From NCBI GenBank assembly GCA_020853755.1, contig JADYYG010000031.1:1-64000 (forward strand): a stretch of DNA of 64,000 nt. Direction: 5' to 3'. The notes beneath the pieces are model-generated. The model did no database searches. It was not told where the DNA came from and saw only the letters and a list, made by a program, of their open reading frames with translations. Source of the DNA: Dehalococcoidia bacterium. Lineage in GTDB: Bacteria > Chloroflexota > Dehalococcoidia > Tepidiformales > Tepidiformaceae. Below, in pieces: positions 1-64,000 of this stretch (position 1 is its first letter; every line of letters starts with the position of its first letter). The translations under genes and the position numbers were made by a program.

Positions 1-1
1 C

Positions 2-997
<996 letters not shown>

Positions 998-1013
998 CCC
1001 CGGTGCAACGGGT

Positions 1014-1748
1014 TCAATTGCGCTGGCGGCGGTAGCGGCAGTACACCTCGTTCGTGTCGGGATTCGGCACCGCCCAGACGAGATGGAAATGCGGCAGGGT
1101 CTCGCGGGTGAACGGCTGAGCAGATTCGACCGGCGTCTTCACCCCGTGGCCGCCGACGACGACAGGGCCAAGCGTGAAGAAGAACTCATCAACCACATCG
1201 AGCCGGAACAGTTCGCCGTTCACCGTGGGTCCTCCTTCGACGAGAAGGACGTTCGCGCCAAGGCTCTCCCGCATGTGCCGGAGCATCTCGGGCAGTAGGT
1301 TCTCCGCCGGGAGCGTGACGACGGGCCGCCCGGTCGCTTCGATTGCGGCACGCCGTTCAGCCGGGGCCGAGTCGGCGAGGTAGATGACCGCGTCGAAGTC
1401 CCGGGCCGTGAAAAAGATGCGCTCGAGGGGAAGGTTCCCACTCGCCGAGACCACCGCCGCGATAGGCGACGGCGGCTTGCCACGGCTGATGCGCAGTTGA
1501 TCGAGGATGGGGTCGCCGGTTCGCGAAGACGTCCCGCTGGCACGCAGTGTGTTCGCGCCGTTGAGCACGACATCTGCGTTGACGCGCAGTTCACGCATGA
1601 GCCGTTGGTCGACCTTCGAGCCTATGCCCTGCTCCGTGCCCTCCACCACCACCTTGCCATCGATAGACACCACCATGTTGAGGATGATGTACGGCCGCTC
1701 GGCAGGCGCCGGCAGCAGGTCGAGCGTGGTGTAGTCAGGCTTCGTCAT
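1014..1748 (-). CDS. RibD C-terminal / dihydrofolate-reductase-like NADPH reductase
   Basis: 244 aa stand-alone reductase domain of the RibD_C/DHFR-like fold. Typical features are the N-terminal strand ILNMVVSIDGK, a central substrate and cofactor region (NGANTLRASG), and the C-terminal LLVEGGPTVNGEL ... VVGGHG block. In riboflavin synthesis this domain reduces the pyrimidine ribosylamino sugar, but no deaminase domain or other rib gene is nearby, so an unrelated NAD(P)H reductase role is equally possible. The start is taken at MTKPDY rather than the 13-codon longer track start, because the shorter form begins just before the conserved core. It is the last gene of the leftward his-containing run, 63 nt after the PTP-like gene. 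Confidence 0.8.
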   Translation of the reverse strand: MTKPDYTTLDLLPAPAERPYIILNMVVSIDGKVVVEGTEQGIGSKVDQRLMRELRVNADVVLNGANTLRASGTSSRTGDPILDQLRISRGKPPSPIAAVVSASGNLPLERIFFTARDFDAVIYLADSAPAERRAAIEATGRPVVTLPAENLLPEMLRHMRESLGANVLLVEGGPTVNGELFRLDVVDEFFFTLGPVVVGGHGVKTPVESAQPFTRETLPHFHLVWAVPNPDTNEVYCRYRRQRN

Positions 1749-1811
1749 AGCAAATGTCCGTGCAGGGTGCTCATTCGATTGAAGCACGCGACGGGAGCGT
1801 TCGCCACGCGC

Positions 1812-2306
1812 TCAGACCGGCGGGACGACGCCCGGGACGAAGTGGGCCGGCCAGCGTTGCTGTTCGAAGGTGTCGGGCACTTCACGGCCCCGGGCGGCGG
1901 TGATTCGCTGCCACGCGACGCCGATATCGACGCCGCCGCGAACCAGCAGCGCGGCCGCCAGCGATGGCCCGCGCCCGACGGTCGCCCAACAGTGGACGGC
2001 GAGGCCCTCGCCCGAATGCAACAGTTCGTGCCAGGCGTCCAGGCAGGGCCGTGCGCGCTCTGGGACCGCAACCTGCAGGTTCCCAACCGGGAAGTGGTGG
2101 AAGGCGAGCCCGGCGGCCGGCGCCAGCTCAGGCACACGCTGCAGCTCCGCCGCGATGACTTCGTCCGGAGTCAGCGCCGAGACGAGATTCCGGTACCCCG
2201 CCGCCGGCAACGCCCGAAGGTCGTCTTCGAGGAACCACCCGGAGCGCGGGCGGCTGCAGAGCGCGAGCTTGCCCGGCCACGGCCCTTCGAGTTCCCAGAT
2301 GTCCAA
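1812..2306 (-). CDS. Protein tyrosine / dual-specificity phosphatase-like protein
   Basis: 164 aa. It carries the CX5R P-loop of cysteine phosphatases (HCWATVGRGP) near residue 105, followed by a helix with conserved small residues, and an upstream LVSALTPDE segment resembling the general-acid loop region of small DSP-like phosphatases. The start is a TTG placed directly after the TAG stop of hisI, so translation is probably coupled to hisI. No histidinol-phosphatase family signature was recognised elsewhere in this his cluster, so a role in dephosphorylating a histidine intermediate is conceivable but is only inference. A signalling phosphatase is the alternative. Confidence 0.7.
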   Translation of the reverse strand: MDIWELEGPWPGKLALCSRPRSGWFLEDDLRALPAAGYRNLVSALTPDEVIAAELQRVPELAPAAGLAFHHFPVGNLQVAVPERARPCLDAWHELLHSGEGLAVHCWATVGRGPSLAAALLVRGGVDIGVAWQRITAARGREVPDTFEQQRWPAHFVPGVVPPV

Positions 2307-2654
2307 CTACGCCTGCTCCGGCAGGTCAGCAGCGGGGTCGAGTGGCCGGTAATAGCAGCTCGTGTTGCCGGTGTGGCAGGCCGGGCCTTGCGGGCGGGCC
2401 TTCACGAGCAGCGAGTTCGCCTCGCAATTCTTGCTGATGGACACGAGTTCGAGCCGGTTCCCGCTCGTGGCGCCCTTCTCCCACAGCTCGTTCCGTGATC
2501 GGCTCCAGAACGTCACGAAGCCCGACGCGTAGGTCCGGGCAATCGACTCACGATTCATCCAGGCCAGCACGAGCACCTCGCCGCTGGCAGCGTCCTGCAC
2601 GACGGCCGGAATGAGGCCATCGGCATCAAATGAAAGGACTGACTGCTCCGACAC
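2307..2654 (-). CDS. hisI: Phosphoribosyl-AMP cyclohydrolase
   Basis: About 115 aa. It catalyses ring opening of phosphoribosyl-AMP, the third step of histidine synthesis. Recognised by WSRSRNELWEKGATSGN and the C-terminal ACHTGNTSCYY with the zinc cysteines. The track ORF (2307-3050) runs back antisense through hisF; the start chosen is the GTG of VSEQSVLSF, 35 nt after the hisF stop. The usual DCDxD magnesium/zinc motif reads NCEAN here, so acidic metal ligands are replaced while the three Cys are kept. No fused HisE (pyrophosphohydrolase) domain is present. Confidence 0.88.
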   Translation of the reverse strand: MSEQSVLSFDADGLIPAVVQDAASGEVLVLAWMNRESIARTYASGFVTFWSRSRNELWEKGATSGNRLELVSISKNCEANSLLVKARPQGPACHTGNTSCYYRPLDPAADLPEQA

Positions 2655-2689
2655 GCTCTGATTGTTTCGTGCGCCGCCTGCTTTGTCGA

Positions 2690-3469
2690 TCAACTCGCTG
2701 CGGGAACCGGACGGATCGGCAGGCCTGCCGCAGCGAGGTGCTCTTTGACCTCGCGGATGGAGTACGTGCCGAAATGGAAGATGCTCGCCGCGAGGACCGC
2801 GCTCGCATGGCCCTCCGCGAGCGCCTTCGTCATATGCTCCGGGCCGCCGGCGCCACCAGACGCGATCACCGGAACAGTCACTGCATCGCTGATCGCCCGC
2901 AGGAGGCCGATGTCGTAGCCGGACTGGTGACCATCGGTGTCCATGCTCGTGACGAGGAGTTCGCCGGCGCCGCGCGTCGCCGCCTCTTTCGCCCATTCCA
3001 CGGCGTCGAGTCCGGTGGGGTTCCGGCCGCCGTGGGTGAACACTTCCCACTGGCCCTTCGAACCGCGCACACGCCGGGCATCAATGGCCACCACGACCGC
3101 CTGGCTCCCGAACCGGTACGCGCCCTCGTTGATCAGTTCAGGCGTCTGGATGGCCGAGGTGTTGATGCTCACCTTCTCCGCGCCGAGTTCCAGCATCACC
3201 TTCATATCGAGTGCAGACCGGATGCCGCCGCCAACCGTGAACGGGATGAACACCTGGTCAGCCGTGGCGGCCACCATGTCGTACGTCGTGCTCCGGTTGT
3301 CGGAAGAAGCGGTGATGTCGAGGAACACCAGTTCGTCTGCGCCCTGCTGTTCGTAAGCCCGCGCGAGTTCGACCGGGTCACCGGCGTCACGCAACTCGAC
3401 AAACGACACGCCTTTAACCACGCGGCCGTTATCGACATCGAAGCAAGGGATGATGCGCCGGGTCAGCAC
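2690..3469 (-). CDS. hisF: Imidazole glycerol phosphate synthase cyclase subunit
   Basis: 259 aa (beta/alpha)8 barrel that takes ammonia from HisH and converts PRFAR into imidazole glycerol phosphate and AICAR. Catalytic aspartates are visible in CFDVDNG (near residue 11) and in SMDTDG (near residue 130), together with both phosphate-binding loops (GGGIRS, ASGGAG). It begins with GTG at MLTRRIIPC. It lies 51 nt downstream of hisA and 35 nt upstream of hisI, in the order hisH-hisA-hisF-hisI. Confidence 0.97.
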
Positions 3470-3520
3470 ACACTGATTGTCCGGGTGATTGACGCGCTAT
3501 GTCGACTGTGGGCTTGGTGG

Positions 3521-4246
3521 CTACGCGGTGGCCACAGCGGCCAGCGCCTCAGGAAGCGTGAACGCGCGCTCATAGAGAGCCTTCCCCACGATGGCGCCCT
3601 CGCAGCCAATCGCGGCCAGCCGGACAAGGTGCTCCAACCGGGAAACGCCGCCTGATGCAACCACCGCGCACGGCAACGCCGCGACCAGCTCTTCGTACGC
3701 GGCGTAATTCGGCTCCGACAGCATCCCGTCGCGGCTGATGTCGGTGAACATCACTCGGGCTACGCCGGCGTCCGTCATGGCCTTCGCCAGGTCGAGAGCT
3801 CGAACCGTGCTGCTCTCCAGCCATCCATCGGTCTGCACCATCCCATCGCGGGCATCGATCGAAACCACAATGCGCTTCCCGAACTCCGCGACGGCAGCAT
3901 GAACTAGCTCGGGGTTCTTCACCGCGGCGCTGCCGAGTTGCACCTGCCCCGCGCCGTAGCTGAAGGCCGCCCGTACATCTTCGATCCGTCGCATGCCCCC
4001 GGAGACCTCGACCGGCACATCGACTGCCGAGCATATGGCAGCCATCACCTCGGACTGGGCCGGGCGGCCGTCCTTCGCGCCGTCGAGGTCCACCACGTGA
4101 ATGCGCGGCGCGCCGAGCGCAGCCCACTGCTTCGCCACGGCTACCGGGTCGCCGGGGTACGTCGTCTCCTTCCCGTAGTCACCCTGGAGAAGGCGTACGC
4201 AGCGGCCGCCGCGGAGGTCGATTGCCGGGATGACTTCGAAGCTCAC
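3521..4246 (-). CDS. hisA: ProFAR isomerase (1-(5-phosphoribosyl)-5-[(5-phosphoribosylamino)methylideneamino]imidazole-4-carboxamide isomerase)
   Basis: 241 aa barrel paralogous to HisF. It performs the Amadori rearrangement of ProFAR to PRFAR. Key positions are visible in PAIDLRGGRCVRLLQGD (catalytic Asp), SGGMRR and TDISRDGML (second catalytic Asp), with ASGGVS at the phosphate site. The start is the GTG of VSFEVIPAID, which overlaps the TGA of hisH in a GTGA junction. The longer track ORF start reads antisense-like sequence inside hisH and was rejected. No TrpF-like feature was noted, so HisA alone rather than bifunctional PriA is the simplest call. Confidence 0.95.
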   Translation of the reverse strand: MSFEVIPAIDLRGGRCVRLLQGDYGKETTYPGDPVAVAKQWAALGAPRIHVVDLDGAKDGRPAQSEVMAAICSAVDVPVEVSGGMRRIEDVRAAFSYGAGQVQLGSAAVKNPELVHAAVAEFGKRIVVSIDARDGMVQTDGWLESSTVRALDLAKAMTDAGVARVMFTDISRDGMLSEPNYAAYEELVAALPCAVVASGGVSRLEHLVRLAAIGCEGAIVGKALYERAFTLPEALAAVATA

Positions 4247-4902
4247 GTGGCGGCGGGGACCGGGCTGGAGGCGGTGCTCAGACGCCGCGCCCATTCCACG
4301 AAGTTGCGGTAGATGCGCAGCCCCAGTTCGCCGCTTTTCTCGGGATGGAACTGTGTGGCTACAAGGTGGCCACGTGCCAGAACACTCGGAAAACGTACGC
4401 CGTACTCCGTTTCGCCCAGGGCGAGCGACGCGTCGGAAACGGTGGGGTGATAGCTGTGGACGAAGTAGAAGTAGCTCCCGCTCGGGACGCCCTCGACGAC
4501 CGGGTGTTCGCGCAGCCACTCCACCGTGTTCCAGCCCATGTGCGGGACTTTCCGGTCCGGCGACGGCTCGAACCGGCGCACTTCGCCCGGCAAAACCCCC
4601 AGGCACGGCGTGTCGCCTTCTTCGGAGCGCAGCAGGAGCGCCTGCATGCCCATGCAGACACCGAGAAACGGCCGGTCCGCGGCGATGTACTCGAGGATCG
4701 GCTCAACGAGGCCACGTTCGCTCAGCTTCGCCATCGTATCGGCGGCGGCGCCGACTCCAGGAAGCACAAGCGCACCGGCCCGGTCGATATCAGCCGGGTC
4801 TGCGCTGACCACCGGCTCGGCGCCCACGTGCCCAAGCGCGCGGGAGACGCTGCGCAGATTCCCCGCGTCATAGTCGATCACCACTACCGGCCCGTGCGTC
4901 AT
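4243..4902 (-). CDS. hisH: Imidazole glycerol phosphate synthase glutamine amidotransferase subunit
   Basis: 219 aa class I glutamine amidotransferase supplying ammonia to HisF. The catalytic triad is visible: Cys in GVCMGMQAL, and His and Glu in QFHPEKSGELG. The start is taken at MTHGPVVVIDYDAGN; the track ORF begins 18 codons earlier with non-conserved sequence. A GACAAT hexamer lies 6 nt before this ATG on the coding strand and may be a weak -10. It is the first gene of the leftward his run and is divergent from ligA. Confidence 0.96.
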   Translation of the reverse strand: MTHGPVVVIDYDAGNLRSVSRALGHVGAEPVVSADPADIDRAGALVLPGVGAAADTMAKLSERGLVEPILEYIAADRPFLGVCMGMQALLLRSEEGDTPCLGVLPGEVRRFEPSPDRKVPHMGWNTVEWLREHPVVEGVPSGSYFYFVHSYHPTVSDASLALGETEYGVRFPSVLARGHLVATQFHPEKSGELGLRIYRNFVEWARRLSTASSPVPAAT

Positions 4903-4904
4903 GA

Positions 4905-7076
<2,172 letters not shown>

Positions 7077-7141
7077 AAAAAGGTATCCACCAAACACCAA
7101 CCACAAACTTTCATGGATTCGCCCGGCGGGGTTATGGCGCG

Positions 7142-7147
7142 TATACT
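7142..7147 (+). promoter_or_regulatory. Probable -10 (TATACT) of the mreBCD-mrdA-rodA operon
   Basis: TATACT lies about 57 nt before the mreB start in the ligA-mreB gap. No good -35 match is seen at the normal distance. Confidence 0.5.
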
Positions 7148-7204
7148 GAGCAGGCCGCCGGCGGTTTCGCTGGCGGCGCTTTTGACGACGGCAGGTTCCC
7201 GCCT

Positions 7205-8266
7205 TTGGCGTTCTTCAATCCACTGAATGGCCTCTTTGGGTTTCTCTCTCACGACATCGCGATCGACCTCGGGACCGCGAACACCCTCGTGATGGTCAAG
7301 GGCCGCGGCATCGTCATCGACGAGCCATCCGTAGTCGCCATCGACCGCACTACGAAGAAGATCCTCGCCATCGGCGCCGAAGCGAAGCGCATGGTCGGCC
7401 GAACGCCGGCCAACATCATCGCCGTCCGCCCACTCCGCGACGGCGTTATCTCCGACTTCGAAGTAACCGAGAAGATGCTCAGCTACTTCATCCGGGCGGT
7501 GCATGACCGCAGCTTCCTCGCCCAGCCGCGTGTTGTCGTCGGCATCCCTTCGGGTGTCACCGAGGTGGAGAAGCGGGCCGTCCACGACGCTGCGCTCAAC
7601 GCGGGGGCGCGCAGTTGCTTCCTCATCGAAGAGCCGATGGCAGCCGCTATCGGCGCCGGGCTGCCGGTCATGGAAGCCGCCGGCTGCATGATCGTCGACA
7701 TCGGCGGCGGCACCACCGAGGTCGCCGTCATCTCCCTCGGCGGCATGGTCGTCAGCACCTCTATCCGCGTGGCTGGCGACGAAATGGACCAGGACATCAT
7801 CGCCTACGCGCGCCAGGTGCATAACCTCCTCATCGGCGAACGCACGGCCGAGGAGATCAAGAAACTCGCCGGTTCGGCCGCCCCGCTCGACCCTGAAGAG
7901 ACCATCGACATTCGCGGCCGCGACCTGGCGACCGGCCTTCCTAAGTCCGTCGAGGTCAGCACGGTCGAAATCCGCGATGCGCTCGCGGGCTCCATCAGCG
8001 CGATCGTCGAGGCGGTCCGCTCATCCATCGAAGTGACGCCGCCGGAACTGGTCTCCGACCTGATGGCCCATGGCATCGCCCTCGCCGGGGGCGGGGCCAT
8101 GCTTCGCGGTCTCGACCGGCGGCTCAGCCAGGAGACGCGCTTCCCGGTGTATGTCTCCGAAGACCCGCTCCTTTGCGTCGTGCGGGGCGCGGGGGAAGTG
8201 CTCGAAGAAACCGAAATGCTCAATAAGGTGCAGTCCCAATTGGCCTCGCGGCGGCCGGGGCGATAG
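7205..8266 (+). CDS. mreB: Rod shape-determining actin-like protein MreB
   Basis: 353 aa bacterial actin that organises lateral wall synthesis under the membrane. The ATPase fold is clear: phosphate 1 (IAIDLGTANTLV), the connecting region (IEEPMAAAIGAGLP), phosphate 2 (VDIGGGTTEVAVISLGG) and the adenosine motif (GIALAGGGAMLRGL). The start is a TTG giving MAFFNPLNGLFGFLSHD, with an N-terminal amphipathic stretch as is common in MreB. It is the first gene of a five-gene operon with mreC 27 nt downstream. Confidence 0.97.
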   Translation: MAFFNPLNGLFGFLSHDIAIDLGTANTLVMVKGRGIVIDEPSVVAIDRTTKKILAIGAEAKRMVGRTPANIIAVRPLRDGVISDFEVTEKMLSYFIRAVHDRSFLAQPRVVVGIPSGVTEVEKRAVHDAALNAGARSCFLIEEPMAAAIGAGLPVMEAAGCMIVDIGGGTTEVAVISLGGMVVSTSIRVAGDEMDQDIIAYARQVHNLLIGERTAEEIKKLAGSAAPLDPEETIDIRGRDLATGLPKSVEVSTVEIRDALAGSISAIVEAVRSSIEVTPPELVSDLMAHGIALAGGGAMLRGLDRRLSQETRFPVYVSEDPLLCVVRGAGEVLEETEMLNKVQSQLASRRPGR

Positions 8267-8293
8267 CATCGGGGCGCGCCCCGGAGTGATCAC

Positions 8294-9121
8294 ATGCTGA
8301 TCTTCCAACGGTATTCGTGGTGGGTTGCGGCCATGGTTGGGCTGGCGCTGCTGCTTGCTGTCGTGGGCCAGGTCGGTGTGCTGAGCCCGGTACAAGGCCT
8401 CTTCCTCAATGTCGCATCGCCCTTCGAGAAGGTCCTGAACGGCACGTTCCGGCCGATCGCGGGATTGCTTTCGAACGCTGGCGAAGTCGGCGCCATCCGT
8501 GACGAGAATAGTCGCCTGCGCCTCGAGAACGAGGACCTTCGCAACCAGATCGCCGAACTCCAGCAGAACGCCGCCCAGATCGACGACCTGCGCGAGGCGC
8601 TGAACCTCACTCAGGGCGACAAGAGCGTCCAGTACCTCGCGGGCAGCATCGTCCACCGCGACGCCTCGCCCTTTACCGACGTCGTGACCATCGACCGCGG
8701 CAGCGGCGACGGCCTCCAGGTCGGCATGGTGGTGCTCTCCACGAAGGGCACGCTCATGGGCAAGATCACCAAGGTGACGAAGACGAACGCCTTCGTCCGC
8801 CTCATCACCGATACCCAGAGCCGGGTCACCGCCGAAGTCCTCGGCACCGGCGCCGACGGCAGTGTGCGAGGCACGCCCGGCCGTGGCCTTTCGTTCGACC
8901 TCGCCCAGGGAGAGATCGCGGTGGGTGACACGCTGATCACGGCAGGGCTTGGCGGCAGCTACCCGCGCGGTCTTCCCATCGGGCGCGTCACATCCGTCTC
9001 GGGTTCGAACCAGGACCTCTACAAGAAGGTCACCCTGGAACCGGGCGTGCGCATCTCCACGGCTGAGACCGTGCTCGTGCTCACCAGCTTCATCCCGGAA
9101 ACGCTGGACCTGACGCCATGA
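8294..9121 (+). CDS. mreC: Rod shape-determining protein MreC
   Basis: 275 aa elongasome scaffold. It has one N-terminal membrane segment (residues about 8-28, WWVAAMVGLALLLAVVG), then a coiled coil (ENSRLRLENEDLRNQIAEL) and the beta-rich extracytoplasmic domain with the typical VITKVTKTNAFVRLITD-like region. It is preceded by GGAG 7 nt before the ATG. Its TGA overlaps the mreD ATG (ATGA), so the genes are probably translationally coupled. The position between mreB and mreD supports the call. Confidence 0.94.
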   Translation: MLIFQRYSWWVAAMVGLALLLAVVGQVGVLSPVQGLFLNVASPFEKVLNGTFRPIAGLLSNAGEVGAIRDENSRLRLENEDLRNQIAELQQNAAQIDDLREALNLTQGDKSVQYLAGSIVHRDASPFTDVVTIDRGSGDGLQVGMVVLSTKGTLMGKITKVTKTNAFVRLITDTQSRVTAEVLGTGADGSVRGTPGRGLSFDLAQGEIAVGDTLITAGLGGSYPRGLPIGRVTSVSGSNQDLYKKVTLEPGVRISTAETVLVLTSFIPETLDLTP

Positions 9122-9642
9122 AAGGCGCTGCGTCCGTGCTCGCAGCGATCGTCGCGGCGATGGCGCAGGTCACCGTGGCGCCGCTCTTCCCCTTATCCGC
9201 TGCGGTGCCCGATTTCGTCCTCCTCGTACTCGTGGTGGTGGCCGCATTCGGCAGTCCCCGCCGCGCGATGGTCTGCGTGCCGGTGGCAGCCATCGCCTAC
9301 GGTTTCCTCTCGGATCGTTCGCCAGCCCTCCTGCTGATGGCCTACCTTCCGCTGCTGCCGCTCGGCCTCTACCTCGAAGAAGCGCAGATACCACTGAACC
9401 ACTACGCGCGGACGCTTGCCGCCACGCTGCTGACTGGCCTCTGGATGCGCGGGCTGCTCATGCTGGGGCCGCTGCTCGGCGGCGCCGACGCCTCATTCGG
9501 CGCTGTGGCCGGCCAGGTCCTGATCCCCGGCCTTTTCCTTGACTTCGTTTTACTGAGTGTCGTTTACGTACCGCTTCGCCTTATAGGATGGAGCGGCCAG
9601 GGGATGTCGCTTCAGCGCGGCACGTACTACTCAAGCCTATGA
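9118..9642 (+). CDS. mreD: Rod shape-determining membrane protein MreD
   Basis: 174 aa polytopic membrane protein with about five hydrophobic segments (for example VPDFVLLVLVVVAAFGSP and LLLMAYLPLLPLGLYL). MreD is poorly conserved in sequence; the call rests on topology, length and its position between mreC and mrdA. Both ends use ATGA overlaps (with mreC upstream and mrdA downstream). Confidence 0.88.
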   Translation: MKGAASVLAAIVAAMAQVTVAPLFPLSAAVPDFVLLVLVVVAAFGSPRRAMVCVPVAAIAYGFLSDRSPALLLMAYLPLLPLGLYLEEAQIPLNHYARTLAATLLTGLWMRGLLMLGPLLGGADASFGAVAGQVLIPGLFLDFVLLSVVYVPLRLIGWSGQGMSLQRGTYYSSL

Positions 9643-11567
9643 GCATCCTCGACGAAGGCTTCCGAGCACCCGGCGGGACGAGCCGGAACCGGCCCCATGG
9701 GAACATGGCGGTGCTGCGCATCGCCATCCTTGTTGCCTTCGTCGTCCTCGGCGCGCGCCTGGCCAAGATGCAGATTGTCGACGGCGCGGAGTACGCCCAG
9801 CGCTCGCGCGAGAACCACATCGTCCAGAAGAACATCCTGCCGACACGCGGCCTCATTACCGACCGCAACGGGGAGCCGCTGGTTGAGAACGTCGGTGTCT
9901 ACTCGGCCCAGATCCTTCCCCAGTTGCTCCCCGAGAAAGAGACCGACCGTTACCAGATCTACCTCAAGATCCAGAGTCTGCTCGGCGTGTCCCCGGTCGA
10001 GACCAAGGCCCGGGTTGACGATGCGATTGCGGCGGGCAAGGACTACATCGCGATCACTGTGGCCAACAACCTCCCGAAGGAGAAAGCCCTCGCGCTGGAC
10101 GAAGCCTCCGTCGACATGCCGGGCGTCTCACTCGCCATCACGCCGGGCCGGGAGTACATCGGCGGTGAAGAATTCAGCCACATCCTGGGCTACATCGGCC
10201 CGCAGTTCGCTGAGGATGCTGCCCGCCTCAAAGGTCAGAACTACCAGCTCAACGAGCCGATCGGAAAGGACGGGCTCGAAAAGCAGTACGAATCGGACCT
10301 GCGCGGCACGGCCGGCTTCACGGCGGTCGAGCAGGACGCATACGGGCGCCAGATCCAGGCGCTCCAGTCCCGCGACCCGGTTCCGGGGAACAGCCTGAAA
10401 CTCGCCATCGATGCGGGTCTGCAGAAGTACATCGGCGAACTCCTCCAGGACTCGCTGCCCGACACCACCGGCGTCTGGGGCGACGCAACCGTCGCGGCCG
10501 CCGTTGTCATGGACCCGTTCACCGGCGAGATCCTCGCGATGAACTCTGTGCCTACCTACGACAACAACATCTGGGCGGAGAGCAAGGACCGGAGCGATGA
10601 ACTCGACCGCCTCGTCCACGACGAAAAGACCCACACGCTCCTGAACAAGGCCCTTTCGGCGGCGGCGCCTGGGTCGACCTTCAAGCTCGTCACCGCCAGC
10701 GCGGGGCTCGAAGAGGGCAACGTCACCGCGAACACCACGCGCTACATCCCCAAGACGCTCGAGTTCAAGGGCGAAAACGGCGAACTCTACCCGCTCGAAG
10801 ACTGGCGCCAGCACGGGACCATCAGCCTGATTGATGCCATCGCCTGGTCGTCGAACATCTACATGTTCGAAATCGCCGGCGGGCTGCCCCAGGAACGCAT
10901 CCCCGGCCTCGGGAAAGACCCGGAGACCTCAGCTGTCATCCTCGCCAGCTGGGCGCGGAACTTCGGCTTCGGCCAGCCAACCGGCATCGACCTCGAAGGC
11001 GAAGCGAGCGGCCGGATCCCAACGCCAGACTGGAAACGCCGCATCTTTTCCGGGCCCGAGTTCAATCCGTCCGACCGCGAATGGTTCATCGCCGACACCT
11101 ATTTCACGGCCATCGGGCAGGGGTCGGTCCTGGCCACGCCGCTCCAGGTGACGCGGATGACCGCCGCTATCGCTAACGGCGGCAAACTGGTCACACCCCA
11201 CATCGTTGACTCCGTCATTGCCCCGGACGGTACTACCGTCCGCAAGATCGAGACGTCGTACCGAGACGTCGGCCTGAAGAAGTCGACCATCGACACCGTG
11301 CGCCAGGGCATGTGGGGTTCGGTGAACTACGGCGCCGGCGCCCGGGCGAACATCCCCCAGGCTGTCGTGGCCGGGAAAACGGGTACCGCCGAGTTCTTCA
11401 AGCCAGATGGGACGAAGTCCCAGCACGCCTGGTTCACCGGCTACGCCCCGTTCGACAACCCCGAAGTCGTGGTGACCGTCTACTTCGACATCGGTGTCGG
11501 CGGCGACAAGGCGGCACCAACGGCCGCGAAGATCCTCGAATACTACTTCGACCACGTGAAGCGATGA
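9639..11567 (+). CDS. mrdA: Penicillin-binding protein 2, elongation-specific transpeptidase
   Basis: 642 aa class B PBP that cross-links peptidoglycan during elongation, partner of RodA. It has an N-terminal membrane anchor (MAVLRIAILVAFVVLGARL), a dimerisation/pedestal domain (LPTRGLITDRNGEPL), and a transpeptidase domain with SxxK in APGSTFK, SxN in SSNIYMF and KTGT in AGKTGTAEF. The start is taken at MSILDEGF, whose ATG overlaps the mreD TGA; the 17-codon longer track form would read through mreD. It ends with an ATGA overlap into rodA. Confidence 0.96.
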   Translation: MSILDEGFRAPGGTSRNRPHGNMAVLRIAILVAFVVLGARLAKMQIVDGAEYAQRSRENHIVQKNILPTRGLITDRNGEPLVENVGVYSAQILPQLLPEKETDRYQIYLKIQSLLGVSPVETKARVDDAIAAGKDYIAITVANNLPKEKALALDEASVDMPGVSLAITPGREYIGGEEFSHILGYIGPQFAEDAARLKGQNYQLNEPIGKDGLEKQYESDLRGTAGFTAVEQDAYGRQIQALQSRDPVPGNSLKLAIDAGLQKYIGELLQDSLPDTTGVWGDATVAAAVVMDPFTGEILAMNSVPTYDNNIWAESKDRSDELDRLVHDEKTHTLLNKALSAAAPGSTFKLVTASAGLEEGNVTANTTRYIPKTLEFKGENGELYPLEDWRQHGTISLIDAIAWSSNIYMFEIAGGLPQERIPGLGKDPETSAVILASWARNFGFGQPTGIDLEGEASGRIPTPDWKRRIFSGPEFNPSDREWFIADTYFTAIGQGSVLATPLQVTRMTAAIANGGKLVTPHIVDSVIAPDGTTVRKIETSYRDVGLKKSTIDTVRQGMWGSVNYGAGARANIPQAVVAGKTGTAEFFKPDGTKSQHAWFTGYAPFDNPEVVVTVYFDIGVGGDKAAPTAAKILEYYFDHVKR

Positions 11568-12727
11568 GCAGCGTCACCTACGGCTACGGCGGCAGCGCAC
11601 GAACCTCGGCGAGCGTCTGGCGAGGCTGGGACCGCTTCGACTACGTGATGGTCGCCACGGCCCTGGCGCTCGTTGCCGTGGGCCTCGTGCTCATCTACAG
11701 CGGTTCGCTGTCGTTCTACGAGGGTCCGCTCGCCAGTTTCCAGAGCCCGGTGTTCAAGCAGGTCATCTTCGCCTGCATCGGCATCGCCGGGATGCTCGCC
11801 GTCTCGAAGTTCGACTACCACTACCTGACGCACTACGCGTGGGTGCTGTACGGCATCGGCTGCGTCTCGCTCGTCGCTATCCTCGCCATCGGCCAGACAG
11901 CGTTCGGCTCGACTCGCTGGTTCGACCTCGGCCCCATCCAGGTCCAGCCATCCGAGTTCGCCAAGCTTGCGACCATCCTCGCCCTGGCTCGCTACTTCAG
12001 CGAACACGGCGGCGACGCCCGCGAGGTCCGCTCACTCCTCATTTCACTCGTCATCGTTGCTCCGGTGGCTGGCCTCGTGTTCGTCGAACCTGACCTTGGC
12101 ACGAGCATCGTCTTCTTCGCCATCTGGCTCGGCATCGTGGTCGTTGCCGGGGTGAAAACGAGCCACCTGATCGTCATGGGGGCGATCTTCATCGCCGTCT
12201 TCCCGTTCCTCTGGACCTTCGCGATAGCCGACTACCAGGTCGAACGCGTTTCGGTGCTGGTGGACTCGAACGAAGACGCGCTCGGCGCCGGCTACAACGT
12301 GAACCAGTCGAAGATCGCCGTCGGCTCCGGCGAATGGCTCGGCAAGGGGTTCACCAACGGTGACCAGACTCAGCTCGGTTACCTGAAGGTCGCCACGAAG
12401 GACTTCATCTTCAGCCTGCTGAGCGAGGAGTTCGGTTTTGCGGGCTGCATGGTGGTCTTCGGGCTGTTCATCCTGCTCCTGATGCGGGGGGTCCGCGCGG
12501 CGCAGATCGCTGGTGACACGGCGGGCCAGCTTGTGGCCGTTGGTATCGTTATGTTGATCTTGATGCAGACGTTCATCAACGTCGCCGTCAACCTCAGCAT
12601 CTTCCCGGTCACCGGCGTGCCGCTGCCGTTCATCAGCCAGGGCGGTTCGTCGCTCGTCAGCCTCTTTATCTCGCTCGGTATCCTTCAGAGTATCGTCATG
12701 CGGCACCGGGCCTACCGCCAGACCTGA
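11564..12727 (+). CDS. rodA: RodA, SEDS-family peptidoglycan glycosyltransferase
   Basis: 387 aa polytopic SEDS protein that polymerises lipid II for the elongasome. Ten or so membrane segments are visible, and the family block near the C terminus is clear (GVPLPFISQGGSSLVSLFI), as is IQVQPSEFAKL. The start MSSVTYGYGG overlaps the mrdA stop; the track ORF starting at 11312 is an out-of-frame read through mrdA and was trimmed. Assigned RodA rather than FtsW because of the mre operon context; the window's FtsW is in the dcw cluster at 58 kb. Confidence 0.95.
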   Translation: MSSVTYGYGGSARTSASVWRGWDRFDYVMVATALALVAVGLVLIYSGSLSFYEGPLASFQSPVFKQVIFACIGIAGMLAVSKFDYHYLTHYAWVLYGIGCVSLVAILAIGQTAFGSTRWFDLGPIQVQPSEFAKLATILALARYFSEHGGDAREVRSLLISLVIVAPVAGLVFVEPDLGTSIVFFAIWLGIVVVAGVKTSHLIVMGAIFIAVFPFLWTFAIADYQVERVSVLVDSNEDALGAGYNVNQSKIAVGSGEWLGKGFTNGDQTQLGYLKVATKDFIFSLLSEEFGFAGCMVVFGLFILLLMRGVRAAQIAGDTAGQLVAVGIVMLILMQTFINVAVNLSIFPVTGVPLPFISQGGSSLVSLFISLGILQSIVMRHRAYRQT

Positions 12728-12803
12728 CCTCGAACGCGACACGAGATGTCGCGATGGCCAGCAACGATCGACGGCTCGCGCCAACTGGCGCCGGAGGAAA
12801 TCA

Positions 12804-13697
12804 GTGACGAAACTCGCGGGCGAGGTCGCTCTCGTGGCTGGCGGCACGCGCGGCGCGGGCCGCGGGATCGCCGTCGCGCTGGGCGAGCAGGGGGCGACGG
12901 TCTACGTGACCGGCCGTTCCAGCCGCACCGCGGGCCGCTCCCCGATGGACCGGCCGGAGACCATCGAGGAGACCGCCGAACTGGTCACGGCTGCCGGTGG
13001 CGTCGGCATCTCTGTGCGAACGGACCATTCAGACCACGCGAGCGTTGCCGCCCTGGCAGCGCGCGTGAATGACGAACAAGCCGGCCGGCTCGACATCCTC
13101 GTCAATGACGTCTGGGGCGGCGACCCAATGGTCGACTGGGAGCACCCGTTCTGGGAACAGGAACTCGACACAGGCATTGGACTCCTTCGCCAGGCGCTCG
13201 AAACGCACATCATCACCAGTCACCACCTCGTGCCCCTGATGGTGGCGCGCGGTTCCGGGCTGGTGGTGGAGATAACGGATGGCGTGGAAACGCGCTACCG
13301 AGGGTCGTTCTACTACGACCTGGCGAAGGCGGGCGTGATCCGGCTGGCTGTCGCACAGGCCGGTGACCTCAAGAAGCACGGCGTCACCGCGGTCGCTGTC
13401 ACCCCGGGGTTCCTCCGCAGCGAAGCGATGCTCGACCACTTCGGCGTGACAGAGGCGAACTGGCGGGACGGCGTCGCGACGGACAAGGACTTCATCGCCT
13501 CCGAGACGCCGCTCTTCGTAGGCCGGGCGGTCGCCTCGCTCGCAGCCGACCCCGACCGGGCACGGTTCACCGGGCAAGCGCTGAGCTCCTGGGGTCTCTC
13601 GGACGAATACCCGTTTGTGGACCGCGATGGCACGCGGCCGCACTGGGGACGGCACTACGCCACCGCGTACCCGAACGGCTTCTTCGCGGACGACTAA
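12804..13697 (+). CDS. Short-chain dehydrogenase/reductase
   Basis: 297 aa classical-type SDR. It has the Rossmann glycine motif GGTRGAGRG near the N terminus, NADP-type TGRSSR after beta-2, an NDVWGG segment replacing the usual NNAG, and a YxxxK catalytic pair in YYDLAKAG. It starts with GTG preceded by GGAGGA at good spacing. The substrate is unknown. It lies between the mre operon and an enoyl-CoA hydratase-like gene, which fits general organic-acid or alcohol catabolism but does not define the reaction. Confidence 0.88.
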   Translation: MTKLAGEVALVAGGTRGAGRGIAVALGEQGATVYVTGRSSRTAGRSPMDRPETIEETAELVTAAGGVGISVRTDHSDHASVAALAARVNDEQAGRLDILVNDVWGGDPMVDWEHPFWEQELDTGIGLLRQALETHIITSHHLVPLMVARGSGLVVEITDGVETRYRGSFYYDLAKAGVIRLAVAQAGDLKKHGVTAVAVTPGFLRSEAMLDHFGVTEANWRDGVATDKDFIASETPLFVGRAVASLAADPDRARFTGQALSSWGLSDEYPFVDRDGTRPHWGRHYATAYPNGFFADD

Positions 13698-13710
13698 CAC
13701 CCCGGCCCCG

Positions 13711-13716
13711 TAGAAT
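13711..13716 (+). promoter_or_regulatory. -10-like TAGAAT before crotonase-fold gene
   Basis: TAGAAT in the gap after the SDR gene, about 31 nt before the GTG start, leaving room for the TGGAGA ribosome site. Confidence 0.4.
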
Positions 13717-13747
13717 GCGGCCACCTCACTCTCCTGGAGACCTGCCG

Positions 13748-14554
13748 GTGGCCTACGAAGCTATCCTCTATGACGTCGCTGAGGGCGTCGCGACGATCAC
13801 CCTCAACAAACCTGAGCGGCTCAACGCTTTCGACAACCAAATGCTGACCGAATGGGCCGACGCCATCGCGAAAGCCGACCACGACCGGGGCGTCGGTGCG
13901 GTCATCATCACCGGCGCCGGGCGCGGCTTCTGCAGCGGGATGAACGTCGCTGCCGAGGCCGGCGGTTCCGGGGTGCTTCGCACGCAGAGCACGGTGGCGG
14001 ACCGGCGCCACAGCCTGCGCGACAGCGTCCACGCTATCCCGCGGGCACTTATCCAACTGGAGAAGCCGTACATCGCGGCGATTAACGGCGCCGCCGCCGG
14101 CGCCGGCATGGACATGGCGAGCATGGCCGACATCCGCTTCGCCAGCAGCACCGCCCGGGTCGGGATGACGTACGTCCGCATGGGCCTCATCCCCGGCGAC
14201 GGCGGAACCTACACGCTGCCGCGGATCGTCGGCACGCAGCGAGCGCTGGACATGATCTGGTCGGGCAGAATGATCACCGCCCAGGAAGCGCTCGAAATCG
14301 GCTACGTGCTCGCCGTGTACGAACCCGACGAACTGATGCCGCGCGTCACCGAGTACGCCCGCCAGATTGCGAAGGGTCCGGGCGTCGCCGTCCAGCTTTC
14401 GAAGAAGCTCGTCTACCGCTCGGCGAACATCCCGTTCGACGAACACCTCGACATTGCCCAGATGGCCATGTTCGTGGCCCAATCCACCGACGACGCTCGC
14501 GAAGGTCCGCGTGCTTTCGTCGAGAAGCGTGAACCGCAGTTCAAGGGGTCTTAG
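13748..14554 (+). CDS. Enoyl-CoA hydratase/isomerase family protein
   Basis: 268 aa crotonase-fold protein. CoA-binding and oxyanion-hole motifs are visible (GRGFCSGMNV and NGAAAGAGMDMASMAD). By eye alignment the position of the classical hydratase Glu144 is a tyrosine (RVGMTYVRMG) and the second catalytic Glu region reads ALDMI, so simple 2-enoyl-CoA hydration is not assured. The start is the GTG of VAYEAILYD, with TGGAGA upstream; the ATG used in the track lies inside the TAGAAT promoter hexamer. The TAG stop lies in a 13-bp tandem duplication. Confidence 0.88.
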   Translation: MAYEAILYDVAEGVATITLNKPERLNAFDNQMLTEWADAIAKADHDRGVGAVIITGAGRGFCSGMNVAAEAGGSGVLRTQSTVADRRHSLRDSVHAIPRALIQLEKPYIAAINGAAAGAGMDMASMADIRFASSTARVGMTYVRMGLIPGDGGTYTLPRIVGTQRALDMIWSGRMITAQEALEIGYVLAVYEPDELMPRVTEYARQIAKGPGVAVQLSKKLVYRSANIPFDEHLDIAQMAMFVAQSTDDAREGPRAFVEKREPQFKGS

Positions 14555-14576
14555 ATTCGGGATTTAGATTCGGGAT
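14551..14576 (+). repeat. Tandem duplication of a 13-bp unit (TTAGATTCGGGAT x2)
   Basis: Two perfect head-to-tail copies of TTAGATTCGGGAT. The TAG stop of the upstream gene lies in the first copy. The unit is AT-rich compared with its surroundings. Confidence 0.9.
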
Positions 14577-14591
14577 TTTGGATTGCCCCGA

Positions 14592-14615
14592 CTCGTCCCC
14601 ACCTCGTGGGGTCGG
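14592..14615. other. Short hairpin (CCCCAC-CTC-GTGGGG) in the gap before the selenoprotein gene
   Basis: A perfect 6-bp GC stem with a 3-nt loop, slightly extended by flanking pairs. No T-run follows in either direction, so it is not a standard intrinsic terminator. It could insulate or stabilise the following mRNA. Confidence 0.5.
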
Positions 14616-14660
14616 AGGATGTGGGGAATTCAGGGTCCACTGTTGATTTGAGGTTTTTCG

Positions 14661-15116
14661 ATGACGCTTGAAGTTGGTAAACCCGCGCCTGCGTTTACGC
14701 TGCGCAACAAGAACCGCGAGGAGGTGACCCGCGAGTCGTTCCCCGGGAAGCACCTGGTCCTCGCGTTCTATCCACTCGCCTTCACCGGTGGCTGAACAAG
14801 CGAAATGACCGCCTTCCGAACCCACACCGATCGGTTCGTGGAGGCGAATGCCCAGGTCCTGGGCATTTCAGTTGATTCGTTTGCAGCCGCGGGGGAGTTC
14901 CAGGAGAAGCTTGGACTCGAGTTCCCGCTCGTCAGCGACTTCCCGAAGATGGCCACGGGCCGCGCCTTCGGCGTCTACAACGAGGACTTCGGGATCATGA
15001 ACCGGACAACCGTGGTCATCGACAAAGATGGGATCGTCCGCGGCATCCACGTCGAAGCGCGCGACTTCGAATCGCACCCGCTGAAGGCGCTCGAAATCCT
15101 CGTTACGCTCCAGTAG
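14661..15116 (+). CDS. Peroxiredoxin (AhpE/Bcp-like) with in-frame TGA at the peroxidatic cysteine: probable selenoprotein
   Basis: 151 aa if the TGA at 14793-14795 is read as selenocysteine. The track shows only the part after the TGA (14805-15116), but the frame is open from ATG 14661, preceded by TTGAGG, with no frame change. The product has the thioredoxin-fold start VGKPAPAFTLRNK, then PLAFTGG-U-TSEM, which matches the peroxiredoxin PxxxTxxC motif exactly with U45 at the peroxidatic position. The conserved active-site Arg is R115 (MNRTTVVID). There is no other Cys, so it would be a one-Sec enzyme needing an external thiol. A SECIS-like hairpin follows the TGA. The alternatives are a pseudogene or a TGC-to-TGA sequence error. 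It is convergent with rpe. Confidence 0.82.
14810..14846 (+). promoter_or_regulatory. Candidate bacterial SECIS hairpin inside the peroxiredoxin gene
   Basis: Bases 14810-14822 pair with 14833-14846 in a 13-bp stem with one bulged T and a 10-nt loop; the loop starts 27 nt after the TGA. An alternative inner fold (CCACACC with GGTTCGTGG) gives a GATC loop beginning with G, 33 nt after the TGA. Both spacings fall inside the range described for bacterial SECIS elements; the second also satisfies the G-at-loop-start rule. Confidence 0.6.
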
Positions 15117-15119
15117 CAG

Positions 15120-15782
15120 CTACGCCCGGACGGCGCGGCGCAGGTCGGCGATGTTCTCGGCGACGCTGCGCTGGTCGTTATAGACCGAGCTTCCGCAGAC
15201 GAGCACATTCGCGCCCGCATGGACGCACGATGCGATGTTCCCGGTCTTCACTCCCCCGTCGATCATCAGGTCGGCGGGGGAGCCTGCCTCGTCCAGCAGC
15301 CGGCGAATCCGCGCCACCTTGTCGAGCTGTTCCGGGATCATCTGCTGGCCGCCCCAACCGGGGTTGATGGTCATCACCATCACCTGGTCGACCGCGGGGA
15401 TGGACTCCTCGATGGCCGAAATCGAGGTCCCCGGGTTGATACAGACTCCGGCGCGCTTCCCGAGCCGCCGGATGGCGTCGAGCGTACGGTTGATGTGCGG
15501 CGAAACCTCGATGTGGACGTTGATGGTGTCGGCAGTGTCGGCGTACTGCTCGATGAGCCGCTCGGGTTCGACGCACATCAGGTGGAGGTCGAAGGGGAGG
15601 CGCGTCACCTTGCGCAGGGCATCCACGACCACCGCGCCGAAGGTGATATTCGGTACGAACCGCCCGTCCATGACGTCGAGATGGAGCATGTCGGCGCCAC
15701 CCAACTCGGCCGCACGTACTTCGTCGGCAAGCCGCCCGAAATCGGCGGTGAGGATGGATGGCGCGATCTTCACGGTGGTCAC
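15120..15782 (-). CDS. rpe: Ribulose-phosphate 3-epimerase
   Basis: 220 aa TIM barrel that interconverts ribulose 5-phosphate and xylulose 5-phosphate in the pentose phosphate pathway. Family motifs are strong: APSILTADFGRL, HLDVMDGRFVPNITFG, DLHLMC, MTINPGWGGQ and DLMIDGGV. It starts with GTG (MTTVKIAP), 6 nt after a TAGAAT, suggesting a leaderless mRNA. It is convergent with the peroxiredoxin gene (3 nt apart) and divergent from degV. Confidence 0.96.
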   Translation of the reverse strand: MTTVKIAPSILTADFGRLADEVRAAELGGADMLHLDVMDGRFVPNITFGAVVVDALRKVTRLPFDLHLMCVEPERLIEQYADTADTINVHIEVSPHINRTLDAIRRLGKRAGVCINPGTSISAIEESIPAVDQVMVMTINPGWGGQQMIPEQLDKVARIRRLLDEAGSPADLMIDGGVKTGNIASCVHAGANVLVCGSSVYNDQRSVAENIADLRRAVRA

Positions 15783-15788
15783 GGGAAC

Positions 15789-15794
15789 ATTCTA
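15789..15794 (-). promoter_or_regulatory. -10-like TAGAAT 6 nt before rpe start
   Basis: TAGAAT on the minus strand ends 6 nt before the rpe GTG, compatible with a leaderless transcript. Confidence 0.6.
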
Positions 15795-15814
15795 CGGGCT
15801 TTCGTAACGGCCGT

Positions 15815-15820
15815 TATACT
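15815..15820 (+). promoter_or_regulatory. -10-like TATACT before degV
   Basis: TATACT 25 nt upstream of the degV ATG in the rpe/degV divergent gap. No -35 consensus is seen. Confidence 0.5.
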
Positions 15821-15845
15821 ATCCCGCGTAGACACCTGAACATTT

Positions 15846-16685
15846 ATGGCCATTCGCATTGTCACCGACTCCACCTGTGATCTCCCGCCGGCGCTTATCC
15901 AGGCGAGCGGTATCACTGTCGTGCCGCTCACGGTGTTCTTCGATGACGCGCCATTCCTCGATTCGGTGGAGATCACGGCGGATGAGTTCTACGTCCGCCT
16001 TTCAGAGTCCCGGACGCTGCCGCGGACCAGCCAGCCATCCGTCGAACTGTTCCGCGAGGCCTACGAACGCTGCGGAGCGGACGGTGACGAAGTTGTCTCC
16101 ATCCACCTGTCCTCGAAACTTTCCGGTACGCTGAACGCGGCCTCCGTGGCGCGTGAGGAAGTTTCGCCCGGCGTCCACGTCGACCTCATCGACTCCTACA
16201 ACGTGAGCCTTGGCCTCGGACTCATCGTCCTCGAAGCGGCCCACGCGGCGAACACCGGTGCCGGACTCGCGGAGGTGGTCGCCACCGCCCGGCGGGCGAT
16301 GGACCGCGTGTCCGTACACGTTGCTGTGGACACGCTCGAATACCTCCAGAAGGGCGGCCGCATCGGCCGGGCGCGGTCGTTCCTCGGGTCGGTCCTCAGC
16401 ATCAAGCCGATCCTCCATGTCGAAGACGGCGAAGTGGCGCCGTTCGAACGCGTGCGCACCCGTGCGAAAGCGGTCGAGCGCATCTTCGAGATTGCCTCGT
16501 CGATGGCACGGACGAAGACGCTGTTCGTCGCCTGCTCTGGGAACGACGACGAGGCGCGAGAACTGATCGAGCGGCTTCGGCCCGTGTTGCCGCACACCGA
16601 CATCATCCTCGGGCAACTCGGTCCGGTTGTGGGCGTGTATGCCGGGCCCAACGCGCTCGGCATCGCCGCCCTGGAACGCGAGTGA
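15846..16685 (+). CDS. DegV family fatty-acid-binding protein
   Basis: 279 aa. DegV/FakB-type lipid-binding protein; FakB members present fatty acids to the kinase FakA for phospholipid synthesis. It opens with the family signature IRIVTDSTCDLPPAL, followed by VVPLTVFFDD, SRTLPRTSQPS and the C-terminal PVVGVYAGPNALGI. No fakA-like DhaL gene was recognised next to it, so the exact partner is unknown. Its TGA overlaps the GTG of recG. Confidence 0.92.
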   Translation: MAIRIVTDSTCDLPPALIQASGITVVPLTVFFDDAPFLDSVEITADEFYVRLSESRTLPRTSQPSVELFREAYERCGADGDEVVSIHLSSKLSGTLNAASVAREEVSPGVHVDLIDSYNVSLGLGLIVLEAAHAANTGAGLAEVVATARRAMDRVSVHVAVDTLEYLQKGGRIGRARSFLGSVLSIKPILHVEDGEVAPFERVRTRAKAVERIFEIASSMARTKTLFVACSGNDDEARELIERLRPVLPHTDIILGQLGPVVGVYAGPNALGIAALERE

Positions 16686-19162
16686 CTGCCGTGCGCTCCG
16701 CCGACGACACCGCCCGCCTGAGGCGGGTGTTCGAAATGGAGCGAGACCGCGGCTGCGACAACAAGACCGTCGTGGGCGGTCTCGACCGGATGCTCATCCA
16801 GATGGCCGAAGATGGCCTCATCACGCCGGCGTCGGCGCTCGGAAGGCAGTTCAAGGCGTTGCAGCCCGGCGGGTACCGCTCCCTGGGCGAAGCCGAGCGC
16901 CAGGGCTGGATCGAAGGGGCGATCGCCGTCCTCGGCGCGCGTTCCGCACAGCCGCCGACGGGCGCTCCTGCGAGGAGGCCACAACCAGCACGGCGGCGGC
17001 CCGCGCCGCAGCGCACCGACGACGACGACGCTTCGGCCCCTGCGGTCGGTGGCGTGCTGCGCCTCGACTCGCCCGTCTCGAAGCTGCCGGGCGTCGGCAA
17101 AGCGGCGGCCGAACGGTTCGCAAAGCTCGGCGTCGAGACGGCGGCTGATGCTGTGTTCCTCTTCCCCCGGCGGTTCAACGACTTCACCGACGTCCGCAAG
17201 ATCAATGAACTTCGGCCCGGGAGCCACCCGCAGACCGTTGTGGGAACCGTCTTCAGTGTTGGCGAAGTACGATTCGGACGCCGTGCCCGAGGATCCCAGG
17301 CAGTAATTACAGACGGCTCGGGGATGCTCAAGGCGATGTGGTGGAACATGCCGTACGTCGCCCGTGGCCTGCCGGAGGGAGCACGGGTGGTGCTCTCCGG
17401 GAAGGTGCGCGACTACCGCGGCCGCCTCCAGATGGAGAACCCCGAGTACGAAGTCTTCGACGAAGAGACGATGCGCGCTGGGAAGATGGTCCCCGTGTAC
17501 CCCGCGACGAACGGTCTCGGGCAGCGCACCATCCGCCGCGCCGTCAAAGCAGCGGTCGACCAGCTCGCCGCGCAGGTCAACGACCCTATCCCGGAGGCTG
17601 CACGGAAGAGCCGCAACCTCCCGCCGGTCAACGCGGCCATCGGCGCGTACCACTACCCGACGGACTACGCCGAAGCCGAGCGCGCCCGCCAGCGCATCGC
17701 CCTTGGAGAGTTCGCCGCGGTGCAGGCGGCCGTCCTCATGCGCCGCGCGGAATGGCAGGAAGGCAACGTGGCCCCACCATTCTCGCTGGCAGAAGAGCGC
17801 GAGGGGTTCCTTCGCTCGCTGCCGTTCGGGCTGACCGGCGCGCAGGCCCGGTGCCTCGACGAAATCGACCGTGACCTCGCGGGGCCGCACCCGATGCTGC
17901 GCCTGCTCCAGGGCGACGTTGGCTCAGGCAAGACGGTCGTGGCCTTCGCAGCCATGCTCGCGGCGGTCCGGGCCGGATACCAGGCGGCTCTCATGGCCCC
18001 GACTGAGATCCTCGCCGAACAACACTACCGCTCGCTTGCGCGCCTCCTCGGCGGCGACGAGGTTTCGCCGCTCGCCGGGATGTTTGCGCCGCCCTGGGCG
18101 AAACAACCGCTCCGCGCTGTGCTCCTCACCGGTTCGCTCACCGCCGGGCAGAAGGCCCAGGTGCGCGGGGATGCGGCCCACGGCGGCGCCGACATCGTCA
18201 TCGGCACGCACGCCCTCCTCGAAGACGGCATGGAGATGCCGCGGCTCGGCCTGGCGGTAGTCGACGAGCAGCACCGCTTCGGCGTCCTCCAGCGCGCGAA
18301 ACTTCGCCAGAAGGGGATGAACCCCCACCTCCTGGTGATGACCGCGACGCCGATCCCGCGAACGCTGGCGCTGACCGTCTACGGGGACCTCGAAGTCTCG
18401 ACAATCGACGAGATGCCACCCGGGCGGCTGCCTATCCGCACACGCTGGTACCAGCCCGGCGAGCGCGACGCTGCCTACACCTTCCTTCGCAAGCAACTCG
18501 ACGCGGGGGAGCAGGTCTACGTCATTTGCCCGCTGGTCGAAGAGTCCGAAACGCTCGACGCCCGCTCGGCCGAAGAGGAATACGAGCGCCTCCGCCATGG
18601 ACCGCTGCACGGCTACTCGGTCGAACTGCTGCACGGCCGCATGTCCGGCAAGATGAAGGACGACATCATGGGCCGCTTCGGACGGAACGAAGTGCAGGTC
18701 CTCGTCTCGACGAGCGTCATCGAGGTCGGCATCGACGTACCCAATGCCACGGTCATCGTCATCGAAGGCGCCGAGCGGTTCGGGTTGAGCCAGTTGCACC
18801 AGTTCCGTGGGCGCGTCGGACGTTCTTCGAAGCAGAGCTACTGTCTGCTCTTCAGTACCGAGGAGGACCCGGGACCGGAAGCCCGCGAACGCCTCGAAGC
18901 GATGTGCGAGACGACTGACGGGTTCGCACTCGCCGAGGTCGACCTCCAGATGCGCGGTGAAGGCGAGACGTGGGGCCGCCTGCAGAGCGGGACGAACACG
19001 ATGTTACGCGTCGCCCGCCTGACCGACCGCGACATCCTGCTCCAGGGGCGCGAGATCGCGCGCGAGGTCCTGGCGCGCGACCCGAAGCTCCAGAAGCCCG
19101 AAAACCACCCGCTGGCGGCTGCCGCGAAGCCATTCCTCGAACGCGCGACCGAAGCGAATTAG
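16682..19162 (+). CDS. recG: ATP-dependent DNA helicase RecG
   Basis: 826 aa branch-migration helicase that remodels stalled forks and Holliday junctions. The first about 130 residues are an extra N-terminal region with a low-complexity linker (PARRPQPARRR). Then come the HhH/wedge domain (LPGVGKAAAERFAKLG), helicase motif I (QGDVGSGKTVVA), DEQH box (VVDEQHRFG), motif III (MTATPIPRTLA), and motifs V-VI (STSVIEVGIDVPNA ... QFRGRVGRS). It is somewhat longer than common RecG because of the N-terminal part. The GTG start overlaps the degV stop (GTGA). Confidence 0.96.
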   Translation: MTAVRSADDTARLRRVFEMERDRGCDNKTVVGGLDRMLIQMAEDGLITPASALGRQFKALQPGGYRSLGEAERQGWIEGAIAVLGARSAQPPTGAPARRPQPARRRPAPQRTDDDDASAPAVGGVLRLDSPVSKLPGVGKAAAERFAKLGVETAADAVFLFPRRFNDFTDVRKINELRPGSHPQTVVGTVFSVGEVRFGRRARGSQAVITDGSGMLKAMWWNMPYVARGLPEGARVVLSGKVRDYRGRLQMENPEYEVFDEETMRAGKMVPVYPATNGLGQRTIRRAVKAAVDQLAAQVNDPIPEAARKSRNLPPVNAAIGAYHYPTDYAEAERARQRIALGEFAAVQAAVLMRRAEWQEGNVAPPFSLAEEREGFLRSLPFGLTGAQARCLDEIDRDLAGPHPMLRLLQGDVGSGKTVVAFAAMLAAVRAGYQAALMAPTEILAEQHYRSLARLLGGDEVSPLAGMFAPPWAKQPLRAVLLTGSLTAGQKAQVRGDAAHGGADIVIGTHALLEDGMEMPRLGLAVVDEQHRFGVLQRAKLRQKGMNPHLLVMTATPIPRTLALTVYGDLEVSTIDEMPPGRLPIRTRWYQPGERDAAYTFLRKQLDAGEQVYVICPLVEESETLDARSAEEEYERLRHGPLHGYSVELLHGRMSGKMKDDIMGRFGRNEVQVLVSTSVIEVGIDVPNATVIVIEGAERFGLSQLHQFRGRVGRSSKQSYCLLFSTEEDPGPEARERLEAMCETTDGFALAEVDLQMRGEGETWGRLQSGTNTMLRVARLTDRDILLQGREIAREVLARDPKLQKPENHPLAAAAKPFLERATEAN

Positions 19163-19166
19163 CCCG

Positions 19167-19172
19167 TAGAAT
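19167..19172 (+). promoter_or_regulatory. -10-like TAGAAT 8 nt before the 19181 gene
   Basis: TAGAAT ends 8 nt before the GTG start, fitting a leaderless transcript. Confidence 0.6.
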
Positions 19173-19180
19173 CCGCGCCC

Positions 19181-20623
19181 GTGAGCAGCACCGTCATGCG
19201 CGCCCGGCGATGGCTCCGTGACCCACGGCTGCTGCTCGTGGCGGTACTCGGCGCCACGGTCATCGCCTACCTGCCAACGCTCCGAAGCCCGCTCTACCTC
19301 GACGACTACATCTACGTTGCGGCGTCGCGGGACCTGGACACCAGCCACTACCTTCGCCTCATCTTCACGCCGTGGAGCCGGGACCCGGCGATGCCGTTCA
19401 CGCGCGACTTCTGGCGGCCGCTCTCCTTCCTGTACTTCATGGTGACTGAGCCGGTGTTCGGCGGCCGGCCGCTCCCGTATCACCTCGTGAACACAGCGAT
19501 CCACCTCACCGCAGCCGTGCTGGTCTGGGTGCTGGCCCGGAAGCTCGACCCGCGGCCAGTGGTTGCGTGTGCGGCAGTCGTGGTCTTCGCGCTCTACCCC
19601 GGTTCGACCGAAGCGGTCTCGTGGATCTCATCAGTCAACAGCGCTGCCCTGCCGATCATGCTGGGTTCGTGGCTCCTTTTCCTTTCGGCGACGCGCGAAC
19701 CGGAGGCGAGGTGGCGTCATCTCGCTACTGCCGCGGTACTGTTCGCCATCGCCCTCATGTTCCGCGAGACAGCAGTGACCGTTCTGGCGCCGCTGGCGCT
19801 CTGGTACGTACTCGTCCAGCGGCGCCGGCAGTGGCGAGAACCACGGACGTACGCCGTGCTCGTGCCGTACCTGCTGGTTTGCGCGCTCTACTACCTCATC
19901 CGGACGAAGCTCTTCACGGAGCCGGCAGCAAACCCCGAGGTCTACAAGCTCGGCGACCAGTTCCCGGGGCACTGGTGGTACTTCATCAAGAACGCGTTCC
20001 TGCCGTTCCGCACACCAGTCCTTGGCTGGCGCGAGCACGCGCAGGAGGTCGCCGGGACCCTGCTGCTCGCCACAATGGCGCTGGCGTTCATCACCCGGCG
20101 ATGGCGCTACGCTGCGCTGTTGCTGGCGATTTGCATCGCGGTGGCGCCGTCCGCAGCGGCCACCCTGGGCGTCGGCCCACGTTACCTGTACACCACCACG
20201 CCTATCATCGGTCTCGTCATCGGGCTTGCACTCGCCGATGCGAAGGAGTGGCTCCAGGCGCGCGGGTTTCAGGGCATGAGCGCCACCCTCGTTGCGCCTC
20301 CGCTAGTCGCTGTCGTCCTGGTCGCGGGCGTCTTCATCGTGTGGGACCGCAACGACAACTGGGGCGATGGCCCCCGCCGCCAGCAAACCTGGGTTGATGA
20401 ATTGCGGGCCGAGTACCCGGAACTCCCGGCCGATGGGATTCTCTTCTGCGTGAATATCCCGTTCGAGCTAAGCCTGTTCGACGCCGCAAACCTTGGTCCA
20501 GTGGTGCGCTGGTACTACCCGGACACGGCTGCAGCGTTCTGGGCGCGGGACCCCGCAGCCATCCCGCCGCTCGGCCCGAACGACCGCATATTCGTCGCCG
20601 GGGACGGCATCCCGGGCCAGTGA
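19181..20623 (+). CDS. Polytopic membrane protein, GT-C-like (glycosyltransferase 39 type fold)
   Basis: 480 aa with about ten membrane segments. The first loop after TM1 contains LYLDDYIYV, resembling the acidic catalytic loop of GT-C enzymes that use lipid-phosphate sugars, and a later SSVNSAALPIMLGSWLLF stretch is typical of such proteins. The C-terminal 90 residues are soluble and probably extracytoplasmic. I cannot assign a donor or acceptor. The GTG start lies just after a TAGAAT hexamer. It stands alone between recG and radA. Confidence 0.7.
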   Translation: MSSTVMRARRWLRDPRLLLVAVLGATVIAYLPTLRSPLYLDDYIYVAASRDLDTSHYLRLIFTPWSRDPAMPFTRDFWRPLSFLYFMVTEPVFGGRPLPYHLVNTAIHLTAAVLVWVLARKLDPRPVVACAAVVVFALYPGSTEAVSWISSVNSAALPIMLGSWLLFLSATREPEARWRHLATAAVLFAIALMFRETAVTVLAPLALWYVLVQRRRQWREPRTYAVLVPYLLVCALYYLIRTKLFTEPAANPEVYKLGDQFPGHWWYFIKNAFLPFRTPVLGWREHAQEVAGTLLLATMALAFITRRWRYAALLLAICIAVAPSAAATLGVGPRYLYTTTPIIGLVIGLALADAKEWLQARGFQGMSATLVAPPLVAVVLVAGVFIVWDRNDNWGDGPRRQQTWVDELRAEYPELPADGILFCVNIPFELSLFDAANLGPVVRWYYPDTAAAFWARDPAAIPPLGPNDRIFVAGDGIPGQ

Positions 20624-20655
20624 CGCGCCCGGTCAGACGTAGGCACGGGCACATG

Positions 20656-20661
20656 TAGACT
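20656..20661 (+). promoter_or_regulatory. -10-like TAGACT 7 nt before radA
   Basis: TAGACT ends 7 nt before the radA ATG; leaderless arrangement. Confidence 0.6.
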
Positions 20662-20668
20662 CTCGCTC

Positions 20669-22021
20669 ATGCCTCGCGCCGCCCGTGGATACCGATGCGC
20701 CGCCTGCGGCTGGACCACGGCCGCCTACGCCGGGCGCTGTTCGCAATGCCAGGCGTGGAACACGCTCGAACCCTTCGCCGAGTCCCGGGGGCCGGCGTCG
20801 ATCAGGGGTGCTTCTCCTGCACTCCCGGCACGCACCCTGGCCCTCAACGACGTCCCCGACGAAGCGGGCCTGCGCCTGCCAACCCGCATCGACGAACTCG
20901 ACCGCGTCCTCGGAGGCGGTCTCGCACCCGGCTCGCTCGTGCTCATCGGCGGCGACCCCGGGATTGGCAAGTCCACCCTGGTGCTCCAGGCCGCCGCACG
21001 GCTGGCCGCGCAGGGCAAGTCCGTCGCCTACGTCTGCGGCGAAGAGTCACCCCGCCAGGTGCGGATGCGCGCTACCCGCCTCGGGGTCGCTGACGCGGGC
21101 ATCACGCTCATCCCCGAAACGAACCTCGACGCCTGCCTCGCGACTGCCGCTGCGGCGGGCGTCGATGTGCTCATCATCGACTCCATCCAGTCTGTCTACG
21201 TCGAAGGACTCGAAACCCGTTCAGGCGGCCCCGCACAGCTCTCGGAGGCGGGCGCACGGCTCGTGACGTTCGCGAAAGGCAACGAGATTGCGACCATTGT
21301 GACCGGGCACGTCACCAAGGGCGGCGAAATTGCCGGTCCGCGCCTGCTCGAACACCTGGTCGATGCCGTCCTCTACTTCGAAACGGCCGAAGGGGGCTCC
21401 GTCCGGGTCCTCCGCGCTGTGAAGAACCGCTTCGGCGCGACCGACGAGGTCGGCGTCTTCGAAATGACCGGCGAAGGGCTGCAGAGCGTGGAAAACCCGA
21501 GTTCAGCGCTGCTCGAAAGCCACGACGCCATGGCCTCGGGCTGCGCGGTCACCGCGGTCATCGAAGGCTCACGGCCGCTGGCACTCGAAGTGCAGGCTCT
21601 CGCCGTTCCAACGAACCTTGCATCGCCGCGGCGCATCGCTTCGGGCCTCGAAACGTCGCGCCTCCACCTGCTCCTTGCGGTGCTGGCCCGGCGCGGCGGC
21701 ATCAACACCGGCGGGATGGATGTCGTCGCGAGCGTGACCGGCGGGCTTCGCCTGCGGGACCCGGCAGCAGACCTCGCCGTGCTGGCGGCGCTGGCTTCGG
21801 CCGCCACTGACCAGCCCCTGCCGCGGGGTACGGCGTTCCTCGGCGAAGTCGCGCTTTCGGGCACGATCCGGCGGGCGCAACAGGCGCAGCGCCGCCTGGC
21901 AGAACTGGGCCGGATGGGGTTCACGCGCTGCGTCGTCCCGGCCGGCACGCCACCTGCGGAAGGTATCCAACTCGAACCGGTACGAACGGTGCGAGACGCC
22001 CTCACCCGTTCGCTGCGGTAG
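20669..22021 (+). CDS. radA: DNA repair protein RadA (Sms)
   Basis: 450 aa. It processes recombination intermediates and drives branch migration as a hexameric RecA-like helicase. It has an N-terminal C4 zinc finger (CAAC ... CSQC, residues about 10-30), a RecA core with Walker A GGDPGIGKST and Walker B VLIIDSIQS, the RadA-specific KNRFG motif (VKNRFGATDEVG), and a C-terminal Lon-protease-like domain with GLRLRDPAADLAV. The length is normal for the family. The ATG lies 7 nt after TAGACT. Confidence 0.96.
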   Translation: MPRAARGYRCAACGWTTAAYAGRCSQCQAWNTLEPFAESRGPASIRGASPALPARTLALNDVPDEAGLRLPTRIDELDRVLGGGLAPGSLVLIGGDPGIGKSTLVLQAAARLAAQGKSVAYVCGEESPRQVRMRATRLGVADAGITLIPETNLDACLATAAAAGVDVLIIDSIQSVYVEGLETRSGGPAQLSEAGARLVTFAKGNEIATIVTGHVTKGGEIAGPRLLEHLVDAVLYFETAEGGSVRVLRAVKNRFGATDEVGVFEMTGEGLQSVENPSSALLESHDAMASGCAVTAVIEGSRPLALEVQALAVPTNLASPRRIASGLETSRLHLLLAVLARRGGINTGGMDVVASVTGGLRLRDPAADLAVLAALASAATDQPLPRGTAFLGEVALSGTIRRAQQAQRRLAELGRMGFTRCVVPAGTPPAEGIQLEPVRTVRDALTRSLR

Positions 22022-22058
22022 CGGCCGAGCCTCCGGACACCTCGCCAGCCGGCCGGGC

Positions 22059-22064
22059 TACACT
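22059..22064 (+). promoter_or_regulatory. -10-like TACACT 6 nt before uvrC
   Basis: TACACT ends 6 nt before the uvrC ATG; leaderless arrangement. Confidence 0.6.
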
Positions 22065-22070
22065 GGATCC

Positions 22071-23981
22071 ATGCGCTCCTCCACCATCCCCGAGAAGCTG
22101 AAGAAGCAACTCGCGGCACTGCCGGCGCGCCCCGGCGTCTACATCATGCGGAACGCGAAGGGCGAGGTGATCTACGTCGGCAAAGCGGCGAAGTTGAAGG
22201 ACCGGGTCCGCTCCTACTTCGGGTCGCCGCACATGATGGAGCCGAAGACGCTTGCCCTCCGCCAGCACATCGACGACTTCGAGTACATCGTCGTGGGAAA
22301 CGCGGGCGAAGCGCTCATCCTCGAAGCCACGCTCATCAAGCGGCATCAGCCGTTCTTCAACATTCGCCTGAAGGACGACAAGCGCTACCCCTACCTCAAG
22401 GTCGACGTCCAGAACCCGTGGCCGCGTGTCTACATCACCCGCCGCATCGAGAAAGACGGGGCGCGGTACTTCGGCCCGTACGCCAGTGCCGGCAGCGTAC
22501 GCGCCACCCTCGACCTGACGAAGAAGCTGTTCCCCTGGCGTTCCTGCACGAAGGAGATCACCGGCAAGGACGCCCGTCCCTGCCTCGACTACTACATCAA
22601 GCGGTGCATCGCGCCCTGCACGGCCTACTGCACGAAAGAGGAGTACGACGAGGTCATCGAGGATGTGATCCTCTTCCTCGAAGGCAAGTCCGACGACGTC
22701 ATGCGCCGCCTTCGCGACCAGATGACGCGCGCCTCCGAACAGATGGAGTACGAACGCGCCGCGCAGCTTCGCGACCAGCTCCGCAGCATCGAGCGCACCG
22801 TCGAGCGGCAGATGGTGGCGACCACCCGCAAGGAAGACGTCGACATCTTCGGCATCGCCCGCGACGGCGACCAGGCGTGCGTGCAGGTGTTCTTCGTGCG
22901 CGGCACCCAGATGATCGGGCGGGATACATTCGTGCTCGAAGGCGTGCGCGACGAAGAGGACCAGACGATCCTGACCAACTTCCTCCTGCAGTACTACGAA
23001 GGGGCGCAGTACGTCCCGAAACTCGTTGCCATCCCGGCTGACCCGGAGGACCGGGACACGATCGAAGAACTCCTCTCCGAAAAGCGCGGTTCGTTGGTCG
23101 AAGTGCGCGTGCCGGAGCGCGGCGAAAAGAAGCGCCTCGTGGAACTCGCCGGCGAGAACGCGAAGGAGTCGCTCTCCCTGATGCGGGTCAAGTGGATGGC
23201 CGACGCGAACAAGACCGAACTCGCGCTCGAACAACTGACCGAGGAACTGTCGCTCCCGGGCATCCCGCAGCGCATTGAGTGCTACGACAACTCGAACATC
23301 CAGGGCACGAACCCGGTCTCGAGCATGGTTGTCTTCGTGGACGGCAAGCCCGAAACGAGCCAATACCGGCGCTTCAAAGTGAAGACCGTGGTAGGCGCCG
23401 ATGACTTCGCGACGATGGCCGAGGTGCTGCGGCGGCGGTTCAAGAACCACGGCAGCCGCGCAGGACAGCCGGGCGGCACGGCGGTCAACGGCTCAGCGCC
23501 GGAAGGTGGCGAGGACTCCGGCTCGGAGGCCGCGCCACCGCAGCCGGAATCATGGGATCTGCCGGACCTCGTGATCATCGACGGCGGCAAGGGGCAACTC
23601 GGCGCGGCGGTCGGCGTGATGCGCGAACTCGGGGTGCACCACATCCCGACGGTCGGGCTAGCCAAGCGGTTCGAGGAGTTGTTCGTTCCCGACGAGGACG
23701 AGCCTGTGGTCCTCCCGCGCGGAAGCGAAGCGCTCTACCTCGTCCAGCGCGTCCGCGATGAAGCGCACCGCTTCGCGATCACCTTCCATCGCCAGGTGCG
23801 CGCAAGGAGTTCGATCCAGAGTGCACTCGACACCATCCCGGGCATCGGGCCGAAGCGGAAGAAGGCGCTGCTACGGAAGTTCGGGAGCGTGAAGCAGATC
23901 CGGGAGGCCGGCGTCGAAGAGATCGCGAGCACGATTGGCTTCACGAAGGCGCTGGCCGAGAAGGTGAAAGCGGAGCTGTAG
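22071..23981 (+). CDS. uvrC: UvrABC excinuclease subunit C
   Basis: 636 aa. It makes the dual incisions in nucleotide excision repair. It has an N-terminal GIY-YIG nuclease (GVYIMRNAKGEVIYVGKA), a Cys-rich stretch, a UVR/UvrB-binding motif (EQMEYERAAQLRDQL), an RNase H-like endonuclease domain (IECYDNSNIQGTNPVSSMVVF ... LVIIDGGKGQL) and C-terminal tandem HhH (IPGIGPKRKKALL). A Gly/Ala/Pro-rich insert of about 35 residues sits between the two halves of the endonuclease domain. It pairs functionally with uvrA at the left edge but is not linked to it. Confidence 0.97.
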   Translation: MRSSTIPEKLKKQLAALPARPGVYIMRNAKGEVIYVGKAAKLKDRVRSYFGSPHMMEPKTLALRQHIDDFEYIVVGNAGEALILEATLIKRHQPFFNIRLKDDKRYPYLKVDVQNPWPRVYITRRIEKDGARYFGPYASAGSVRATLDLTKKLFPWRSCTKEITGKDARPCLDYYIKRCIAPCTAYCTKEEYDEVIEDVILFLEGKSDDVMRRLRDQMTRASEQMEYERAAQLRDQLRSIERTVERQMVATTRKEDVDIFGIARDGDQACVQVFFVRGTQMIGRDTFVLEGVRDEEDQTILTNFLLQYYEGAQYVPKLVAIPADPEDRDTIEELLSEKRGSLVEVRVPERGEKKRLVELAGENAKESLSLMRVKWMADANKTELALEQLTEELSLPGIPQRIECYDNSNIQGTNPVSSMVVFVDGKPETSQYRRFKVKTVVGADDFATMAEVLRRRFKNHGSRAGQPGGTAVNGSAPEGGEDSGSEAAPPQPESWDLPDLVIIDGGKGQLGAAVGVMRELGVHHIPTVGLAKRFEELFVPDEDEPVVLPRGSEALYLVQRVRDEAHRFAITFHRQVRARSSIQSALDTIPGIGPKRKKALLRKFGSVKQIREAGVEEIASTIGFTKALAEKVKAEL

Positions 23982-23987
23982 CGGCTT

Positions 23988-24233
23988 TCAGTCCGAATAG
24001 AAGAATGGCCGAAGAACGGCCTCCGGGACGTATCTGGTCGCCTGCCGGTAGATAGCATGCGTTAGGCCAGTATCAAGCTGCCGATGAAGCGGCACTACAA
24101 GCGCCTCCGGTGTGCCATCCGCGCTGACGCGTCGCAGCTTGACGTGACTTCCTCGGGTTGAGACCACCTCGAACCCAAACTGCCGCAGTACTGAGACGAC
24201 TTCGGCGCCTGAAAGACGTTTCAGTCTAGGCAA
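23988..24233 (-). CDS. hicA: HicA-type mRNA interferase toxin
   Basis: 81 aa type II toxin of the HicA (YcfA) family, a small double-stranded-RNA-binding-fold RNase that cuts mRNA. The family core is visible: SGAEVVSVLRQFGFEVVSTRGSHVKLRR, with the catalytic His in GSH, and VPLHRQLDTGLTHAIYRQ. The start is TTG, overlapping the end of the antitoxin gene by 8 nt. It follows hicB on the minus strand, the reverse of the commoner hicA-hicB order but frequent in this family. Confidence 0.85.
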   Translation of the reverse strand: MPRLKRLSGAEVVSVLRQFGFEVVSTRGSHVKLRRVSADGTPEALVVPLHRQLDTGLTHAIYRQATRYVPEAVLRPFFYSD

Positions 24234-24453
24234 CTGCGGGCGTCAACTCCATGCTGACGACAACGACCGGCGGAGCGGCGAGCCCGAGGTCCGAAAGATC
24301 CTCTCCGTCCAATGCGAGCGCGATCGCCTCTTGAAGGTTCGCCACCACCTCGTTCAAGTCCTTGCCCTGGGTCATGGCATGTAGCTGCGGGCATTCAGCG
24401 ACGAATCCCGATTCGTTGCCTGCGCGGATGAAGGCGTGAACCGTGCGTTGCAT
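24226..24453 (-). CDS. hicB: HicB-like antitoxin
   Basis: 75 aa short HicB-like (UPF0150) protein with the partially degraded RNase H-like fold: AFIRAGNESGFVAECPQL followed by QGKDLNEVVANLQEAIALAL. It lacks a recognisable C-terminal DNA-binding module, so autoregulation may need the toxin complex or another factor. It begins 6 nt after a TACAAT -10-like hexamer, so the operon mRNA is probably leaderless. Confidence 0.85.
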   Translation of the reverse strand: MQRTVHAFIRAGNESGFVAECPQLHAMTQGKDLNEVVANLQEAIALALDGEDLSDLGLAAPPVVVVSMELTPAVA

Positions 24454-24459
24454 TGGGAG

Positions 24460-24465
24460 ATTGTA
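24460..24465 (-). promoter_or_regulatory. -10-like TACAAT 6 nt before hicB
   Basis: TACAAT on the minus strand ends 6 nt before the hicB ATG; leaderless arrangement. Confidence 0.6.
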
Positions 24466-24492
24466 CCGCGCGCGAGAACCGGACGGCTGCGC

Positions 24493-24498
24493 TACTCT
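24493..24498 (+). promoter_or_regulatory. -10-like TACTCT 6 nt before SGNH hydrolase gene
   Basis: TACTCT ends 6 nt before the ATG at 24505, on the strand opposite to the hicBA promoter in the same short divergent gap. Confidence 0.5.
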
Positions 24499-24504
24499 CT
24501 CGCG

Positions 24505-25107
24505 ATGCGCTACCTCGCCCTCGGCGACTCCTACACCATCGGGGAGGCCGTCCTGGAAGCCGAGCGCTTTCCGCTACAACTCGTGCAACGCCTCGGTGAG
24601 GCAGGCCATGCAAACGCGCCTACGCCGCTGATCATCGCGACAACTGGCTGGACCACCGACGAGCTTTCGGCTGGCATCGATGGTGCTGCGCCAGCCGGCC
24701 GGTTTGACCTCGTGACACTGCTCATCGGCGTGAATAACCAGTACCGCGGGTGGCCGCTGGAAGAGTACCGGCGGGAGTTCGCCGGCCTGCTCCGAAGGGC
24801 CATCGGGTTTGCGGGCGGAGAACCGGGGCGAGTCATCGTCGTCTCGATCCCGGACTGGGGCGTCACGCCGTTCGCCGCCGATCGCGACCGCCGGGCCATC
24901 GCCGCCGATATCGACGCCTTCAACGCGGTGAACACGGAGGAAGCGAGGCGGCAGGGCGCGCGCCGTGCCGATATCACACCGATCTCGAGGCTCGCCCTGG
25001 ATCAGCCCGAACTCACCGCCAGCGACGGACTGCATCCCTCAGGCGAGATGTACCGGCTCTGGGTCGAACGGATCCTCCCAGAGGCCCGGGCCGCCCTTCG
25101 AAGCTAA
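24505..25107 (+). CDS. SGNH/GDSL-type hydrolase
   Basis: 200 aa esterase or lipase of the SGNH fold. Block I has the nucleophile Ser in LALGDSYTIGE, block III has GVNNQ with the oxyanion Asn, and block V has SDGLHPS with catalytic Asp and His. There is no signal peptide, so it is probably cytoplasmic. The start MRYLALGDS is chosen over the 23-codon longer track form because it lies immediately after the promoter hexamer and before the catalytic block. It converges with the VOC gene; their stop codons overlap. Confidence 0.88.
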   Translation: MRYLALGDSYTIGEAVLEAERFPLQLVQRLGEAGHANAPTPLIIATTGWTTDELSAGIDGAAPAGRFDLVTLLIGVNNQYRGWPLEEYRREFAGLLRRAIGFAGGEPGRVIVVSIPDWGVTPFAADRDRRAIAADIDAFNAVNTEEARRQGARRADITPISRLALDQPELTASDGLHPSGEMYRLWVERILPEARAALRS

Positions 25108-25499
25108 CGCTGAATGATCTGGGTCAGGACGCCGCCGGTCACCGACGGGTGGATGAAGACCTGGCCCTTCACCGGGTTCCCCGGACCCGGGTCGCCGACG
25201 AGGCGGATGCCCGCATCACGGAGCCGCGCCAGCGTGGCGTCGATGTCATCGACCTTCATGGCGACGAGATGGACGCCCTCGCCCTGTTCGGCCAGGCGCT
25301 TCGCGATCGGGCCCTGATCGCCAGTCGCCGAGACCAGTTCGATGTAGGAATCGCCGAAGCGGAAGAACGCCATCGCCATGGCGGCCGCAGGCGCTTCCGA
25401 GCGGTCGCTCACTCCCGTCCCGTAGATCGTCTCGTACCGGCCGACGGCGGCGTCGAGATCCTTCACCGCGATGACAACGTGGTCCACACCGTTAAACAT
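25104..25499 (-). CDS. VOC-superfamily protein, methylmalonyl-CoA epimerase-like
   Basis: 131 aa glyoxalase-fold protein. It contains two betaalphabetabetabeta modules with metal-ligand candidates in GVDHVVIAVKDLD, SYIELVSA, GEGVHLVAMKVDDID and FIHPSVTGGVL, an arrangement close to methylmalonyl-CoA epimerases. No mutase gene is in the window, so the substrate remains uncertain. It has a strong GGAGG ribosome site before MFNGVD. It lies downstream of, and probably co-transcribed with, the cupin gene. Confidence 0.75.
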   Translation of the reverse strand: MFNGVDHVVIAVKDLDAAVGRYETIYGTGVSDRSEAPAAAMAMAFFRFGDSYIELVSATGDQGPIAKRLAEQGEGVHLVAMKVDDIDATLARLRDAGIRLVGDPGPGNPVKGQVFIHPSVTGGVLTQIIQR

Positions 25500-25518
25500 G
25501 CCGTCCTCCTTCGCCGGG

Positions 25519-25962
25519 CTAATCGCAGATGTCGCTGGAATGCCCGGTCGTCGTGATGAAAATGAACTCCAGTGGCTCGTCGGTCGTCGCCGCGTGGACG
25601 TGGGCCGTCTCGGCTGGAATCCAGACCACCATCCCGGGCTTCAACTCGTAGGAGTTGGTGCGGTCGCGGACTTCGCCTGAGCCGCCGGTGATGATGAGGT
25701 ACTGGTCAGCATCATGCGTGTGCAGGGCGGAGACGGTGCCCGGCTCGTACCGGCCCTTGATGATGTGGTTCTTTCCCAGCACGCGGTCGAACAGCGGCGT
25801 GAGCGTTGCGTGGCCGATGAGGAAGGGGCGCGCCCGCGGCAACGGGGGGCGCCTGGCCGACGTGTAGCTGTAGTTCGCCCGCTCAAGCCGCTCTTCCAGG
25901 TTCTCCCCGAGGGCGATGATGTACGTGGGGTTCCCCTCAACAACGACTTCTTCCTGGCTCAT
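25519..25962 (-). CDS. Cupin-domain protein
   Basis: 147 aa single-domain cupin. Motif 1 is visible as HTHDADQYLIITGGSGEV and motif 2 as GMVVWIPAETAHVHAAT, giving two His, one acidic and one further His metal ligand. The N-terminal part NPTYIIALGENLEERLERA is not one I recognise. The track ORF extends 83 codons upstream; the start here is the ATG of MSQEEVV with GGAGGA in front of it. The reaction is unknown; it could be a small dioxygenase, isomerase or ligand sensor. Confidence 0.8.
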   Translation of the reverse strand: MSQEEVVVEGNPTYIIALGENLEERLERANYSYTSARRPPLPRARPFLIGHATLTPLFDRVLGKNHIIKGRYEPGTVSALHTHDADQYLIITGGSGEVRDRTNSYELKPGMVVWIPAETAHVHAATTDEPLEFIFITTTGHSSDICD

Positions 25963-26120
25963 GGTTCCTCCAACGCAACAGCGCGTCCTTGGCCGCGAAT
26001 TGTAAGCTCCCGTGAAGGGCCGTCCAGCAGAACGCCCGGCAAAAGTGGACAGAGCGGGTAATGACGGCGCAACGGTATCGACGAGCGTGCCGCGATCGCC
26101 TACGGTTGGAGCAGAACGCC

Positions 26121-26549
26121 ATGGCCGACAAGTTCGAACGCGAAATCGAAGAGATCCTGGCGAAGCTGGACGACCAGTTGCCGCCGGCTGAAGGTGATGC
26201 GGGCCGCTCACCGATTTCGCTGCAGCAGAAACGCCAGCAGAAGGCCCGTGCGAAGCGCGTCCGGACGGCGCGCCCGAACCCCTTCGCGAACCTGTCGCCC
26301 ACCACGCTCCTCTTCGCCGGCGCAGGGATCATGTTTGGTGGCCTGATTGTCTCCGGCTTCTGGGGGCCCGCTATCTGGGCCTCGCTCGCGGGCATCGCAC
26401 TCTTCATCGGCGCATTTCTGTGGTCATTCCGAAGGGCGCCGCGAAGCTCCGGCGGCGGCGCGCCACGCCAGGGCCACTACTGGCGAGACCGCTGGATCGA
26501 TGATGCGCCGCCCCCGTCCGGTATGAAGGGCTGGTTCCGCAAGAAGTAG
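26121..26549 (+). CDS. Small membrane protein of unknown function
   Basis: 142 aa. It has a charged N-terminal region with a short helix (FEREIEEILAKLDDQL) and a Lys/Arg/Gln-rich stretch, then two membrane segments (TTLLFAGAGIMFGGLIVSGFW and AIWASLAGIALFIGAFLWSF) and a short polar tail containing HYWRDRWIDDAPP. The overall plan resembles small actinobacterial/Chloroflexota envelope proteins, but I recognise no named family. The start MADKFE is preferred over the track's earlier ATG because the extension is arginine-rich and not protein-like. Confidence 0.7.
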   Translation: MADKFEREIEEILAKLDDQLPPAEGDAGRSPISLQQKRQQKARAKRVRTARPNPFANLSPTTLLFAGAGIMFGGLIVSGFWGPAIWASLAGIALFIGAFLWSFRRAPRSSGGGAPRQGHYWRDRWIDDAPPPSGMKGWFRKK

Positions 26550-26581
26550 GCCGTTTCCGCGCGATTAACCGTGCAAGCCGG

Positions 26582-26587
26582 TACCCT
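26582..26587 (+). promoter_or_regulatory. -10-like TACCCT 8 nt before M28 peptidase gene
   Basis: TACCCT ends 8 nt before the ATG. It is weaker than the other sites in the set but sits at the same distance. Confidence 0.4.
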
Positions 26588-26595
26588 CAGGCCAC

Positions 26596-27960
26596 ATGCG
26601 GCGCGTCTCCCTGGTCATCACTGCTGCGTCGCTGCTTGTTGCCGCATTCGCGCTTGCCCTGCTGTTCTTCGGCGGCAATGACTCGAACACCGCGCCGGCG
26701 GCCACGACGCCGGTAACCCACCCGTCTTCGACCGCTGCCGCGGACACCCCTTCGCCGACCGCCACGGTCAGCGCCGGAGGCCCAACTGGAAGGGCTGACG
26801 GCCCGGCAGGCCACGATGGCGAACGGGCGATGGCGATCCTGAAACAGCTTTCGGCGAACCCGCGTGTCGCTGGCACTGCCCAGGAGGCGGCGGCAGCTGC
26901 GTTCATTTCGGACCGGTTGCGCTCCTACGGCTATACCACCGAGGTCCTGCCGTTCGAGTTCGAAGGCGACCGCTTTCGGGCGGGCACGGCGGGCGCCGCC
27001 GGCAAGGACTACGAAGCGCTCACGCTTGCCGGGAGCCCCGGCGGGAAGCTGAGCGCGCCGGCTGCCTACATCGGATTGGCCGACGCAGCGGGCATCGCGG
27101 GCCAAGACCTCACCGGGAAGATCGCTGTGGCGGACCGGGGGACGCTGAACTTCATCGAGAAGTACGAGAACGCGAAGGCGGCCGGAGCAATTGGCATGAT
27201 CATCGTCAACAACCGGCCGGGGCCGTTCAGCGGCAACCTGACGACGCTCTCATCGTTCCCTGTGGTCGCCGTTTCACAGGAAGACGGCGCTGCCTTCATC
27301 GCTGCTGCCGGGGCCGGCCAACAGGTTTCCATCGATGCACCGCCGACCACCGGGCCAACTCGCGCGATGAATGTGCTCGCGCGAGCGACGCCGGGCGGGC
27401 GCTGCCAGGTCCTCGTTGGCGGGCACTTCGACTCTGTCCCGGGCGCGCCGGGCGCGAACGACAACGGAAGCGGGACGGCGAATGTTGTCGAACTGGCGCG
27501 GGCCTTCGCAGTCGACGGGATGGATGAAGGCCTCTGTTTCGCGCTCTTCGGGGCGGAAGAGTCCGGCCTGTACGGCAGCAAAGCGCTGGTCGAGCAGTTC
27601 GAAAAGGCCGGCCAGCTGCCCGCATACATGGTCAACCTGGATGTCACCGGCATCGGGAACGACGTGGAGGTCATCGGGCCGTCGAACCTGGTTGAGCGCG
27701 CGCTCAGCATCGCGAAAGGCCTGAGCATCCCGGCGGTCAAGTCGCAACTTCCTCCGAACTCCGGGAGCGACCACCAGAGTTTCCAGGAAGCAGGAGTGCC
27801 CGCCCTCTTCTTCACGTCAGGCGATTTCGCGACGATTCATTCGCCCCAGGATGTGTTCGCGGATATCAGCGAGAAGGAACTGGATGCCGTGGGCGATGTG
27901 GCCTACGCGACGATCCGGGATCTGTGGACTGAGGTTGCCCGCGGACAGGCGCGTCCATAG
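26596..27960 (+). CDS. Secreted/anchored M28-family zinc aminopeptidase
   Basis: 454 aa. An N-terminal signal anchor (LVITAASLLVAAFALALLFFGG) and a Thr/Pro/Ser-rich linker are followed by a PA-domain insert (residues about 150-250, GKIAVADRGTLNFIEKYENAKAAGAIGMII) and the M28 catalytic domain. Zinc ligands and catalytic acids are visible in GGHFDSVPGAPGANDNGSG, FGAEESGLYGS, NLDVTGIG and SDHQSF. It probably trims peptides outside the cell. A LysM lipoprotein follows immediately, suggesting a two-gene envelope unit. Confidence 0.92.
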   Translation: MRRVSLVITAASLLVAAFALALLFFGGNDSNTAPAATTPVTHPSSTAAADTPSPTATVSAGGPTGRADGPAGHDGERAMAILKQLSANPRVAGTAQEAAAAAFISDRLRSYGYTTEVLPFEFEGDRFRAGTAGAAGKDYEALTLAGSPGGKLSAPAAYIGLADAAGIAGQDLTGKIAVADRGTLNFIEKYENAKAAGAIGMIIVNNRPGPFSGNLTTLSSFPVVAVSQEDGAAFIAAAGAGQQVSIDAPPTTGPTRAMNVLARATPGGRCQVLVGGHFDSVPGAPGANDNGSGTANVVELARAFAVDGMDEGLCFALFGAEESGLYGSKALVEQFEKAGQLPAYMVNLDVTGIGNDVEVIGPSNLVERALSIAKGLSIPAVKSQLPPNSGSDHQSFQEAGVPALFFTSGDFATIHSPQDVFADISEKELDAVGDVAYATIRDLWTEVARGQARP

Positions 27961-27961
27961 C

Positions 27962-28576
27962 ATGACCGGGATGGCGCGATTCATTCCGTGGTTCCTCCTC
28001 GTTGCCGGCGCTGGCGTCGCGCTTCTGGCTGCGGCCTGTGGCGGCGGGAACTCGACCGAAAAACCCGGCGAACGCATCACGGACCCGGCCCGCGTCCCAA
28101 GTTCGACCCCAATCCAAAATCCGATGCTCTACAAGATCCAGGGCAACGAAGTGATCATCTCCGGCGGCGCTACCAGCCAGATCACCCCGGTTGGCACGCC
28201 GGTCTCATCGTCTACGGAATACGTCATCAAGGCAGGCGACTTCTGCTCGTCGATCGCCACGAACTTCAAGATCTCTGTCGAAGAGTTGCAGAAGGCGAAT
28301 CGCCAGATCGACTGCAACAACCTGCGCATCGGCGACAAGCTGAAGATCCCGTCGGCCGCCGCGCCGACGCCAACACGCGGCTCGCTGACCGGCAACGCCA
28401 CCGTGAAACCCGGCACGGGCGGCGGCGGGAAGACCTACACGGTCCAGCCAGGCGACACGTGCGGGGGCATCGCTTCGGCAAACGGGATTACGGTCGATGC
28501 GTTCCTCGCTGCGAACAAGAACATCGATGCTGCCTGCTCAAACCTGTCCGCCGGGGCAACCGTCACCATCCCCTGA
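27962..28576 (+). CDS. LysM-domain lipoprotein
   Basis: 204 aa. It has an N-terminal signal sequence (FIPWFLLVAGAGVALLAAACGGG) with a likely lipobox ending in Cys, then a linker and two LysM domains (YVIKAGDFCSSIATNFKIS ... and YTVQPGDTCGGIASANGIT ...), each with a Cys pair, that should bind peptidoglycan or related glycans. There is no catalytic domain. It starts 1 nt after the M28 peptidase stop, so the two are likely co-transcribed. The 110-nt upstream extension in the ORF track is out-of-gene. Confidence 0.88.
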   Translation: MTGMARFIPWFLLVAGAGVALLAAACGGGNSTEKPGERITDPARVPSSTPIQNPMLYKIQGNEVIISGGATSQITPVGTPVSSSTEYVIKAGDFCSSIATNFKISVEELQKANRQIDCNNLRIGDKLKIPSAAAPTPTRGSLTGNATVKPGTGGGGKTYTVQPGDTCGGIASANGITVDAFLAANKNIDAACSNLSAGATVTIP

Positions 28577-28595
28577 GCGAATCAGCGCGCGAACC

Positions 28596-28790
28596 TCAGA
28601 CGGGCGGCGCTTCGAGCCTGCGGGTGAGGAGTTCTTCGGCGAGGCCGGCGCGGCGTGCAGCTTCGCTGACCTGGAGTCCGAGGTCGTCCCGTGTGAGCCC
28701 AACTCGTGCGAGCCGTTCGATGGAGCCGTGACCGGTGCGCACCAACTCATACATCGACGCGCCCTGCGGAACCCGCGTTTGCCGTTTCAT
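28596..28790 (-). CDS. Small hypothetical protein
   Basis: 64 aa candidate, MKRQTRVPQGASMYELV..., rich in Leu/Arg and predicted helical, with AAAGGGG upstream of its ATG. The track shows it as the tail of a longer ORF that is antisense to nothing coding but runs out of the neighbouring CoA-transferase gene. It fills an otherwise empty 370-nt gap. I recognise no family. It may be a real small protein or chance coding. Confidence 0.35.
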   Translation of the reverse strand: MKRQTRVPQGASMYELVRTGHGSIERLARVGLTRDDLGLQVSEAARRAGLAEELLTRRLEAPPV

Positions 28791-28944
28791 CAAGCACCCC
28801 TTTCGCCGCCGGAGCAGCGGCGCCCGGCCGGTCTCGCCACCGGCCCACCTTCGAACGAGGGTACGAGCGCCCGCGGCTGCAGTCAGCCTTCGTTCCCGAA
28901 GATTCACGTTAGAGCGCGCCAGGTTCAGTGAACGGGAAGCGGCG

Positions 28945-30159
28945 CTACTGCTGGCCGAGCCACTCGGCCAGGACCTCGGCCGTGTGTTCGCCGAGCTTCG
29001 GAGCGGGCCGGCGCAATTCCCACGGCGTGGCGCTGAACTGGTAGGGCGCACCGGGCATCCGCACCGGTTCGGCGCGGCCTTCTCCCGTGACTTCGGCCCA
29101 GAATCCCCGGTCAGACCAGTGCGGATCATCGAGGGCCTCGCTCGGCGCGCGAACCACGCCCCATGCCTGCCGCCGTTCCTGGCCGCCACGGTAGACCTCT
29201 TCGGCGGTATGCCCGGCGATGAACGCGCCGAGTTCCGCCATGATCTCGGCGGCTTCCGGCGAACCCTTGCCCGGCTGCCGCACCGCAGGGTCATCGAACC
29301 GCGGCTCGCCGAACTGCTTCCCGAAGCCAGACTCCTGGAACCATGCCTTGATCTTCGCCCAGGTCGCATTGTCGCGGCCAACCCCAAAGATCAGGTTGTA
29401 CTTGCCGTCGGCAGCCATGTAGAGCCACGGTTCGGTGGGTTGCGCAGCCGCGTGCCGCCCAGTCTGGCGGAAGACGTCCGTGCGGAGGGTGAACCAGTAG
29501 GGGAGCGCCACCTCGGTTGTGCTGCTGCAGGCTTCGTGCATCGAAGCGTCGATGAACTGGCCCTTGCCGGTCCGGTCGCGGTAGAGGAGGGCGGCGAGGA
29601 TGCCCTGGGCCGCATAGTGGCAGGCCGTGTTGTACCCCTGGTCGCCGAGGCCCCGAATCGGCGGCGCCCCGGGTGCGTCCTCCGGGTCGTATCCATTCAT
29701 CTTCATCGGACCGCCAAGCGCGAGGCCGATCATGTCGGTCGCCTGGTAGTGCGCCCACGGACCATCCTGTCCGAATGGCGTGACCGCGCACCAGATGAGG
29801 CCCGAGCGTGGTTCGCCCAGGGCCGAATAGCCGAGGCTCAGTCCATCCAGTTCTCCCGGCGCACAGTCCTCAATGACGATGTCCGCGCAACCAACGAGCG
29901 ACCGCCAGGTGGAAGCGCCTTCGCTGGTTTCGAGGTCGGCAATGACCGAGCGCTTGTTGGTGTTGTGGTACCAGAAGTTGAGCGAGCGGTTTGGGCCCGG
30001 CACGTCATCGACGAACGGCCCCACCGCGCGCGCCGCCGACCCGGCCGGAGGTTCGACCAACACCACGTCGGCGCCCATGTCGGCCAGGAGCTTCCCGGCG
30101 AGTTGCCCCAGCGGGCCGCTGTGCTCCACCACGCGAAGGCCTGCGAGAGGGCCGCTCAC
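28945..30159 (-). CDS. CaiB/BaiF family CoA-transferase (family III), copy 1
   Basis: 404 aa. It transfers CoA between carboxylic acids. The family N terminus (LAGLRVVEHSGPLGQLAGKLLADMGADVVLVEPP), the catalytic Asp in LGDQGYNTACHY and the GKGQFIDASMHEA block are visible. The start is a GTG whose GTGA overlaps the stop of the adjacent CoA-transferase gene, so the two are coupled; the 65-codon extension in the track is antisense to that gene. The pair may form a heteromeric enzyme or handle two acids of one pathway. Confidence 0.92.
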   Translation of the reverse strand: MSGPLAGLRVVEHSGPLGQLAGKLLADMGADVVLVEPPAGSAARAVGPFVDDVPGPNRSLNFWYHNTNKRSVIADLETSEGASTWRSLVGCADIVIEDCAPGELDGLSLGYSALGEPRSGLIWCAVTPFGQDGPWAHYQATDMIGLALGGPMKMNGYDPEDAPGAPPIRGLGDQGYNTACHYAAQGILAALLYRDRTGKGQFIDASMHEACSSTTEVALPYWFTLRTDVFRQTGRHAAAQPTEPWLYMAADGKYNLIFGVGRDNATWAKIKAWFQESGFGKQFGEPRFDDPAVRQPGKGSPEAAEIMAELGAFIAGHTAEEVYRGGQERRQAWGVVRAPSEALDDPHWSDRGFWAEVTGEGRAEPVRMPGAPYQFSATPWELRRPAPKLGEHTAEVLAEWLGQQ

Positions 30160-31391
30160 ATGAACACCCCCATTTCGGTGTACTCGGCGAACTCGTCTCC
30201 GGTCATGCCGAGGAGGCCGGTCATCACATCGAGCGTGTGTTCGCCGAGGAGCGGGCTGGCGGTGCGGTTCGTCCCCGGCGTGCGGGCGAGCCTCGGCGTC
30301 ACGCCATCGATACCCGCTTCCGGACCAAGTTCGGCGTGTGGCATCGAGGTCCACCAGCCCCGCGCACGGAATTGCTCGTCGCGCTCCACGCGGTCACTCG
30401 GACCCTGGCAGACCCCTGCGGGCACGCCTGCCGCCTGGAGCGCGGCCATCACGGCATAGTCGTCGCGGGTGGCGGTCCATTCGCCGATGCGTGTGTCCAG
30501 TTCGTCCTGGTATTCGAGCCGCCCTACGAGCGTTTCGAACCGAGCGCCGGCCCATGCAGGTTCGCCCATGGCGCGAACCATCGCGCCCCATTCGGCGTCG
30601 TTGCGGCAGGCGACGGCAATCCATCGGTCGTCACCTGCGCAGCGGTACGTGTTGTGCGGGGCTATCGCCGGCTCCCAGGCACGGTTGCCGGTGGGCATCC
30701 CCTCCCGCCGGAAGCTGCGGCCGTTGACCGTGTAGTCGAGGACGGCGGGGCCGGTGAGCGCCATGCCCGCTTCGACCTGGGAGATGTCGATGTGCTGGCC
30801 TTCGCCGGTCTTATTCCGGTGGTGAAGCGCCATCATCACGGCGATGGCGCTGTAGTAGCCGGCCGTGTGGTCCATGTAACTGTAGCCCCAGCCGGCCGGT
30901 GGCTTGCCGGGAAGGCCCGACATCATGGTCAGGCCCGAGAGTGCCTGGGCCGTCGGCCCCCAGGTGGTGAAATGCTTGTCCCGGCCGGTATGTCCGAACC
31001 CGGAGACCGAACAGTAGATGATCGCCGGGTTGATCGCCTTCTGGGCTTCGTACGAAAGCTCCCACGAATCCAGGACGCCGCTCGAGAAGTTCTCAATGAC
31101 CACGTCTGAGACAGCGATGAGGCGGTGCAACAACTCCATCCCGAGGGGGTGGCGGACGTTCAGCAGGATGCTCTTCTTGTTCCGGTTGAAGTAGTTGAAG
31201 AACCCCGAGTTGTTGAGCGTCGGCTTGCCGCTCAGGATTGGGCGGCCGAAGCGGATTGGGTCCGCCGCCTGGCCGTGCTCGACGCGGATGACCTCGGCGC
31301 CGAAGTCGGCGAGGACGCGAGTGGCAGTCGGGCCGGCGATGACCCAGGTGAGGTCGCAGATGCGGATCCCCGCAAGCGGCAGGTCGGCCAT
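30156..31391 (-). CDS. CaiB/BaiF family CoA-transferase (family III), copy 2
   Basis: 411 aa, about the normal length. N terminus IRICDLTWVIAGPTATRVLADFGAEVIRVEH; catalytic Asp in YMDHTAGYYSA; GEGQHIDISQVEA follows. It is the first gene of a two-gene unit with copy 1 downstream. The ATG lies 8 nt after a perfect TATAAT. The substrate acid cannot be told from sequence; in related organisms such enzymes act on dicarboxylates, carnitine-like or aromatic acids. Confidence 0.93.
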   Translation of the reverse strand: MADLPLAGIRICDLTWVIAGPTATRVLADFGAEVIRVEHGQAADPIRFGRPILSGKPTLNNSGFFNYFNRNKKSILLNVRHPLGMELLHRLIAVSDVVIENFSSGVLDSWELSYEAQKAINPAIIYCSVSGFGHTGRDKHFTTWGPTAQALSGLTMMSGLPGKPPAGWGYSYMDHTAGYYSAIAVMMALHHRNKTGEGQHIDISQVEAGMALTGPAVLDYTVNGRSFRREGMPTGNRAWEPAIAPHNTYRCAGDDRWIAVACRNDAEWGAMVRAMGEPAWAGARFETLVGRLEYQDELDTRIGEWTATRDDYAVMAALQAAGVPAGVCQGPSDRVERDEQFRARGWWTSMPHAELGPEAGIDGVTPRLARTPGTNRTASPLLGEHTLDVMTGLLGMTGDEFAEYTEMGVFM

Positions 31392-31399
31392 GGGGCGGG

Positions 31400-31405
31400 A
31401 TTATA
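31400..31405 (-). promoter_or_regulatory. Perfect -10 TATAAT 8 nt before CoA-transferase copy 2
   Basis: TATAAT on the minus strand, 8 nt before the ATG: the strongest member of the leaderless-type promoter set. Confidence 0.7.
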
Positions 31406-31445
31406 CGGAGTGCGCCGGGGCCGTCATCGCCAGAGCCCTTTCGCG

Positions 31446-31451
31446 TAGGAT
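31446..31451 (+). promoter_or_regulatory. -10-like TAGGAT before nitroreductase gene
   Basis: TAGGAT about 29 nt before the GTG start, leaving a short leader with a GGGAG ribosome site. Confidence 0.35.
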
Positions 31452-31480
31452 GCTTCTCACCATGCCATCGGGAGCACCCT

Positions 31481-32122
31481 GTGTCTGAACCCACCGTCAT
31501 CGAACCCGGCTTCTTCGAGGTCATCGGCACCCAGCGCGCCATGCGGCGGCTCAAGACCGACCCTGTGCCGGAGAGCTACATCAAGAAGATCCTCTGGGCT
31601 GCGACCCGGGCCCCCAGCGGCGGCAACCGCCAGGGCTGGCGCTGGCTGGTGGTAACCGACCCTGCCGCGAAGAAGCAGATCCAGGGCTGGTACAACGAAC
31701 TCTGGTCGAAGGCCATCGCTTCCGGATACGGCGCCGGGGCGGGATTGCCTGAAGAAGAACGGCTGAGCAACGAACGCGTGATGAAGAGCGCGACCTACCT
31801 CGCGGAGCATATGCACGAAGCCCCGGTCCTCATCTTCGCCTGCACGCTGACCGGGAACGGCGACATCACCGCCGGGTCGAGCATCTATCCGGCCGTCCAG
31901 AACTTGATGCTGGCCGCCCGCGCCCTCGGGCTGGGCACGGCCCTGACCACCGTGCACCGCGGCCACCAGGACGATATCCGCAAGCTGCTCGGTATCCCGG
32001 AGTCAGTCGAGACCGCCGCCCTTATCCCCGTCGGCTGGCCGAAGGGGAAGTTTGGCACGGGCTTCCGCAAGCCCGTGCAGGACGTCACCTACTGGGAACA
32101 CTGGGGCGAAAAGCGGCCCTGA
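31481..32122 (+). CDS. Nitroreductase-family flavoprotein
   Basis: 213 aa FMN-dependent NAD(P)H oxidoreductase fold. The N-terminal GTQRAMRRLKTDPVP and the FMN-binding ATRAPSGGNRQGWRWLVV block are typical; the C-terminal IPVGWPKGKFGTGFRKPV is the usual dimer/FMN tail. It starts with GTG after GGGAGC. The substrate is unknown. It is divergent from the CoA-transferase pair and 102 nt before the ferredoxin gene, which could be an electron partner but need not be. Confidence 0.9.
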   Translation: MSEPTVIEPGFFEVIGTQRAMRRLKTDPVPESYIKKILWAATRAPSGGNRQGWRWLVVTDPAAKKQIQGWYNELWSKAIASGYGAGAGLPEEERLSNERVMKSATYLAEHMHEAPVLIFACTLTGNGDITAGSSIYPAVQNLMLAARALGLGTALTTVHRGHQDDIRKLLGIPESVETAALIPVGWPKGKFGTGFRKPVQDVTYWEHWGEKRP

Positions 32123-32224
32123 GAGCGCTCGCATGCGGTCCGGTTGGCATCGCCCGGCCGGGCCAGTGGTACTGACTCCGGAAACTGACTAGACTGGACC
32201 TACTACCCTTGTGAGGGTTTTCAC

Positions 32225-32743
32225 TTGCCCTACTCCATCGTCGAAACCTGCATCGGCTGCACAGCCTGCACGAAGCGCTGCCCAACCAACGCCATCACCG
32301 GCGAGCGGAACCAGCTCCATGTCATCGACCCGACGCTTTGCATCGACTGCGGCGCCTGCGGCATCGTCTGCCCGCCGGAAGCCATCCTCGATAAGTTCGG
32401 CAACGTGTGCGCGGCCATCAAGAAGCCCGACTGGCCGAAGGCCGTCGTCATCGAAGAGAAGTGCATCGGCTCCGGCTGCGAACTGTGCATCAACATCTGC
32501 CCGTTCGACGCCCTCTCGCTCGAACATTCGGATCGCATCGACGACTTCTTCGGCAAGAGCACAGTGGACGAGAAGAAGTGCACCGGCTGCCGCCTCTGCG
32601 AGGACGTGTGCGGCTGGGACGCGATCCATATCTTCCCGCGCCAGGACGAGGTCCTGAAGGACTACGAAGCCCTGACTGCGGAGGAGAAGGTCATCGTCAC
32701 GCAGGCCCGCAAGCTCAAGGAAGAGAGCCACTTCTCGGTTTGA
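32225..32743 (+). CDS. Polyferredoxin-like protein with four [4Fe-4S] motifs
   Basis: 172 aa cytoplasmic electron carrier. Cys motifs: C9/12/15/19 and C39/42/45/49 (two standard CX2CX2CX3C clusters), C80/85/88/92 (a CX4CX2CX3C variant) and C119/122/125/129 (standard). Cross-pairing of distal Cys plus Pro as in 2x[4Fe-4S] ferredoxins is likely. An extra Cys is at 62. It starts with TTG after GAGG. The C-terminal 40 residues are helical and lack Cys. It resembles electron-transfer subunits of ferredoxin-linked oxidoreductases, but no catalytic subunit is adjacent. Confidence 0.85.
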   Translation: MPYSIVETCIGCTACTKRCPTNAITGERNQLHVIDPTLCIDCGACGIVCPPEAILDKFGNVCAAIKKPDWPKAVVIEEKCIGSGCELCINICPFDALSLEHSDRIDDFFGKSTVDEKKCTGCRLCEDVCGWDAIHIFPRQDEVLKDYEALTAEEKVIVTQARKLKEESHFSV

Positions 32744-32752
32744 CCGCCGCAG

Positions 32753-33040
32753 CTATTCCAGCGCGCTGATCCGAACCGCCAACTGGAAGTCCCGTTCGGT
32801 GACGCCGCCGGCGTCGTGCGTGCTGAGCGCCAGGTTCACCCGGTTGTACGTCCATGCGACCGATGGGTGATGGTCCATGGTCTCGGCGACCGTCGCTACC
32901 CGGACGACGAACCCCAGCGCGGTGATGTGGTCCGCGAACGCGAAGTCGCGTTCGATGCTGGCGTCGCCGTTCGCACGCCAGCCCGACGCGGCAGACAGCC
33001 GTGATGCGATTTCGTCGCTCGTGAGCCTTGTTCGAGCCAT
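32753..33040 (-). CDS. Pterin-4a-carbinolamine dehydratase family protein
   Basis: 95 aa. It has the PCD signature: MDHHPSVAWTYNRVNLALSTHDAGGVTERDFQLA, with the catalytic His pair and the downstream His. It recycles oxidised tetrahydropterin or serves a molybdopterin-related role in organisms without aromatic hydroxylases; none is seen here. The start is at MARTRLTSDE with GGGAGG upstream; the track's longer ORF runs antisense into the binding-protein gene. It is convergent with the ferredoxin gene. Confidence 0.9.
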   Translation of the reverse strand: MARTRLTSDEIASRLSAASGWRANGDASIERDFAFADHITALGFVVRVATVAETMDHHPSVAWTYNRVNLALSTHDAGGVTERDFQLAVRISALE

Positions 33041-33092
33041 TGGTAAGCCTCCCGGTAAACGGTCCTTCGCGGTGTATAGCGCCGCCCGGCGA

Positions 33093-33098
33093 TAGTAT
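33093..33098 (+). promoter_or_regulatory. -10-like TAGTAT 9 nt before binding-protein gene
   Basis: TAGTAT ends 9 nt before the ATG at 33108; leaderless-type spacing. Confidence 0.5.
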
Positions 33099-33107
33099 GG
33101 GGTCTGG

Positions 33108-34859
33108 ATGACGAGGGAACCGCTCGGGGAGAGGCGCGTTTCCCGCCGCTGGATGCTGGGCGCCATGGGCGCTTCCGCCGGTGCGGCAGGGTTGGCAGCG
33201 CTTCGCTGCAGCAACGGTTCGCCAAAGCCCCCAACCGCAACTCCCGGGTCCGATGACGGTACGAGGGTAACGCCCGGCAGTTCGCCCACCCCACGCCCGC
33301 AGCAGGACGGAAAGCGCGGGGAAACGCTCCGCTATACCGCCTTCATCGTCCGCGACAACAGCTTCGACCCACACAAGACCCAGTCGGCGCCGCTCTACGG
33401 CTTCCAGTCGATGATCTACAGCCGCCTGCTGGCCTACCAGGACCAGGCAAAGGGCGTCATCGTGCCGGACCTGGCGGCACAGATGCCGGAAACGCCCGAC
33501 GCGCAGACGGCCATCTTCCGCCTGAACCCGAACGCTCGCTGGCACGACCTCCCGCCGCTCAACGGGCGGCCCGTCACGGCGCAGGACGTGAAGTACTCGG
33601 TCGAACGGCAACTCGCGGGCGGCGCCGCGTTCGCCCGCTCAGCGCAGTGGGCCGTGATCGACTCCATCGAAGCCGGCGATGAGCGAACCATCACGTTCAA
33701 GCTGAAGGCGCCGATGGCGGGCCTGTTGAACCTGTTCGCGGCCCCCCAGAGCTTCATCGTGGCGCCGGAGACGGCGGGCGATAAGAACGACATTGGCAGC
33801 GCGACACAGGTCGGCAGCGGCCCGTTCCAGTGGGTCGAATGGACCGACGGCCGTCTCGCGAGCGTCCGCCGGAACCCCAACTGGCACGGCGGCGACGGCC
33901 GCCCCAACCTCGACGGGGTCTCGCTGGTCCAGCCCGAGAGCAGCGCGGTTGTGGAAGCGCGATTCCGGACCAAAGAGCTGGATGCGGCGGTGGTCGGCAG
34001 GCAGCTTGCTACCCGCCTGCGTGAACGCATCCCGCAACTCACTGAGACGACGATGGGCCACTCCCAGTTCTTCGGGATGCGATTCTCCCTCGTGAACGAC
34101 CCCTACAACGACCTGCGCTTCCGCACAGCCGTCACCATCGCGCTCGACCGGCGGGCGATGATCGACAAGTTCTACAGCGGGTCCGGCGGCGTGAACCCCT
34201 GGGTCAGTTGGCCGATGGTGGACTGGGCGCTGCCCGAGAGCGAACTGACGACCTACGCCGGGTACCGGCCGGGCGATGGCGGCCGTGCCGAGGACCTGAA
34301 AGAGGCCGCCGCGCTACTCGCAGCGTTCAAGGCGGAGAAGCCCGTGAAGGACGACCTTCCGATGTTCGTGGTCGACGAGACAGAGGCCGCGCTGCAGTTC
34401 GGCCAGACGATCAAAGAGCAGTTGGCGGCGAACCTCGGCCTGGATCAGGTGCGCGTGGTGCCGCTGCCGCTTTCGGAGCTTTCGAACCTGCTCATCTCCG
34501 GCACTGCGCCGTGGGCCGCGGGCCCGGACAACGGCTGGATCGACCTCGACGACTGGGTCTACCCGTACTTCCATGCCGACGGCACGAAGAACAGTTTCCC
34601 GCTCCGCGATGCCGAGGTGACCTCGATGATCGACGCCCAGCGCATCGAACTCGACAAGGCGAAGCGGCGGGAGATTGGCTACAACATCCAGCGGCGGCTA
34701 CTCGCGCTGAACGCCGGTGTAAACCTCTTCAGCGAGCGCGTGGTGGCCCTGACGTGGCCGTACGTGAAGGGCCTGCCGCTCGATACGGCGGACGGTTACC
34801 AGCACCGCTTCGCGGACACCTGGATCGATGCCTCTGACGCGACCTTCCGCGGCCGTTGA
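33108..34859 (+). CDS. ABC transporter substrate-binding protein, family 5 (peptide/nickel type)
   Basis: 583 aa extracytoplasmic solute-binding protein of the oligopeptide/opine class. The N terminus has a twin-arginine-like signal (SRRWMLGAMGASAGAAGLAAL), then a low-complexity Thr/Pro linker. The SBP_bac_5 core is recognised by FDPHKTQSAPLYGFQSMIYSRLL, VTAQDVKYSVERQL, GSGPFQWVEW and RTAVTIALDRRAMIDKFY. No permease or ATPase genes are next to it, so it is an orphan here or serves a transporter elsewhere. There is no clear lipobox. Confidence 0.9.
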   Translation: MTREPLGERRVSRRWMLGAMGASAGAAGLAALRCSNGSPKPPTATPGSDDGTRVTPGSSPTPRPQQDGKRGETLRYTAFIVRDNSFDPHKTQSAPLYGFQSMIYSRLLAYQDQAKGVIVPDLAAQMPETPDAQTAIFRLNPNARWHDLPPLNGRPVTAQDVKYSVERQLAGGAAFARSAQWAVIDSIEAGDERTITFKLKAPMAGLLNLFAAPQSFIVAPETAGDKNDIGSATQVGSGPFQWVEWTDGRLASVRRNPNWHGGDGRPNLDGVSLVQPESSAVVEARFRTKELDAAVVGRQLATRLRERIPQLTETTMGHSQFFGMRFSLVNDPYNDLRFRTAVTIALDRRAMIDKFYSGSGGVNPWVSWPMVDWALPESELTTYAGYRPGDGGRAEDLKEAAALLAAFKAEKPVKDDLPMFVVDETEAALQFGQTIKEQLAANLGLDQVRVVPLPLSELSNLLISGTAPWAAGPDNGWIDLDDWVYPYFHADGTKNSFPLRDAEVTSMIDAQRIELDKAKRREIGYNIQRRLLALNAGVNLFSERVVALTWPYVKGLPLDTADGYQHRFADTWIDASDATFRGR

Positions 34860-35651
34860 TCAGCTCGCGAGCCTCACGTCGAACCGGTATCCAGAACCCC
34901 GCACGGTGCGGACGCTCCGCGCTGCCGCGGTGCGCTCCAGTTTGCGGCGAATGTTCGAGACGTGGCGGCGAAGGATCTGGAGGTAACGCGCGTCGGCGTC
35001 TGCGCCCCAGCCGCGCTCGATGATCTCCGCGGCCGAGACCGTGCGGTTCGGATGCGCCAGAAGGATCGCGAGGATCTCGGCTTCCCGGTCGGTCAGCGAA
35101 ACCTCGTGGTCGACAAGGCGGAGGGTGCCGCGCACCGGGTCAAGCTCGTACGGTCCGGCAACGACCATTTCGGCGCTGGCGATGCCCTCGCGAGCGAGTT
35201 CGGCGATCCGCTTCTGCACGGGTTGCGAATCGAGCGTGCCGCGCATCAGTCCATCGATTTCGGGCCGGAAGGAGCCAGGTATCGCCAGGCCCGCCGTTGC
35301 CGGGTGTGCGAGGTAGAGGACGGGAACAAGCCGCCAGCTTCGATGGGTATGGAACTCCGTGACCAGCGCCTGCTGTTCATCCACCGAGAGGTTGGCCAGC
35401 ACGAGGAGGTCATAGGCGTGCGTTCCAGCGCGGGCGACCGTCGCCGCCGGGTCGTTGACTCGTTCGACGATCAGTTGTTCGCCGAGCGGCGATTGCCCTG
35501 CTAGCGAGCGCGGCGTCGTCGGGTCGATGGCAAGCACCGTTGGCACGGCAAACTCCGGGTGATGCACTTCGGGAGGGAGGCCTGGAACAACCACCGCCCC
35601 AACCACCACTTCCTGATTCAAAGGTAGGGCGGGCCGGGCAGTCCCAGCCAT
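34860..35651 (-). CDS. OmpR-type winged-helix transcriptional regulator
   Basis: 263 aa. The C-terminal 100 residues are a Trans_reg_C winged helix (LTDREAEILAILLAHPNRTVSAAEIIERGWG ... LRRHVSNIRRKLE ... VRTVRGSGYRFDV). The N-terminal part has receiver-like alternation (YDLLVLANLSVDEQQALVTEF, LVPVLYLAHP) but I see no clear phospho-acceptor Asp pocket, so it may be an atypical, phosphorylation-independent regulator. No kinase is adjacent. The start MAGTARPALP is an estimate; the track form has 62 extra Arg/Pro-rich codons. It lies just after flgM. Confidence 0.78.
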   Translation of the reverse strand: MAGTARPALPLNQEVVVGAVVVPGLPPEVHHPEFAVPTVLAIDPTTPRSLAGQSPLGEQLIVERVNDPAATVARAGTHAYDLLVLANLSVDEQQALVTEFHTHRSWRLVPVLYLAHPATAGLAIPGSFRPEIDGLMRGTLDSQPVQKRIAELAREGIASAEMVVAGPYELDPVRGTLRLVDHEVSLTDREAEILAILLAHPNRTVSAAEIIERGWGADADARYLQILRRHVSNIRRKLERTAAARSVRTVRGSGYRFDVRLAS

Positions 35652-35727
35652 CGGGGCATCCCCCAGTTCGGGCCGGGTGGAAGCAGCAAGGGAGTGTCCG
35701 GAGGCTCGGCCAGGGCGTCCCCGCGAA

Positions 35728-36009
35728 TCAGAAGCCGCGTTCGACGAGCTTCTTCGCAATCTCGCGCGGGTCGGGGGCGTAGGTGCCGTTGGCAATCTGC
35801 TCCCGCAGGGCACGAACCTTCTCGGCGCGCACCTCATCCGAGGTCTCCACGGCGTGGAGCGCGCTCGAGAGTTCGCGTGCTTCGGGGGTGATGCCGGCGC
35901 TGTCGGTCCGCACCTGTGGTTCTGCTGCCGTCACGGCGGTGCGCCCGCGGGCAAGGTCATAGACCACGCCGCCGGTGGCGCCTGTGCCGGAGGTCTTCCT
36001 CACTGCCAT
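35728..36009 (-). CDS. flgM: Anti-sigma-28 factor FlgM
   Basis: 93 aa. FlgM holds the flagellar sigma factor FliA inactive until the hook is finished and FlgM is exported. The disordered N-terminal half and the C-terminal sigma-binding helices (VRAEKVRALREQIANGTYAPDPREIAKKLVERG) are typical. Start MAVRKTSG is chosen because GGGAGG lies 9 nt upstream; the track's ATG directly abuts that site. It is at the end of the leftward flagellar block. Confidence 0.92.
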   Translation of the reverse strand: MAVRKTSGTGATGGVVYDLARGRTAVTAAEPQVRTDSAGITPEARELSSALHAVETSDEVRAEKVRALREQIANGTYAPDPREIAKKLVERGF

Positions 36010-36072
36010 ATCATCCATCCTCCCAGTCCAGCTCCTTCATGGTAGGCGCGCGGGGCACGCCATTTCAATTGG

Positions 36073-36684
36073 TCAGCCCTGCAACGTTCCGATAACGACA
36101 AGGCGGTTCTTCAGGTCATGTGTGCAGGTGATGAGGGTCACGGTGCTCGCGCTGTTCGAACGCAGGAGCTTGATTGCTGACGGCGGGACCACCACTACCT
36201 TGCTCACTGCGTAGCGATAGACCTGGTCGCCCGAATACACCTCGACGGAGTCTCCCGGTTCTACCCGGTCAAGCTCTTTGAACACCGCGACGTTTCCACG
36301 GTCGGCGACGGAGACGTGGCCGGTGATGACCATGTTCCCGGGCTGCCCGGGCAACGCCGAATCGATGTGGTGCCCGGCGGCCTTCCAGGCGGTCTCCCAG
36401 CGCGCCTTGCCATCGCTGATGGTGACGCCGACTTCGGCGATTGGCGTATCCACCGAAGCGGACTGGACCACGATCCGTGTGGGCAGGCCCGCTTCGGAGA
36501 GCCGGCGGACGGCCTCCGGCTGTGGGGCGTCGGCCTTCGCGACCGTGACCAGTGCGGCCGGGGGCTCGGGGCCTGCGCCTCCACCTGCGAGGCCGAACCA
36601 TGAGATCGCGGCAGCACCGGCCACGAACGCGATGGCGATTGCGTTCGAACGGCGGGAGCTTTTCCGGGTCGGCGTTTCAGGCAT
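36073..36684 (-). CDS. Sortase family transpeptidase
   Basis: 203 aa membrane-anchored cysteine transpeptidase. It has an N-terminal anchor (AIAIAFVAGAAAISWFGLAG), then the sortase barrel with His in MVITGHVSV, catalytic Cys in VTLITCTHD and the following Arg in KNRLVVIG. Overall it is closest to class E/D style small sortases. The start MPETPTRK has a GGGAAG site 5 nt upstream. It sits inside the flagellar block behind its own sigma-28-like promoter, an unusual location. The protein it attaches is not evident; I saw no LPxTG-type protein in the window. Confidence 0.88.
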   Translation of the reverse strand: MPETPTRKSSRRSNAIAIAFVAGAAAISWFGLAGGGAGPEPPAALVTVAKADAPQPEAVRRLSEAGLPTRIVVQSASVDTPIAEVGVTISDGKARWETAWKAAGHHIDSALPGQPGNMVITGHVSVADRGNVAVFKELDRVEPGDSVEVYSGDQVYRYAVSKVVVVPPSAIKLLRSNSASTVTLITCTHDLKNRLVVIGTLQG

Positions 36685-36721
36685 CGGCTTCCCTGCCCCG
36701 GTCAATCCGGGTTCCCTCTGA

Positions 36722-36749
36722 GTGTCGGCAATTCCGCGCCCAATCTTGA
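36722..36749 (-). promoter_or_regulatory. Sigma-28 (FliA)-like promoter before the sortase gene
   Basis: On the minus strand TCAAGAT, 14 nt, CCGACACT. This resembles the flagellar sigma consensus (TAAA ... GCCGATAA) and matches, with identical 14-nt spacing, the motif before the flaG-fliD operon. It lies about 38 nt upstream of the sortase ATG. Confidence 0.6.
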
Positions 36750-36842
36750 CGCCGCAGGGGCCACTGGACAGCCGCCGGGAGAGGGCGAAATGGTGACAAA
36801 TCGAGTACGCCGGGACGGTCTTACGGAAGGGTGCGAACCCGC

Positions 36843-37163
36843 TTACCCCGCGTTTACGGAGAAGCTTTCGGAGCGCCCGTAGGCGTGCATCGTGCGCGCC
36901 CGCGAAGCGAGTTCAACAAGGCGCTGGGAAACCTGGGCGGTCTCGTCCTGGAGCAGCCGGGCGGAGGCCGTTTCGAGGGCAATCAACTCATCGATGGCGC
37001 GCATTTCTTGCTCCCCGTATGGCGCGCTCTCAAGGGCGTTGCAGGCGCTGAACAGCGACTCGCCGAGGGAATCGTAGCGTTCGAAGTCACCCTCTTGGAT
37101 GGCGAGATGGCGCGCACGGGCGATGGTCAACGCGGCTTCGGCAGCAGCTGCGAACCGGCTCAT
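36843..37163 (-). CDS. FliT-like flagellar chaperone
   Basis: 106 aa all-helical protein directly downstream of fliS with an ATGA overlap, the usual position of fliT. It has helices such as AAAAEAALTIARARHLAIQEGDFERYDSL and AIDELIALETASARLLQDE. FliT family proteins bind the filament cap FliD before export; sequence identity to known FliT is too weak to see by eye, so the call relies on size, helix content and position. Confidence 0.62.
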   Translation of the reverse strand: MSRFAAAAEAALTIARARHLAIQEGDFERYDSLGESLFSACNALESAPYGEQEMRAIDELIALETASARLLQDETAQVSQRLVELASRARTMHAYGRSESFSVNAG

Positions 37164-37570
37164 GCGGCGGCTTCGGCCCCGGCCCGGATCGGCGCGCGGC
37201 CGGCCTTCAGCTCTGCCGTCGCGGTCTTCCAGGCGGTGGAGATGGTGGTGATGTGGCGCTCAACTTCGCGCAGCTTCGCCGCATCGCCGACGGACGATTC
37301 GACGATGAGGCGCATGCAGTAGCCGTAAATCCCGGCGAGGCTGCTGGCGATCTCGCCCTGGCTCATGTCCAGCGTGCTGGCCAGCTCGCCGATGATGAGG
37401 TACGCGCGGTTCGTCTCGTCGTTGAAGCCGTTGCGGTTGCCGCTCTCAAGGTGGATGACCGCCTTCTTGAGCGCCTTCACACACCCGTCGTAGAGCATAG
37501 TGGTGAGGGTCACCGGGTCGGCTGTCGTGGCTTCGACGTTCCGGTAGGTCGCGTACGGATTGCTGCTCAT
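37160..37570 (-). CDS. fliS: Flagellin export chaperone FliS
   Basis: 136 aa four-helix chaperone that keeps flagellin from polymerising in the cytoplasm. Signature: YRNVEATTADPVTLTTMLYDGCVKALKKA and LASTLDMSQGEIASSLAGIYGYCMRLI. AAGGAGA precedes the ATG. It lies between fliD and the fliT-like gene. Confidence 0.94.
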   Translation of the reverse strand: MSSNPYATYRNVEATTADPVTLTTMLYDGCVKALKKAVIHLESGNRNGFNDETNRAYLIIGELASTLDMSQGEIASSLAGIYGYCMRLIVESSVGDAAKLREVERHITTISTAWKTATAELKAGRAPIRAGAEAAA

Positions 37571-37625
37571 CGGCGGTCTCCTTCGATCGCGGACTTATCC
37601 ATTACCAGGAGCTTCGGTCGAACGT

Positions 37626-37643
37626 CCCGATGAGAACATCGGG
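37626..37643. other. Hairpin in fliD-fliS gap (CCCGATG/CATCGGG)
   Basis: A perfect 7-bp stem with a 4-nt loop just after the fliD stop on the transcribed strand. There is no T-run, so it may be a weak attenuator or an mRNA-stability element between fliD and fliS. Confidence 0.45.
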
Positions 37644-37659
37644 GAAGTTCCGCTGTTCG

Positions 37660-40014
37660 CTACTTCTCGTTCGAACTCCTGGCGGCCTGCTGCTGCAGGG
37701 TACTGATGATCGATTGGGCGCGGGCCTGCGCCTGCTCCATCGCGGCGAACTTCTTGCGTAGCGTTTCCATCTCGTGGGTGATCCGCTCCTGCACCTTGTC
37801 GATGCGGTCGGAGATGTCGGTGGTGACGGCGGTGATGGCATCCTGGCGCTTCTGGAGGACGCCGCCAGCGCCGGCCTGCACTTCGGCGAACTGCTTCAGC
37901 CGCTGGACGACACTCTGGGACGACGGCGCGACGGTGATGGTGGTCGTACCCGCCTGGAGCGCGCCGACGTTCACAGTCATCCCGGGGATGAGGAGCGTCG
38001 TCGAGCCGTTCGCAGTGACCGTCGCGGTGGTCGTCGTGGCGGGGGCGCCATTGGCGGGGGTGAAGGTGGAGGTGAGCACGCCGAGCCCGTCGTCGGAAAT
38101 GGAGTAACGGCCCGCCCCGGCGCCGCTGAACGTCCCGGTGAGGCCGGTAATCGAGCTGGTGCCGCCGGGGTCGATGCCGGCCGCGAGGGTGAGCGAACTG
38201 AGGAGCGCTTGCGTCCCCGCCGGGTCCTTCTCCAGGGCGGACTGGAACTTCGCCTCGTCCAACTGGAGGGTGTTCGTGCTGCCGACCGCTGAGCCGATGG
38301 CGCCGAACGAGAGGCCGATCTGCGAGAGCGTGGAGTACGTGCCGTTGATGTTGATCCCGGCACTGCCAATGATGGAGCGGAGGTCAGAGCGCAGTTGCCG
38401 CAGGCTCGCGTCGCCGCTCAGAGGTCCGGACGTGTTGTTTGATTTCGAACCATCGGCCTTCGTTGCCTTGTCAATCGCCGCGAGCACGTTGTTGAACTCG
38501 GCCACGAAGCCCTTCACGGCCCCAAGAGCGCTGGTGGCGTCCTGGCTCACCGTGATGGTGGCGGCGCCGTTCGTCAGGCCGCTGAAGGTGAGGCTGGCGC
38601 CGTTATAGGCGATGGAGTTCGAGGCCGAGTTCTGGGACGGCCCGCCATCGATCGAGTAGGCCGCGGTATCTCCTTCGGTGAAGGTCGCGCCGATGAGCCC
38701 GAGCTTACCCGCCAGGTCGCCGCCGGCGCCGTCATCGGCGACCGTGATGGTGAGCGGCCCAGTCTTCGCGTTCTGGAACTTGATCGAGTCGGTCACCGAG
38801 TCGTATCTCGCGACGACACCGGCCTCGCTCCCGTTGATCCGGTTGATGACATCGGCAAGCGAGTCGTTCGCGGCGTTGTAGGCGACATCGATGCCGTTGA
38901 TGACGAGGTTGTGATCCCCGGTAGCGACCGTACCAGAGAGGAACGGCGTGGCCTGGAGCTTTGCGGTCTGGCCGGCCCGGGAGAGCGGCGATGCGCTCGA
39001 ACGGGTGGAACCGGTGGCCGAGGTCAACAGGTTCGTCGCTGACAGGAAGTTCGAGGTATCGGCGCCGTTCCCGAAGGTGATGTTGCCCTGCGAGGAGGTC
39101 ACGGTGAGGACGTTCGCCCTGCCAAGGCCATCGTTCGTGATGCTGGCGGTGACACCGATGGAACTGGCGTTAATGTCGGCGATGACGTCGCTCAGCGTCA
39201 TCATCTTCGTCATCGCGGCGCTGCTGGTGCGGGTCGTCGTCCCGTCGGACGAGAGCAGGTTCGTAGCGCTCAGGAAGTTCGACGTATCGCCGACGGCGCC
39301 GAGGGTGATATCGCCCTGGCTGGAGGCAAGCGAGAGCATGCTGGCGTGGCCGTAGTCGTCATTCACAATCGAAGCGGTGACGCCGATCCCGCTGGCGTTG
39401 ATGGCGGTCACGACATCGTCGAGCGACTGGGTGGTCGCATCAATCGTCAGTTGCGAGGAGCCACCGGACGCGGTCGCGATGGTGAAGGTGCCGCTGGTCA
39501 CGGCCATCTGGAAGTTGTTCGCATTGAGCAGAGCGGACGACTGCACGGCCGCGCCGCCCACACCGAACGTCTTGCTGCCGCCGCTGGCCGTGGCGATGGT
39601 GAACGTGCCGCTGTTCGGTGTCGAACCGAAGTTCGACTCGTTCATCGGCTTTGTGGCATCGATCGGCGCGGCGAAAGATGTGCCGGCGAGCTTCGACGCG
39701 GTAGCGAGACGGGTCACATCGATCGTGAACTGCCCGAGCAGCGACGACGGCGTGGTAGCCACCGAAACAGCGGAGTTGCCGCTCACACCGCTCTTCCCGC
39801 TTACCGAGGAGGCGTTGGCCAGGGTGTTCGCCTTCGCGAGGAGGTTACCAATCACCGACTGGATGCTGGCGATGGCGGCCTTCTTCTGGCCCTCGCGGAT
39901 CGCCTTGTTCTGGAGGAGCGTCACCTTATTCATGCGAATATCGGTGAGTTGCGCGATGACGGCTTCGGTGTCGAAGGTCGCGAAGAAGCCGCCAAGCCGT
40001 ACGGGGTCTGACAT
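37660..40014 (-). CDS. fliD: Flagellar filament cap protein FliD (enlarged)
   Basis: 784 aa, far longer than the 450-500 aa of model FliD proteins. The N-terminal FliD_N (LGGFFATFDTEAVIAQLTDIRMNKVTLLQNK ... SVATTPSSLLGQFTIDVTRLATASKL) and C-terminal FliD_C (FVAEFNNVLAAIDKAT, LRQLRSDLRSIIGSAG, IGLSFGAIGSAVG) with a terminal coiled coil are clear. The extra length is in the middle: two tandem copies of a 76-residue unit plus smaller GTFTIATASGGS repeats, probably elaborated surface domains of the cap. It is 3 nt downstream of the flaG-like gene. Confidence 0.93.
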   Translation of the reverse strand: MSDPVRLGGFFATFDTEAVIAQLTDIRMNKVTLLQNKAIREGQKKAAIASIQSVIGNLLAKANTLANASSVSGKSGVSGNSAVSVATTPSSLLGQFTIDVTRLATASKLAGTSFAAPIDATKPMNESNFGSTPNSGTFTIATASGGSKTFGVGGAAVQSSALLNANNFQMAVTSGTFTIATASGGSSQLTIDATTQSLDDVVTAINASGIGVTASIVNDDYGHASMLSLASSQGDITLGAVGDTSNFLSATNLLSSDGTTTRTSSAAMTKMMTLSDVIADINASSIGVTASITNDGLGRANVLTVTSSQGNITFGNGADTSNFLSATNLLTSATGSTRSSASPLSRAGQTAKLQATPFLSGTVATGDHNLVINGIDVAYNAANDSLADVINRINGSEAGVVARYDSVTDSIKFQNAKTGPLTITVADDGAGGDLAGKLGLIGATFTEGDTAAYSIDGGPSQNSASNSIAYNGASLTFSGLTNGAATITVSQDATSALGAVKGFVAEFNNVLAAIDKATKADGSKSNNTSGPLSGDASLRQLRSDLRSIIGSAGININGTYSTLSQIGLSFGAIGSAVGSTNTLQLDEAKFQSALEKDPAGTQALLSSLTLAAGIDPGGTSSITGLTGTFSGAGAGRYSISDDGLGVLTSTFTPANGAPATTTTATVTANGSTTLLIPGMTVNVGALQAGTTTITVAPSSQSVVQRLKQFAEVQAGAGGVLQKRQDAITAVTTDISDRIDKVQERITHEMETLRKKFAAMEQAQARAQSIISTLQQQAARSSNEK
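38965..39426 (-). repeat. Two tandem 76-residue repeats within fliD
   Basis: Encoded residues about 197-272 and 274-350 share INASxIGVTASI, SSQGxIT and DTSNFLSATNLL blocks in the same order. This indicates an internal duplication of a surface domain. Confidence 0.85.
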
Positions 40015-40017
40015 CGG

Positions 40018-40341
40018 TTATCCCTTCCGTTCCAGGAGCACGCCCCCGGCAGCCTCGTCCACGCCGAGCTGCCAGAGGTCCCGGGCCTCTACCCTGGCGA
40101 TGACCTCCCCGGTCGAAACGTCGCGGACAAGGACGGCGACCATCAGTCCCTGTGCATCCACAACGTAGTCCACTTCACACGTCTCCACGGGCCGGCCGGG
40201 CGCAAGCGCCTGGACCAGCCGGGCTTTTCCGGAAGGTTTAGGCTGGTTGCCGCGCTTGCCGCCGCCCTGCCTGCCGTCAGCCCAAACCCGCCCGGCTGCG
40301 AGCCGGACAGGGTCGATTGCTGTCAGTCTAAGGTCGGCCAT
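40018..40341 (-). CDS. FlaG-like flagellar protein
   Basis: 107 aa. The C-terminal half has the FlaG pattern of a strand, DxxTGEVIxxI and a closing helix (VVDAQGLMVAVLVRDVSTGEVIARVEARDLWQL); the N-terminal half is basic and flexible (GRQGGGKRGNQPKPSGKARL). FlaG proteins influence filament length. The start MADLRLTAID follows GAAAGGATG, and the longer track start lies upstream of the expected transcription start from the sigma-28-like promoter. It is directly followed by fliD. Confidence 0.65.
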   Translation of the reverse strand: MADLRLTAIDPVRLAAGRVWADGRQGGGKRGNQPKPSGKARLVQALAPGRPVETCEVDYVVDAQGLMVAVLVRDVSTGEVIARVEARDLWQLGVDEAAGGVLLERKG

Positions 40342-40360
40342 GCCCGCATCCTTTCGGGGA

Positions 40361-40381
40361 CTCACCTGATATTCGGGTGAG
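40361..40381. other. Palindrome CTCACC-N9-GGTGAG overlapping the flaG promoter -10
   Basis: A perfect 6-bp inverted repeat covers the -10 of the sigma-28-like promoter. It could be a repressor operator or form a hairpin at the 5' end of the mRNA. Confidence 0.45.
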
Positions 40382-40397
40382 GGGCAGCCGATCTTGA
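40369..40397 (-). promoter_or_regulatory. Sigma-28 (FliA)-like promoter before flaG-fliD
   Basis: On the minus strand TCAAGAT, 14 nt, CCGAATAT. The same heptamer, spacing and CCGA core occur before the sortase gene. The predicted transcription start leaves a leader of about 20 nt before the flaG-like ATG. Confidence 0.6.
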
Positions 40398-40451
40398 GTG
40401 GCGATTTGGCGCAGCGGCGTGGCCTGGGCCGAACCGGGGCGACGGTCGTGT

Positions 40452-41387
40452 TTAGCCCCCGAACAGCGTCCTCGGGTTCGTCACCGTCATCTGCTTGATC
40501 GCCGTGTCACTCACGCCACGCTCTTTCAACAGCGGGATGAAGTCGAGCGGGATGTGGGTGAGCCGCCAGGTGGGCACGGCCGTGTCAATGAGGCCCTCCG
40601 GCGCCCAGTGGAAGTTGCTGCAGGAGTCGTGCGAGAGCGTGATCCGGCTGGCGTAGCCCTTCTCGACGAGGGCAGCGACCATGTCCGCACGCTGTTCGCT
40701 CGTGCGCGGGCGCGGCAGGCCGATGCGGTCCATGCCGCAGTAGCTGCCGCCGTCGATGATGGCTTCGAGGTAGGAGATGTCGTCCGAGTCATCGGAGTGG
40801 CCGATGACCGTTCGGGAGAGGTCCAGTCCTTCCTCTTTGAAGACTCGCTGCTGGTCGAGGCCGGTGCGATTGGCCGGGAAGGTGTGCGTGCAGATGGGGA
40901 CGCCTGTCTCTTTCGCCGCGCGGGCAGAGGCGCGCAGGACACGCTCGTTCATCTCGTGCATGACCGGTTCGGTGGCGCACTTGATGACACCGGCGCGGAT
41001 ACCCGTCGTCGAAACGCCCTGGGTGATGTCGCGAACGAACAACTCCGTCATCTCCCTGTCTTCGCGCATGCGGAAGTGGAAAGGCGTCTCCGTGTAGTAG
41101 ATACCGGTCGCGGCGATGATGTTCACGCCGGAACGGCGGCTGGCCTCTGCGATGAGCGTGACGTCGCGGCCGAGGTCGATCGGGGTCAGGTCAACGACGG
41201 ACTGAACGCCCGCCTCTTTCGCGGCTTTCAGACGGCTGACCGCTCGCTCCAGTTCGTGTTCGCGGTCGAACATCTCAGGGTACTGCTGGTACATCGGCCC
41301 CCAGCCGACGCGCACGTGTTCGTGCATGAGCGTGAAGCCAAGGTCGCCGGTGTCGATCGGGCCGGTGGAAGACTGGATGGTCGCCAT
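40452..41387 (-). CDS. Phosphotriesterase-family metal hydrolase
   Basis: 311 aa TIM-barrel amidohydrolase of the PTE/lactonase-like family. Metal ligands are visible: HEHV near residue 21 (FTLMHEHVRVG), the carboxylated Lys in AGVIKCATE, His in VPICTHTFP and VIGHSDDSD, and the last Asp in LSHDSC. Many such proteins are lactonases rather than organophosphate hydrolases. The start is at MATIQSSTGP with GGAGG upstream; the 45-codon longer track form was rejected. It is followed by nothing on this strand until the flagellar block. Confidence 0.9.
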   Translation of the reverse strand: MATIQSSTGPIDTGDLGFTLMHEHVRVGWGPMYQQYPEMFDREHELERAVSRLKAAKEAGVQSVVDLTPIDLGRDVTLIAEASRRSGVNIIAATGIYYTETPFHFRMREDREMTELFVRDITQGVSTTGIRAGVIKCATEPVMHEMNERVLRASARAAKETGVPICTHTFPANRTGLDQQRVFKEEGLDLSRTVIGHSDDSDDISYLEAIIDGGSYCGMDRIGLPRPRTSEQRADMVAALVEKGYASRITLSHDSCSNFHWAPEGLIDTAVPTWRLTHIPLDFIPLLKERGVSDTAIKQMTVTNPRTLFGG

Positions 41388-41446
41388 GGTCGCCTCCGCG
41401 AGCGTGTTGGCGGGACGATACGCCGTTCGCGCGGCTGGCCCCAGCC

Positions 41447-42163
41447 TCAGAGGTGGCTGACCATCCACTCTTCGGCGAGCTTGATCACATCGGGGCCGAT
41501 TTCGAAGTGGGTTCCCGGACACCAGCGCAGGTCTTTCTCGCCAGTAAGCGCGGCGTACAGTGACTCGGTCTTTTCGCGCGGGATGAGCTGGTCTTCGAGC
41601 TTGCCGACGACACGCACGGCAGCCTCGATGCGGGGAATATCCGCGTCTTCGCCGGCGGCGCTGCCGGCGAGGCCGCCTTCGCCGACGAGGCAGAACGCCG
41701 CCGCCTTGAAGCGACCGTCACGCGCCACCGCCGGGATGCCGAGCATGCTTCCCATGGAGTAGCCGACAAATCCGAGGCGAGCCATGTCGATCGGGAACTT
41801 CGCGGGGAGCAGGTCGAGCATCGTGCTCACTTCGGCGGCGAACTGGGCGCGGATTTCGGGATAGCGGTCCGGGTTTCGAAAGAGCGACATGGGGTCGGCA
41901 GAGGCGCGCTCGCCGTGGAGCGGGGCGTCGAGCCCGCCACAGACCCAGCCGCGCCGGGCCCACGCACGGGCGATATCGGCGACGAAGTAGTCCTCTTTAC
42001 TCCCCATGCCGGGATGCTGGATGAGGACAAAGGGCATCGGTTCCTCGTGGCTCACCGGGAGGTACAGCAGGCCGGGGACGTGCTCGGCGCCCTGGTGGAA
42101 CCAGAACTGGACTTCGCGCAGTTCGCCCATCTGGTTTTCGTGGATCTGGAGGGCATCTGGCAT
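41447..42163 (-). CDS. Alpha/beta hydrolase (dienelactone-hydrolase-like)
   Basis: 238 aa. The fold is recognised by LIQHPGMGSKEDYFVADIARAWARRGWV (oxyanion region), nucleophile elbow GYSMGS, acid in KLEDQLIP and His in PGTHFEI. It resembles cytosolic esterases/peptidase S9-type mini-hydrolases. It lies 59 nt upstream of the phosphotriesterase-like gene in the same direction; together they may process an ester or lactone. A TAAAGT hexamer sits 9 nt before the ATG. Confidence 0.87.
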   Translation of the reverse strand: MPDALQIHENQMGELREVQFWFHQGAEHVPGLLYLPVSHEEPMPFVLIQHPGMGSKEDYFVADIARAWARRGWVCGGLDAPLHGERASADPMSLFRNPDRYPEIRAQFAAEVSTMLDLLPAKFPIDMARLGFVGYSMGSMLGIPAVARDGRFKAAAFCLVGEGGLAGSAAGEDADIPRIEAAVRVVGKLEDQLIPREKTESLYAALTGEKDLRWCPGTHFEIGPDVIKLAEEWMVSHL

Positions 42164-42172
42164 TGCCGCTGC

Positions 42173-42178
42173 ACTTTA
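42173..42178 (-). promoter_or_regulatory. -10-like TAAAGT 9 nt before alpha/beta hydrolase
   Basis: TAAAGT on the minus strand ends 9 nt before the ATG; leaderless-type spacing. Confidence 0.4.
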
Positions 42179-42206
42179 CAGGCGGCCCAGTGCGGTGTCG
42201 CTACCC

Positions 42207-42235
42207 TTGACACTTAGGCGGCATGGACAAACGAT
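42207..42235 (+). promoter_or_regulatory. Promoter of the riboswitch-glycosyltransferase transcript
   Basis: A perfect -35 TTGACA (42207-42212) followed after 17 nt by AACGAT, a weak -10. Transcription would start about 42242, at the 5' edge of the riboswitch. Confidence 0.5.
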
Positions 42236-42405
42236 GCTCGCAAGCGACTCGAAACGCACGCCTAGTCCGCGCCACGGCGTGGAACGGGGGAACCAGTTCT
42301 CGGGGCGAGTCCGCAAGGGCATCCTTCCCAGGAAGGATTGCGACGGCGGAACGGCCATCTCCGGTCGTAGCCCGGCAGCTAACCTCGGAGGCGTTGGAAG
42401 AACCT
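42236..42405 (+). promoter_or_regulatory. c-di-AMP riboswitch (ydaO-yuaA class)
   Basis: The 265-nt leader holds the class hallmarks in order: AACGGGGGAACCA, then GGGGCGAGTCC (consensus GGGGUGAAUCC), a variable arm ATCCTTC/GAAGGAT, and CCCGGCAGCTAACCTCGGAGGCGTT, the highly conserved 3' pseudo-symmetric half. These are the segments that bind two c-di-AMP molecules in known members. It ends about 25 nt before the glycosyltransferase ATG. The ribosome region contains AGAGGATCTCT, which can close on itself, so control could be at translation; no clear terminator hairpin with a T-run was seen. Confidence 0.9.
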
Positions 42406-42427
42406 CGAATAGAGGATCTCTTCAGGT

Positions 42428-44179
42428 ATGGCTATCCTGGCTCGCCGATCCCCGTCGACAGCCCTCGCCGCTCCATCTACCCCGGTTGCGCTTCCCGTCT
42501 ACGCATCAACGCATCTGCGCGAGCGTCTCTGGAACATGCTGCCGCTGGCGCTCTCGGTGCTGCTCGCAAGCTTCGTCTTCTGGGGGCCGTATTACGCCCC
42601 GTGGCCGTTCGCCATCCTCAGTGTCGCGTTCTTCAGCTACTGGCTGGTGCGTTCGTACTCGGTGGCCATCAGCTGCTGGGTGGGCCTGCGCCGCATGGCC
42701 CGCTCGGAGAAGACGAACTGGCTGGCGAAGTACTGCGCCTGGCTTCCAGCCCACCCGGATGCCGAACAGTGGGACTGGCCGCGGCACATGGTCATCATCC
42801 CGAACTACAAGGAAAGCGAAGAAGGCCTCTCGCGGACGCTGGATTCGCTTGCCGCGCAGGCGAACGCCCGCCAGCTGGTCATCGTGATGGCCATGGAGGC
42901 GCGCGAAGCTGACGCGCACATCAAGGCCGAGCGGCTCGTTGGCCGCTTCCGGGACCGGTTCCACCACATGTTCGCCACGTTCCACCCGGCGGGCCTGCCG
43001 GGCGAGACGCCGGGCAAGGGTTCGAACGAGGCGTGGGGCGCGCGCGAAGCCTATATCCACCTCATCGAAGAGCGCCGTGATGACATTCGCCGCTACACCG
43101 TCACGAGCTGCGACGCCGACGCGGTCTTCCACCCGCGGCACTTCGAGGCGCTCAATTACCTGTTCCTCACCGCGAACGACCGCTACCGGACGTTCTGGCA
43201 GCCCACGATCTTCAACAGCAACAACATCTGGGACATCCCGGCGCCGTTGCGCATCCCGGATGGCCTCTCCGGCATCAACCGGCTTTCGAACCTCGTGCTT
43301 CCCGGGAGCGTGAAGTTCCCGACGTCCTGCTATTCGCTCAGCTGGCAGATGCTGAACGAGGTCGACTACTGGGACGAAGAAGTCATCCCGGAGGACTGGC
43401 ACCTCTACCTGAAGTGCTCTTACACGCTGGGCGACCGGGTGAACGTGGAGGCGATCTACCTGCCGCTCGGCAACGACTGCGTGCTGACCGACGGGTACTT
43501 CAAGACCCTCCGCGCGCACTATGCGCAGAGCCTTCGCCATGCCTGGGGCGCGAGCGATATCCCGTACGCCTGGCGGGGGGCGCGCAACCCCGGTTCGCCG
43601 GCGACGCGTCAGCGGAAGTGGCTCCTTGCAGCGGCGGTGACCAAGGTGCACGCGCTCTGGGTGGCGCAGTGGTACCTCGTCACGCTGGGCGTACTGTTGC
43701 CTTCGAAGATGGCCGGCACCTGGGGCGCTCCGCTTCCCGGCTGGTGGACGAAGACCTACCCGGTACCCGGCACGGGCTGGCATCCCGAAAAGATCATCCA
43801 GCCGAGCCACTGGTTCACGTTCGATAAGACCGGTTTGCTCGAGTTCACGATGTGGCTGAACGTGCCCGGCATCCTCGTTGCCGTCTGCATTGTGCCGCTC
43901 TTCATCATGGCGGCGGTGGAGTACAAGCAACGCGGGCCGCGGCCTTCGCACGTTTCACTCCCGCGGGCTATCGCGAGCTTCGCCGTCTGGCCGCTGATGG
44001 CGGTGATCACGTTCTTCTTCGCCTCGCTGCCGGCGCTGCACGCGCAGTGGAAGCTGGCCCGCGGCAATGGCCTTGTCTACCGCGTGGCCGAAAAGGGTAG
44101 CCGCAAGGTACACACTCCCGCAGCCGTGTCTTCCCAGGCGGAGACGGATGCCGTTGGCGTGGTAGCCGGCGGGCAGTAG
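42428..44179 (+). CDS. Membrane glycosyltransferase, GT2-like
   Basis: 583 aa. Two N-terminal membrane segments (LALSVLLASFVFWGPYY, FAILSVAFFSYWLV), then a GT-A domain: VIIPNYKESEEGLSRTLDSL, the metal-binding SCDADAVFHPRHFEAL, and EEVIPEDWHLYLKC with the acceptor-side acidic residue. Two or three C-terminal membrane segments follow. This is the plan of processive cellulose-synthase-like enzymes, but QxxRW is not obvious, so the product is unknown. It is governed by the c-di-AMP riboswitch, suggesting a wall or capsule polysaccharide linked to osmotic control. It is followed by an intrinsic terminator. Confidence 0.87.
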   Translation: MAILARRSPSTALAAPSTPVALPVYASTHLRERLWNMLPLALSVLLASFVFWGPYYAPWPFAILSVAFFSYWLVRSYSVAISCWVGLRRMARSEKTNWLAKYCAWLPAHPDAEQWDWPRHMVIIPNYKESEEGLSRTLDSLAAQANARQLVIVMAMEAREADAHIKAERLVGRFRDRFHHMFATFHPAGLPGETPGKGSNEAWGAREAYIHLIEERRDDIRRYTVTSCDADAVFHPRHFEALNYLFLTANDRYRTFWQPTIFNSNNIWDIPAPLRIPDGLSGINRLSNLVLPGSVKFPTSCYSLSWQMLNEVDYWDEEVIPEDWHLYLKCSYTLGDRVNVEAIYLPLGNDCVLTDGYFKTLRAHYAQSLRHAWGASDIPYAWRGARNPGSPATRQRKWLLAAAVTKVHALWVAQWYLVTLGVLLPSKMAGTWGAPLPGWWTKTYPVPGTGWHPEKIIQPSHWFTFDKTGLLEFTMWLNVPGILVAVCIVPLFIMAAVEYKQRGPRPSHVSLPRAIASFAVWPLMAVITFFFASLPALHAQWKLARGNGLVYRVAEKGSRKVHTPAAVSSQAETDAVGVVAGGQ

Positions 44180-44204
44180 CAGCTTCCCTTCTTTCACCCA
44201 TCGA

Positions 44205-44233
44205 GGGCCGGGGAAACCCGGCCCTTTCCGTTT
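44205..44233 (+). terminator. Intrinsic terminator after the glycosyltransferase
   Basis: A perfect 8-bp stem GGGCCGGG/CCCGGCCC with a GAAA tetraloop followed by TTTCCGTTTG. It is the clearest rho-independent terminator in the window. Confidence 0.85.
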
Positions 44234-44265
44234 GCTTGTGGCGCCCCCGGCGGAGCGGTCGAGAA

Positions 44266-44296
44266 CACCACACGCGGCGCGTGGTGAGTCTAGAAT
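44266..44296 (+). promoter_or_regulatory. Promoter region of second crotonase-fold gene with palindrome CACCAC-N9-GTGGTG
   Basis: A TAGAAT -10-like hexamer (44291-44296) lies just after a 6-bp inverted repeat CACCAC/GTGGTG (44266-44286), a plausible operator at the -35 position. The ATG is 32 nt downstream with CGGAG in between. Confidence 0.4.
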
Positions 44297-44328
44297 CGGA
44301 AGCAACACCGCCCGCGGAGCAGATCCCG

Positions 44329-45120
44329 ATGCCCGACTTCATCGCCAACCGCATCGATGGCCACGTCGCCGTAGTCACCCTCAACCGGCCAGAGGTCATG
44401 AACGCCCTCAACCGCCAGATGTATATCGAACTCGAACAGGCCTTCCACGCCGCCAGCCACGACCCGGAGGTGCGCTGCGTCGTCCTCACTGGCGAAGGCC
44501 GGGCGTTCTGCTCTGGCGACGACGTGCGCCAGATCATGCTCGGCGACCAGCGGGACGAGACAGTTTCGCGGCTGCGTGACGCGCGCCCGAAGCCGACTCC
44601 GGCGGCCATGGCCGTGCTCGACTGCGATAAGCCCGTCATTGCTGCGATTAACGGCGCCGCAGTCGGTTGGGGGATGGACCTCGCACTCCTGGCGGACATC
44701 CGCATCGCCTCGGAAGCTGCCAAGTTCGGCGAGCTTTTCATCAAGCGGGGGCTCGTCGCCGACGTCGGCGGGCTCTGGCGCCTGCCGCGGGTAGTGGGCC
44801 CTTCGAAGGCAGCCGAACTGCTCTTCACTGGGGACATCATCACCGCGCAGGAGGCGGAACGGATCGGCCTGGTGTCGCAGGTGGTGCCGGCGGCGGCATT
44901 GATGGAGTCGGCGCTGACGATGGCGCGGAAGATCGCGGCAAACCCGCCGATCGCGCTCCGTTACATGAAGGAAGGATTGCGCCGGTCGGTGCACGGGTCA
45001 GTCCCCGAGATGGGCGAGTACATCGGCAATTCGCTCGCGTACCTGTTCACCACCGAAGACCACAAGGAAGGCGCGCTGAGCTTCGTGGAACGGCGCGAAC
45101 CAGTGTTCAAGGGGCGCTGA
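44329..45120 (+). CDS. Enoyl-CoA hydratase/isomerase family protein, second copy
   Basis: 263 aa crotonase-fold protein. Motifs: GEGRAFCSGDDVRQI (CoA/oxyanion) and NGAAVGWGMDLALLADIRIAS. By eye alignment the hydratase Glu144 position reads Phe (FGELFIKRG) while the second Glu is present in AAELLFTG, so it may be an isomerase or a non-hydratase member. Start at MPDFIANRIDG; the track's earlier start lies in the promoter region. It is convergent with the dehydrogenase gene, 4 nt apart. Confidence 0.88.
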   Translation: MPDFIANRIDGHVAVVTLNRPEVMNALNRQMYIELEQAFHAASHDPEVRCVVLTGEGRAFCSGDDVRQIMLGDQRDETVSRLRDARPKPTPAAMAVLDCDKPVIAAINGAAVGWGMDLALLADIRIASEAAKFGELFIKRGLVADVGGLWRLPRVVGPSKAAELLFTGDIITAQEAERIGLVSQVVPAAALMESALTMARKIAANPPIALRYMKEGLRRSVHGSVPEMGEYIGNSLAYLFTTEDHKEGALSFVERREPVFKGR

Positions 45121-45124
45121 CGCC

Positions 45125-46105
45125 TCAGGCGGTGACCTCGTTCACGAGCGGTTCACCGCGGGCGATGCGCGCCAGGTTCGGAAGGAAGTACTCCTCGGTG
45201 ACCCGTGCGCCGTTACCGGTCGAAGTGCTCGAATTGTGCGGCGAAATGATGACGTTCGGCATATCCCAGAGCGGCGATTCAGCTTCGAGCGGCTCTTTCC
45301 AGAAGACATCGAGGTAGGCCCCGCCGAGGTGGCCGGAGCGCAGCGCCTCGATGAGCGCTGGCTCGTCGATGACCTCGCCGCGAGCGACGTTGAGGATGGC
45401 AGCGCCGCGCGGGAGGGCGGCCAGTACCGCCTCGCCGACGACGCCGCGCGTCTCTTCCGTGAGGGGACAGGCGAGGACCAGCCAGTCGGTCTCGCGGGCG
45501 GCATCCAGCAGCTGCGAGGGCGGCAGCACGCGGCTGACCGGGTCACCGGGACGGTGGGGGGTACGGCGCATCCCGGTCACTTCGAGGCCAATGGCGGAGG
45601 CGATGCGGGCGACTTCACTGCCGATTGCGCCGAGGCCAACCACAGTCATGCGCTGCCCAACAAGATCCGGAGGCATCTGCGGACCGCGAATCGGCTCCCA
45701 CGCCCGGCGGCGCTGCGCTTCGCCCCAGGGCAGGAAGCCGCGCGAGAGCATCAGCATGCCGCCGATGACCGACTGGGCGATGGGCAGCGCTGTTGAGCCA
45801 GACGACGTGGAAAGGCGGATGCCCCGCTGCAACAACTCCTGGAAGACGAAGTTGTCGACCCCGGCGCTCATCACGTGGACCCACTTCAGGTTCGGCGCCG
45901 CGCGAACCGAGCGAAAGAACATGCGCGACGAGGCCGGGTAAACATCGTGCGAGAAGAACGCGTAATCAAGGCTGGCGAGCGTGGCCTCATCGAAGGGCTG
46001 CTCGGTGTCGGCGGGGAGTATGCAGAGTTCGATGCCCGGGTGGGCGGCCTTCATCTGCTGGTGGTAGCCGTCGAAGACGGCGCGGGAGACGAGGAGTGTC
46101 GGCAT
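45125..46105 (-). CDS. D-2-hydroxyacid dehydrogenase family protein
   Basis: 326 aa NAD(P)-dependent oxidoreductase. The Rossmann motif VVGLGAIGSEVARIA is near residue 150; catalytic Arg is in NVARGEVID and His in ISPHNSS; the helix LACPLTEETRGVVG is typical. It acts on an unknown 2-keto/2-hydroxy acid, closest to glyoxylate/hydroxypyruvate-type enzymes. Start MPTLLVSRAVF; the track ORF's 215 extra codons read antisense through the methyltransferase gene. It is 20 nt downstream of the methyltransferase stop. Confidence 0.88.
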   Translation of the reverse strand: MPTLLVSRAVFDGYHQQMKAAHPGIELCILPADTEQPFDEATLASLDYAFFSHDVYPASSRMFFRSVRAAPNLKWVHVMSAGVDNFVFQELLQRGIRLSTSSGSTALPIAQSVIGGMLMLSRGFLPWGEAQRRRAWEPIRGPQMPPDLVGQRMTVVGLGAIGSEVARIASAIGLEVTGMRRTPHRPGDPVSRVLPPSQLLDAARETDWLVLACPLTEETRGVVGEAVLAALPRGAAILNVARGEVIDEPALIEALRSGHLGGAYLDVFWKEPLEAESPLWDMPNVIISPHNSSTSTGNGARVTEEYFLPNLARIARGEPLVNEVTA

Positions 46106-46125
46106 GGGCGTGTATTGTGAGGGCC

Positions 46126-47286
46126 TCAGGGCGCGGGGAATAGCCGTTTCGCGATGAAAACCATGCGCTGCCCCGCGAGCGTCGTCAGTAGCAGTGTGAC
46201 CGGTTCGCCTTCGAGTTTGCCGAGGAGCCTGCGCAGTTCGTCCGGCTCGACCGGGAACGCGCGGCGGCGGATATCCACGGGGCGCCAGCCGCCCTTCCTC
46301 AGGCGTTCCTTCAGGCGGGCAAGCGAGAACGGCATCGCATCCAGCACTTCGAACGTGGCGGCGAGCGGGCTGAACGCCGGAAGCTGGGCCGTCAGGTAGG
46401 CGATGTGCGGGTCGAGCAGGCGCGCCTGAAGGCGGTAGGCGAGATGGCGCACGAGGGTTGCCCGCGTGACGCAGGACTCGGGGTCGAAGAGGAAGGCGCC
46501 CGGTGGCGCGGTCTCGACGGCCGTCTGGGGGTCGGTCGACTCGATCATGGCCCCGGACGGGAGGAGCACTGCCCGGCGGAGCCCCGGAGTCGCGCCCGCG
46601 CCGAGCCAGACGGCGACTTCCCGCATGGATGTGCTCAGCTGGACCGCTTCGACTTCCGCAACCGCCGGGACATGCTCCGGGTCGATGCCGGGGGGCGCCT
46701 TGATGACGGCTGCGCGGGCTTCGGCGGCGAGGCGCAGGACGACATCCCACGGCGGCGAGAAGCCCTCAGGTGCGAACCGGCGCGTGCCGCCTTCGCGCCG
46801 GGACGGATCGAGGATGACGGCGGCATCGGCGAGCGGGAACGGCGGACAAGCCGCGTCACCGCGCGCCGTGGAGGCGCCGGCATTGTGGGCGGCGAGCAGA
46901 GCGTGCACCGGGTCGCGGTCCATACCCACGGCAGGCAAACCAGCCTCCTTCGCGGCGGCCAGGTCAGCGCCGAGGCCGCAGGTCAGGTCCACGACCGGGA
47001 GGCCGAGCGCGGCGAGCCGGGCGGCACGGCGAGAGGCCACGAGTGGGTGGGTCATCATCTCGATGCCCTCGGCGGTGTAAAGCCAGTTTCCCTGGCGGCC
47101 GTGGTTCCTCGAGGCTCGCGCTCTGAGGGTCAGCTGTTCTGCAACGGCAGCCGCCTCCGCGGGCGGTAACTCGCGGCGGAGCATTGCCGCCAGCCGCACC
47201 GGGTCCCCCGGATCGAGCGCGGAGTGGGCCGCGAGGGCGGACTGTCCGGCTTCGCTGACCAGGTAGCGGGCGCGGCTCATCTCCAT
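46126..47286 (-). CDS. Class I SAM-dependent methyltransferase with THUMP-like C-terminal domain
   Basis: 386 aa. It has an N-terminal helical domain, a Rossmann methyltransferase core (VVDLTCGLGADLAAAKEAGLPAVGMDRD as motif I and acidic loop; AAVILDPSRREGGTRRF as the DPPY-like motif IV), and a C-terminal domain resembling the THUMP-like region found in this family (FSLARLKERLRKGGWRPVDIRRRAFPVEPDELRRLLG). The target is probably RNA or another nucleic acid, but this is inference. The start is at the ATG 7 nt after a TAGCTT -10-like hexamer. Confidence 0.8.
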   Translation of the reverse strand: MEMSRARYLVSEAGQSALAAHSALDPGDPVRLAAMLRRELPPAEAAAVAEQLTLRARASRNHGRQGNWLYTAEGIEMMTHPLVASRRAARLAALGLPVVDLTCGLGADLAAAKEAGLPAVGMDRDPVHALLAAHNAGASTARGDAACPPFPLADAAVILDPSRREGGTRRFAPEGFSPPWDVVLRLAAEARAAVIKAPPGIDPEHVPAVAEVEAVQLSTSMREVAVWLGAGATPGLRRAVLLPSGAMIESTDPQTAVETAPPGAFLFDPESCVTRATLVRHLAYRLQARLLDPHIAYLTAQLPAFSPLAATFEVLDAMPFSLARLKERLRKGGWRPVDIRRRAFPVEPDELRRLLGKLEGEPVTLLLTTLAGQRMVFIAKRLFPAP

Positions 47287-47293
47287 CCGCCCC

Positions 47294-47299
47294 AAGCTA
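47294..47299 (-). promoter_or_regulatory. -10-like TAGCTT 7 nt before methyltransferase gene
   Basis: TAGCTT on the minus strand ends 7 nt before the chosen ATG; leaderless-type spacing. Confidence 0.4.
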
Positions 47300-47321
47300 A
47301 CAGGTATGCGAGACTGGAGCC

Positions 47322-47978
47322 GTGGCGAACATCCTCTGCCTCGACTTCGACGACACGGTTGTGATGGAGAACGCCGCGCGGCTGGTGTTCGAGCGGTTTG
47401 CCGCGCCGCACTGGCGGGAGTTCGAAGCGCGCTACCACGACGGGCAGCTTTCGGTGGAGCAGTTCAACGCAGCGGTGCTCGACACGGTCGATGCCGGGGG
47501 TGACGAACTGCGGGAGTTCGCGGTCAACGCGGTGACCGTCCGGCCAGGGTTCCTGGAGTTGCTGGACTGGGCGCACTGGAACGGCTGGCTGGCGACGGTG
47601 GTCAGCAACGGGTTCGACTTCTACGTGGACGGCGTGCTGGACTCACTCGGGTTGGACCGTGTGGCACGCCACAGTGGCCGTACGCGCCAGGACTACCGCT
47701 GGCGGGTGACCTACTTCAGCCCCCGCGGCGTGGCCCTTGAAGAGGGCTTCAAGCTGAGCTATGCAGCCGCTTTCCAGAACGCCGGGGACTTCGTGGCGTA
47801 CGTTGGCGACGGCGCGAGCGATGTCCCGGCGGCTCGCGTGGCGCAGGCGGTGTTCGCGCGGGACACACTGCTGCAGCGCCTGGACGGCGAGCATCCGCGG
47901 CTCTTCCCGTTCGAGACGTTCGAAGACGTGACGGCGAAGCTCACGGCGCACGCGGCGGGCTGGACGGGCGACGGCTAA
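47322..47978 (+). CDS. HAD-superfamily phosphatase, MtnX/SerB-like
   Basis: 218 aa. HAD motif I is LDFDDTVV with the nucleophilic Asp, motif II is TVVSNGFDFY, and motif IV is VAYVGDGASDVPAA. The cap lies between motifs I and II (C1 type), as in MtnX-like and phosphoserine phosphatases. The substrate is undetermined; no methionine-salvage genes are adjacent. It starts with GTG after TGGAG. Its stop overlaps the stop of the convergent CoA-transferase gene. Confidence 0.85.
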   Translation: MANILCLDFDDTVVMENAARLVFERFAAPHWREFEARYHDGQLSVEQFNAAVLDTVDAGGDELREFAVNAVTVRPGFLELLDWAHWNGWLATVVSNGFDFYVDGVLDSLGLDRVARHSGRTRQDYRWRVTYFSPRGVALEEGFKLSYAAAFQNAGDFVAYVGDGASDVPAARVAQAVFARDTLLQRLDGEHPRLFPFETFEDVTAKLTAHAAGWTGDG

Positions 47979-49231
47979 CCGATAAGGCCCGTCTCCCGGA
48001 AGGCGTCGATGTCAGCATCGGAGAAGCCAAGTTCGCCGAGGACAGCGTCCGTGTGTTCGCCCAGGGCCGGCGAAGCGCGCTGGATGCGCGTTGGCGTGCC
48101 GGACATCTGCACGATCGGCGCCGGGCCCATGAGCGGCCCGAGGAGCGTGTGCTCGTACTCGACGAGGAAGCCGTTCGCCTCGACCTGGGGGTCGCCCCAC
48201 ATCTCTTCGATGAAGCGCACGGGGCCGACGGCGATGTCGAGCTTGTCCAGGTAGTCCATCCAGTAGGCGTTCGGGTGCTCCTGGAACTTCGCCTCGCAGA
48301 GTTCGACGAGGCGCGTGCCGACCTCCTTCAGGTTCGTTGGGTCGAAGCCGGGTTCGTAACGGGGGTCAGTGAAGTCGAGGGCTTTGCGGAAGCGGGCGCG
48401 TGGTCCCGGCCCAAGGCAGCCGACCACGAGATAGGAGTCGGCGGTCTTGTAGGGGCGGTAGTAGACGTTCCCGGCGAGTTCGGGCATGAGGGCGCGGCGC
48501 TCGGCGTAGACCTCGGCGATGTCGGCGCCGCGGGCACGGGCTGAGTGGATCACGGCCAGGCGGCGGTCGCGGGCTTCGACGTCCATCGCCATCACTTCGC
48601 GCGAACCGGCCTGGATGGCCAGTGAGGAGAGCAGGAGGGATGAGTTGATGGCCTGACCTTCGCCGGTGCGCTCGCGGTGGAAGAGGGCCGCGGAGATGGC
48701 CCAGGCGAGGGCGACAGCGGTGACTACGTCGGCGGGGGCGAAGCCGATCTGCATCGGGAGGCCGTTCTGGATGTTCGGGTTCGAGGTGGTCAGGCCGCTC
48801 ATGGCCTGGGCAACGATGTCGTAGCCGCGGCGATCCTTGTCGGGACCCTGCTTCCCGAAGGCGGTGTTTTCGGCGTAGATGATGCGCGGGTTGAGCCTGC
48901 GCGCTGATTCGTAGTCGATGCCGAGAGCTTCGGGGACACCCGGACGGTAGTTGGTGAGGAGGACGTCGGCCCAGCGGATGAGGGCATCGCGAACGGGAGC
49001 GGAGCGTTCGTCCTTGAAGTTGAGAGTGATACCGCGTTTGCCGCGGTTCTGGGCAAGGTAGCCCTTGCTCTCCTTGGGGATGATCTCGGCCTGGAGGCGC
49101 CAGGGTTCGCCTTCGAGGGGCTCAACCTTGACGACGTCGGCGCCCATCTCGGAGAGGAGCGCGCCAGCCAGCGGACCGGCAATGATCTGTGTGCAGTCGA
49201 GAATACGCACGCCTTCAAGGGCGCCTGCCAT
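47975..49231 (-). CDS. CaiB/BaiF family CoA-transferase (family III), copy 3
   Basis: 418 aa. N terminus LEGVRILDCTQIIAGPLAGALLSEMGADVVKVEP, catalytic Asp in FAPADVVTAVALAWA, then GEGQAINSSLL. It is separate from the other two copies and not obviously paired. The start at MAGALEGVR follows GGGGAG; a TATAGT -10 (49265-49270 on the minus strand) gives a short leader. The 127-codon longer track form crosses a promoter and was rejected. Confidence 0.92.
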   Translation of the reverse strand: MAGALEGVRILDCTQIIAGPLAGALLSEMGADVVKVEPLEGEPWRLQAEIIPKESKGYLAQNRGKRGITLNFKDERSAPVRDALIRWADVLLTNYRPGVPEALGIDYESARRLNPRIIYAENTAFGKQGPDKDRRGYDIVAQAMSGLTTSNPNIQNGLPMQIGFAPADVVTAVALAWAISAALFHRERTGEGQAINSSLLLSSLAIQAGSREVMAMDVEARDRRLAVIHSARARGADIAEVYAERRALMPELAGNVYYRPYKTADSYLVVGCLGPGPRARFRKALDFTDPRYEPGFDPTNLKEVGTRLVELCEAKFQEHPNAYWMDYLDKLDIAVGPVRFIEEMWGDPQVEANGFLVEYEHTLLGPLMGPAPIVQMSGTPTRIQRASPALGEHTDAVLGELGFSDADIDAFRETGLIG

Positions 49232-49264
49232 AGTTCGCTCCCCGGGGAATCGGAATGTGGGGCG

Positions 49265-49270
49265 ACTATA
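49265..49270 (-). promoter_or_regulatory. -10-like TATAGT before CoA-transferase copy 3
   Basis: TATAGT on the minus strand about 33 nt before the ATG, inside a small GGGG/CCCC inverted repeat. Confidence 0.5.
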
Positions 49271-49288
49271 CCCCGCTGGCAGCCGCCG

Positions 49289-49528
49289 GTGGCAAGGGAG
49301 CAGCGTATCGGGCAGAGTTGCCCTGTGCACGCACGGTTCCAGGCTCCCAGCCCCGGCCTTTGCGCCAGTTGCATCCATTCCCGGCAGGTGGTCAGCGGGC
49401 GGGCATCGGTCTTCTGGCTGTGCGAACGTTCGAAGGCCGACCCGCGTTTCCGGAAGTACCCGCCCATCCCGGTGGTGCGCTGCGAGGGGTTCGAGCGGGC
49501 TGACGCCGGCGAGGATGGCCCGGGGTAA
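49289..49528 (+). CDS. Small Cys-containing conserved-type protein
   Basis: Up to 79 aa from GTG 49289. It has the pattern CASC, then LCERS, DPRFxKYPPIPVVRCEGF, that is one CxxC followed by two single Cys, suggesting a small zinc- or iron-binding fold. The motif LCERSxxDPRFxKYPPxPV looks like a recurring short-protein family in this group of bacteria, but I cannot name it and the function is unknown. The start is uncertain; a later GTG would remove about 12 residues. It is divergent from CoA-transferase copy 3. Confidence 0.65.
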   Translation: MAREQRIGQSCPVHARFQAPSPGLCASCIHSRQVVSGRASVFWLCERSKADPRFRKYPPIPVVRCEGFERADAGEDGPG

Positions 49529-49605
49529 GGGCGAGCACCGTTTGCACTGGGAGATGGTGGCGCCCGTTACAACGAAGAGCCATGGATACAATATGCACAC
49601 GAGGC

Positions 49606-49635
49606 TGGCCATTCTGTAAAGCGGTGTGGTATGGT
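49606..49635 (+). promoter_or_regulatory. Extended -10 promoter pointing into the inverted-repeat element
   Basis: TGGCCA (49606-49611), 18 nt, then TATGGT preceded by TGG, an extended -10. The predicted transcription start (about 49642) coincides with the first base of the left inverted-repeat arm. Confidence 0.4.
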
Positions 49636-49643
49636 TCGCGTCC

Positions 49644-49665
49644 GGCTGAAAGCGGGGTAGCTACC
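49644..49665 (+). repeat. Left arm of inverted repeat
   Basis: 22-bp arm beginning GGCTGAAAG and ending GGTAGCTACC; paired with 49783-49803. Confidence 0.85.
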
Positions 49666-49782
49666 GGCGGGGTACCCGACGCGCATGAAACGGGGCTTGA
49701 TGCCATCTCCCATTGCATCAAGCCCCATGCTTCCCGAATGCTTCGGGCGAGCGTCCTTCCGGACTCGTAGCGCGCTCGGTTA

Positions 49783-49803
49783 GGTAGCTACCTCCTTTCA
49801 GCC
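49783..49803 (-). repeat. Right arm of inverted repeat, overlapping the ftsZ 3' end
   Basis: 21-bp arm; on the minus strand it reads GGCTGAAAG ... GGTAGCTACC and encodes the end of FtsZ plus its TAG stop. Confidence 0.85.
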
Positions 49804-50975
49804 AACCTCGCCACACTCCCCTCTCCCAACGGCCTGCTCGAGTTCAACGAGCGAATGTTCCGCCGAAGGAACGCGGGCAGTTCAGCGTCGTCCATGTTCG
49901 ACACGCCGGGCAGCCCGTAGTCGCGGATGCTGCGCGTCGTGTCCAGGTTGTCGTCAATCGTCAGGGCGCGCGGGGCGAAGCCGGTCGCGATGACGGTCAT
50001 GTGAATCTCCTCGGCGACACGCGGGTCCACGACGGTGCCGAAAATGATGTTCGCCGACGGGTCGACCACTTCGGCAATGACGCGAGCGGCCATATCGAGT
50101 TCGCGGAGCTGCAGGTTGCCGGCGTGGGTCACGTTGAAGAGCACGTTCTGCGCGCCATCAATCGACTGGTCGAGCAGCGGGCTGCTGGTGGCTGCGCGGG
50201 CAGCTTCGACGGCGCGGTTCTCGCCGGCGCCGCGGCCAACGGCCAGCAGTGCCGGGCCGGCCTCGCTCATGGTGGTGCGGACGTCGTTGAAGTCGAGGTT
50301 GATCGAGCCGTTCTGGCTGATGATGTTCGAAATCGACTGGATGGCCTGACGGAGGACATCGTCGGCGGTTTCGAAAGCCTGTTCCATGGTCACATCCGCC
50401 GGGCAGATTTCGATGAGGCGGGCGTTGGGGATGGCGATGAGGGTATCGACCTTGTCGCGCAGGCGAGCGAGGCCTTCTTCGGCCTGCTTCATGCGGCGGG
50501 CGCCTTCCCACTGGAACGGCTTGGTGACGACGCCGATGGTGAGCGCGCCGCAGTCCTTGGCGATTTCGGCGACGACGGGGGCCGCGCCGGTTCCGGTGCC
50601 GCCGCCCATGCCGGCGGTCACGAACACCATCTCGGTGCCGCGGAGGATGTCGTAGAGCTCGTCGCGGCTTTCGTCGGCAGCGCGTTCGCCGCGGGTCGGG
50701 TCGCCGCCGACGCCGAGGCCCTTCGTCAGCTTTTCGCCGATGCGGAGGCGCGTGGTCGCCTCGGAGGAGGTGAGGGCCTGCGCGTCCGTATTGCAGGCAA
50801 CGAAGGAGACGCCGGGAATCTTGGCGCGGACCATGCGGTTAACGGCGTTGCAACCGCCGCCGCCGACGCCGACCACTTTGATGTCCGGCAGGAGTTCAGT
50901 TTCGTATCGAAGGCTCATGGTGCTCGTTCCTTTCGCGAATGAGTCGAGACTGCGGGGTTCGTCAAAAGTGCTCAT
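49788..50975 (-). CDS. ftsZ: Cell division protein FtsZ
   Basis: 395 aa tubulin-like GTPase forming the Z-ring. GTP-binding GGGGCNAVNRM and the tubulin signature GGGTGTGAAP are present, as is the C-terminal FtsA-binding peptide (AELPAFLRRN). After that peptide there are about 22 extra residues, the last of which lie in an inverted-repeat arm. Two starts are possible: ATG 50975, with a strong GGAGGAGGAGAGG site 14 nt after the ftsA stop, and ATG 50918 (MSLRYETELLP), with AAAGGA, which matches usual FtsZ N termini. The longer form adds 19 residues. Confidence 0.97.
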   Translation of the reverse strand: MSTFDEPRSLDSFAKGTSTMSLRYETELLPDIKVVGVGGGGCNAVNRMVRAKIPGVSFVACNTDAQALTSSEATTRLRIGEKLTKGLGVGGDPTRGERAADESRDELYDILRGTEMVFVTAGMGGGTGTGAAPVVAEIAKDCGALTIGVVTKPFQWEGARRMKQAEEGLARLRDKVDTLIAIPNARLIEICPADVTMEQAFETADDVLRQAIQSISNIISQNGSINLDFNDVRTTMSEAGPALLAVGRGAGENRAVEAARAATSSPLLDQSIDGAQNVLFNVTHAGNLQLRELDMAARVIAEVVDPSANIIFGTVVDPRVAEEIHMTVIATGFAPRALTIDDNLDTTRSIRDYGLPGVSNMDDAELPAFLRRNIRSLNSSRPLGEGSVARLAERR

Positions 50976-50989
50976 TCCTCTCCTCCTCC

Positions 50990-52234
50990 TTACTGGGGCA
51001 TGAGCGCCCTCCCGAGAGATGCAAGCCGGCGGAAGATCCCGCCGACAGGCACATCGAAGCTGGGTCCGGGCGCGGCCTCGGCAACACGTTCACGGCCGCT
51101 GAGGGCGTATTCGACAAGGCCAATCGAGGTGGCGAAGGCCGGTGAACCAATAAGGTCGGACAGCCCCGAGTAGCCGGATGGCCGGGCCACGCGGGCGGGA
51201 ATGGCGAGCCGGGCCTCGGCCACTTCGGCAAGACCCTTGAGCTGGCTCGTGCCGCCGGTGAGGACGATGCCTGCAGCGAGCCGGTCATAGAAACCGACGC
51301 GCTTCAGCTCGACGGCGACCATCTCGAGGATCTCCTCGGAGCGCGCCTGGAGGATTTCGCAGACGTGGCGCAGGTCGACGGTCTTCTTCGCCTGCGTGCC
51401 AAAGGCCTGGATGTCCACCGTTTCGTGCATCGAAGGGTCCGCGTAGGCGGCGCCGACGGTACACTTCAGCTGCTCGGCGGCCTCCCACGGGCAGCGCAGC
51501 ACGCGCGCGAGGTCGTTCGTCAGCTGAGAACCAGCAATGGGCAGGCAGGCCGTATGAGCGAGGCTGCCCTCGTCGTAGACGGCGATGGAAGTGGTGCTCC
51601 CGCCGATATCGACGAGTGCGACGCCCTGCTGGCGCTCTTGCTCTTCGAGGCAGCTCGTTGCCGAGGCGATCGATTCGAGGACGATGTCATCGACCTGGAC
51701 GCCGGCGCCTTCGACACATTTCGTGAGGTTCTGCACCGCGGAGACAGCCCCGGAGACAATATGCACCTCGGCATCGAGGCGGCCGCCGAACATGCCAACG
51801 GGATCCGAGACCTGCTCGGTGCCTTCGATCCAGTAGCCGCGCGGGACCACGTGGATCACCTGGCGGTTCGTCGGAATCGCGACCTGGCCGGCGCTTTCGA
51901 GCACGCGCGAGCGGTCATCCTCGGAAATCGCTCGCGAACGGTCCGGGACGGCAATGATGCCGCGGTTGTTCTGCGACGAGATGTGGCCGCCGGAGATGCC
52001 GACAACCGCACTCAGGATGCGCATGCCGCAGGCCTGCTCGGCTTTTTCGACCGCAACGCCGATGGCTTCCCGCGCACTCTGAATGTTGTCGATGACCCCG
52101 CGCGAAAGGCCCGCGGCGGGGGTTACGCCAACCCCGAGGATGCGCGCTTCCCCCTGGTCTCCGAGATCACCGACGATAACGCTGACCTTCGTGGACCCCA
52201 CGTCGATCGCTGCGACTGTGCTCCGACGTCCCAT
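50990..52234 (-). CDS. ftsA: Cell division protein FtsA
   Basis: 414 aa actin-like membrane tether for FtsZ. It has phosphate motifs IDVGSTKVSVIVG and VDIGGSTTSIAVY, the 1C-domain region, and adenosine motif GIVLTGGTSQLKGL. The C terminus (FRRLASLGRALMPQ) is the expected amphipathic membrane-targeting helix. GGAGAGGA precedes the ATG. It lies between ftsQ and ftsZ. Confidence 0.96.
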   Translation of the reverse strand: MGRRSTVAAIDVGSTKVSVIVGDLGDQGEARILGVGVTPAAGLSRGVIDNIQSAREAIGVAVEKAEQACGMRILSAVVGISGGHISSQNNRGIIAVPDRSRAISEDDRSRVLESAGQVAIPTNRQVIHVVPRGYWIEGTEQVSDPVGMFGGRLDAEVHIVSGAVSAVQNLTKCVEGAGVQVDDIVLESIASATSCLEEQERQQGVALVDIGGSTTSIAVYDEGSLAHTACLPIAGSQLTNDLARVLRCPWEAAEQLKCTVGAAYADPSMHETVDIQAFGTQAKKTVDLRHVCEILQARSEEILEMVAVELKRVGFYDRLAAGIVLTGGTSQLKGLAEVAEARLAIPARVARPSGYSGLSDLIGSPAFATSIGLVEYALSGRERVAEAAPGPSFDVPVGGIFRRLASLGRALMPQ

Positions 52235-52244
52235 TGTCCTCTCC

Positions 52245-53129
52245 TTACTGCAGCACCGGCCGGGTGCCGTAGCGCAGGTCGATGGTGGTGTAGTTGATGT
52301 TCCGAACCTGGGCTTCCCTTGCGAGGGCCGACCAGACGGAAAGCTTGTAGGCGATCGACGAGGAATCGCCGAAGAGCGCTGTCTGGCCGTTGGCGGTCGT
52401 CACCTGGACGCCTTTCCCGGAGGTGAAGGCCACCTCGGAGACGGTCGTGCCCAGCTGGCGGGGAAGCTTCTCGTAGATTTCGGCAGCGGCATCGACGGCC
52501 TGGTAATCCACACGGTCGCCGATGATGCGATTGCCGGCTTCGGTGCTTCGGATGACCGGAGAGCCCGCCGGCGCAGGCCCCTGGCCGAGGACGACACCCT
52601 CGCGGTCGATGGTGTACTGGACGCCCGTCTGCTCCCAGGTGCCCCAGGCCTTCCGCTCTTCGACGATGACGCGGACGGTGTGGGGCCAGTCACGTTCGAT
52701 ACGGACCGAGTTCACGAGCGGCTGCTGGTAAAGCGAGCGCTGAGCCTCGGCAAGGTCGGCGTCGAGCATGGACTGGCCGAGGAGTCCGGAGGCTTCGACG
52801 ACGGTTCCGGTGGAGATGCGCTGGTTGCCGACGACCTCCACGTTCGAGACCTTGAAGAAGGGCGACGTCCACGCCCAGTACGCGCCATACCCGGCCATCC
52901 CGAAAACACAGACGACCGCCCCAAGAACGAGGAGACCCTTCGACGGGCGCCAGAAGTGGGGCATGCGGAAGCGCGGCCCGCGTGGCCCTCGCGGGGACCC
53001 GCCACCGACGACACCGCGGTTCCGCTTCACGATGGTGTGTTCGCGCGCTTCGCCGACCACGGGGCGCTCGCGCTTGATGATGCGCCGGGCCGGGTTGTCC
53101 TTCGGCGGGCGGTTTCGCTTCACAATCAT
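52245..53129 (-). CDS. ftsQ: Cell division protein FtsQ (DivIB)
   Basis: 294 aa bitopic divisome protein. The cytoplasmic N terminus (about 75 residues) is very basic and carries three copies of an IxKRxR motif; then a membrane segment (GLLVLGAVVCVFGMAGYGAYWAW), the POTRA domain (FFKVSNVEVVGNQRISTGTVVEASGL) and the beta domain (VRIERDWPHTVRVIVEERKAWGTW). Its ATG overlaps the ddl TGA. Position before ftsA confirms identity. Confidence 0.93.
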   Translation of the reverse strand: MIVKRNRPPKDNPARRIIKRERPVVGEAREHTIVKRNRGVVGGGSPRGPRGPRFRMPHFWRPSKGLLVLGAVVCVFGMAGYGAYWAWTSPFFKVSNVEVVGNQRISTGTVVEASGLLGQSMLDADLAEAQRSLYQQPLVNSVRIERDWPHTVRVIVEERKAWGTWEQTGVQYTIDREGVVLGQGPAPAGSPVIRSTEAGNRIIGDRVDYQAVDAAAEIYEKLPRQLGTTVSEVAFTSGKGVQVTTANGQTALFGDSSSIAYKLSVWSALAREAQVRNINYTTIDLRYGTRPVLQ

Positions 53130-54184
53130 CGCGCGGCCCTCCGCTGGTGACGGTCGAGCGCGAGGTCGAGGATGCGCGAGAGCAGATCCGTGTAGCCGAG
53201 CCCGGAGGCTTCCCAGAGCTTCGGGTACATGCTGATGCTGGTGAACCCTGGGATCGTGTTGACCTCGTTCGCGACGATCTTGTCGGCCGGTGTGAGGAAG
53301 AAGTCGACGCGGGCGTAGCCTTCGCAGCCCATGACCTGGTACATGCGGATGGCGGTGCGCTGGATGTCGCGAGCGGCGCCTTCCGGGATGGGCGCGGGGA
53401 TGTAGAGCTCCGTGGTGGAAGCCGCTGAGTACTTACTGTCGTAGTCGTAGAAGTCCCGGTCGGGGACGATCTCGCCGACGATGCTCGCTTCGGGGTGTTC
53501 GTTGCCGAGGACGGAGCATTCGACTTCGCGGCCCACGATGGCCTGCTCGACGATGGCCTTGTCGTCGTAGGCGAACGCGGCTTCGAAAGCGGCGGGCATA
53601 TCTTCGCGGGAGCGGGCGCGAGTGACGCCGACGGAAGACCCACCATTGGCAGGCTTCACGAAACAGGGATACCCGATCGCCTGGTCTATGAGCGCCATCG
53701 AATCATTCTGGGCAAGTGTATACTCCCATGATCGAATTACGGAATAGCGTGCGACAGGGATCCCTGCCTCACGGAAGAGCGCTTTCATGAGCGCCTTGTC
53801 CATTCCGATGGCGCTGGCCGCGACACCGCACCCCGCGTAAGGGATGCCGGCCAGTTCGAGGAAGCCCTGGAGCGTGCCGTCCTCGCCGTTTGTGCCATGG
53901 ATCAATGGGAAGGCGACGTCGCAGGCCGAGAGGGCCGCGAGCGCTTCGCCGGCGCGGAGGAGCGGCTGTCCTGCGCCTTCGAACGAACGCACACCGGCGT
54001 CGAGAGCCGAGCGGGTCTCGGACGGCGTGAGCCACTGGCCGTCGTTTGCGATACCGATGGGCAGGACCTCCCAGCGAGCGGGATCGAGCGCAGACATCAC
54101 GCTGCGGGCGCTGGTGATGCTGACTTCATGTTCGCCGGACTTACCGCCGAGGAGGACCGCCACGCGCTGCTTCACCATCACCAT
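53126..54184 (-). CDS. ddl: D-alanine--D-alanine ligase
   Basis: 352 aa ATP-grasp enzyme making the D-Ala-D-Ala dipeptide for MurF. Signatures: VAVLLGGKSGEHEVSITSA, HGTNGEDGTLQGFLELAGIPYAGCG, PCFVKPANGGSSVGVT and ARVDFFLTPADKIVANEVNTIPGFT. Overlaps murB upstream and ftsQ downstream. Nothing in it suggests the vancomycin-resistance D-Ala-D-Lac type with certainty either way. Confidence 0.96.
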   Translation of the reverse strand: MVMVKQRVAVLLGGKSGEHEVSITSARSVMSALDPARWEVLPIGIANDGQWLTPSETRSALDAGVRSFEGAGQPLLRAGEALAALSACDVAFPLIHGTNGEDGTLQGFLELAGIPYAGCGVAASAIGMDKALMKALFREAGIPVARYSVIRSWEYTLAQNDSMALIDQAIGYPCFVKPANGGSSVGVTRARSREDMPAAFEAAFAYDDKAIVEQAIVGREVECSVLGNEHPEASIVGEIVPDRDFYDYDSKYSAASTTELYIPAPIPEGAARDIQRTAIRMYQVMGCEGYARVDFFLTPADKIVANEVNTIPGFTSISMYPKLWEASGLGYTDLLSRILDLALDRHQRRAAR

Positions 54185-55086
54185 TCCCCCACGAATTCGA
54201 CTTCGCGCTCGAGGGAGACCCCGAACTGCTCCTTGACGCGGCGCTGGGCCTCGGCGATGAGCCAGGCAACATCAGCAGCTGCTGCGTTGCCGTTGTTCAC
54301 GAAGAAGTTGCAATGCTTGTCCGAGATGGCGGCCTCGCCGCGCGTTGCCCCGCGCAGGCCGACCGCTTCGATGAGCTTCCATGCTGGCGATTCCGGCGGG
54401 TTCTTGAAGGTCGACCCGGCGTTTCGGCCGCGCGGCTGGGCGGTCAGGCGCTTGCCGTCGTAGGCGGCGGCCTGAGCGGTCAGCGCGTTCGCATCGCCTT
54501 CAGCGAGCTCCAGTTCGGCTTCGAGGACGGCCTTGCCGGCGACTTCGCGGCGGGTGAAGGCGCTGCCCCGGTAGACGAGACCGAGGTCCTTCGCGTCGAC
54601 CCATTCGTCCCCGTTGCCGGGGAGTTGGAGTCGCACGCGGCGCAGCACATCGGCGAGACAGCCGCCATAGGCGCCGGCGTTGTAGACAACTGCGCCGCCG
54701 ATAGTCCCGGGAATGCCGACAGCCCAGGCGAGTCCTTCGTGGCCGAGGCGGCACATCTTGCGGGCGAAGGCCGCGAAGCTCGCGCCGCTTTCGACGCGGT
54801 AGGTGAGCCCGCTGGCGGATTCGGCGCGCGCGCGATTGTCGAGCACAAGCCCGCGGATACCGGCGTCAGCGACGAGGATGTTGCTCCCGCTGCCGAGCAC
54901 GAACAGCGGCACATCCGCCTCATAGGCGGCGTTCGTGGCGGCAGCGAGGGCCTCGGCGCTGCGGACGGTCAGGAAGAGATCGGCCGGACCACCGACGCCG
55001 AAGGTGGTGTGGCGGGCGAGCCGTTCGTCCCGGCGCAGTTCGCCGAGGGGCGCGAGTGACACGGCCAGGGATTCGATGGCGGTCAT
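54178..55086 (-). CDS. murB: UDP-N-acetylenolpyruvoylglucosamine reductase
   Basis: 302 aa FAD enzyme completing UDP-MurNAc synthesis. FAD-binding VGGPADLFLTVRS and VLGSGSNILVADAG; substrate region GIPGTIGGAVVYNAGAYGG; catalytic Ser in GSTFKNPP (shorter type II pattern). ATGA overlap with murC upstream. Confidence 0.96.
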   Translation of the reverse strand: MTAIESLAVSLAPLGELRRDERLARHTTFGVGGPADLFLTVRSAEALAAATNAAYEADVPLFVLGSGSNILVADAGIRGLVLDNRARAESASGLTYRVESGASFAAFARKMCRLGHEGLAWAVGIPGTIGGAVVYNAGAYGGCLADVLRRVRLQLPGNGDEWVDAKDLGLVYRGSAFTRREVAGKAVLEAELELAEGDANALTAQAAAYDGKRLTAQPRGRNAGSTFKNPPESPAWKLIEAVGLRGATRGEAAISDKHCNFFVNNGNAAAADVAWLIAEAQRRVKEQFGVSLEREVEFVGEW

Positions 55087-56456
55087 CGCAGGGCCTCCAG
55101 CAGCCGGGGGCCAACTTCGACCACGTCACCCGCGCCGATGGTGAAGACAACGTCGCCGGGGCGGGCGAGGGCCTTCGCCTTCGCTGCGGCATCGTCGAAA
55201 TCCTTCGCGTAGACGGTCTCGACGCCGGTAATAGCCGCGGCGAGGTCCGCTGCCGAACGTCCGGGCAGCGGGGCTTCGCGGGCGGCGTAGGTTTCGAGAA
55301 CGACGAGCGCGCTCAGGCCCTTCCAGCAGGTCAGCCATTCGTCCCACAGGTAAGAGATGCGGCTGTAGGTGTGCGGCTGGTAGATGCCAATGACGCGGCG
55401 CTCGGGGAAGGCGCGGAGGGCGGCGGCGATGGTCGCGCGAACTTCGGTCGGGTGGTGCGCGTAGTCGTCCATGACGAGCACACCGCCGGCCTCGCCGACA
55501 GTCTCGAAGCGGCGGCGCGCTCCCTGGAAGCTGGCCACAGCATCAGCGATGACATTGAACGGGACATCGAGGCTCAGGGCGACCGCACAGGCCGCGAGGG
55601 CGTTGCGGACGAAGTGCTCGCCGGGCACGGGACCATGCAGCGTCCCGACAGACCTGCCGCCGCGGGTGACATCGAACGAGACGCCGTCCGCGGTCAGCGT
55701 GATGTTTTTCGCCATCCAGTACCGGACGCCCTCGATACCGTAGGTTTCGTGGCGCATCGGGTCATCGCCGAGAACGTCGGAGACGTAGCGCGCGCCGGGG
55801 TCATCGGCGCAGGCGAGGACGAGGCCGCCCTCAGGGACGCGCTTGCCGAACTGGACGAATGCCTCGCTGTAGGCCTCGGCGGTGCCGTAGTAGTCGAGGT
55901 GATCGGGTTCGACGTTGGTGATGACGGCGATATCCGGGGTGTACTCGTGGAAGGCGCGCTTGTACTCGTCCGCTTCGACGACGCAGATGTCACCGTGGCC
56001 CCAGGCGGCGTGCCCGCCGAGGTCGCGGCTCTCGCCGCCGAGGAGGTACATGGGCTCGCGCCCGGCCTTCACGAGGATGAGCGCGATGAGGCTGGAGGTG
56101 GTGGTCTTGCCGTGGGCGCCGGCGACCGCGACAACGCGCTTGCCCTCCATCAGCTTCGCCACCATTTCGGCGCGCAGGAGGACGGGCACGCCACGGCGGC
56201 GAGCTTCGGCGAGTTCAGGGTTGTCGTCAGCCGCGGCGGCAGTGGTGACGACGAGGCGCGTATCCGCAGGGACGTTCGCCGCGTCGTGGCCGTAGGCGAC
56301 CGTTGCTCCCATGGCGACCAGGCGGTCGATGAGCACCGAGGGCCGGAGGTCGCTGCCGGAGACGGCGATGCCGCGCTCGAGCAGGAGCTGGCCTATGGCC
56401 GACATGTGCATGCCGCCGATGCCGATGAGGTGGACGGGTCCGACGATGTCGCTCAT
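55083..56456 (-). CDS. murC: UDP-N-acetylmuramate--L-alanine ligase
   Basis: 457 aa Mur ligase adding the first amino acid. N-terminal UDP-binding HLIGIGGMHMSAIGQLL, ATP site GAHGKTTTSSLIALIL, the central EADEYKRAFHEYTPDIAVITNVEPDHLDYYG and C-terminal YQPHTYSR. Overlaps murG (upstream) and murB (downstream) with ATGA junctions. Confidence 0.97.
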   Translation of the reverse strand: MSDIVGPVHLIGIGGMHMSAIGQLLLERGIAVSGSDLRPSVLIDRLVAMGATVAYGHDAANVPADTRLVVTTAAAADDNPELAEARRRGVPVLLRAEMVAKLMEGKRVVAVAGAHGKTTTSSLIALILVKAGREPMYLLGGESRDLGGHAAWGHGDICVVEADEYKRAFHEYTPDIAVITNVEPDHLDYYGTAEAYSEAFVQFGKRVPEGGLVLACADDPGARYVSDVLGDDPMRHETYGIEGVRYWMAKNITLTADGVSFDVTRGGRSVGTLHGPVPGEHFVRNALAACAVALSLDVPFNVIADAVASFQGARRRFETVGEAGGVLVMDDYAHHPTEVRATIAAALRAFPERRVIGIYQPHTYSRISYLWDEWLTCWKGLSALVVLETYAAREAPLPGRSAADLAAAITGVETVYAKDFDDAAAKAKALARPGDVVFTIGAGDVVEVGPRLLEALR

Positions 56457-57544
56457 TTGCGCGCGACCTCGAGGACGACCGACGCAATGGCATCCGCGGC
56501 ATCGGGACGGGCGAGGTTTTGGGCGGCTTCGCGCATCGCAGCGAGCCGGCTTTCATCCGCAAGGAGATTCGTGATCGTGCCGCCAAGCGCGGCGATGTCC
56601 GCTTCCTCGAGCACGACGGCGGCGCCGTTGTCGGCCAGCCAACCAGCGTTGTTTCGCTGGTGGCCGCCGGCGAACGTCCCGGGAATGAGGACAGACGGCA
56701 GCGCAGCAGCGGGAATTTCACCGAGGACGCTGGCGCCGGCGCGGAAGACGCCGAGGTCGGCGGCGACCATCAACTCGGGAAGGTCGTTGCGGAAGCCCGC
56801 CGGGTGGTAGCGGGAAGCGAGCGCCTCGGGCAGCTTCGCTTTCACCTGCTCGGCGGCTTCGAGGCCGCTCGCGCCCGTGACGTGGTAAACGACGGCGGCC
56901 GCGAGGAGCGCTTCGAGGCCTTCGAAGACAGCCGCGTTGAGCCTGGCGGCGCCCTGGGATGCCCCGGCAAGGACCACCAGACGGTCGTTTGTGGTGAGTC
57001 CGAGGTTCGCACGAGCGGCGGCGCGGTCGGTGGTGAAGAACCCCCGGCGAACCGGGTAGCCGGTGGCGACGGTCTTTTTCGCGGGAAGGTGGGCGAGCGC
57101 AGCCTCGGTGGTTGTGGTCATCTTCGTGGCCAGCAGGCGCTCGGCCTTCACCGCCCAACCGGGGTGGACGTCCGGCAGGTAGACCACGAGCGGGCGGCGC
57201 AGGAGGCGCGCTGCGAGGCTGCCGGGGAAGCTCGCGTAGCCGCCGGTGCTGAAGACCGCGTCGGGCTTGAAGGCGCGGAGGGCACGCCAGGCCGCCACCG
57301 TCCCGGAAAGCAGGCGCCATGCCGCGCGGATCAGTTGCAGCGGGCCGCGGCCGCGCACAGCCGCCGACGGGACCACGACGAACGGGACGCCGGCCGCTTC
57401 GACGGGCACGCGCTCACCGCGGTCTTCGGGGCCGAAGAAACGCACCTCAGCCGTGCCGCCCACGCGGGCCTGCACGGCTTCCATCACTGCCAGCGCCGGG
57501 AAGATGTGGCCCCCGGTGCCGCCGCCGGTCAATGCCAGCCTCAT
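56453..57544 (-). CDS. murG: Undecaprenyl-PP-MurNAc-pentapeptide GlcNAc transferase
   Basis: 363 aa GT-B enzyme making lipid II on the inner membrane face. Motifs: ALTGGGTGGHIFPALAV, TGGYASFPGSLAARLL, LAGASQGAARLN (the usual GGSQGA reads AGASQGA) and the donor region RAGASVLGEIPAAALPSVLIP. ATGA overlaps at both ends. Confidence 0.95.
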   Translation of the reverse strand: MRLALTGGGTGGHIFPALAVMEAVQARVGGTAEVRFFGPEDRGERVPVEAAGVPFVVVPSAAVRGRGPLQLIRAAWRLLSGTVAAWRALRAFKPDAVFSTGGYASFPGSLAARLLRRPLVVYLPDVHPGWAVKAERLLATKMTTTTEAALAHLPAKKTVATGYPVRRGFFTTDRAAARANLGLTTNDRLVVLAGASQGAARLNAAVFEGLEALLAAAVVYHVTGASGLEAAEQVKAKLPEALASRYHPAGFRNDLPELMVAADLGVFRAGASVLGEIPAAALPSVLIPGTFAGGHQRNNAGWLADNGAAVVLEEADIAALGGTITNLLADESRLAAMREAAQNLARPDAADAIASVVLEVARK

Positions 57545-58722
57545 GAGTCTGGCCTCCTGCGCACCACCCGCCGGGTCTCCACCGGGTGCTTATCGGCGTA
57601 GCCGCCGCGGTCGGTGCCGAAGCGCGAGATGCTGATGAGCAGGCCCATGGCGATGAGCACCGAGGCGAGCGCGTTCGACCCGTAGCTCAGGAAAGGCAGC
57701 GGGACGCCGGTGAGCGGCACGGTGCGGGTGATCCCGCCGATATTGAGGAGAGCCTGGATGGTGATCCAGGTGGTGATGCCGGTGGCAATCAGCTGGCCGA
57801 ACTCATCGCGGGCGCGGCGAGCGACCTGGAACCCGCGGAACATGAGCAGCATATAGAGGGCGATGATGGGGATTGTGGCGATGAGCCCGAGTTCTTCGCC
57901 GACGATGGCGAAGACCCCGTCGGTGTGGCTTTCGGGGATATAGAAGAACTTGGCGCGGCTGGCGCCGAGGCCGAGCCCATGGATGCCGCCGTTGCCGAGG
58001 GCGATGAGGGCCTGGAGCGTCTGGAAACCGTTGCCCTGGGGGTCGGCTTCGGCGCTGAAGAAGGCGGTCAGGCGGTCCGCGCGGTAGCCGGCAGCGGTTG
58101 CGAGGAACGCCAGCGTGACGAAGCCGGTTGTGCCCAGCGCGAGCATCTGGCCGACGGAGGCGCCGGCCACCCAGAACATCGTGACGGTGATGATCAGAAT
58201 GATGAGGGTGGTGCCGAGGTTCGGCTGGAGGAGGATGAGGACGCTGACCGATCCGATGATCATCACGAAGGGCAGCAGGCCATGTTCGAAGCTGCGCACT
58301 TCGTCGCCCTTGGAAGCGAGCCAGGCGGCGAGGTAGATGATGACGGCTATCTTGGCGAACTCGGCTGGCTGGATGGTCAGTTCGCCGACGCCGATCCAGC
58401 GCTGCGCACCGCCGCCCTTCACGCCGATGGCGAGCACGACAATCAGCAGCCCGATCGTGAGCGCCATGATCGGGACAGCGAGCGGGCGCAGGCGGCGATA
58501 GTCGGTGCGGGCCATGATCACCAGCGCGATGGCCCCGGCGGCCGCCCACACCATCTGGCGGACAAGGAAGTGGTACGGGTCTCCGAAGTCGACCAGCGCC
58601 CGGACGAAGCTCGAGCTGTAAACGACGACGAAGCCGATGACGGTGAGCGCCGCGGTGAGGGCCACAATCGCATAGTCGGGGCGGCCGGGCGCCCAGGAGC
58701 CGGTCTGTTGTGCTGCTGCTAT
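57541..58722 (-). CDS. ftsW: FtsW, SEDS-family septal peptidoglycan glycosyltransferase
   Basis: 393 aa if begun at ATA 58722, 374 aa from GTG 58665. Polytopic SEDS protein with the C-terminal block GVPLPFLSYGSNALASVLIAMG and IQPAEFAKIAVIIYLAAWLA; its partner is FtsI. The GTG start would cut into the first membrane segment and lose the common DY just before it (RPDYAIVALTAALTVIG). No ATG, GTG or TTG lies upstream in frame, but an ATA, 6 nt after a GGAGGT site and overlapping the murD stop as ATAG, would supply a normal N terminus. The GTG is the conservative alternative. Confidence 0.9.
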   Translation of the reverse strand: MAAAQQTGSWAPGRPDYAIVALTAALTVIGFVVVYSSSFVRALVDFGDPYHFLVRQMVWAAAGAIALVIMARTDYRRLRPLAVPIMALTIGLLIVVLAIGVKGGGAQRWIGVGELTIQPAEFAKIAVIIYLAAWLASKGDEVRSFEHGLLPFVMIIGSVSVLILLQPNLGTTLIILIITVTMFWVAGASVGQMLALGTTGFVTLAFLATAAGYRADRLTAFFSAEADPQGNGFQTLQALIALGNGGIHGLGLGASRAKFFYIPESHTDGVFAIVGEELGLIATIPIIALYMLLMFRGFQVARRARDEFGQLIATGITTWITIQALLNIGGITRTVPLTGVPLPFLSYGSNALASVLIAMGLLISISRFGTDRGGYADKHPVETRRVVRRRPDS

Positions 58723-60125
58723 GGCGACACCTCCGGGACAAACCCGGGCAGGGCCCGGACGAGCTGGCGAAACGCCTCGCCGCGCGCTTCGAAATTGGGA
58801 TAGGCGTCGAAACTGGTCCCGGCAGGCGAGAGGAGCACTGCATCGCCGGGCTGGACGCGCGCCGAGGCGGCGGCGACGGCCTCCTCGAGGGTGGTCACGA
58901 GCGTGCAGTCGGTCACGGCTTCGCGCATGGCCGAGTGGAAGAGCCCGCCCGATTCGCCGAAGCAGACCACGGCGCGGCAGCGCGTACGTGCGAGTTCACG
59001 GAGGCCGTCGAGGTCGAGGTTCTTGTCGCGGCCGCCCATGAGGAGAACGACCGGCTCAGTGAAGGCGCGAAGGCCGGCGATGGCGCGCTCAGGGCTCGTA
59101 GCGATGCTGTCGTTAACCCAGAGTGCACCGGCCGCACGACCGACGATTTCGAGCCGGTGCGCGACGCCGGTGAAGCCGCGAATGGCACGTGCCATCGCCT
59201 CGACGGAAAAGCCCGCCTGGCTGCCGATCGCGCAGGCCATCGTCACGTTCGCCAGGTTGTGCGTGCCGCGCAGGCGGATGTCCGCGACGGCGACGACCGT
59301 GGCCGGGCGGCCCCCTGCCCGGACGAGGACGGCGCCGTCTTCGATCCAGGCGCCCTCACCCTCTGGCTCCGCTTTAAGCGACGTACGGACGAGCCGGCCG
59401 CGAACGGCGGGCATAATAGCGCGGCTCGTGTGGTCGTCGGCATTGAGGATGGCGGCGTCATCGCGCGACTGGAAGGCGAGGATGTTCCGCTTCAGCCCGA
59501 CGTATTCGTCCCAGCTGAACTGGTCCAGGTGATTCGGGGTCACGTTTGTGATCGCGGCGATGTTCGGACTGCGGTCGGTGTACTGGAGCTGCGTGTGACT
59601 GATCTCGAGGATGACGGTGGTCTCCGGCCGGAGTTCGGGGAGGCGGGTGAGCATGGCCTCGCCGATGTTCCCGCCGACGGCCGAATCGATGCCGGCCTCG
59701 CGGGCCATTGCTCCGACAAGCGCCGTCGTCGTCGATTTGCCGCTCGAACCAGTGATGCCGATGGTTCGGCCCGGGCAGAGCTGGAGGAAGAGCCGCATCT
59801 GGGACGTCACCGGGATGCCCAGTTCACGGGCGCGGACCAGCGCAGGGTTGTAGCGGAGGACCGACTGCGAGACGGCCACGAGGTCGTAACCGGCGGGGTC
59901 AAGCAGCGGCTGGCCGCTGACCATGCGTTCGACGCCGTCGGGGACGGTGGCGCCGGCAGCGGCGAGGGCCTCGTTCGAACGGGTGTCGCTGATCGTGACG
60001 TGGGCCTCGTGGGCCAGGAGCCAGCGGGCGAGGTCACGTCCTTCGATGCCGAGGGAGTAGACGAGCACGCGCTTGCCGCGGACCTCGGGGATCACCGGCT
60101 GGAGGGTTCCGTTTGCCGCGGGCAT
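58719..60125 (-). CDS. murD: UDP-N-acetylmuramoyl-L-alanine--D-glutamate ligase
   Basis: 468 aa Mur ligase. N-terminal KRVLVYSLGIEGRDLARWLL, ATP site GITGSSGKSTTTALVGAM, ITNVTPNHLDQF and C-terminal VVLLMGGRDKNLDL. Start MPAANGTLQ with GGAGGT upstream, TGATG junction with mraY; the longer track ORF runs through mraY antisense-frame sequence. Confidence 0.96.
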   Translation of the reverse strand: MPAANGTLQPVIPEVRGKRVLVYSLGIEGRDLARWLLAHEAHVTISDTRSNEALAAAGATVPDGVERMVSGQPLLDPAGYDLVAVSQSVLRYNPALVRARELGIPVTSQMRLFLQLCPGRTIGITGSSGKSTTTALVGAMAREAGIDSAVGGNIGEAMLTRLPELRPETTVILEISHTQLQYTDRSPNIAAITNVTPNHLDQFSWDEYVGLKRNILAFQSRDDAAILNADDHTSRAIMPAVRGRLVRTSLKAEPEGEGAWIEDGAVLVRAGGRPATVVAVADIRLRGTHNLANVTMACAIGSQAGFSVEAMARAIRGFTGVAHRLEIVGRAAGALWVNDSIATSPERAIAGLRAFTEPVVLLMGGRDKNLDLDGLRELARTRCRAVVCFGESGGLFHSAMREAVTDCTLVTTLEEAVAAASARVQPGDAVLLSPAGTSFDAYPNFEARGEAFRQLVRALPGFVPEVSP

Positions 60126-61087
60126 CACGGCACCTCCAGGGCGAGGGCGACACCGGCCATCGCAGCGACGATAGAGACGAGCCAGAAGCGCGTGACGATC
60201 TGGGTTTCGGCCCAGCCGCCAAGTTCCAGGTGGTGATGGAAGGGCGCGCGGCGGAAAAGCCGCTTGCCGCCGCTCAACCGGAAGTAACCGATCTGGAGCA
60301 GGTTGCTGCCCATTTCGGCCACGAAAACGATCCCGATAACCGGGAGGAGCAGCCACTGGCCGGTCATCAACGCAATGACTGCGAGCGACGACCCGAGGGC
60401 GAGTGCGCCGGTGTCGCCCATGATGACCTTCGCCGGGTGGGCGTTGTACCAGAGAAAGCCGAGCGTGGACCCGGCGATGATGAAGGCGAAGGTGGCGACG
60501 AACTCCTGCCCCTGGATGAAGCCGAGGATGCCGTAGGCGATGAACGCGATGAGCGTGGTGCCGCCGGCAAGCCCGTCGAGGCCGTCAGTCACAGCGACGG
60601 CGCTGGTGGTCGCAACGATGATGCCGGCCGCCAGCGGGATGTAGAACAGGCCGAGTTCGTAACTGCCGACGTACGGGATGTTGATCGACTGCACCTCGAT
60701 GTACTCGAAAAGGACGATCGCAGCCGCCAGCCCGAAGAGCGCCGTGAAGCTCATCTTGAACCGCCAGGAGAGGCCCTTCTGAGCGCGGTGCTGGAGCGTG
60801 CCGAGGTCATCGACGAAGCCGGCGGCCATCGTGATGCCGATCATCCCGAGGGGAAGGAGGATGGACTGGTGGTTCCACCAATCGACGGCGACGGCGGTCA
60901 CGAGGAAGGTCGGGAGCCAGATGATGAAGCCGCCGAAGGTAGGGGTGCCGGCCTTCTTCTGGTGCTCGGGCAGGTACTCGCTGATCTCCTTGCCGATTTT
61001 CTGGCGGCGCAGGTAGTTGACGATCGGCGTGCCAATGGCGACGGCGACGAAGAACGTGATTGCCCCCGTGAACAGCGCGTGGATCAT
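60125..61087 (-). CDS. mraY: Phospho-N-acetylmuramoyl-pentapeptide transferase
   Basis: 320 aa polytopic enzyme forming lipid I. The active-site segments are clear: GTPTFGGFIIW, GFVDDLGTLQHRAQKGLSWR, VTDGLDGLAGGTT and LFRRAPFHHHLEL. ATG overlaps the murF TGA. Confidence 0.97.
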   Translation of the reverse strand: MIHALFTGAITFFVAVAIGTPIVNYLRRQKIGKEISEYLPEHQKKAGTPTFGGFIIWLPTFLVTAVAVDWWNHQSILLPLGMIGITMAAGFVDDLGTLQHRAQKGLSWRFKMSFTALFGLAAAIVLFEYIEVQSINIPYVGSYELGLFYIPLAAGIIVATTSAVAVTDGLDGLAGGTTLIAFIAYGILGFIQGQEFVATFAFIIAGSTLGFLWYNAHPAKVIMGDTGALALGSSLAVIALMTGQWLLLPVIGIVFVAEMGSNLLQIGYFRLSGGKRLFRRAPFHHHLELGGWAETQIVTRFWLVSIVAAMAGVALALEVP

Positions 61088-62460
61088 GCGGCGGCTCCAA
61101 GCAGCGGGAGGATGGTCTCGAAGGCCTCGCCGCGGGAGGCTTTGACGAGGACGGTGACGCCATCGTGGAGCAGGCGCGCTGCTTCGGCGGCTGCTTCCTC
61201 TTTCGTGGCGAACCAGCGCACATCGGCGTGGCCAGCTTCGCGGGCGGTGTCGGCGAGGGCGCGGCAGGTTTCGCCGGAGCAGATAAGGACATCACAGGAG
61301 CGGGCGGCCACACGGCCGGCCGCGCGGTGCTCTGTGGCTTCGAAGTCGCCGAGTTCGGCCATCCGCCCGAGGAGCGCGATGCGCTTGCCGGGGAGGCCCG
61401 CAAGCATCGCGAGGGCGCCCTGCAACGACGCCGGAGAGGAGTTGTAGCGGTCATCGATAACGGTCGCGCCGTTGGCCACGCGGTAGATATGGGCGCGGCC
61501 TTCGACCTCGGCGCGTTCAGCAGCGGAGGCTGCACCGCGCAGGTTCATGCCGAGGGTGATGCCGGCAGCGATGGCGGTGAGGACGGCCGGGATCGTATGT
61601 GCGCCGGGCAGCGGGGAGTTCACACGCTCCGTGGTCTCGCCGAACGTCAGGTCGAATGAGGCGCCGGCGAGGCCCCGGTCTGTGACCGGGCCTCGCCGCA
61701 GGATGGCTGATTCAGCTTCGCCGAAGGTGATGACTTGGCAGCCGAGTTCCGGGACGACGGCGGCGACGCGCGGGTCATCGACGTTGAGGATGGCCGTGCC
61801 GGACGGCGGAAGGCCGCGGACAAGGCTCAGCTTCTCCTCGGCGATGGCCTCGATGCTGCCGAGTTTCGAGACATGGGTCAGTCCGATGTTCAGGACCGCC
61901 CCGATTTCGGGTTCGGCGATGGCAGCGAGTTCGGCGATTTCGCCCTTGCTGTCCATGGCGACTTCGAGGACGGAAACCTCGTGGTCGCGGCGAAGGCTCA
62001 TCAGGGCAAGCGGCAGGCCCTCGCGGCTGTTGAAGTTCCCGGCACTGCGGTGCGTCTTGAACCGCTGACTGAGCAGGGCCGCCGTGAACTCCTTCGCCGT
62101 GGTCTTGCCGACGGTGCCGGTGATGCCCACGACCTGCGGCGCACACTCCCTGCGCCAGGCGTGGGCCAACTCGCCGACCGCTCGGGTCGCATCGGGCGCG
62201 ACGACGATGGTCGCTTCCGGCCAGTCGCCGGCCGGAGCTTCGGTGCAGATGACTGCGGCCGCGCCTGCTTCGAGGGCGGCATCAACGAAGCGGTTGCCGT
62301 CTTCGTTTTCGCCGGGGAAGGCTGTGAAGAGGTCGCCTGGCTGGACCTTTCGGGAGTCGGCAGCGCCGCCGAGGACCGGGCGCGGCGTGCCGGTGCGAAC
62401 CTGGTAACCCCGGGCGCGCATGGTCTCAGCGACGAACGCGGTGGTCAGTTCGGCGTTCAT
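61084..62460 (-). CDS. murF: UDP-N-acetylmuramoyl-tripeptide--D-alanyl-D-alanine ligase
   Basis: 458 aa Mur ligase adding D-Ala-D-Ala. DSRKVQPGDLFTAFPGENEDG is the MurE/MurF-type N-terminal domain (here ADSRKVQPGDLF), ATP site GITGTVGKTTAKEF, NIGLTHVSKLGSIEAIAEEK and DDRYNSSPASLQGAL, the last typical of MurF rather than MurE. It directly overlaps ftsI, so the usual murE is absent between them. Confidence 0.95.
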   Translation of the reverse strand: MNAELTTAFVAETMRARGYQVRTGTPRPVLGGAADSRKVQPGDLFTAFPGENEDGNRFVDAALEAGAAAVICTEAPAGDWPEATIVVAPDATRAVGELAHAWRRECAPQVVGITGTVGKTTAKEFTAALLSQRFKTHRSAGNFNSREGLPLALMSLRRDHEVSVLEVAMDSKGEIAELAAIAEPEIGAVLNIGLTHVSKLGSIEAIAEEKLSLVRGLPPSGTAILNVDDPRVAAVVPELGCQVITFGEAESAILRRGPVTDRGLAGASFDLTFGETTERVNSPLPGAHTIPAVLTAIAAGITLGMNLRGAASAAERAEVEGRAHIYRVANGATVIDDRYNSSPASLQGALAMLAGLPGKRIALLGRMAELGDFEATEHRAAGRVAARSCDVLICSGETCRALADTAREAGHADVRWFATKEEAAAEAARLLHDGVTVLVKASRGEAFETILPLLGAAA

Positions 62461-64000
62461 CGGGACACTGCCGCATCGGTCTTTTCGGGCTTCACGCTGA
62501 GGTAGCGGAGGGCATCGTCGGCGAAGTGGGCGAAGATCGGGCCCGCGGCCTGGGTGCCAGTCATAAGGTCGGCGTTCTGGTCGAGCTTCACGAGGACGAG
62601 GATGCGCGGGTCATCGAGCGGCGCGAAGCCGATGAACGAGGCTATCTGGGTCTCATCGTTGTAGCTGCCCCAAACGGGCACGTTGGCCGTGCCGGACTTA
62701 CCACCGGCGGTGTACTTCGAGGGGTTGCGGCCCCAACCGTCGGGGTCCTGGCCGACGACTTTGCCGAGCATCATGCGAATGGTGTCGCTGGTCTGGGGCG
62801 AGATGGCGCGGCTGACGATCTGCGGGGCGACGTCGGTGCGTGTGCCGTCGGCCTTGATGTGGGCCTTCACGAGGTGGGGCGTGATCAGGTTGCCGCCGTT
62901 GATGGCCGCGGCGACGGCCTGCATCAACTGGATAGGGGTCACGCTGATCGACTGGCCGAAGGACTGGGTGGCGACGTCCACGGGCGAGTAGCCATCGTCC
63001 TGGGGCCGCCGGAAGATACCCGTTGCTTCACCCTGGAGGTCCACGCCCGTGGCCTTGCCGAAGCCAAACCGGTCCAGGTAGGACTGGAAGAGCTTCGTGC
63101 CGAGCTTCTGCTGCATGAAGACGGCGCCGGTGTTGATCGAGTTTTCGAGGACGCCGGTCATGGACTGGAGGCCGTAGGTTGAGTAGTCCCAGTTTGTGAG
63201 GCGAACGTTCTCGATGTAGACCTCGCCCGTATCCACGTAGGTCGTATCCGGCCCGACGACGCCTGCATCGATGGCGGCGGCGGCGGTCACGATCTTCATG
63301 ACGCTGCCGGGTTCGTAGAGGTCGGTGACGGCGCGGTTGCGGAGGATGGCGAGGGCGTCCGGGTCGTTCCTGGAGAGGTCATCCTGGAGGGTGCTGAACT
63401 TCAACGACGGCGACGTGGCCAGGGCCAGGATCTCGCCGGTGGCCGGGTCCATCACGATGATGGAGCCGCCCTTGGCGCGGTGTTCCTTGATGGCGGCGGC
63501 GAGCCGCTGCTCGGCCAACTGCTGGAGGTAGCGGTCAATGGTAAGGACCAGGTCTTCGCCGGGCTTCGGTTCGATGGTCCTGTGCTGGCCGTAGGGAATG
63601 GGGTCGCCGGTGGTGTCGCGTTCGTAGACGGCGCGGCCGGCCGTGCCCTGGAGGGCTTCGTTGTAGGCGCCTTCGATGCCAGCCCGGCCAGTGTTGTCGG
63701 TCCCGGTGAAGCCGACGATCGAGGCGCCGACATCACCCTCAGGGTTCACGCGGGAGGTATTGGCGAGGGTGACGACACCCGGGATCCCCTTCTTAATCAG
63801 TTCAATGCCCTTGTCATACGAAAGGTCGTGCATGACGCGGGCATCAGCCTGCCCGGCCTCGCGGACAGTCGCGCGGATTTCGAGCGGGTCAGCTTTGAGG
63901 AAGGGCGCGAGGTCCTGGGATGCCTTCAGGGCGACCGCGTCGTCCTTCCAGGCGCGCGGGTTCACGTAGACATCCCAGGTATCGACCGAGGTAGCGAGGA
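62457..64000 (-). CDS. ftsI: Penicillin-binding protein 3 / FtsI, septal transpeptidase (5' end outside window)
   Basis: C-terminal about 514 aa of a class B PBP; the frame is open to the window edge, and the track's start at 63965 is an internal valine codon. Transpeptidase motifs: SxxK in EPGSVMKIV, SxN in ENSINTGAV, and KSGT in GGKSGTANV. The upstream part GFTGTDNTGRAGIEGAYNEAL is the pedestal domain of FtsI-type PBPs. There is no PASTA domain at the C terminus. First visible gene of the division cluster, coupled to murF. Confidence 0.96.
   Translation of the reverse strand, partial: LATSVDTWDVYVNPRAWKDDAVALKASQDLAPFLKADPLEIRATVREAGQADARVMHDLSYDKGIELIKKGIPGVVTLANTSRVNPEGDVGASIVGFTGTDNTGRAGIEGAYNEALQGTAGRAVYERDTTGDPIPYGQHRTIEPKPGEDLVLTIDRYLQQLAEQRLAAAIKEHRAKGGSIIVMDPATGEILALATSPSLKFSTLQDDLSRNDPDALAILRNRAVTDLYEPGSVMKIVTAAAAIDAGVVGPDTTYVDTGEVYIENVRLTNWDYSTYGLQSMTGVLENSINTGAVFMQQKLGTKLFQSYLDRFGFGKATGVDLQGEATGIFRRPQDDGYSPVDVATQSFGQSISVTPIQLMQAVAAAINGGNLITPHLVKAHIKADGTRTDVAPQIVSRAISPQTSDTIRMMLGKVVGQDPDGWGRNPSKYTAGGKSGTANVPVWGSYNDETQIASFIGFAPLDDPRILVLVKLDQNADLMTGTQAAGPIFAHFADDALRYLSVKPEKTDAAVSR

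Follow-up and report, generated by a model that had tools for sequence, protein, structure and literature searches.

A diverged c-di-AMP riboswitch upstream of a membrane glycosyltransferase gene in Dehalococcoidia, with a hairpin predicted to bury the Shine-Dalgarno sequence

In the 64,000-nucleotide stretch of Dehalococcoidia bacterium DNA analysed here (the window), a variant form of the c-di-AMP riboswitch precedes a stand-alone gene for a GT2-type membrane glycosyltransferase (Table 1). What makes the RNA a variant is its signature, a weak pseudoknot, the Shine-Dalgarno hairpin and the gene that it precedes. Under the mechanism we propose, a sigma-70-type promoter would produce a leader made up almost entirely of the c-di-AMP aptamer plus a brief expression platform, whose hairpin would bury the Shine-Dalgarno GAGG immediately ahead of the GT2 start codon. 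Without ligand, the weak pseudoknot of the aptamer would lose, the hairpin would form and translation would be low; with c-di-AMP, the pseudoknot would be held, the lower stem of the hairpin would be lost and the ribosome site would open. c-di-AMP from the genome's CdaA would in this way control envelope or extracellular glycan synthesis at translation. We give this proposal as a whole (promoter, aptamer, Shine-Dalgarno hairpin and translational ON control of the GT2 gene by c-di-AMP) an even chance of being right. Within it, we infer the binding of c-di-AMP by the aptamer and a glycan as the product of the target enzyme; control at translation rather than transcription is most likely, and ON polarity, given translational control, is slightly favoured.

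Table 1. Features of the riboswitch leader and its target gene (positions in the window)
Feature	Position	Strand	Basis or remark
Sigma-70-type promoter, TTGACA-17 nt-AACGAT	42207..42235	+	Consensus matching across leaders
c-di-AMP (ydaO-yuaA) riboswitch aptamer, RF00379	42249..42408	+	Covariance match, 62 bits, full length
Extended P4 hairpin (UCCGC...GCGGA plus inner stem)	42310..42350	+	Alignment; longer than in the genome's other four copies
Stem-loop CGGC/GUCG	42352..42367	+	Its loop UCUCC (42358-42362) supplies the pseudoknot's 5' strand
GGAAGA	42396..42401	+	Shared by the pseudoknot (3' strand) and the platform hairpin (5' arm)
Expression-platform hairpin, GAAGA-A-CCUC-GAAUA-GAGG-AUC-UCUUC	42397..42423	+	MFE -11.8; beside the start codon
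Putative Shine-Dalgarno GAGG	42412..42415	+	Lies in the hairpin's 3' arm; spacing to the ATG 12 nt
GT2-type membrane glycosyltransferase, 583 aa	42428..44179	+	Pfam Glyco_trans_2_3, motifs, predicted fold

A ydaO-yuaA riboswitch had originally been predicted in this leader, and the Rfam covariance check bears this out. When the whole window was searched with 4227 Rfam families (cmscan), RF00379 was the sole match at gathering level, with 62 bits against a cut-off of 38 (24 bits above it) and an E-value of 5.8e-12, and the match spans the full length of the model (1-134). Conserved blocks are readable in the aptamer: GCCUAG at 42260-42265, GGGGCGAG at 42302-42309 and CCCGGCAGCUAACCUCG at 42371-42387. 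By score, pathway context and conserved blocks, we assign the RNA to the c-di-AMP riboswitch family. The span first put forward, 42236-42405, was right in approximate place and off by 13 nt at its 5' end and 3 nt at its 3' end; it begins where the -10 box (42230-42235) ends. The Shine-Dalgarno hairpin, the promoter and the divergence of the aptamer subclass go beyond what the original prediction contained.

The promoter, which is conserved, emerged from a comparison of leaders, as at least 9 of 12 promoter consensus matches were present in 11 of 22 leaders (the window's included) versus 9 of 3000 random windows. A simple promoter scan missed this element, whose -10 box matches the consensus at only 3 of 6 positions. 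The transcript is predicted to start near 42242, giving a leader of roughly 185 nt that therefore consists of aptamer and platform and little else; the aptamer ends 20 nt before the ATG of the glycosyltransferase gene (42428).

The pairing of riboswitch and gene is conserved. A protein search of the genome collection gave 26 loci, all in records titled Dehalococcoidia, Chloroflexi or related MAGs, and RF00379 (46-69 bits) was directly upstream of the gene in all 25 that had enough upstream DNA; one locus, L027, with only 31 nt upstream, was left out of this count. In the search of relatives, which included the window's own genome, the riboswitch lay upstream on the same strand in 17 of 17 genomes carrying the gene at 43% identity or more. 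The phylum search yielded one gene with an upstream riboswitch (G325, 47% identity) and one without (G305, 43% identity), and in other Chloroflexota classes none of the 14 homologues that were scanned (identity about 31-40%) had an upstream riboswitch. Because the riboswitch is absent from these homologues, its association with the glycosyltransferase seems to have arisen within Dehalococcoidia. Two more distant Dehalococcoidia (L083 and L087) have a near-canonical aptamer (78-83 bits) upstream of the same gene, whose homology begins some 340 nt downstream of the aptamer, whereas in the window's family the aptamer is diverged and abuts the start codon. A ZMP/ZTP riboswitch was also seen in the flank of one relative (L018, 1362-1447, minus strand).

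The downstream gene was said at the outset to encode a membrane glycosyltransferase, in agreement with Pfam, where the 583-aa ORF matches Glyco_trans_2_3 with 34.3 bits against a curated cut-off of 27. The protein combines transmembrane helices with a GT2 domain that bears DxD and ED motifs; two hydrophobic helices lie at the N-terminal side and several at the C-terminal side. Its invariant motifs are CDAD (228-231), PEDW (321-324) and QxxRHAW (367-373); for the QxxRW of processive synthases, it carries an invariant Q367..R370-H-A-W373, a QxxRxxW variant. Foldseek placed its AlphaFold model (mean pLDDT 73.7) nearest to synthases of hyaluronan, cellulose and chitin, with 11-14% identity; a sequence search of the protein against the PDB gave no match. 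An NCBIfam match to NodC lay far under its cut-off, and this identity was rejected. Our best guess is that the target is a processive glycan synthase. Given the likeness of its predicted fold to these three synthase types, the making of an extracellular or envelope polymer is a reasonable prediction for the output linked to c-di-AMP. Genes around the glycosyltransferase are not conserved among relatives, which rules out an operon effect; the enzyme would therefore act alone or with unlinked partners.

Based on the alignment, the riboswitch copies linked to the glycosyltransferase form a diverged subclass, altered in the joints that adjoin the ligand pockets. They differ from canonical copies in having GCC[U/A]A, a lengthened P4 that contains an inner stem, C67-G83 for G67-C83 (a flip of the closing pair of the CGGC/GUCG stem-loop from G-C to C-G) and [U/C]84-A-G86 for GAA. 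The 3' signature was present in 28 of 28 glycosyltransferase copies, and 88 canonical-type copies carry other letters there. Ligand-contact positions were numbered by matching to a T. pseudethanolicus sequence, in which all but one of the residues listed as contacts match their stated identity; the mapping is good, though provisional. The contact residues of both ligand pockets came from a review table (PMC7288161). By this provisional numbering, the window copy is altered at G8, the G67-C83 pair and U43, and most other contacts are kept (GCC, A9, GG23-24, GG41-42, A45, G68-G69, CC88-89, A93 and GC107-108); in the subclass, the changes at or beside the pockets are G8 to U or A, G84 to U or C, and A86 to G.

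Two alternatives concern the aptamer itself. A chance or decayed match without a regulatory role might be suspected since 62 bits is below the scores of the other four of the five RF00379 copies in this genome (84-91 bits), but the E-value, together with the retention of the match before the same gene in all relatives whose sequence reaches far enough, refutes a chance match and leaves this explanation with a very small probability. The subclass might instead have changed its ligand and sense another cyclic dinucleotide, or nothing, as it departs from canonical copies at 8, 67-83, 84 and 86, all in the pockets or next to them. However, the majority of contacts are retained, a canonical copy in this genome with a high score (L003) likewise has U8, the near-canonical copies of the distant Dehalococcoidia stand upstream of the same gene, and the position numbering is provisional. 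Moreover, the UAG-type signature is not unique to the glycosyltransferase gene, for at least 11 copies precede other genes in the family, which makes an altered ligand unlikely; we rate it as quite improbable. We give as little credence to the idea that C67-G83 and [U/C]84-A-G86 confer an altered preference, for another cyclic dinucleotide or through a single working pocket, and thereby control glycan synthesis.

A DAC-domain cyclase gene, proposed as something to look for in the genome, was found there: the one DAC protein is CdaA-like (271 aa, 143.6 bits), its gene adjoins a CdaR-like gene, and there is one PgpH-type 7TM-HD protein. By these annotations, the parts for c-di-AMP signalling are present. 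Directly after another riboswitch copy of the genome (L009, 2389-2560) comes GGAGG-AAGCAC-loop-GUGC-CUCC-UC-AUG, in which a hairpin reaches up to the ATG of a possible small ORF. Many canonical c-di-AMP riboswitches in the Dehalococcoidia family precede a 57-62 aa zinc-ribbon protein (L001, 59 aa; L041-L048, L051 and L057) with the pattern MLR..WWR...RRCPEC..YD.RDRYCP.CH..TPEWR.G, for which there was no Pfam match above cut-off. A second recurrent target is an almost invariant 72-aa zinc-ribbon protein (MPALQEAPPKSCPKC...QRRRQPSHGKLRL) at L003 (72 aa), L056, L058, L062, L064 and L066, and its near identity across genera suggests strong constraint. At L039, L050, L067 and L116, riboswitches lie upstream of proteins that resemble trehalose-6-phosphate synthase, judged by sequence only, which would be a fitting osmolyte target for c-di-AMP. 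UAG-type riboswitches at L154, L155, L150 and L187 precede small PRC-barrel-like or DUF2171-like proteins (weak Pfam match, E 0.068).

After P1, the tail of the window's leader reads GGAAGA-A-CCUC-GAAUA-GAGG-AUC-UCUUC-AGGU-AUG. Folding each sequence separately revealed an equivalent of its hairpin in 23 of the 24 sequences examined, with a mean folding z of -1.8, a value that is not a formal probability because the sequences are related; the hairpin is poor (z +1.3) in L158, a relative of the glycosyltransferase type. The lower stem shows a compensatory change from A-U to U-A (GAAGA/UCUUC versus GAAGU/ACUUC), the upper stem varies in a compensatory manner between CCUC/GAGG, CCC/GGG and CUC/GAG, and a GGAACCC/GGGUUCC variant occurs in a clade that starts with UUG. 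Per-sequence folding was used here, and a covariation count on a MAFFT alignment of the platform was set aside, as the 3' arms were misregistered. A purine-rich GAGG or AGGG occupies the Shine-Dalgarno place in most relatives, and a start codon follows within a few nucleotides 3' of the hairpin in nearly all of them. For GAGG in the free hairpin, the mean unpaired probability was 0.00. In the glycosyltransferase relatives L023, L025, L030 and L038, no ATG, GTG or TTG was seen near the hairpin, and the frame seemingly starts at a CUG at the hairpin's end.

Crystal structures of the c-di-AMP riboswitch contain a pseudoknot (PMC5393176). In the canonical type, base pairing joins the last stem's loop to the tail, at -11.4 kcal/mol for matched versus -8.4 kcal/mol for swapped tails, with none of 2000 permutations as good. 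This pairing is weaker in the window's riboswitch type, where 23 of 2000 permutations were as good; it averages -7.5 in the UAG type as a whole and lies between about -4 and -6 in most glycosyltransferase copies among those listed, where it contains a bulge or mismatch. Given the bulge or mismatch, the pseudoknot of the subclass could be dispensable. In the glycosyltransferase type, the pseudoknot uses the same GGAAG as the 5' arm of the hairpin (GGAAG/GGAGG), so that the two cannot form together, and it is this overlap from which ON polarity is predicted. When the lower stem was blocked in folding, the unpaired probability of GAGG rose from 0.00 to 0.32 in the window sequence and was almost unchanged in many relatives. 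Since the upper stem, 4 bp covering GAGG, is predicted to stay partly paired, opening of the Shine-Dalgarno sequence may be incomplete. The GAGG-ATG spacing in the window is long, which also counts against the model.

The c-di-AMP riboswitches that we found described in the literature are OFF switches, including one translational case, C. glutamicum nlpC (PMC9960051), and these precedents favour a reading in which the same riboswitch and target form a translational OFF switch like the one proposed there. The ligand would fix the aptamer's ACCUCG in P2, the platform copy of ACCUCG would then pair with GAGG, and without ligand an alternative pairing would free the Shine-Dalgarno sequence. AACCUCG does occur twice, in the aptamer (42381-42387) and in the platform (42401-42407), and competition for the CGGGGG strand is conceivable. 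However, the repeat is not kept, the platform arm in many relatives being CCC, CUC, CGUC or GGAACCC and the aptamer arm ACC[CU]CG, and the overlap that is conserved is that of hairpin and pseudoknot, which argues for ON; an OFF switch is possible, though we doubt it. Transcription attenuation, with the hairpin acting as a terminator or via Rho, would follow the best-characterised c-di-AMP riboswitch, B. subtilis ydaO/kimA, which works by termination (PMC9960051). Yet no U-run follows the hairpin, which is therefore not an intrinsic terminator, and the terminator scan found neither an intrinsic terminator after the aptamer nor a terminator-like site on the + strand, so that the hairpin as a terminator was rejected. 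With the start codon abutting the hairpin as well, attenuation is improbable, and translational ON control is the reading that we prefer.

A literature search, conducted without the main ydaO papers and the Block 2010/Nelson 2013 target lists, returned no account of a GT2 synthase-like gene under a c-di-AMP riboswitch; likewise without the main ydaO papers, it returned nothing on c-di-AMP riboswitches in Chloroflexota. As the pairing is fixed across many genera, glycan synthesis would rank among the lineage's most stable outputs of c-di-AMP. Should the polarity be as predicted, c-di-AMP would switch the gene on here through plain competition between the aptamer pseudoknot and the hairpin over the Shine-Dalgarno sequence, a design that could readily be tested in a laboratory host and serve as a biosensor part.

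Compared with RF00379 riboswitches, the window copy matches at full length above the cut-off and keeps the conserved blocks, the pseudoknot strands and, by the provisional numbering, most ligand-contact positions, but it scores 62 bits versus 75-112 bits for most other Chloroflexota copies and departs from the canonical form in C67-G83, U/C84, G86, U or A at position 8, a longer P4 and a weak pseudoknot. The target enzyme shares Glyco_trans_2_3, the DxD and ED motifs and flanking transmembrane helices with GT2 membrane synthases (hyaluronan synthase, BcsA cellulose synthase and chitin synthase; Foldseek E 9e-10 to 1e-5), and differs from them in its 11-14% identity, TM-scores of about 0.3-0.5 and QxxRHAW in place of QxxRW. 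Unlike the B. subtilis ydaO/kimA type, the window's leader has no intrinsic terminator after the aptamer. The C. glutamicum nlpC riboswitch (PMC9960051) is similar in lacking a terminator, in its proposed translational control and in its envelope-related target; however, that target is a peptidase and the window's a GT2 synthase-like enzyme, and in the window the hairpin that buries the Shine-Dalgarno sequence shares an arm with the pseudoknot, which predicts an ON switch.
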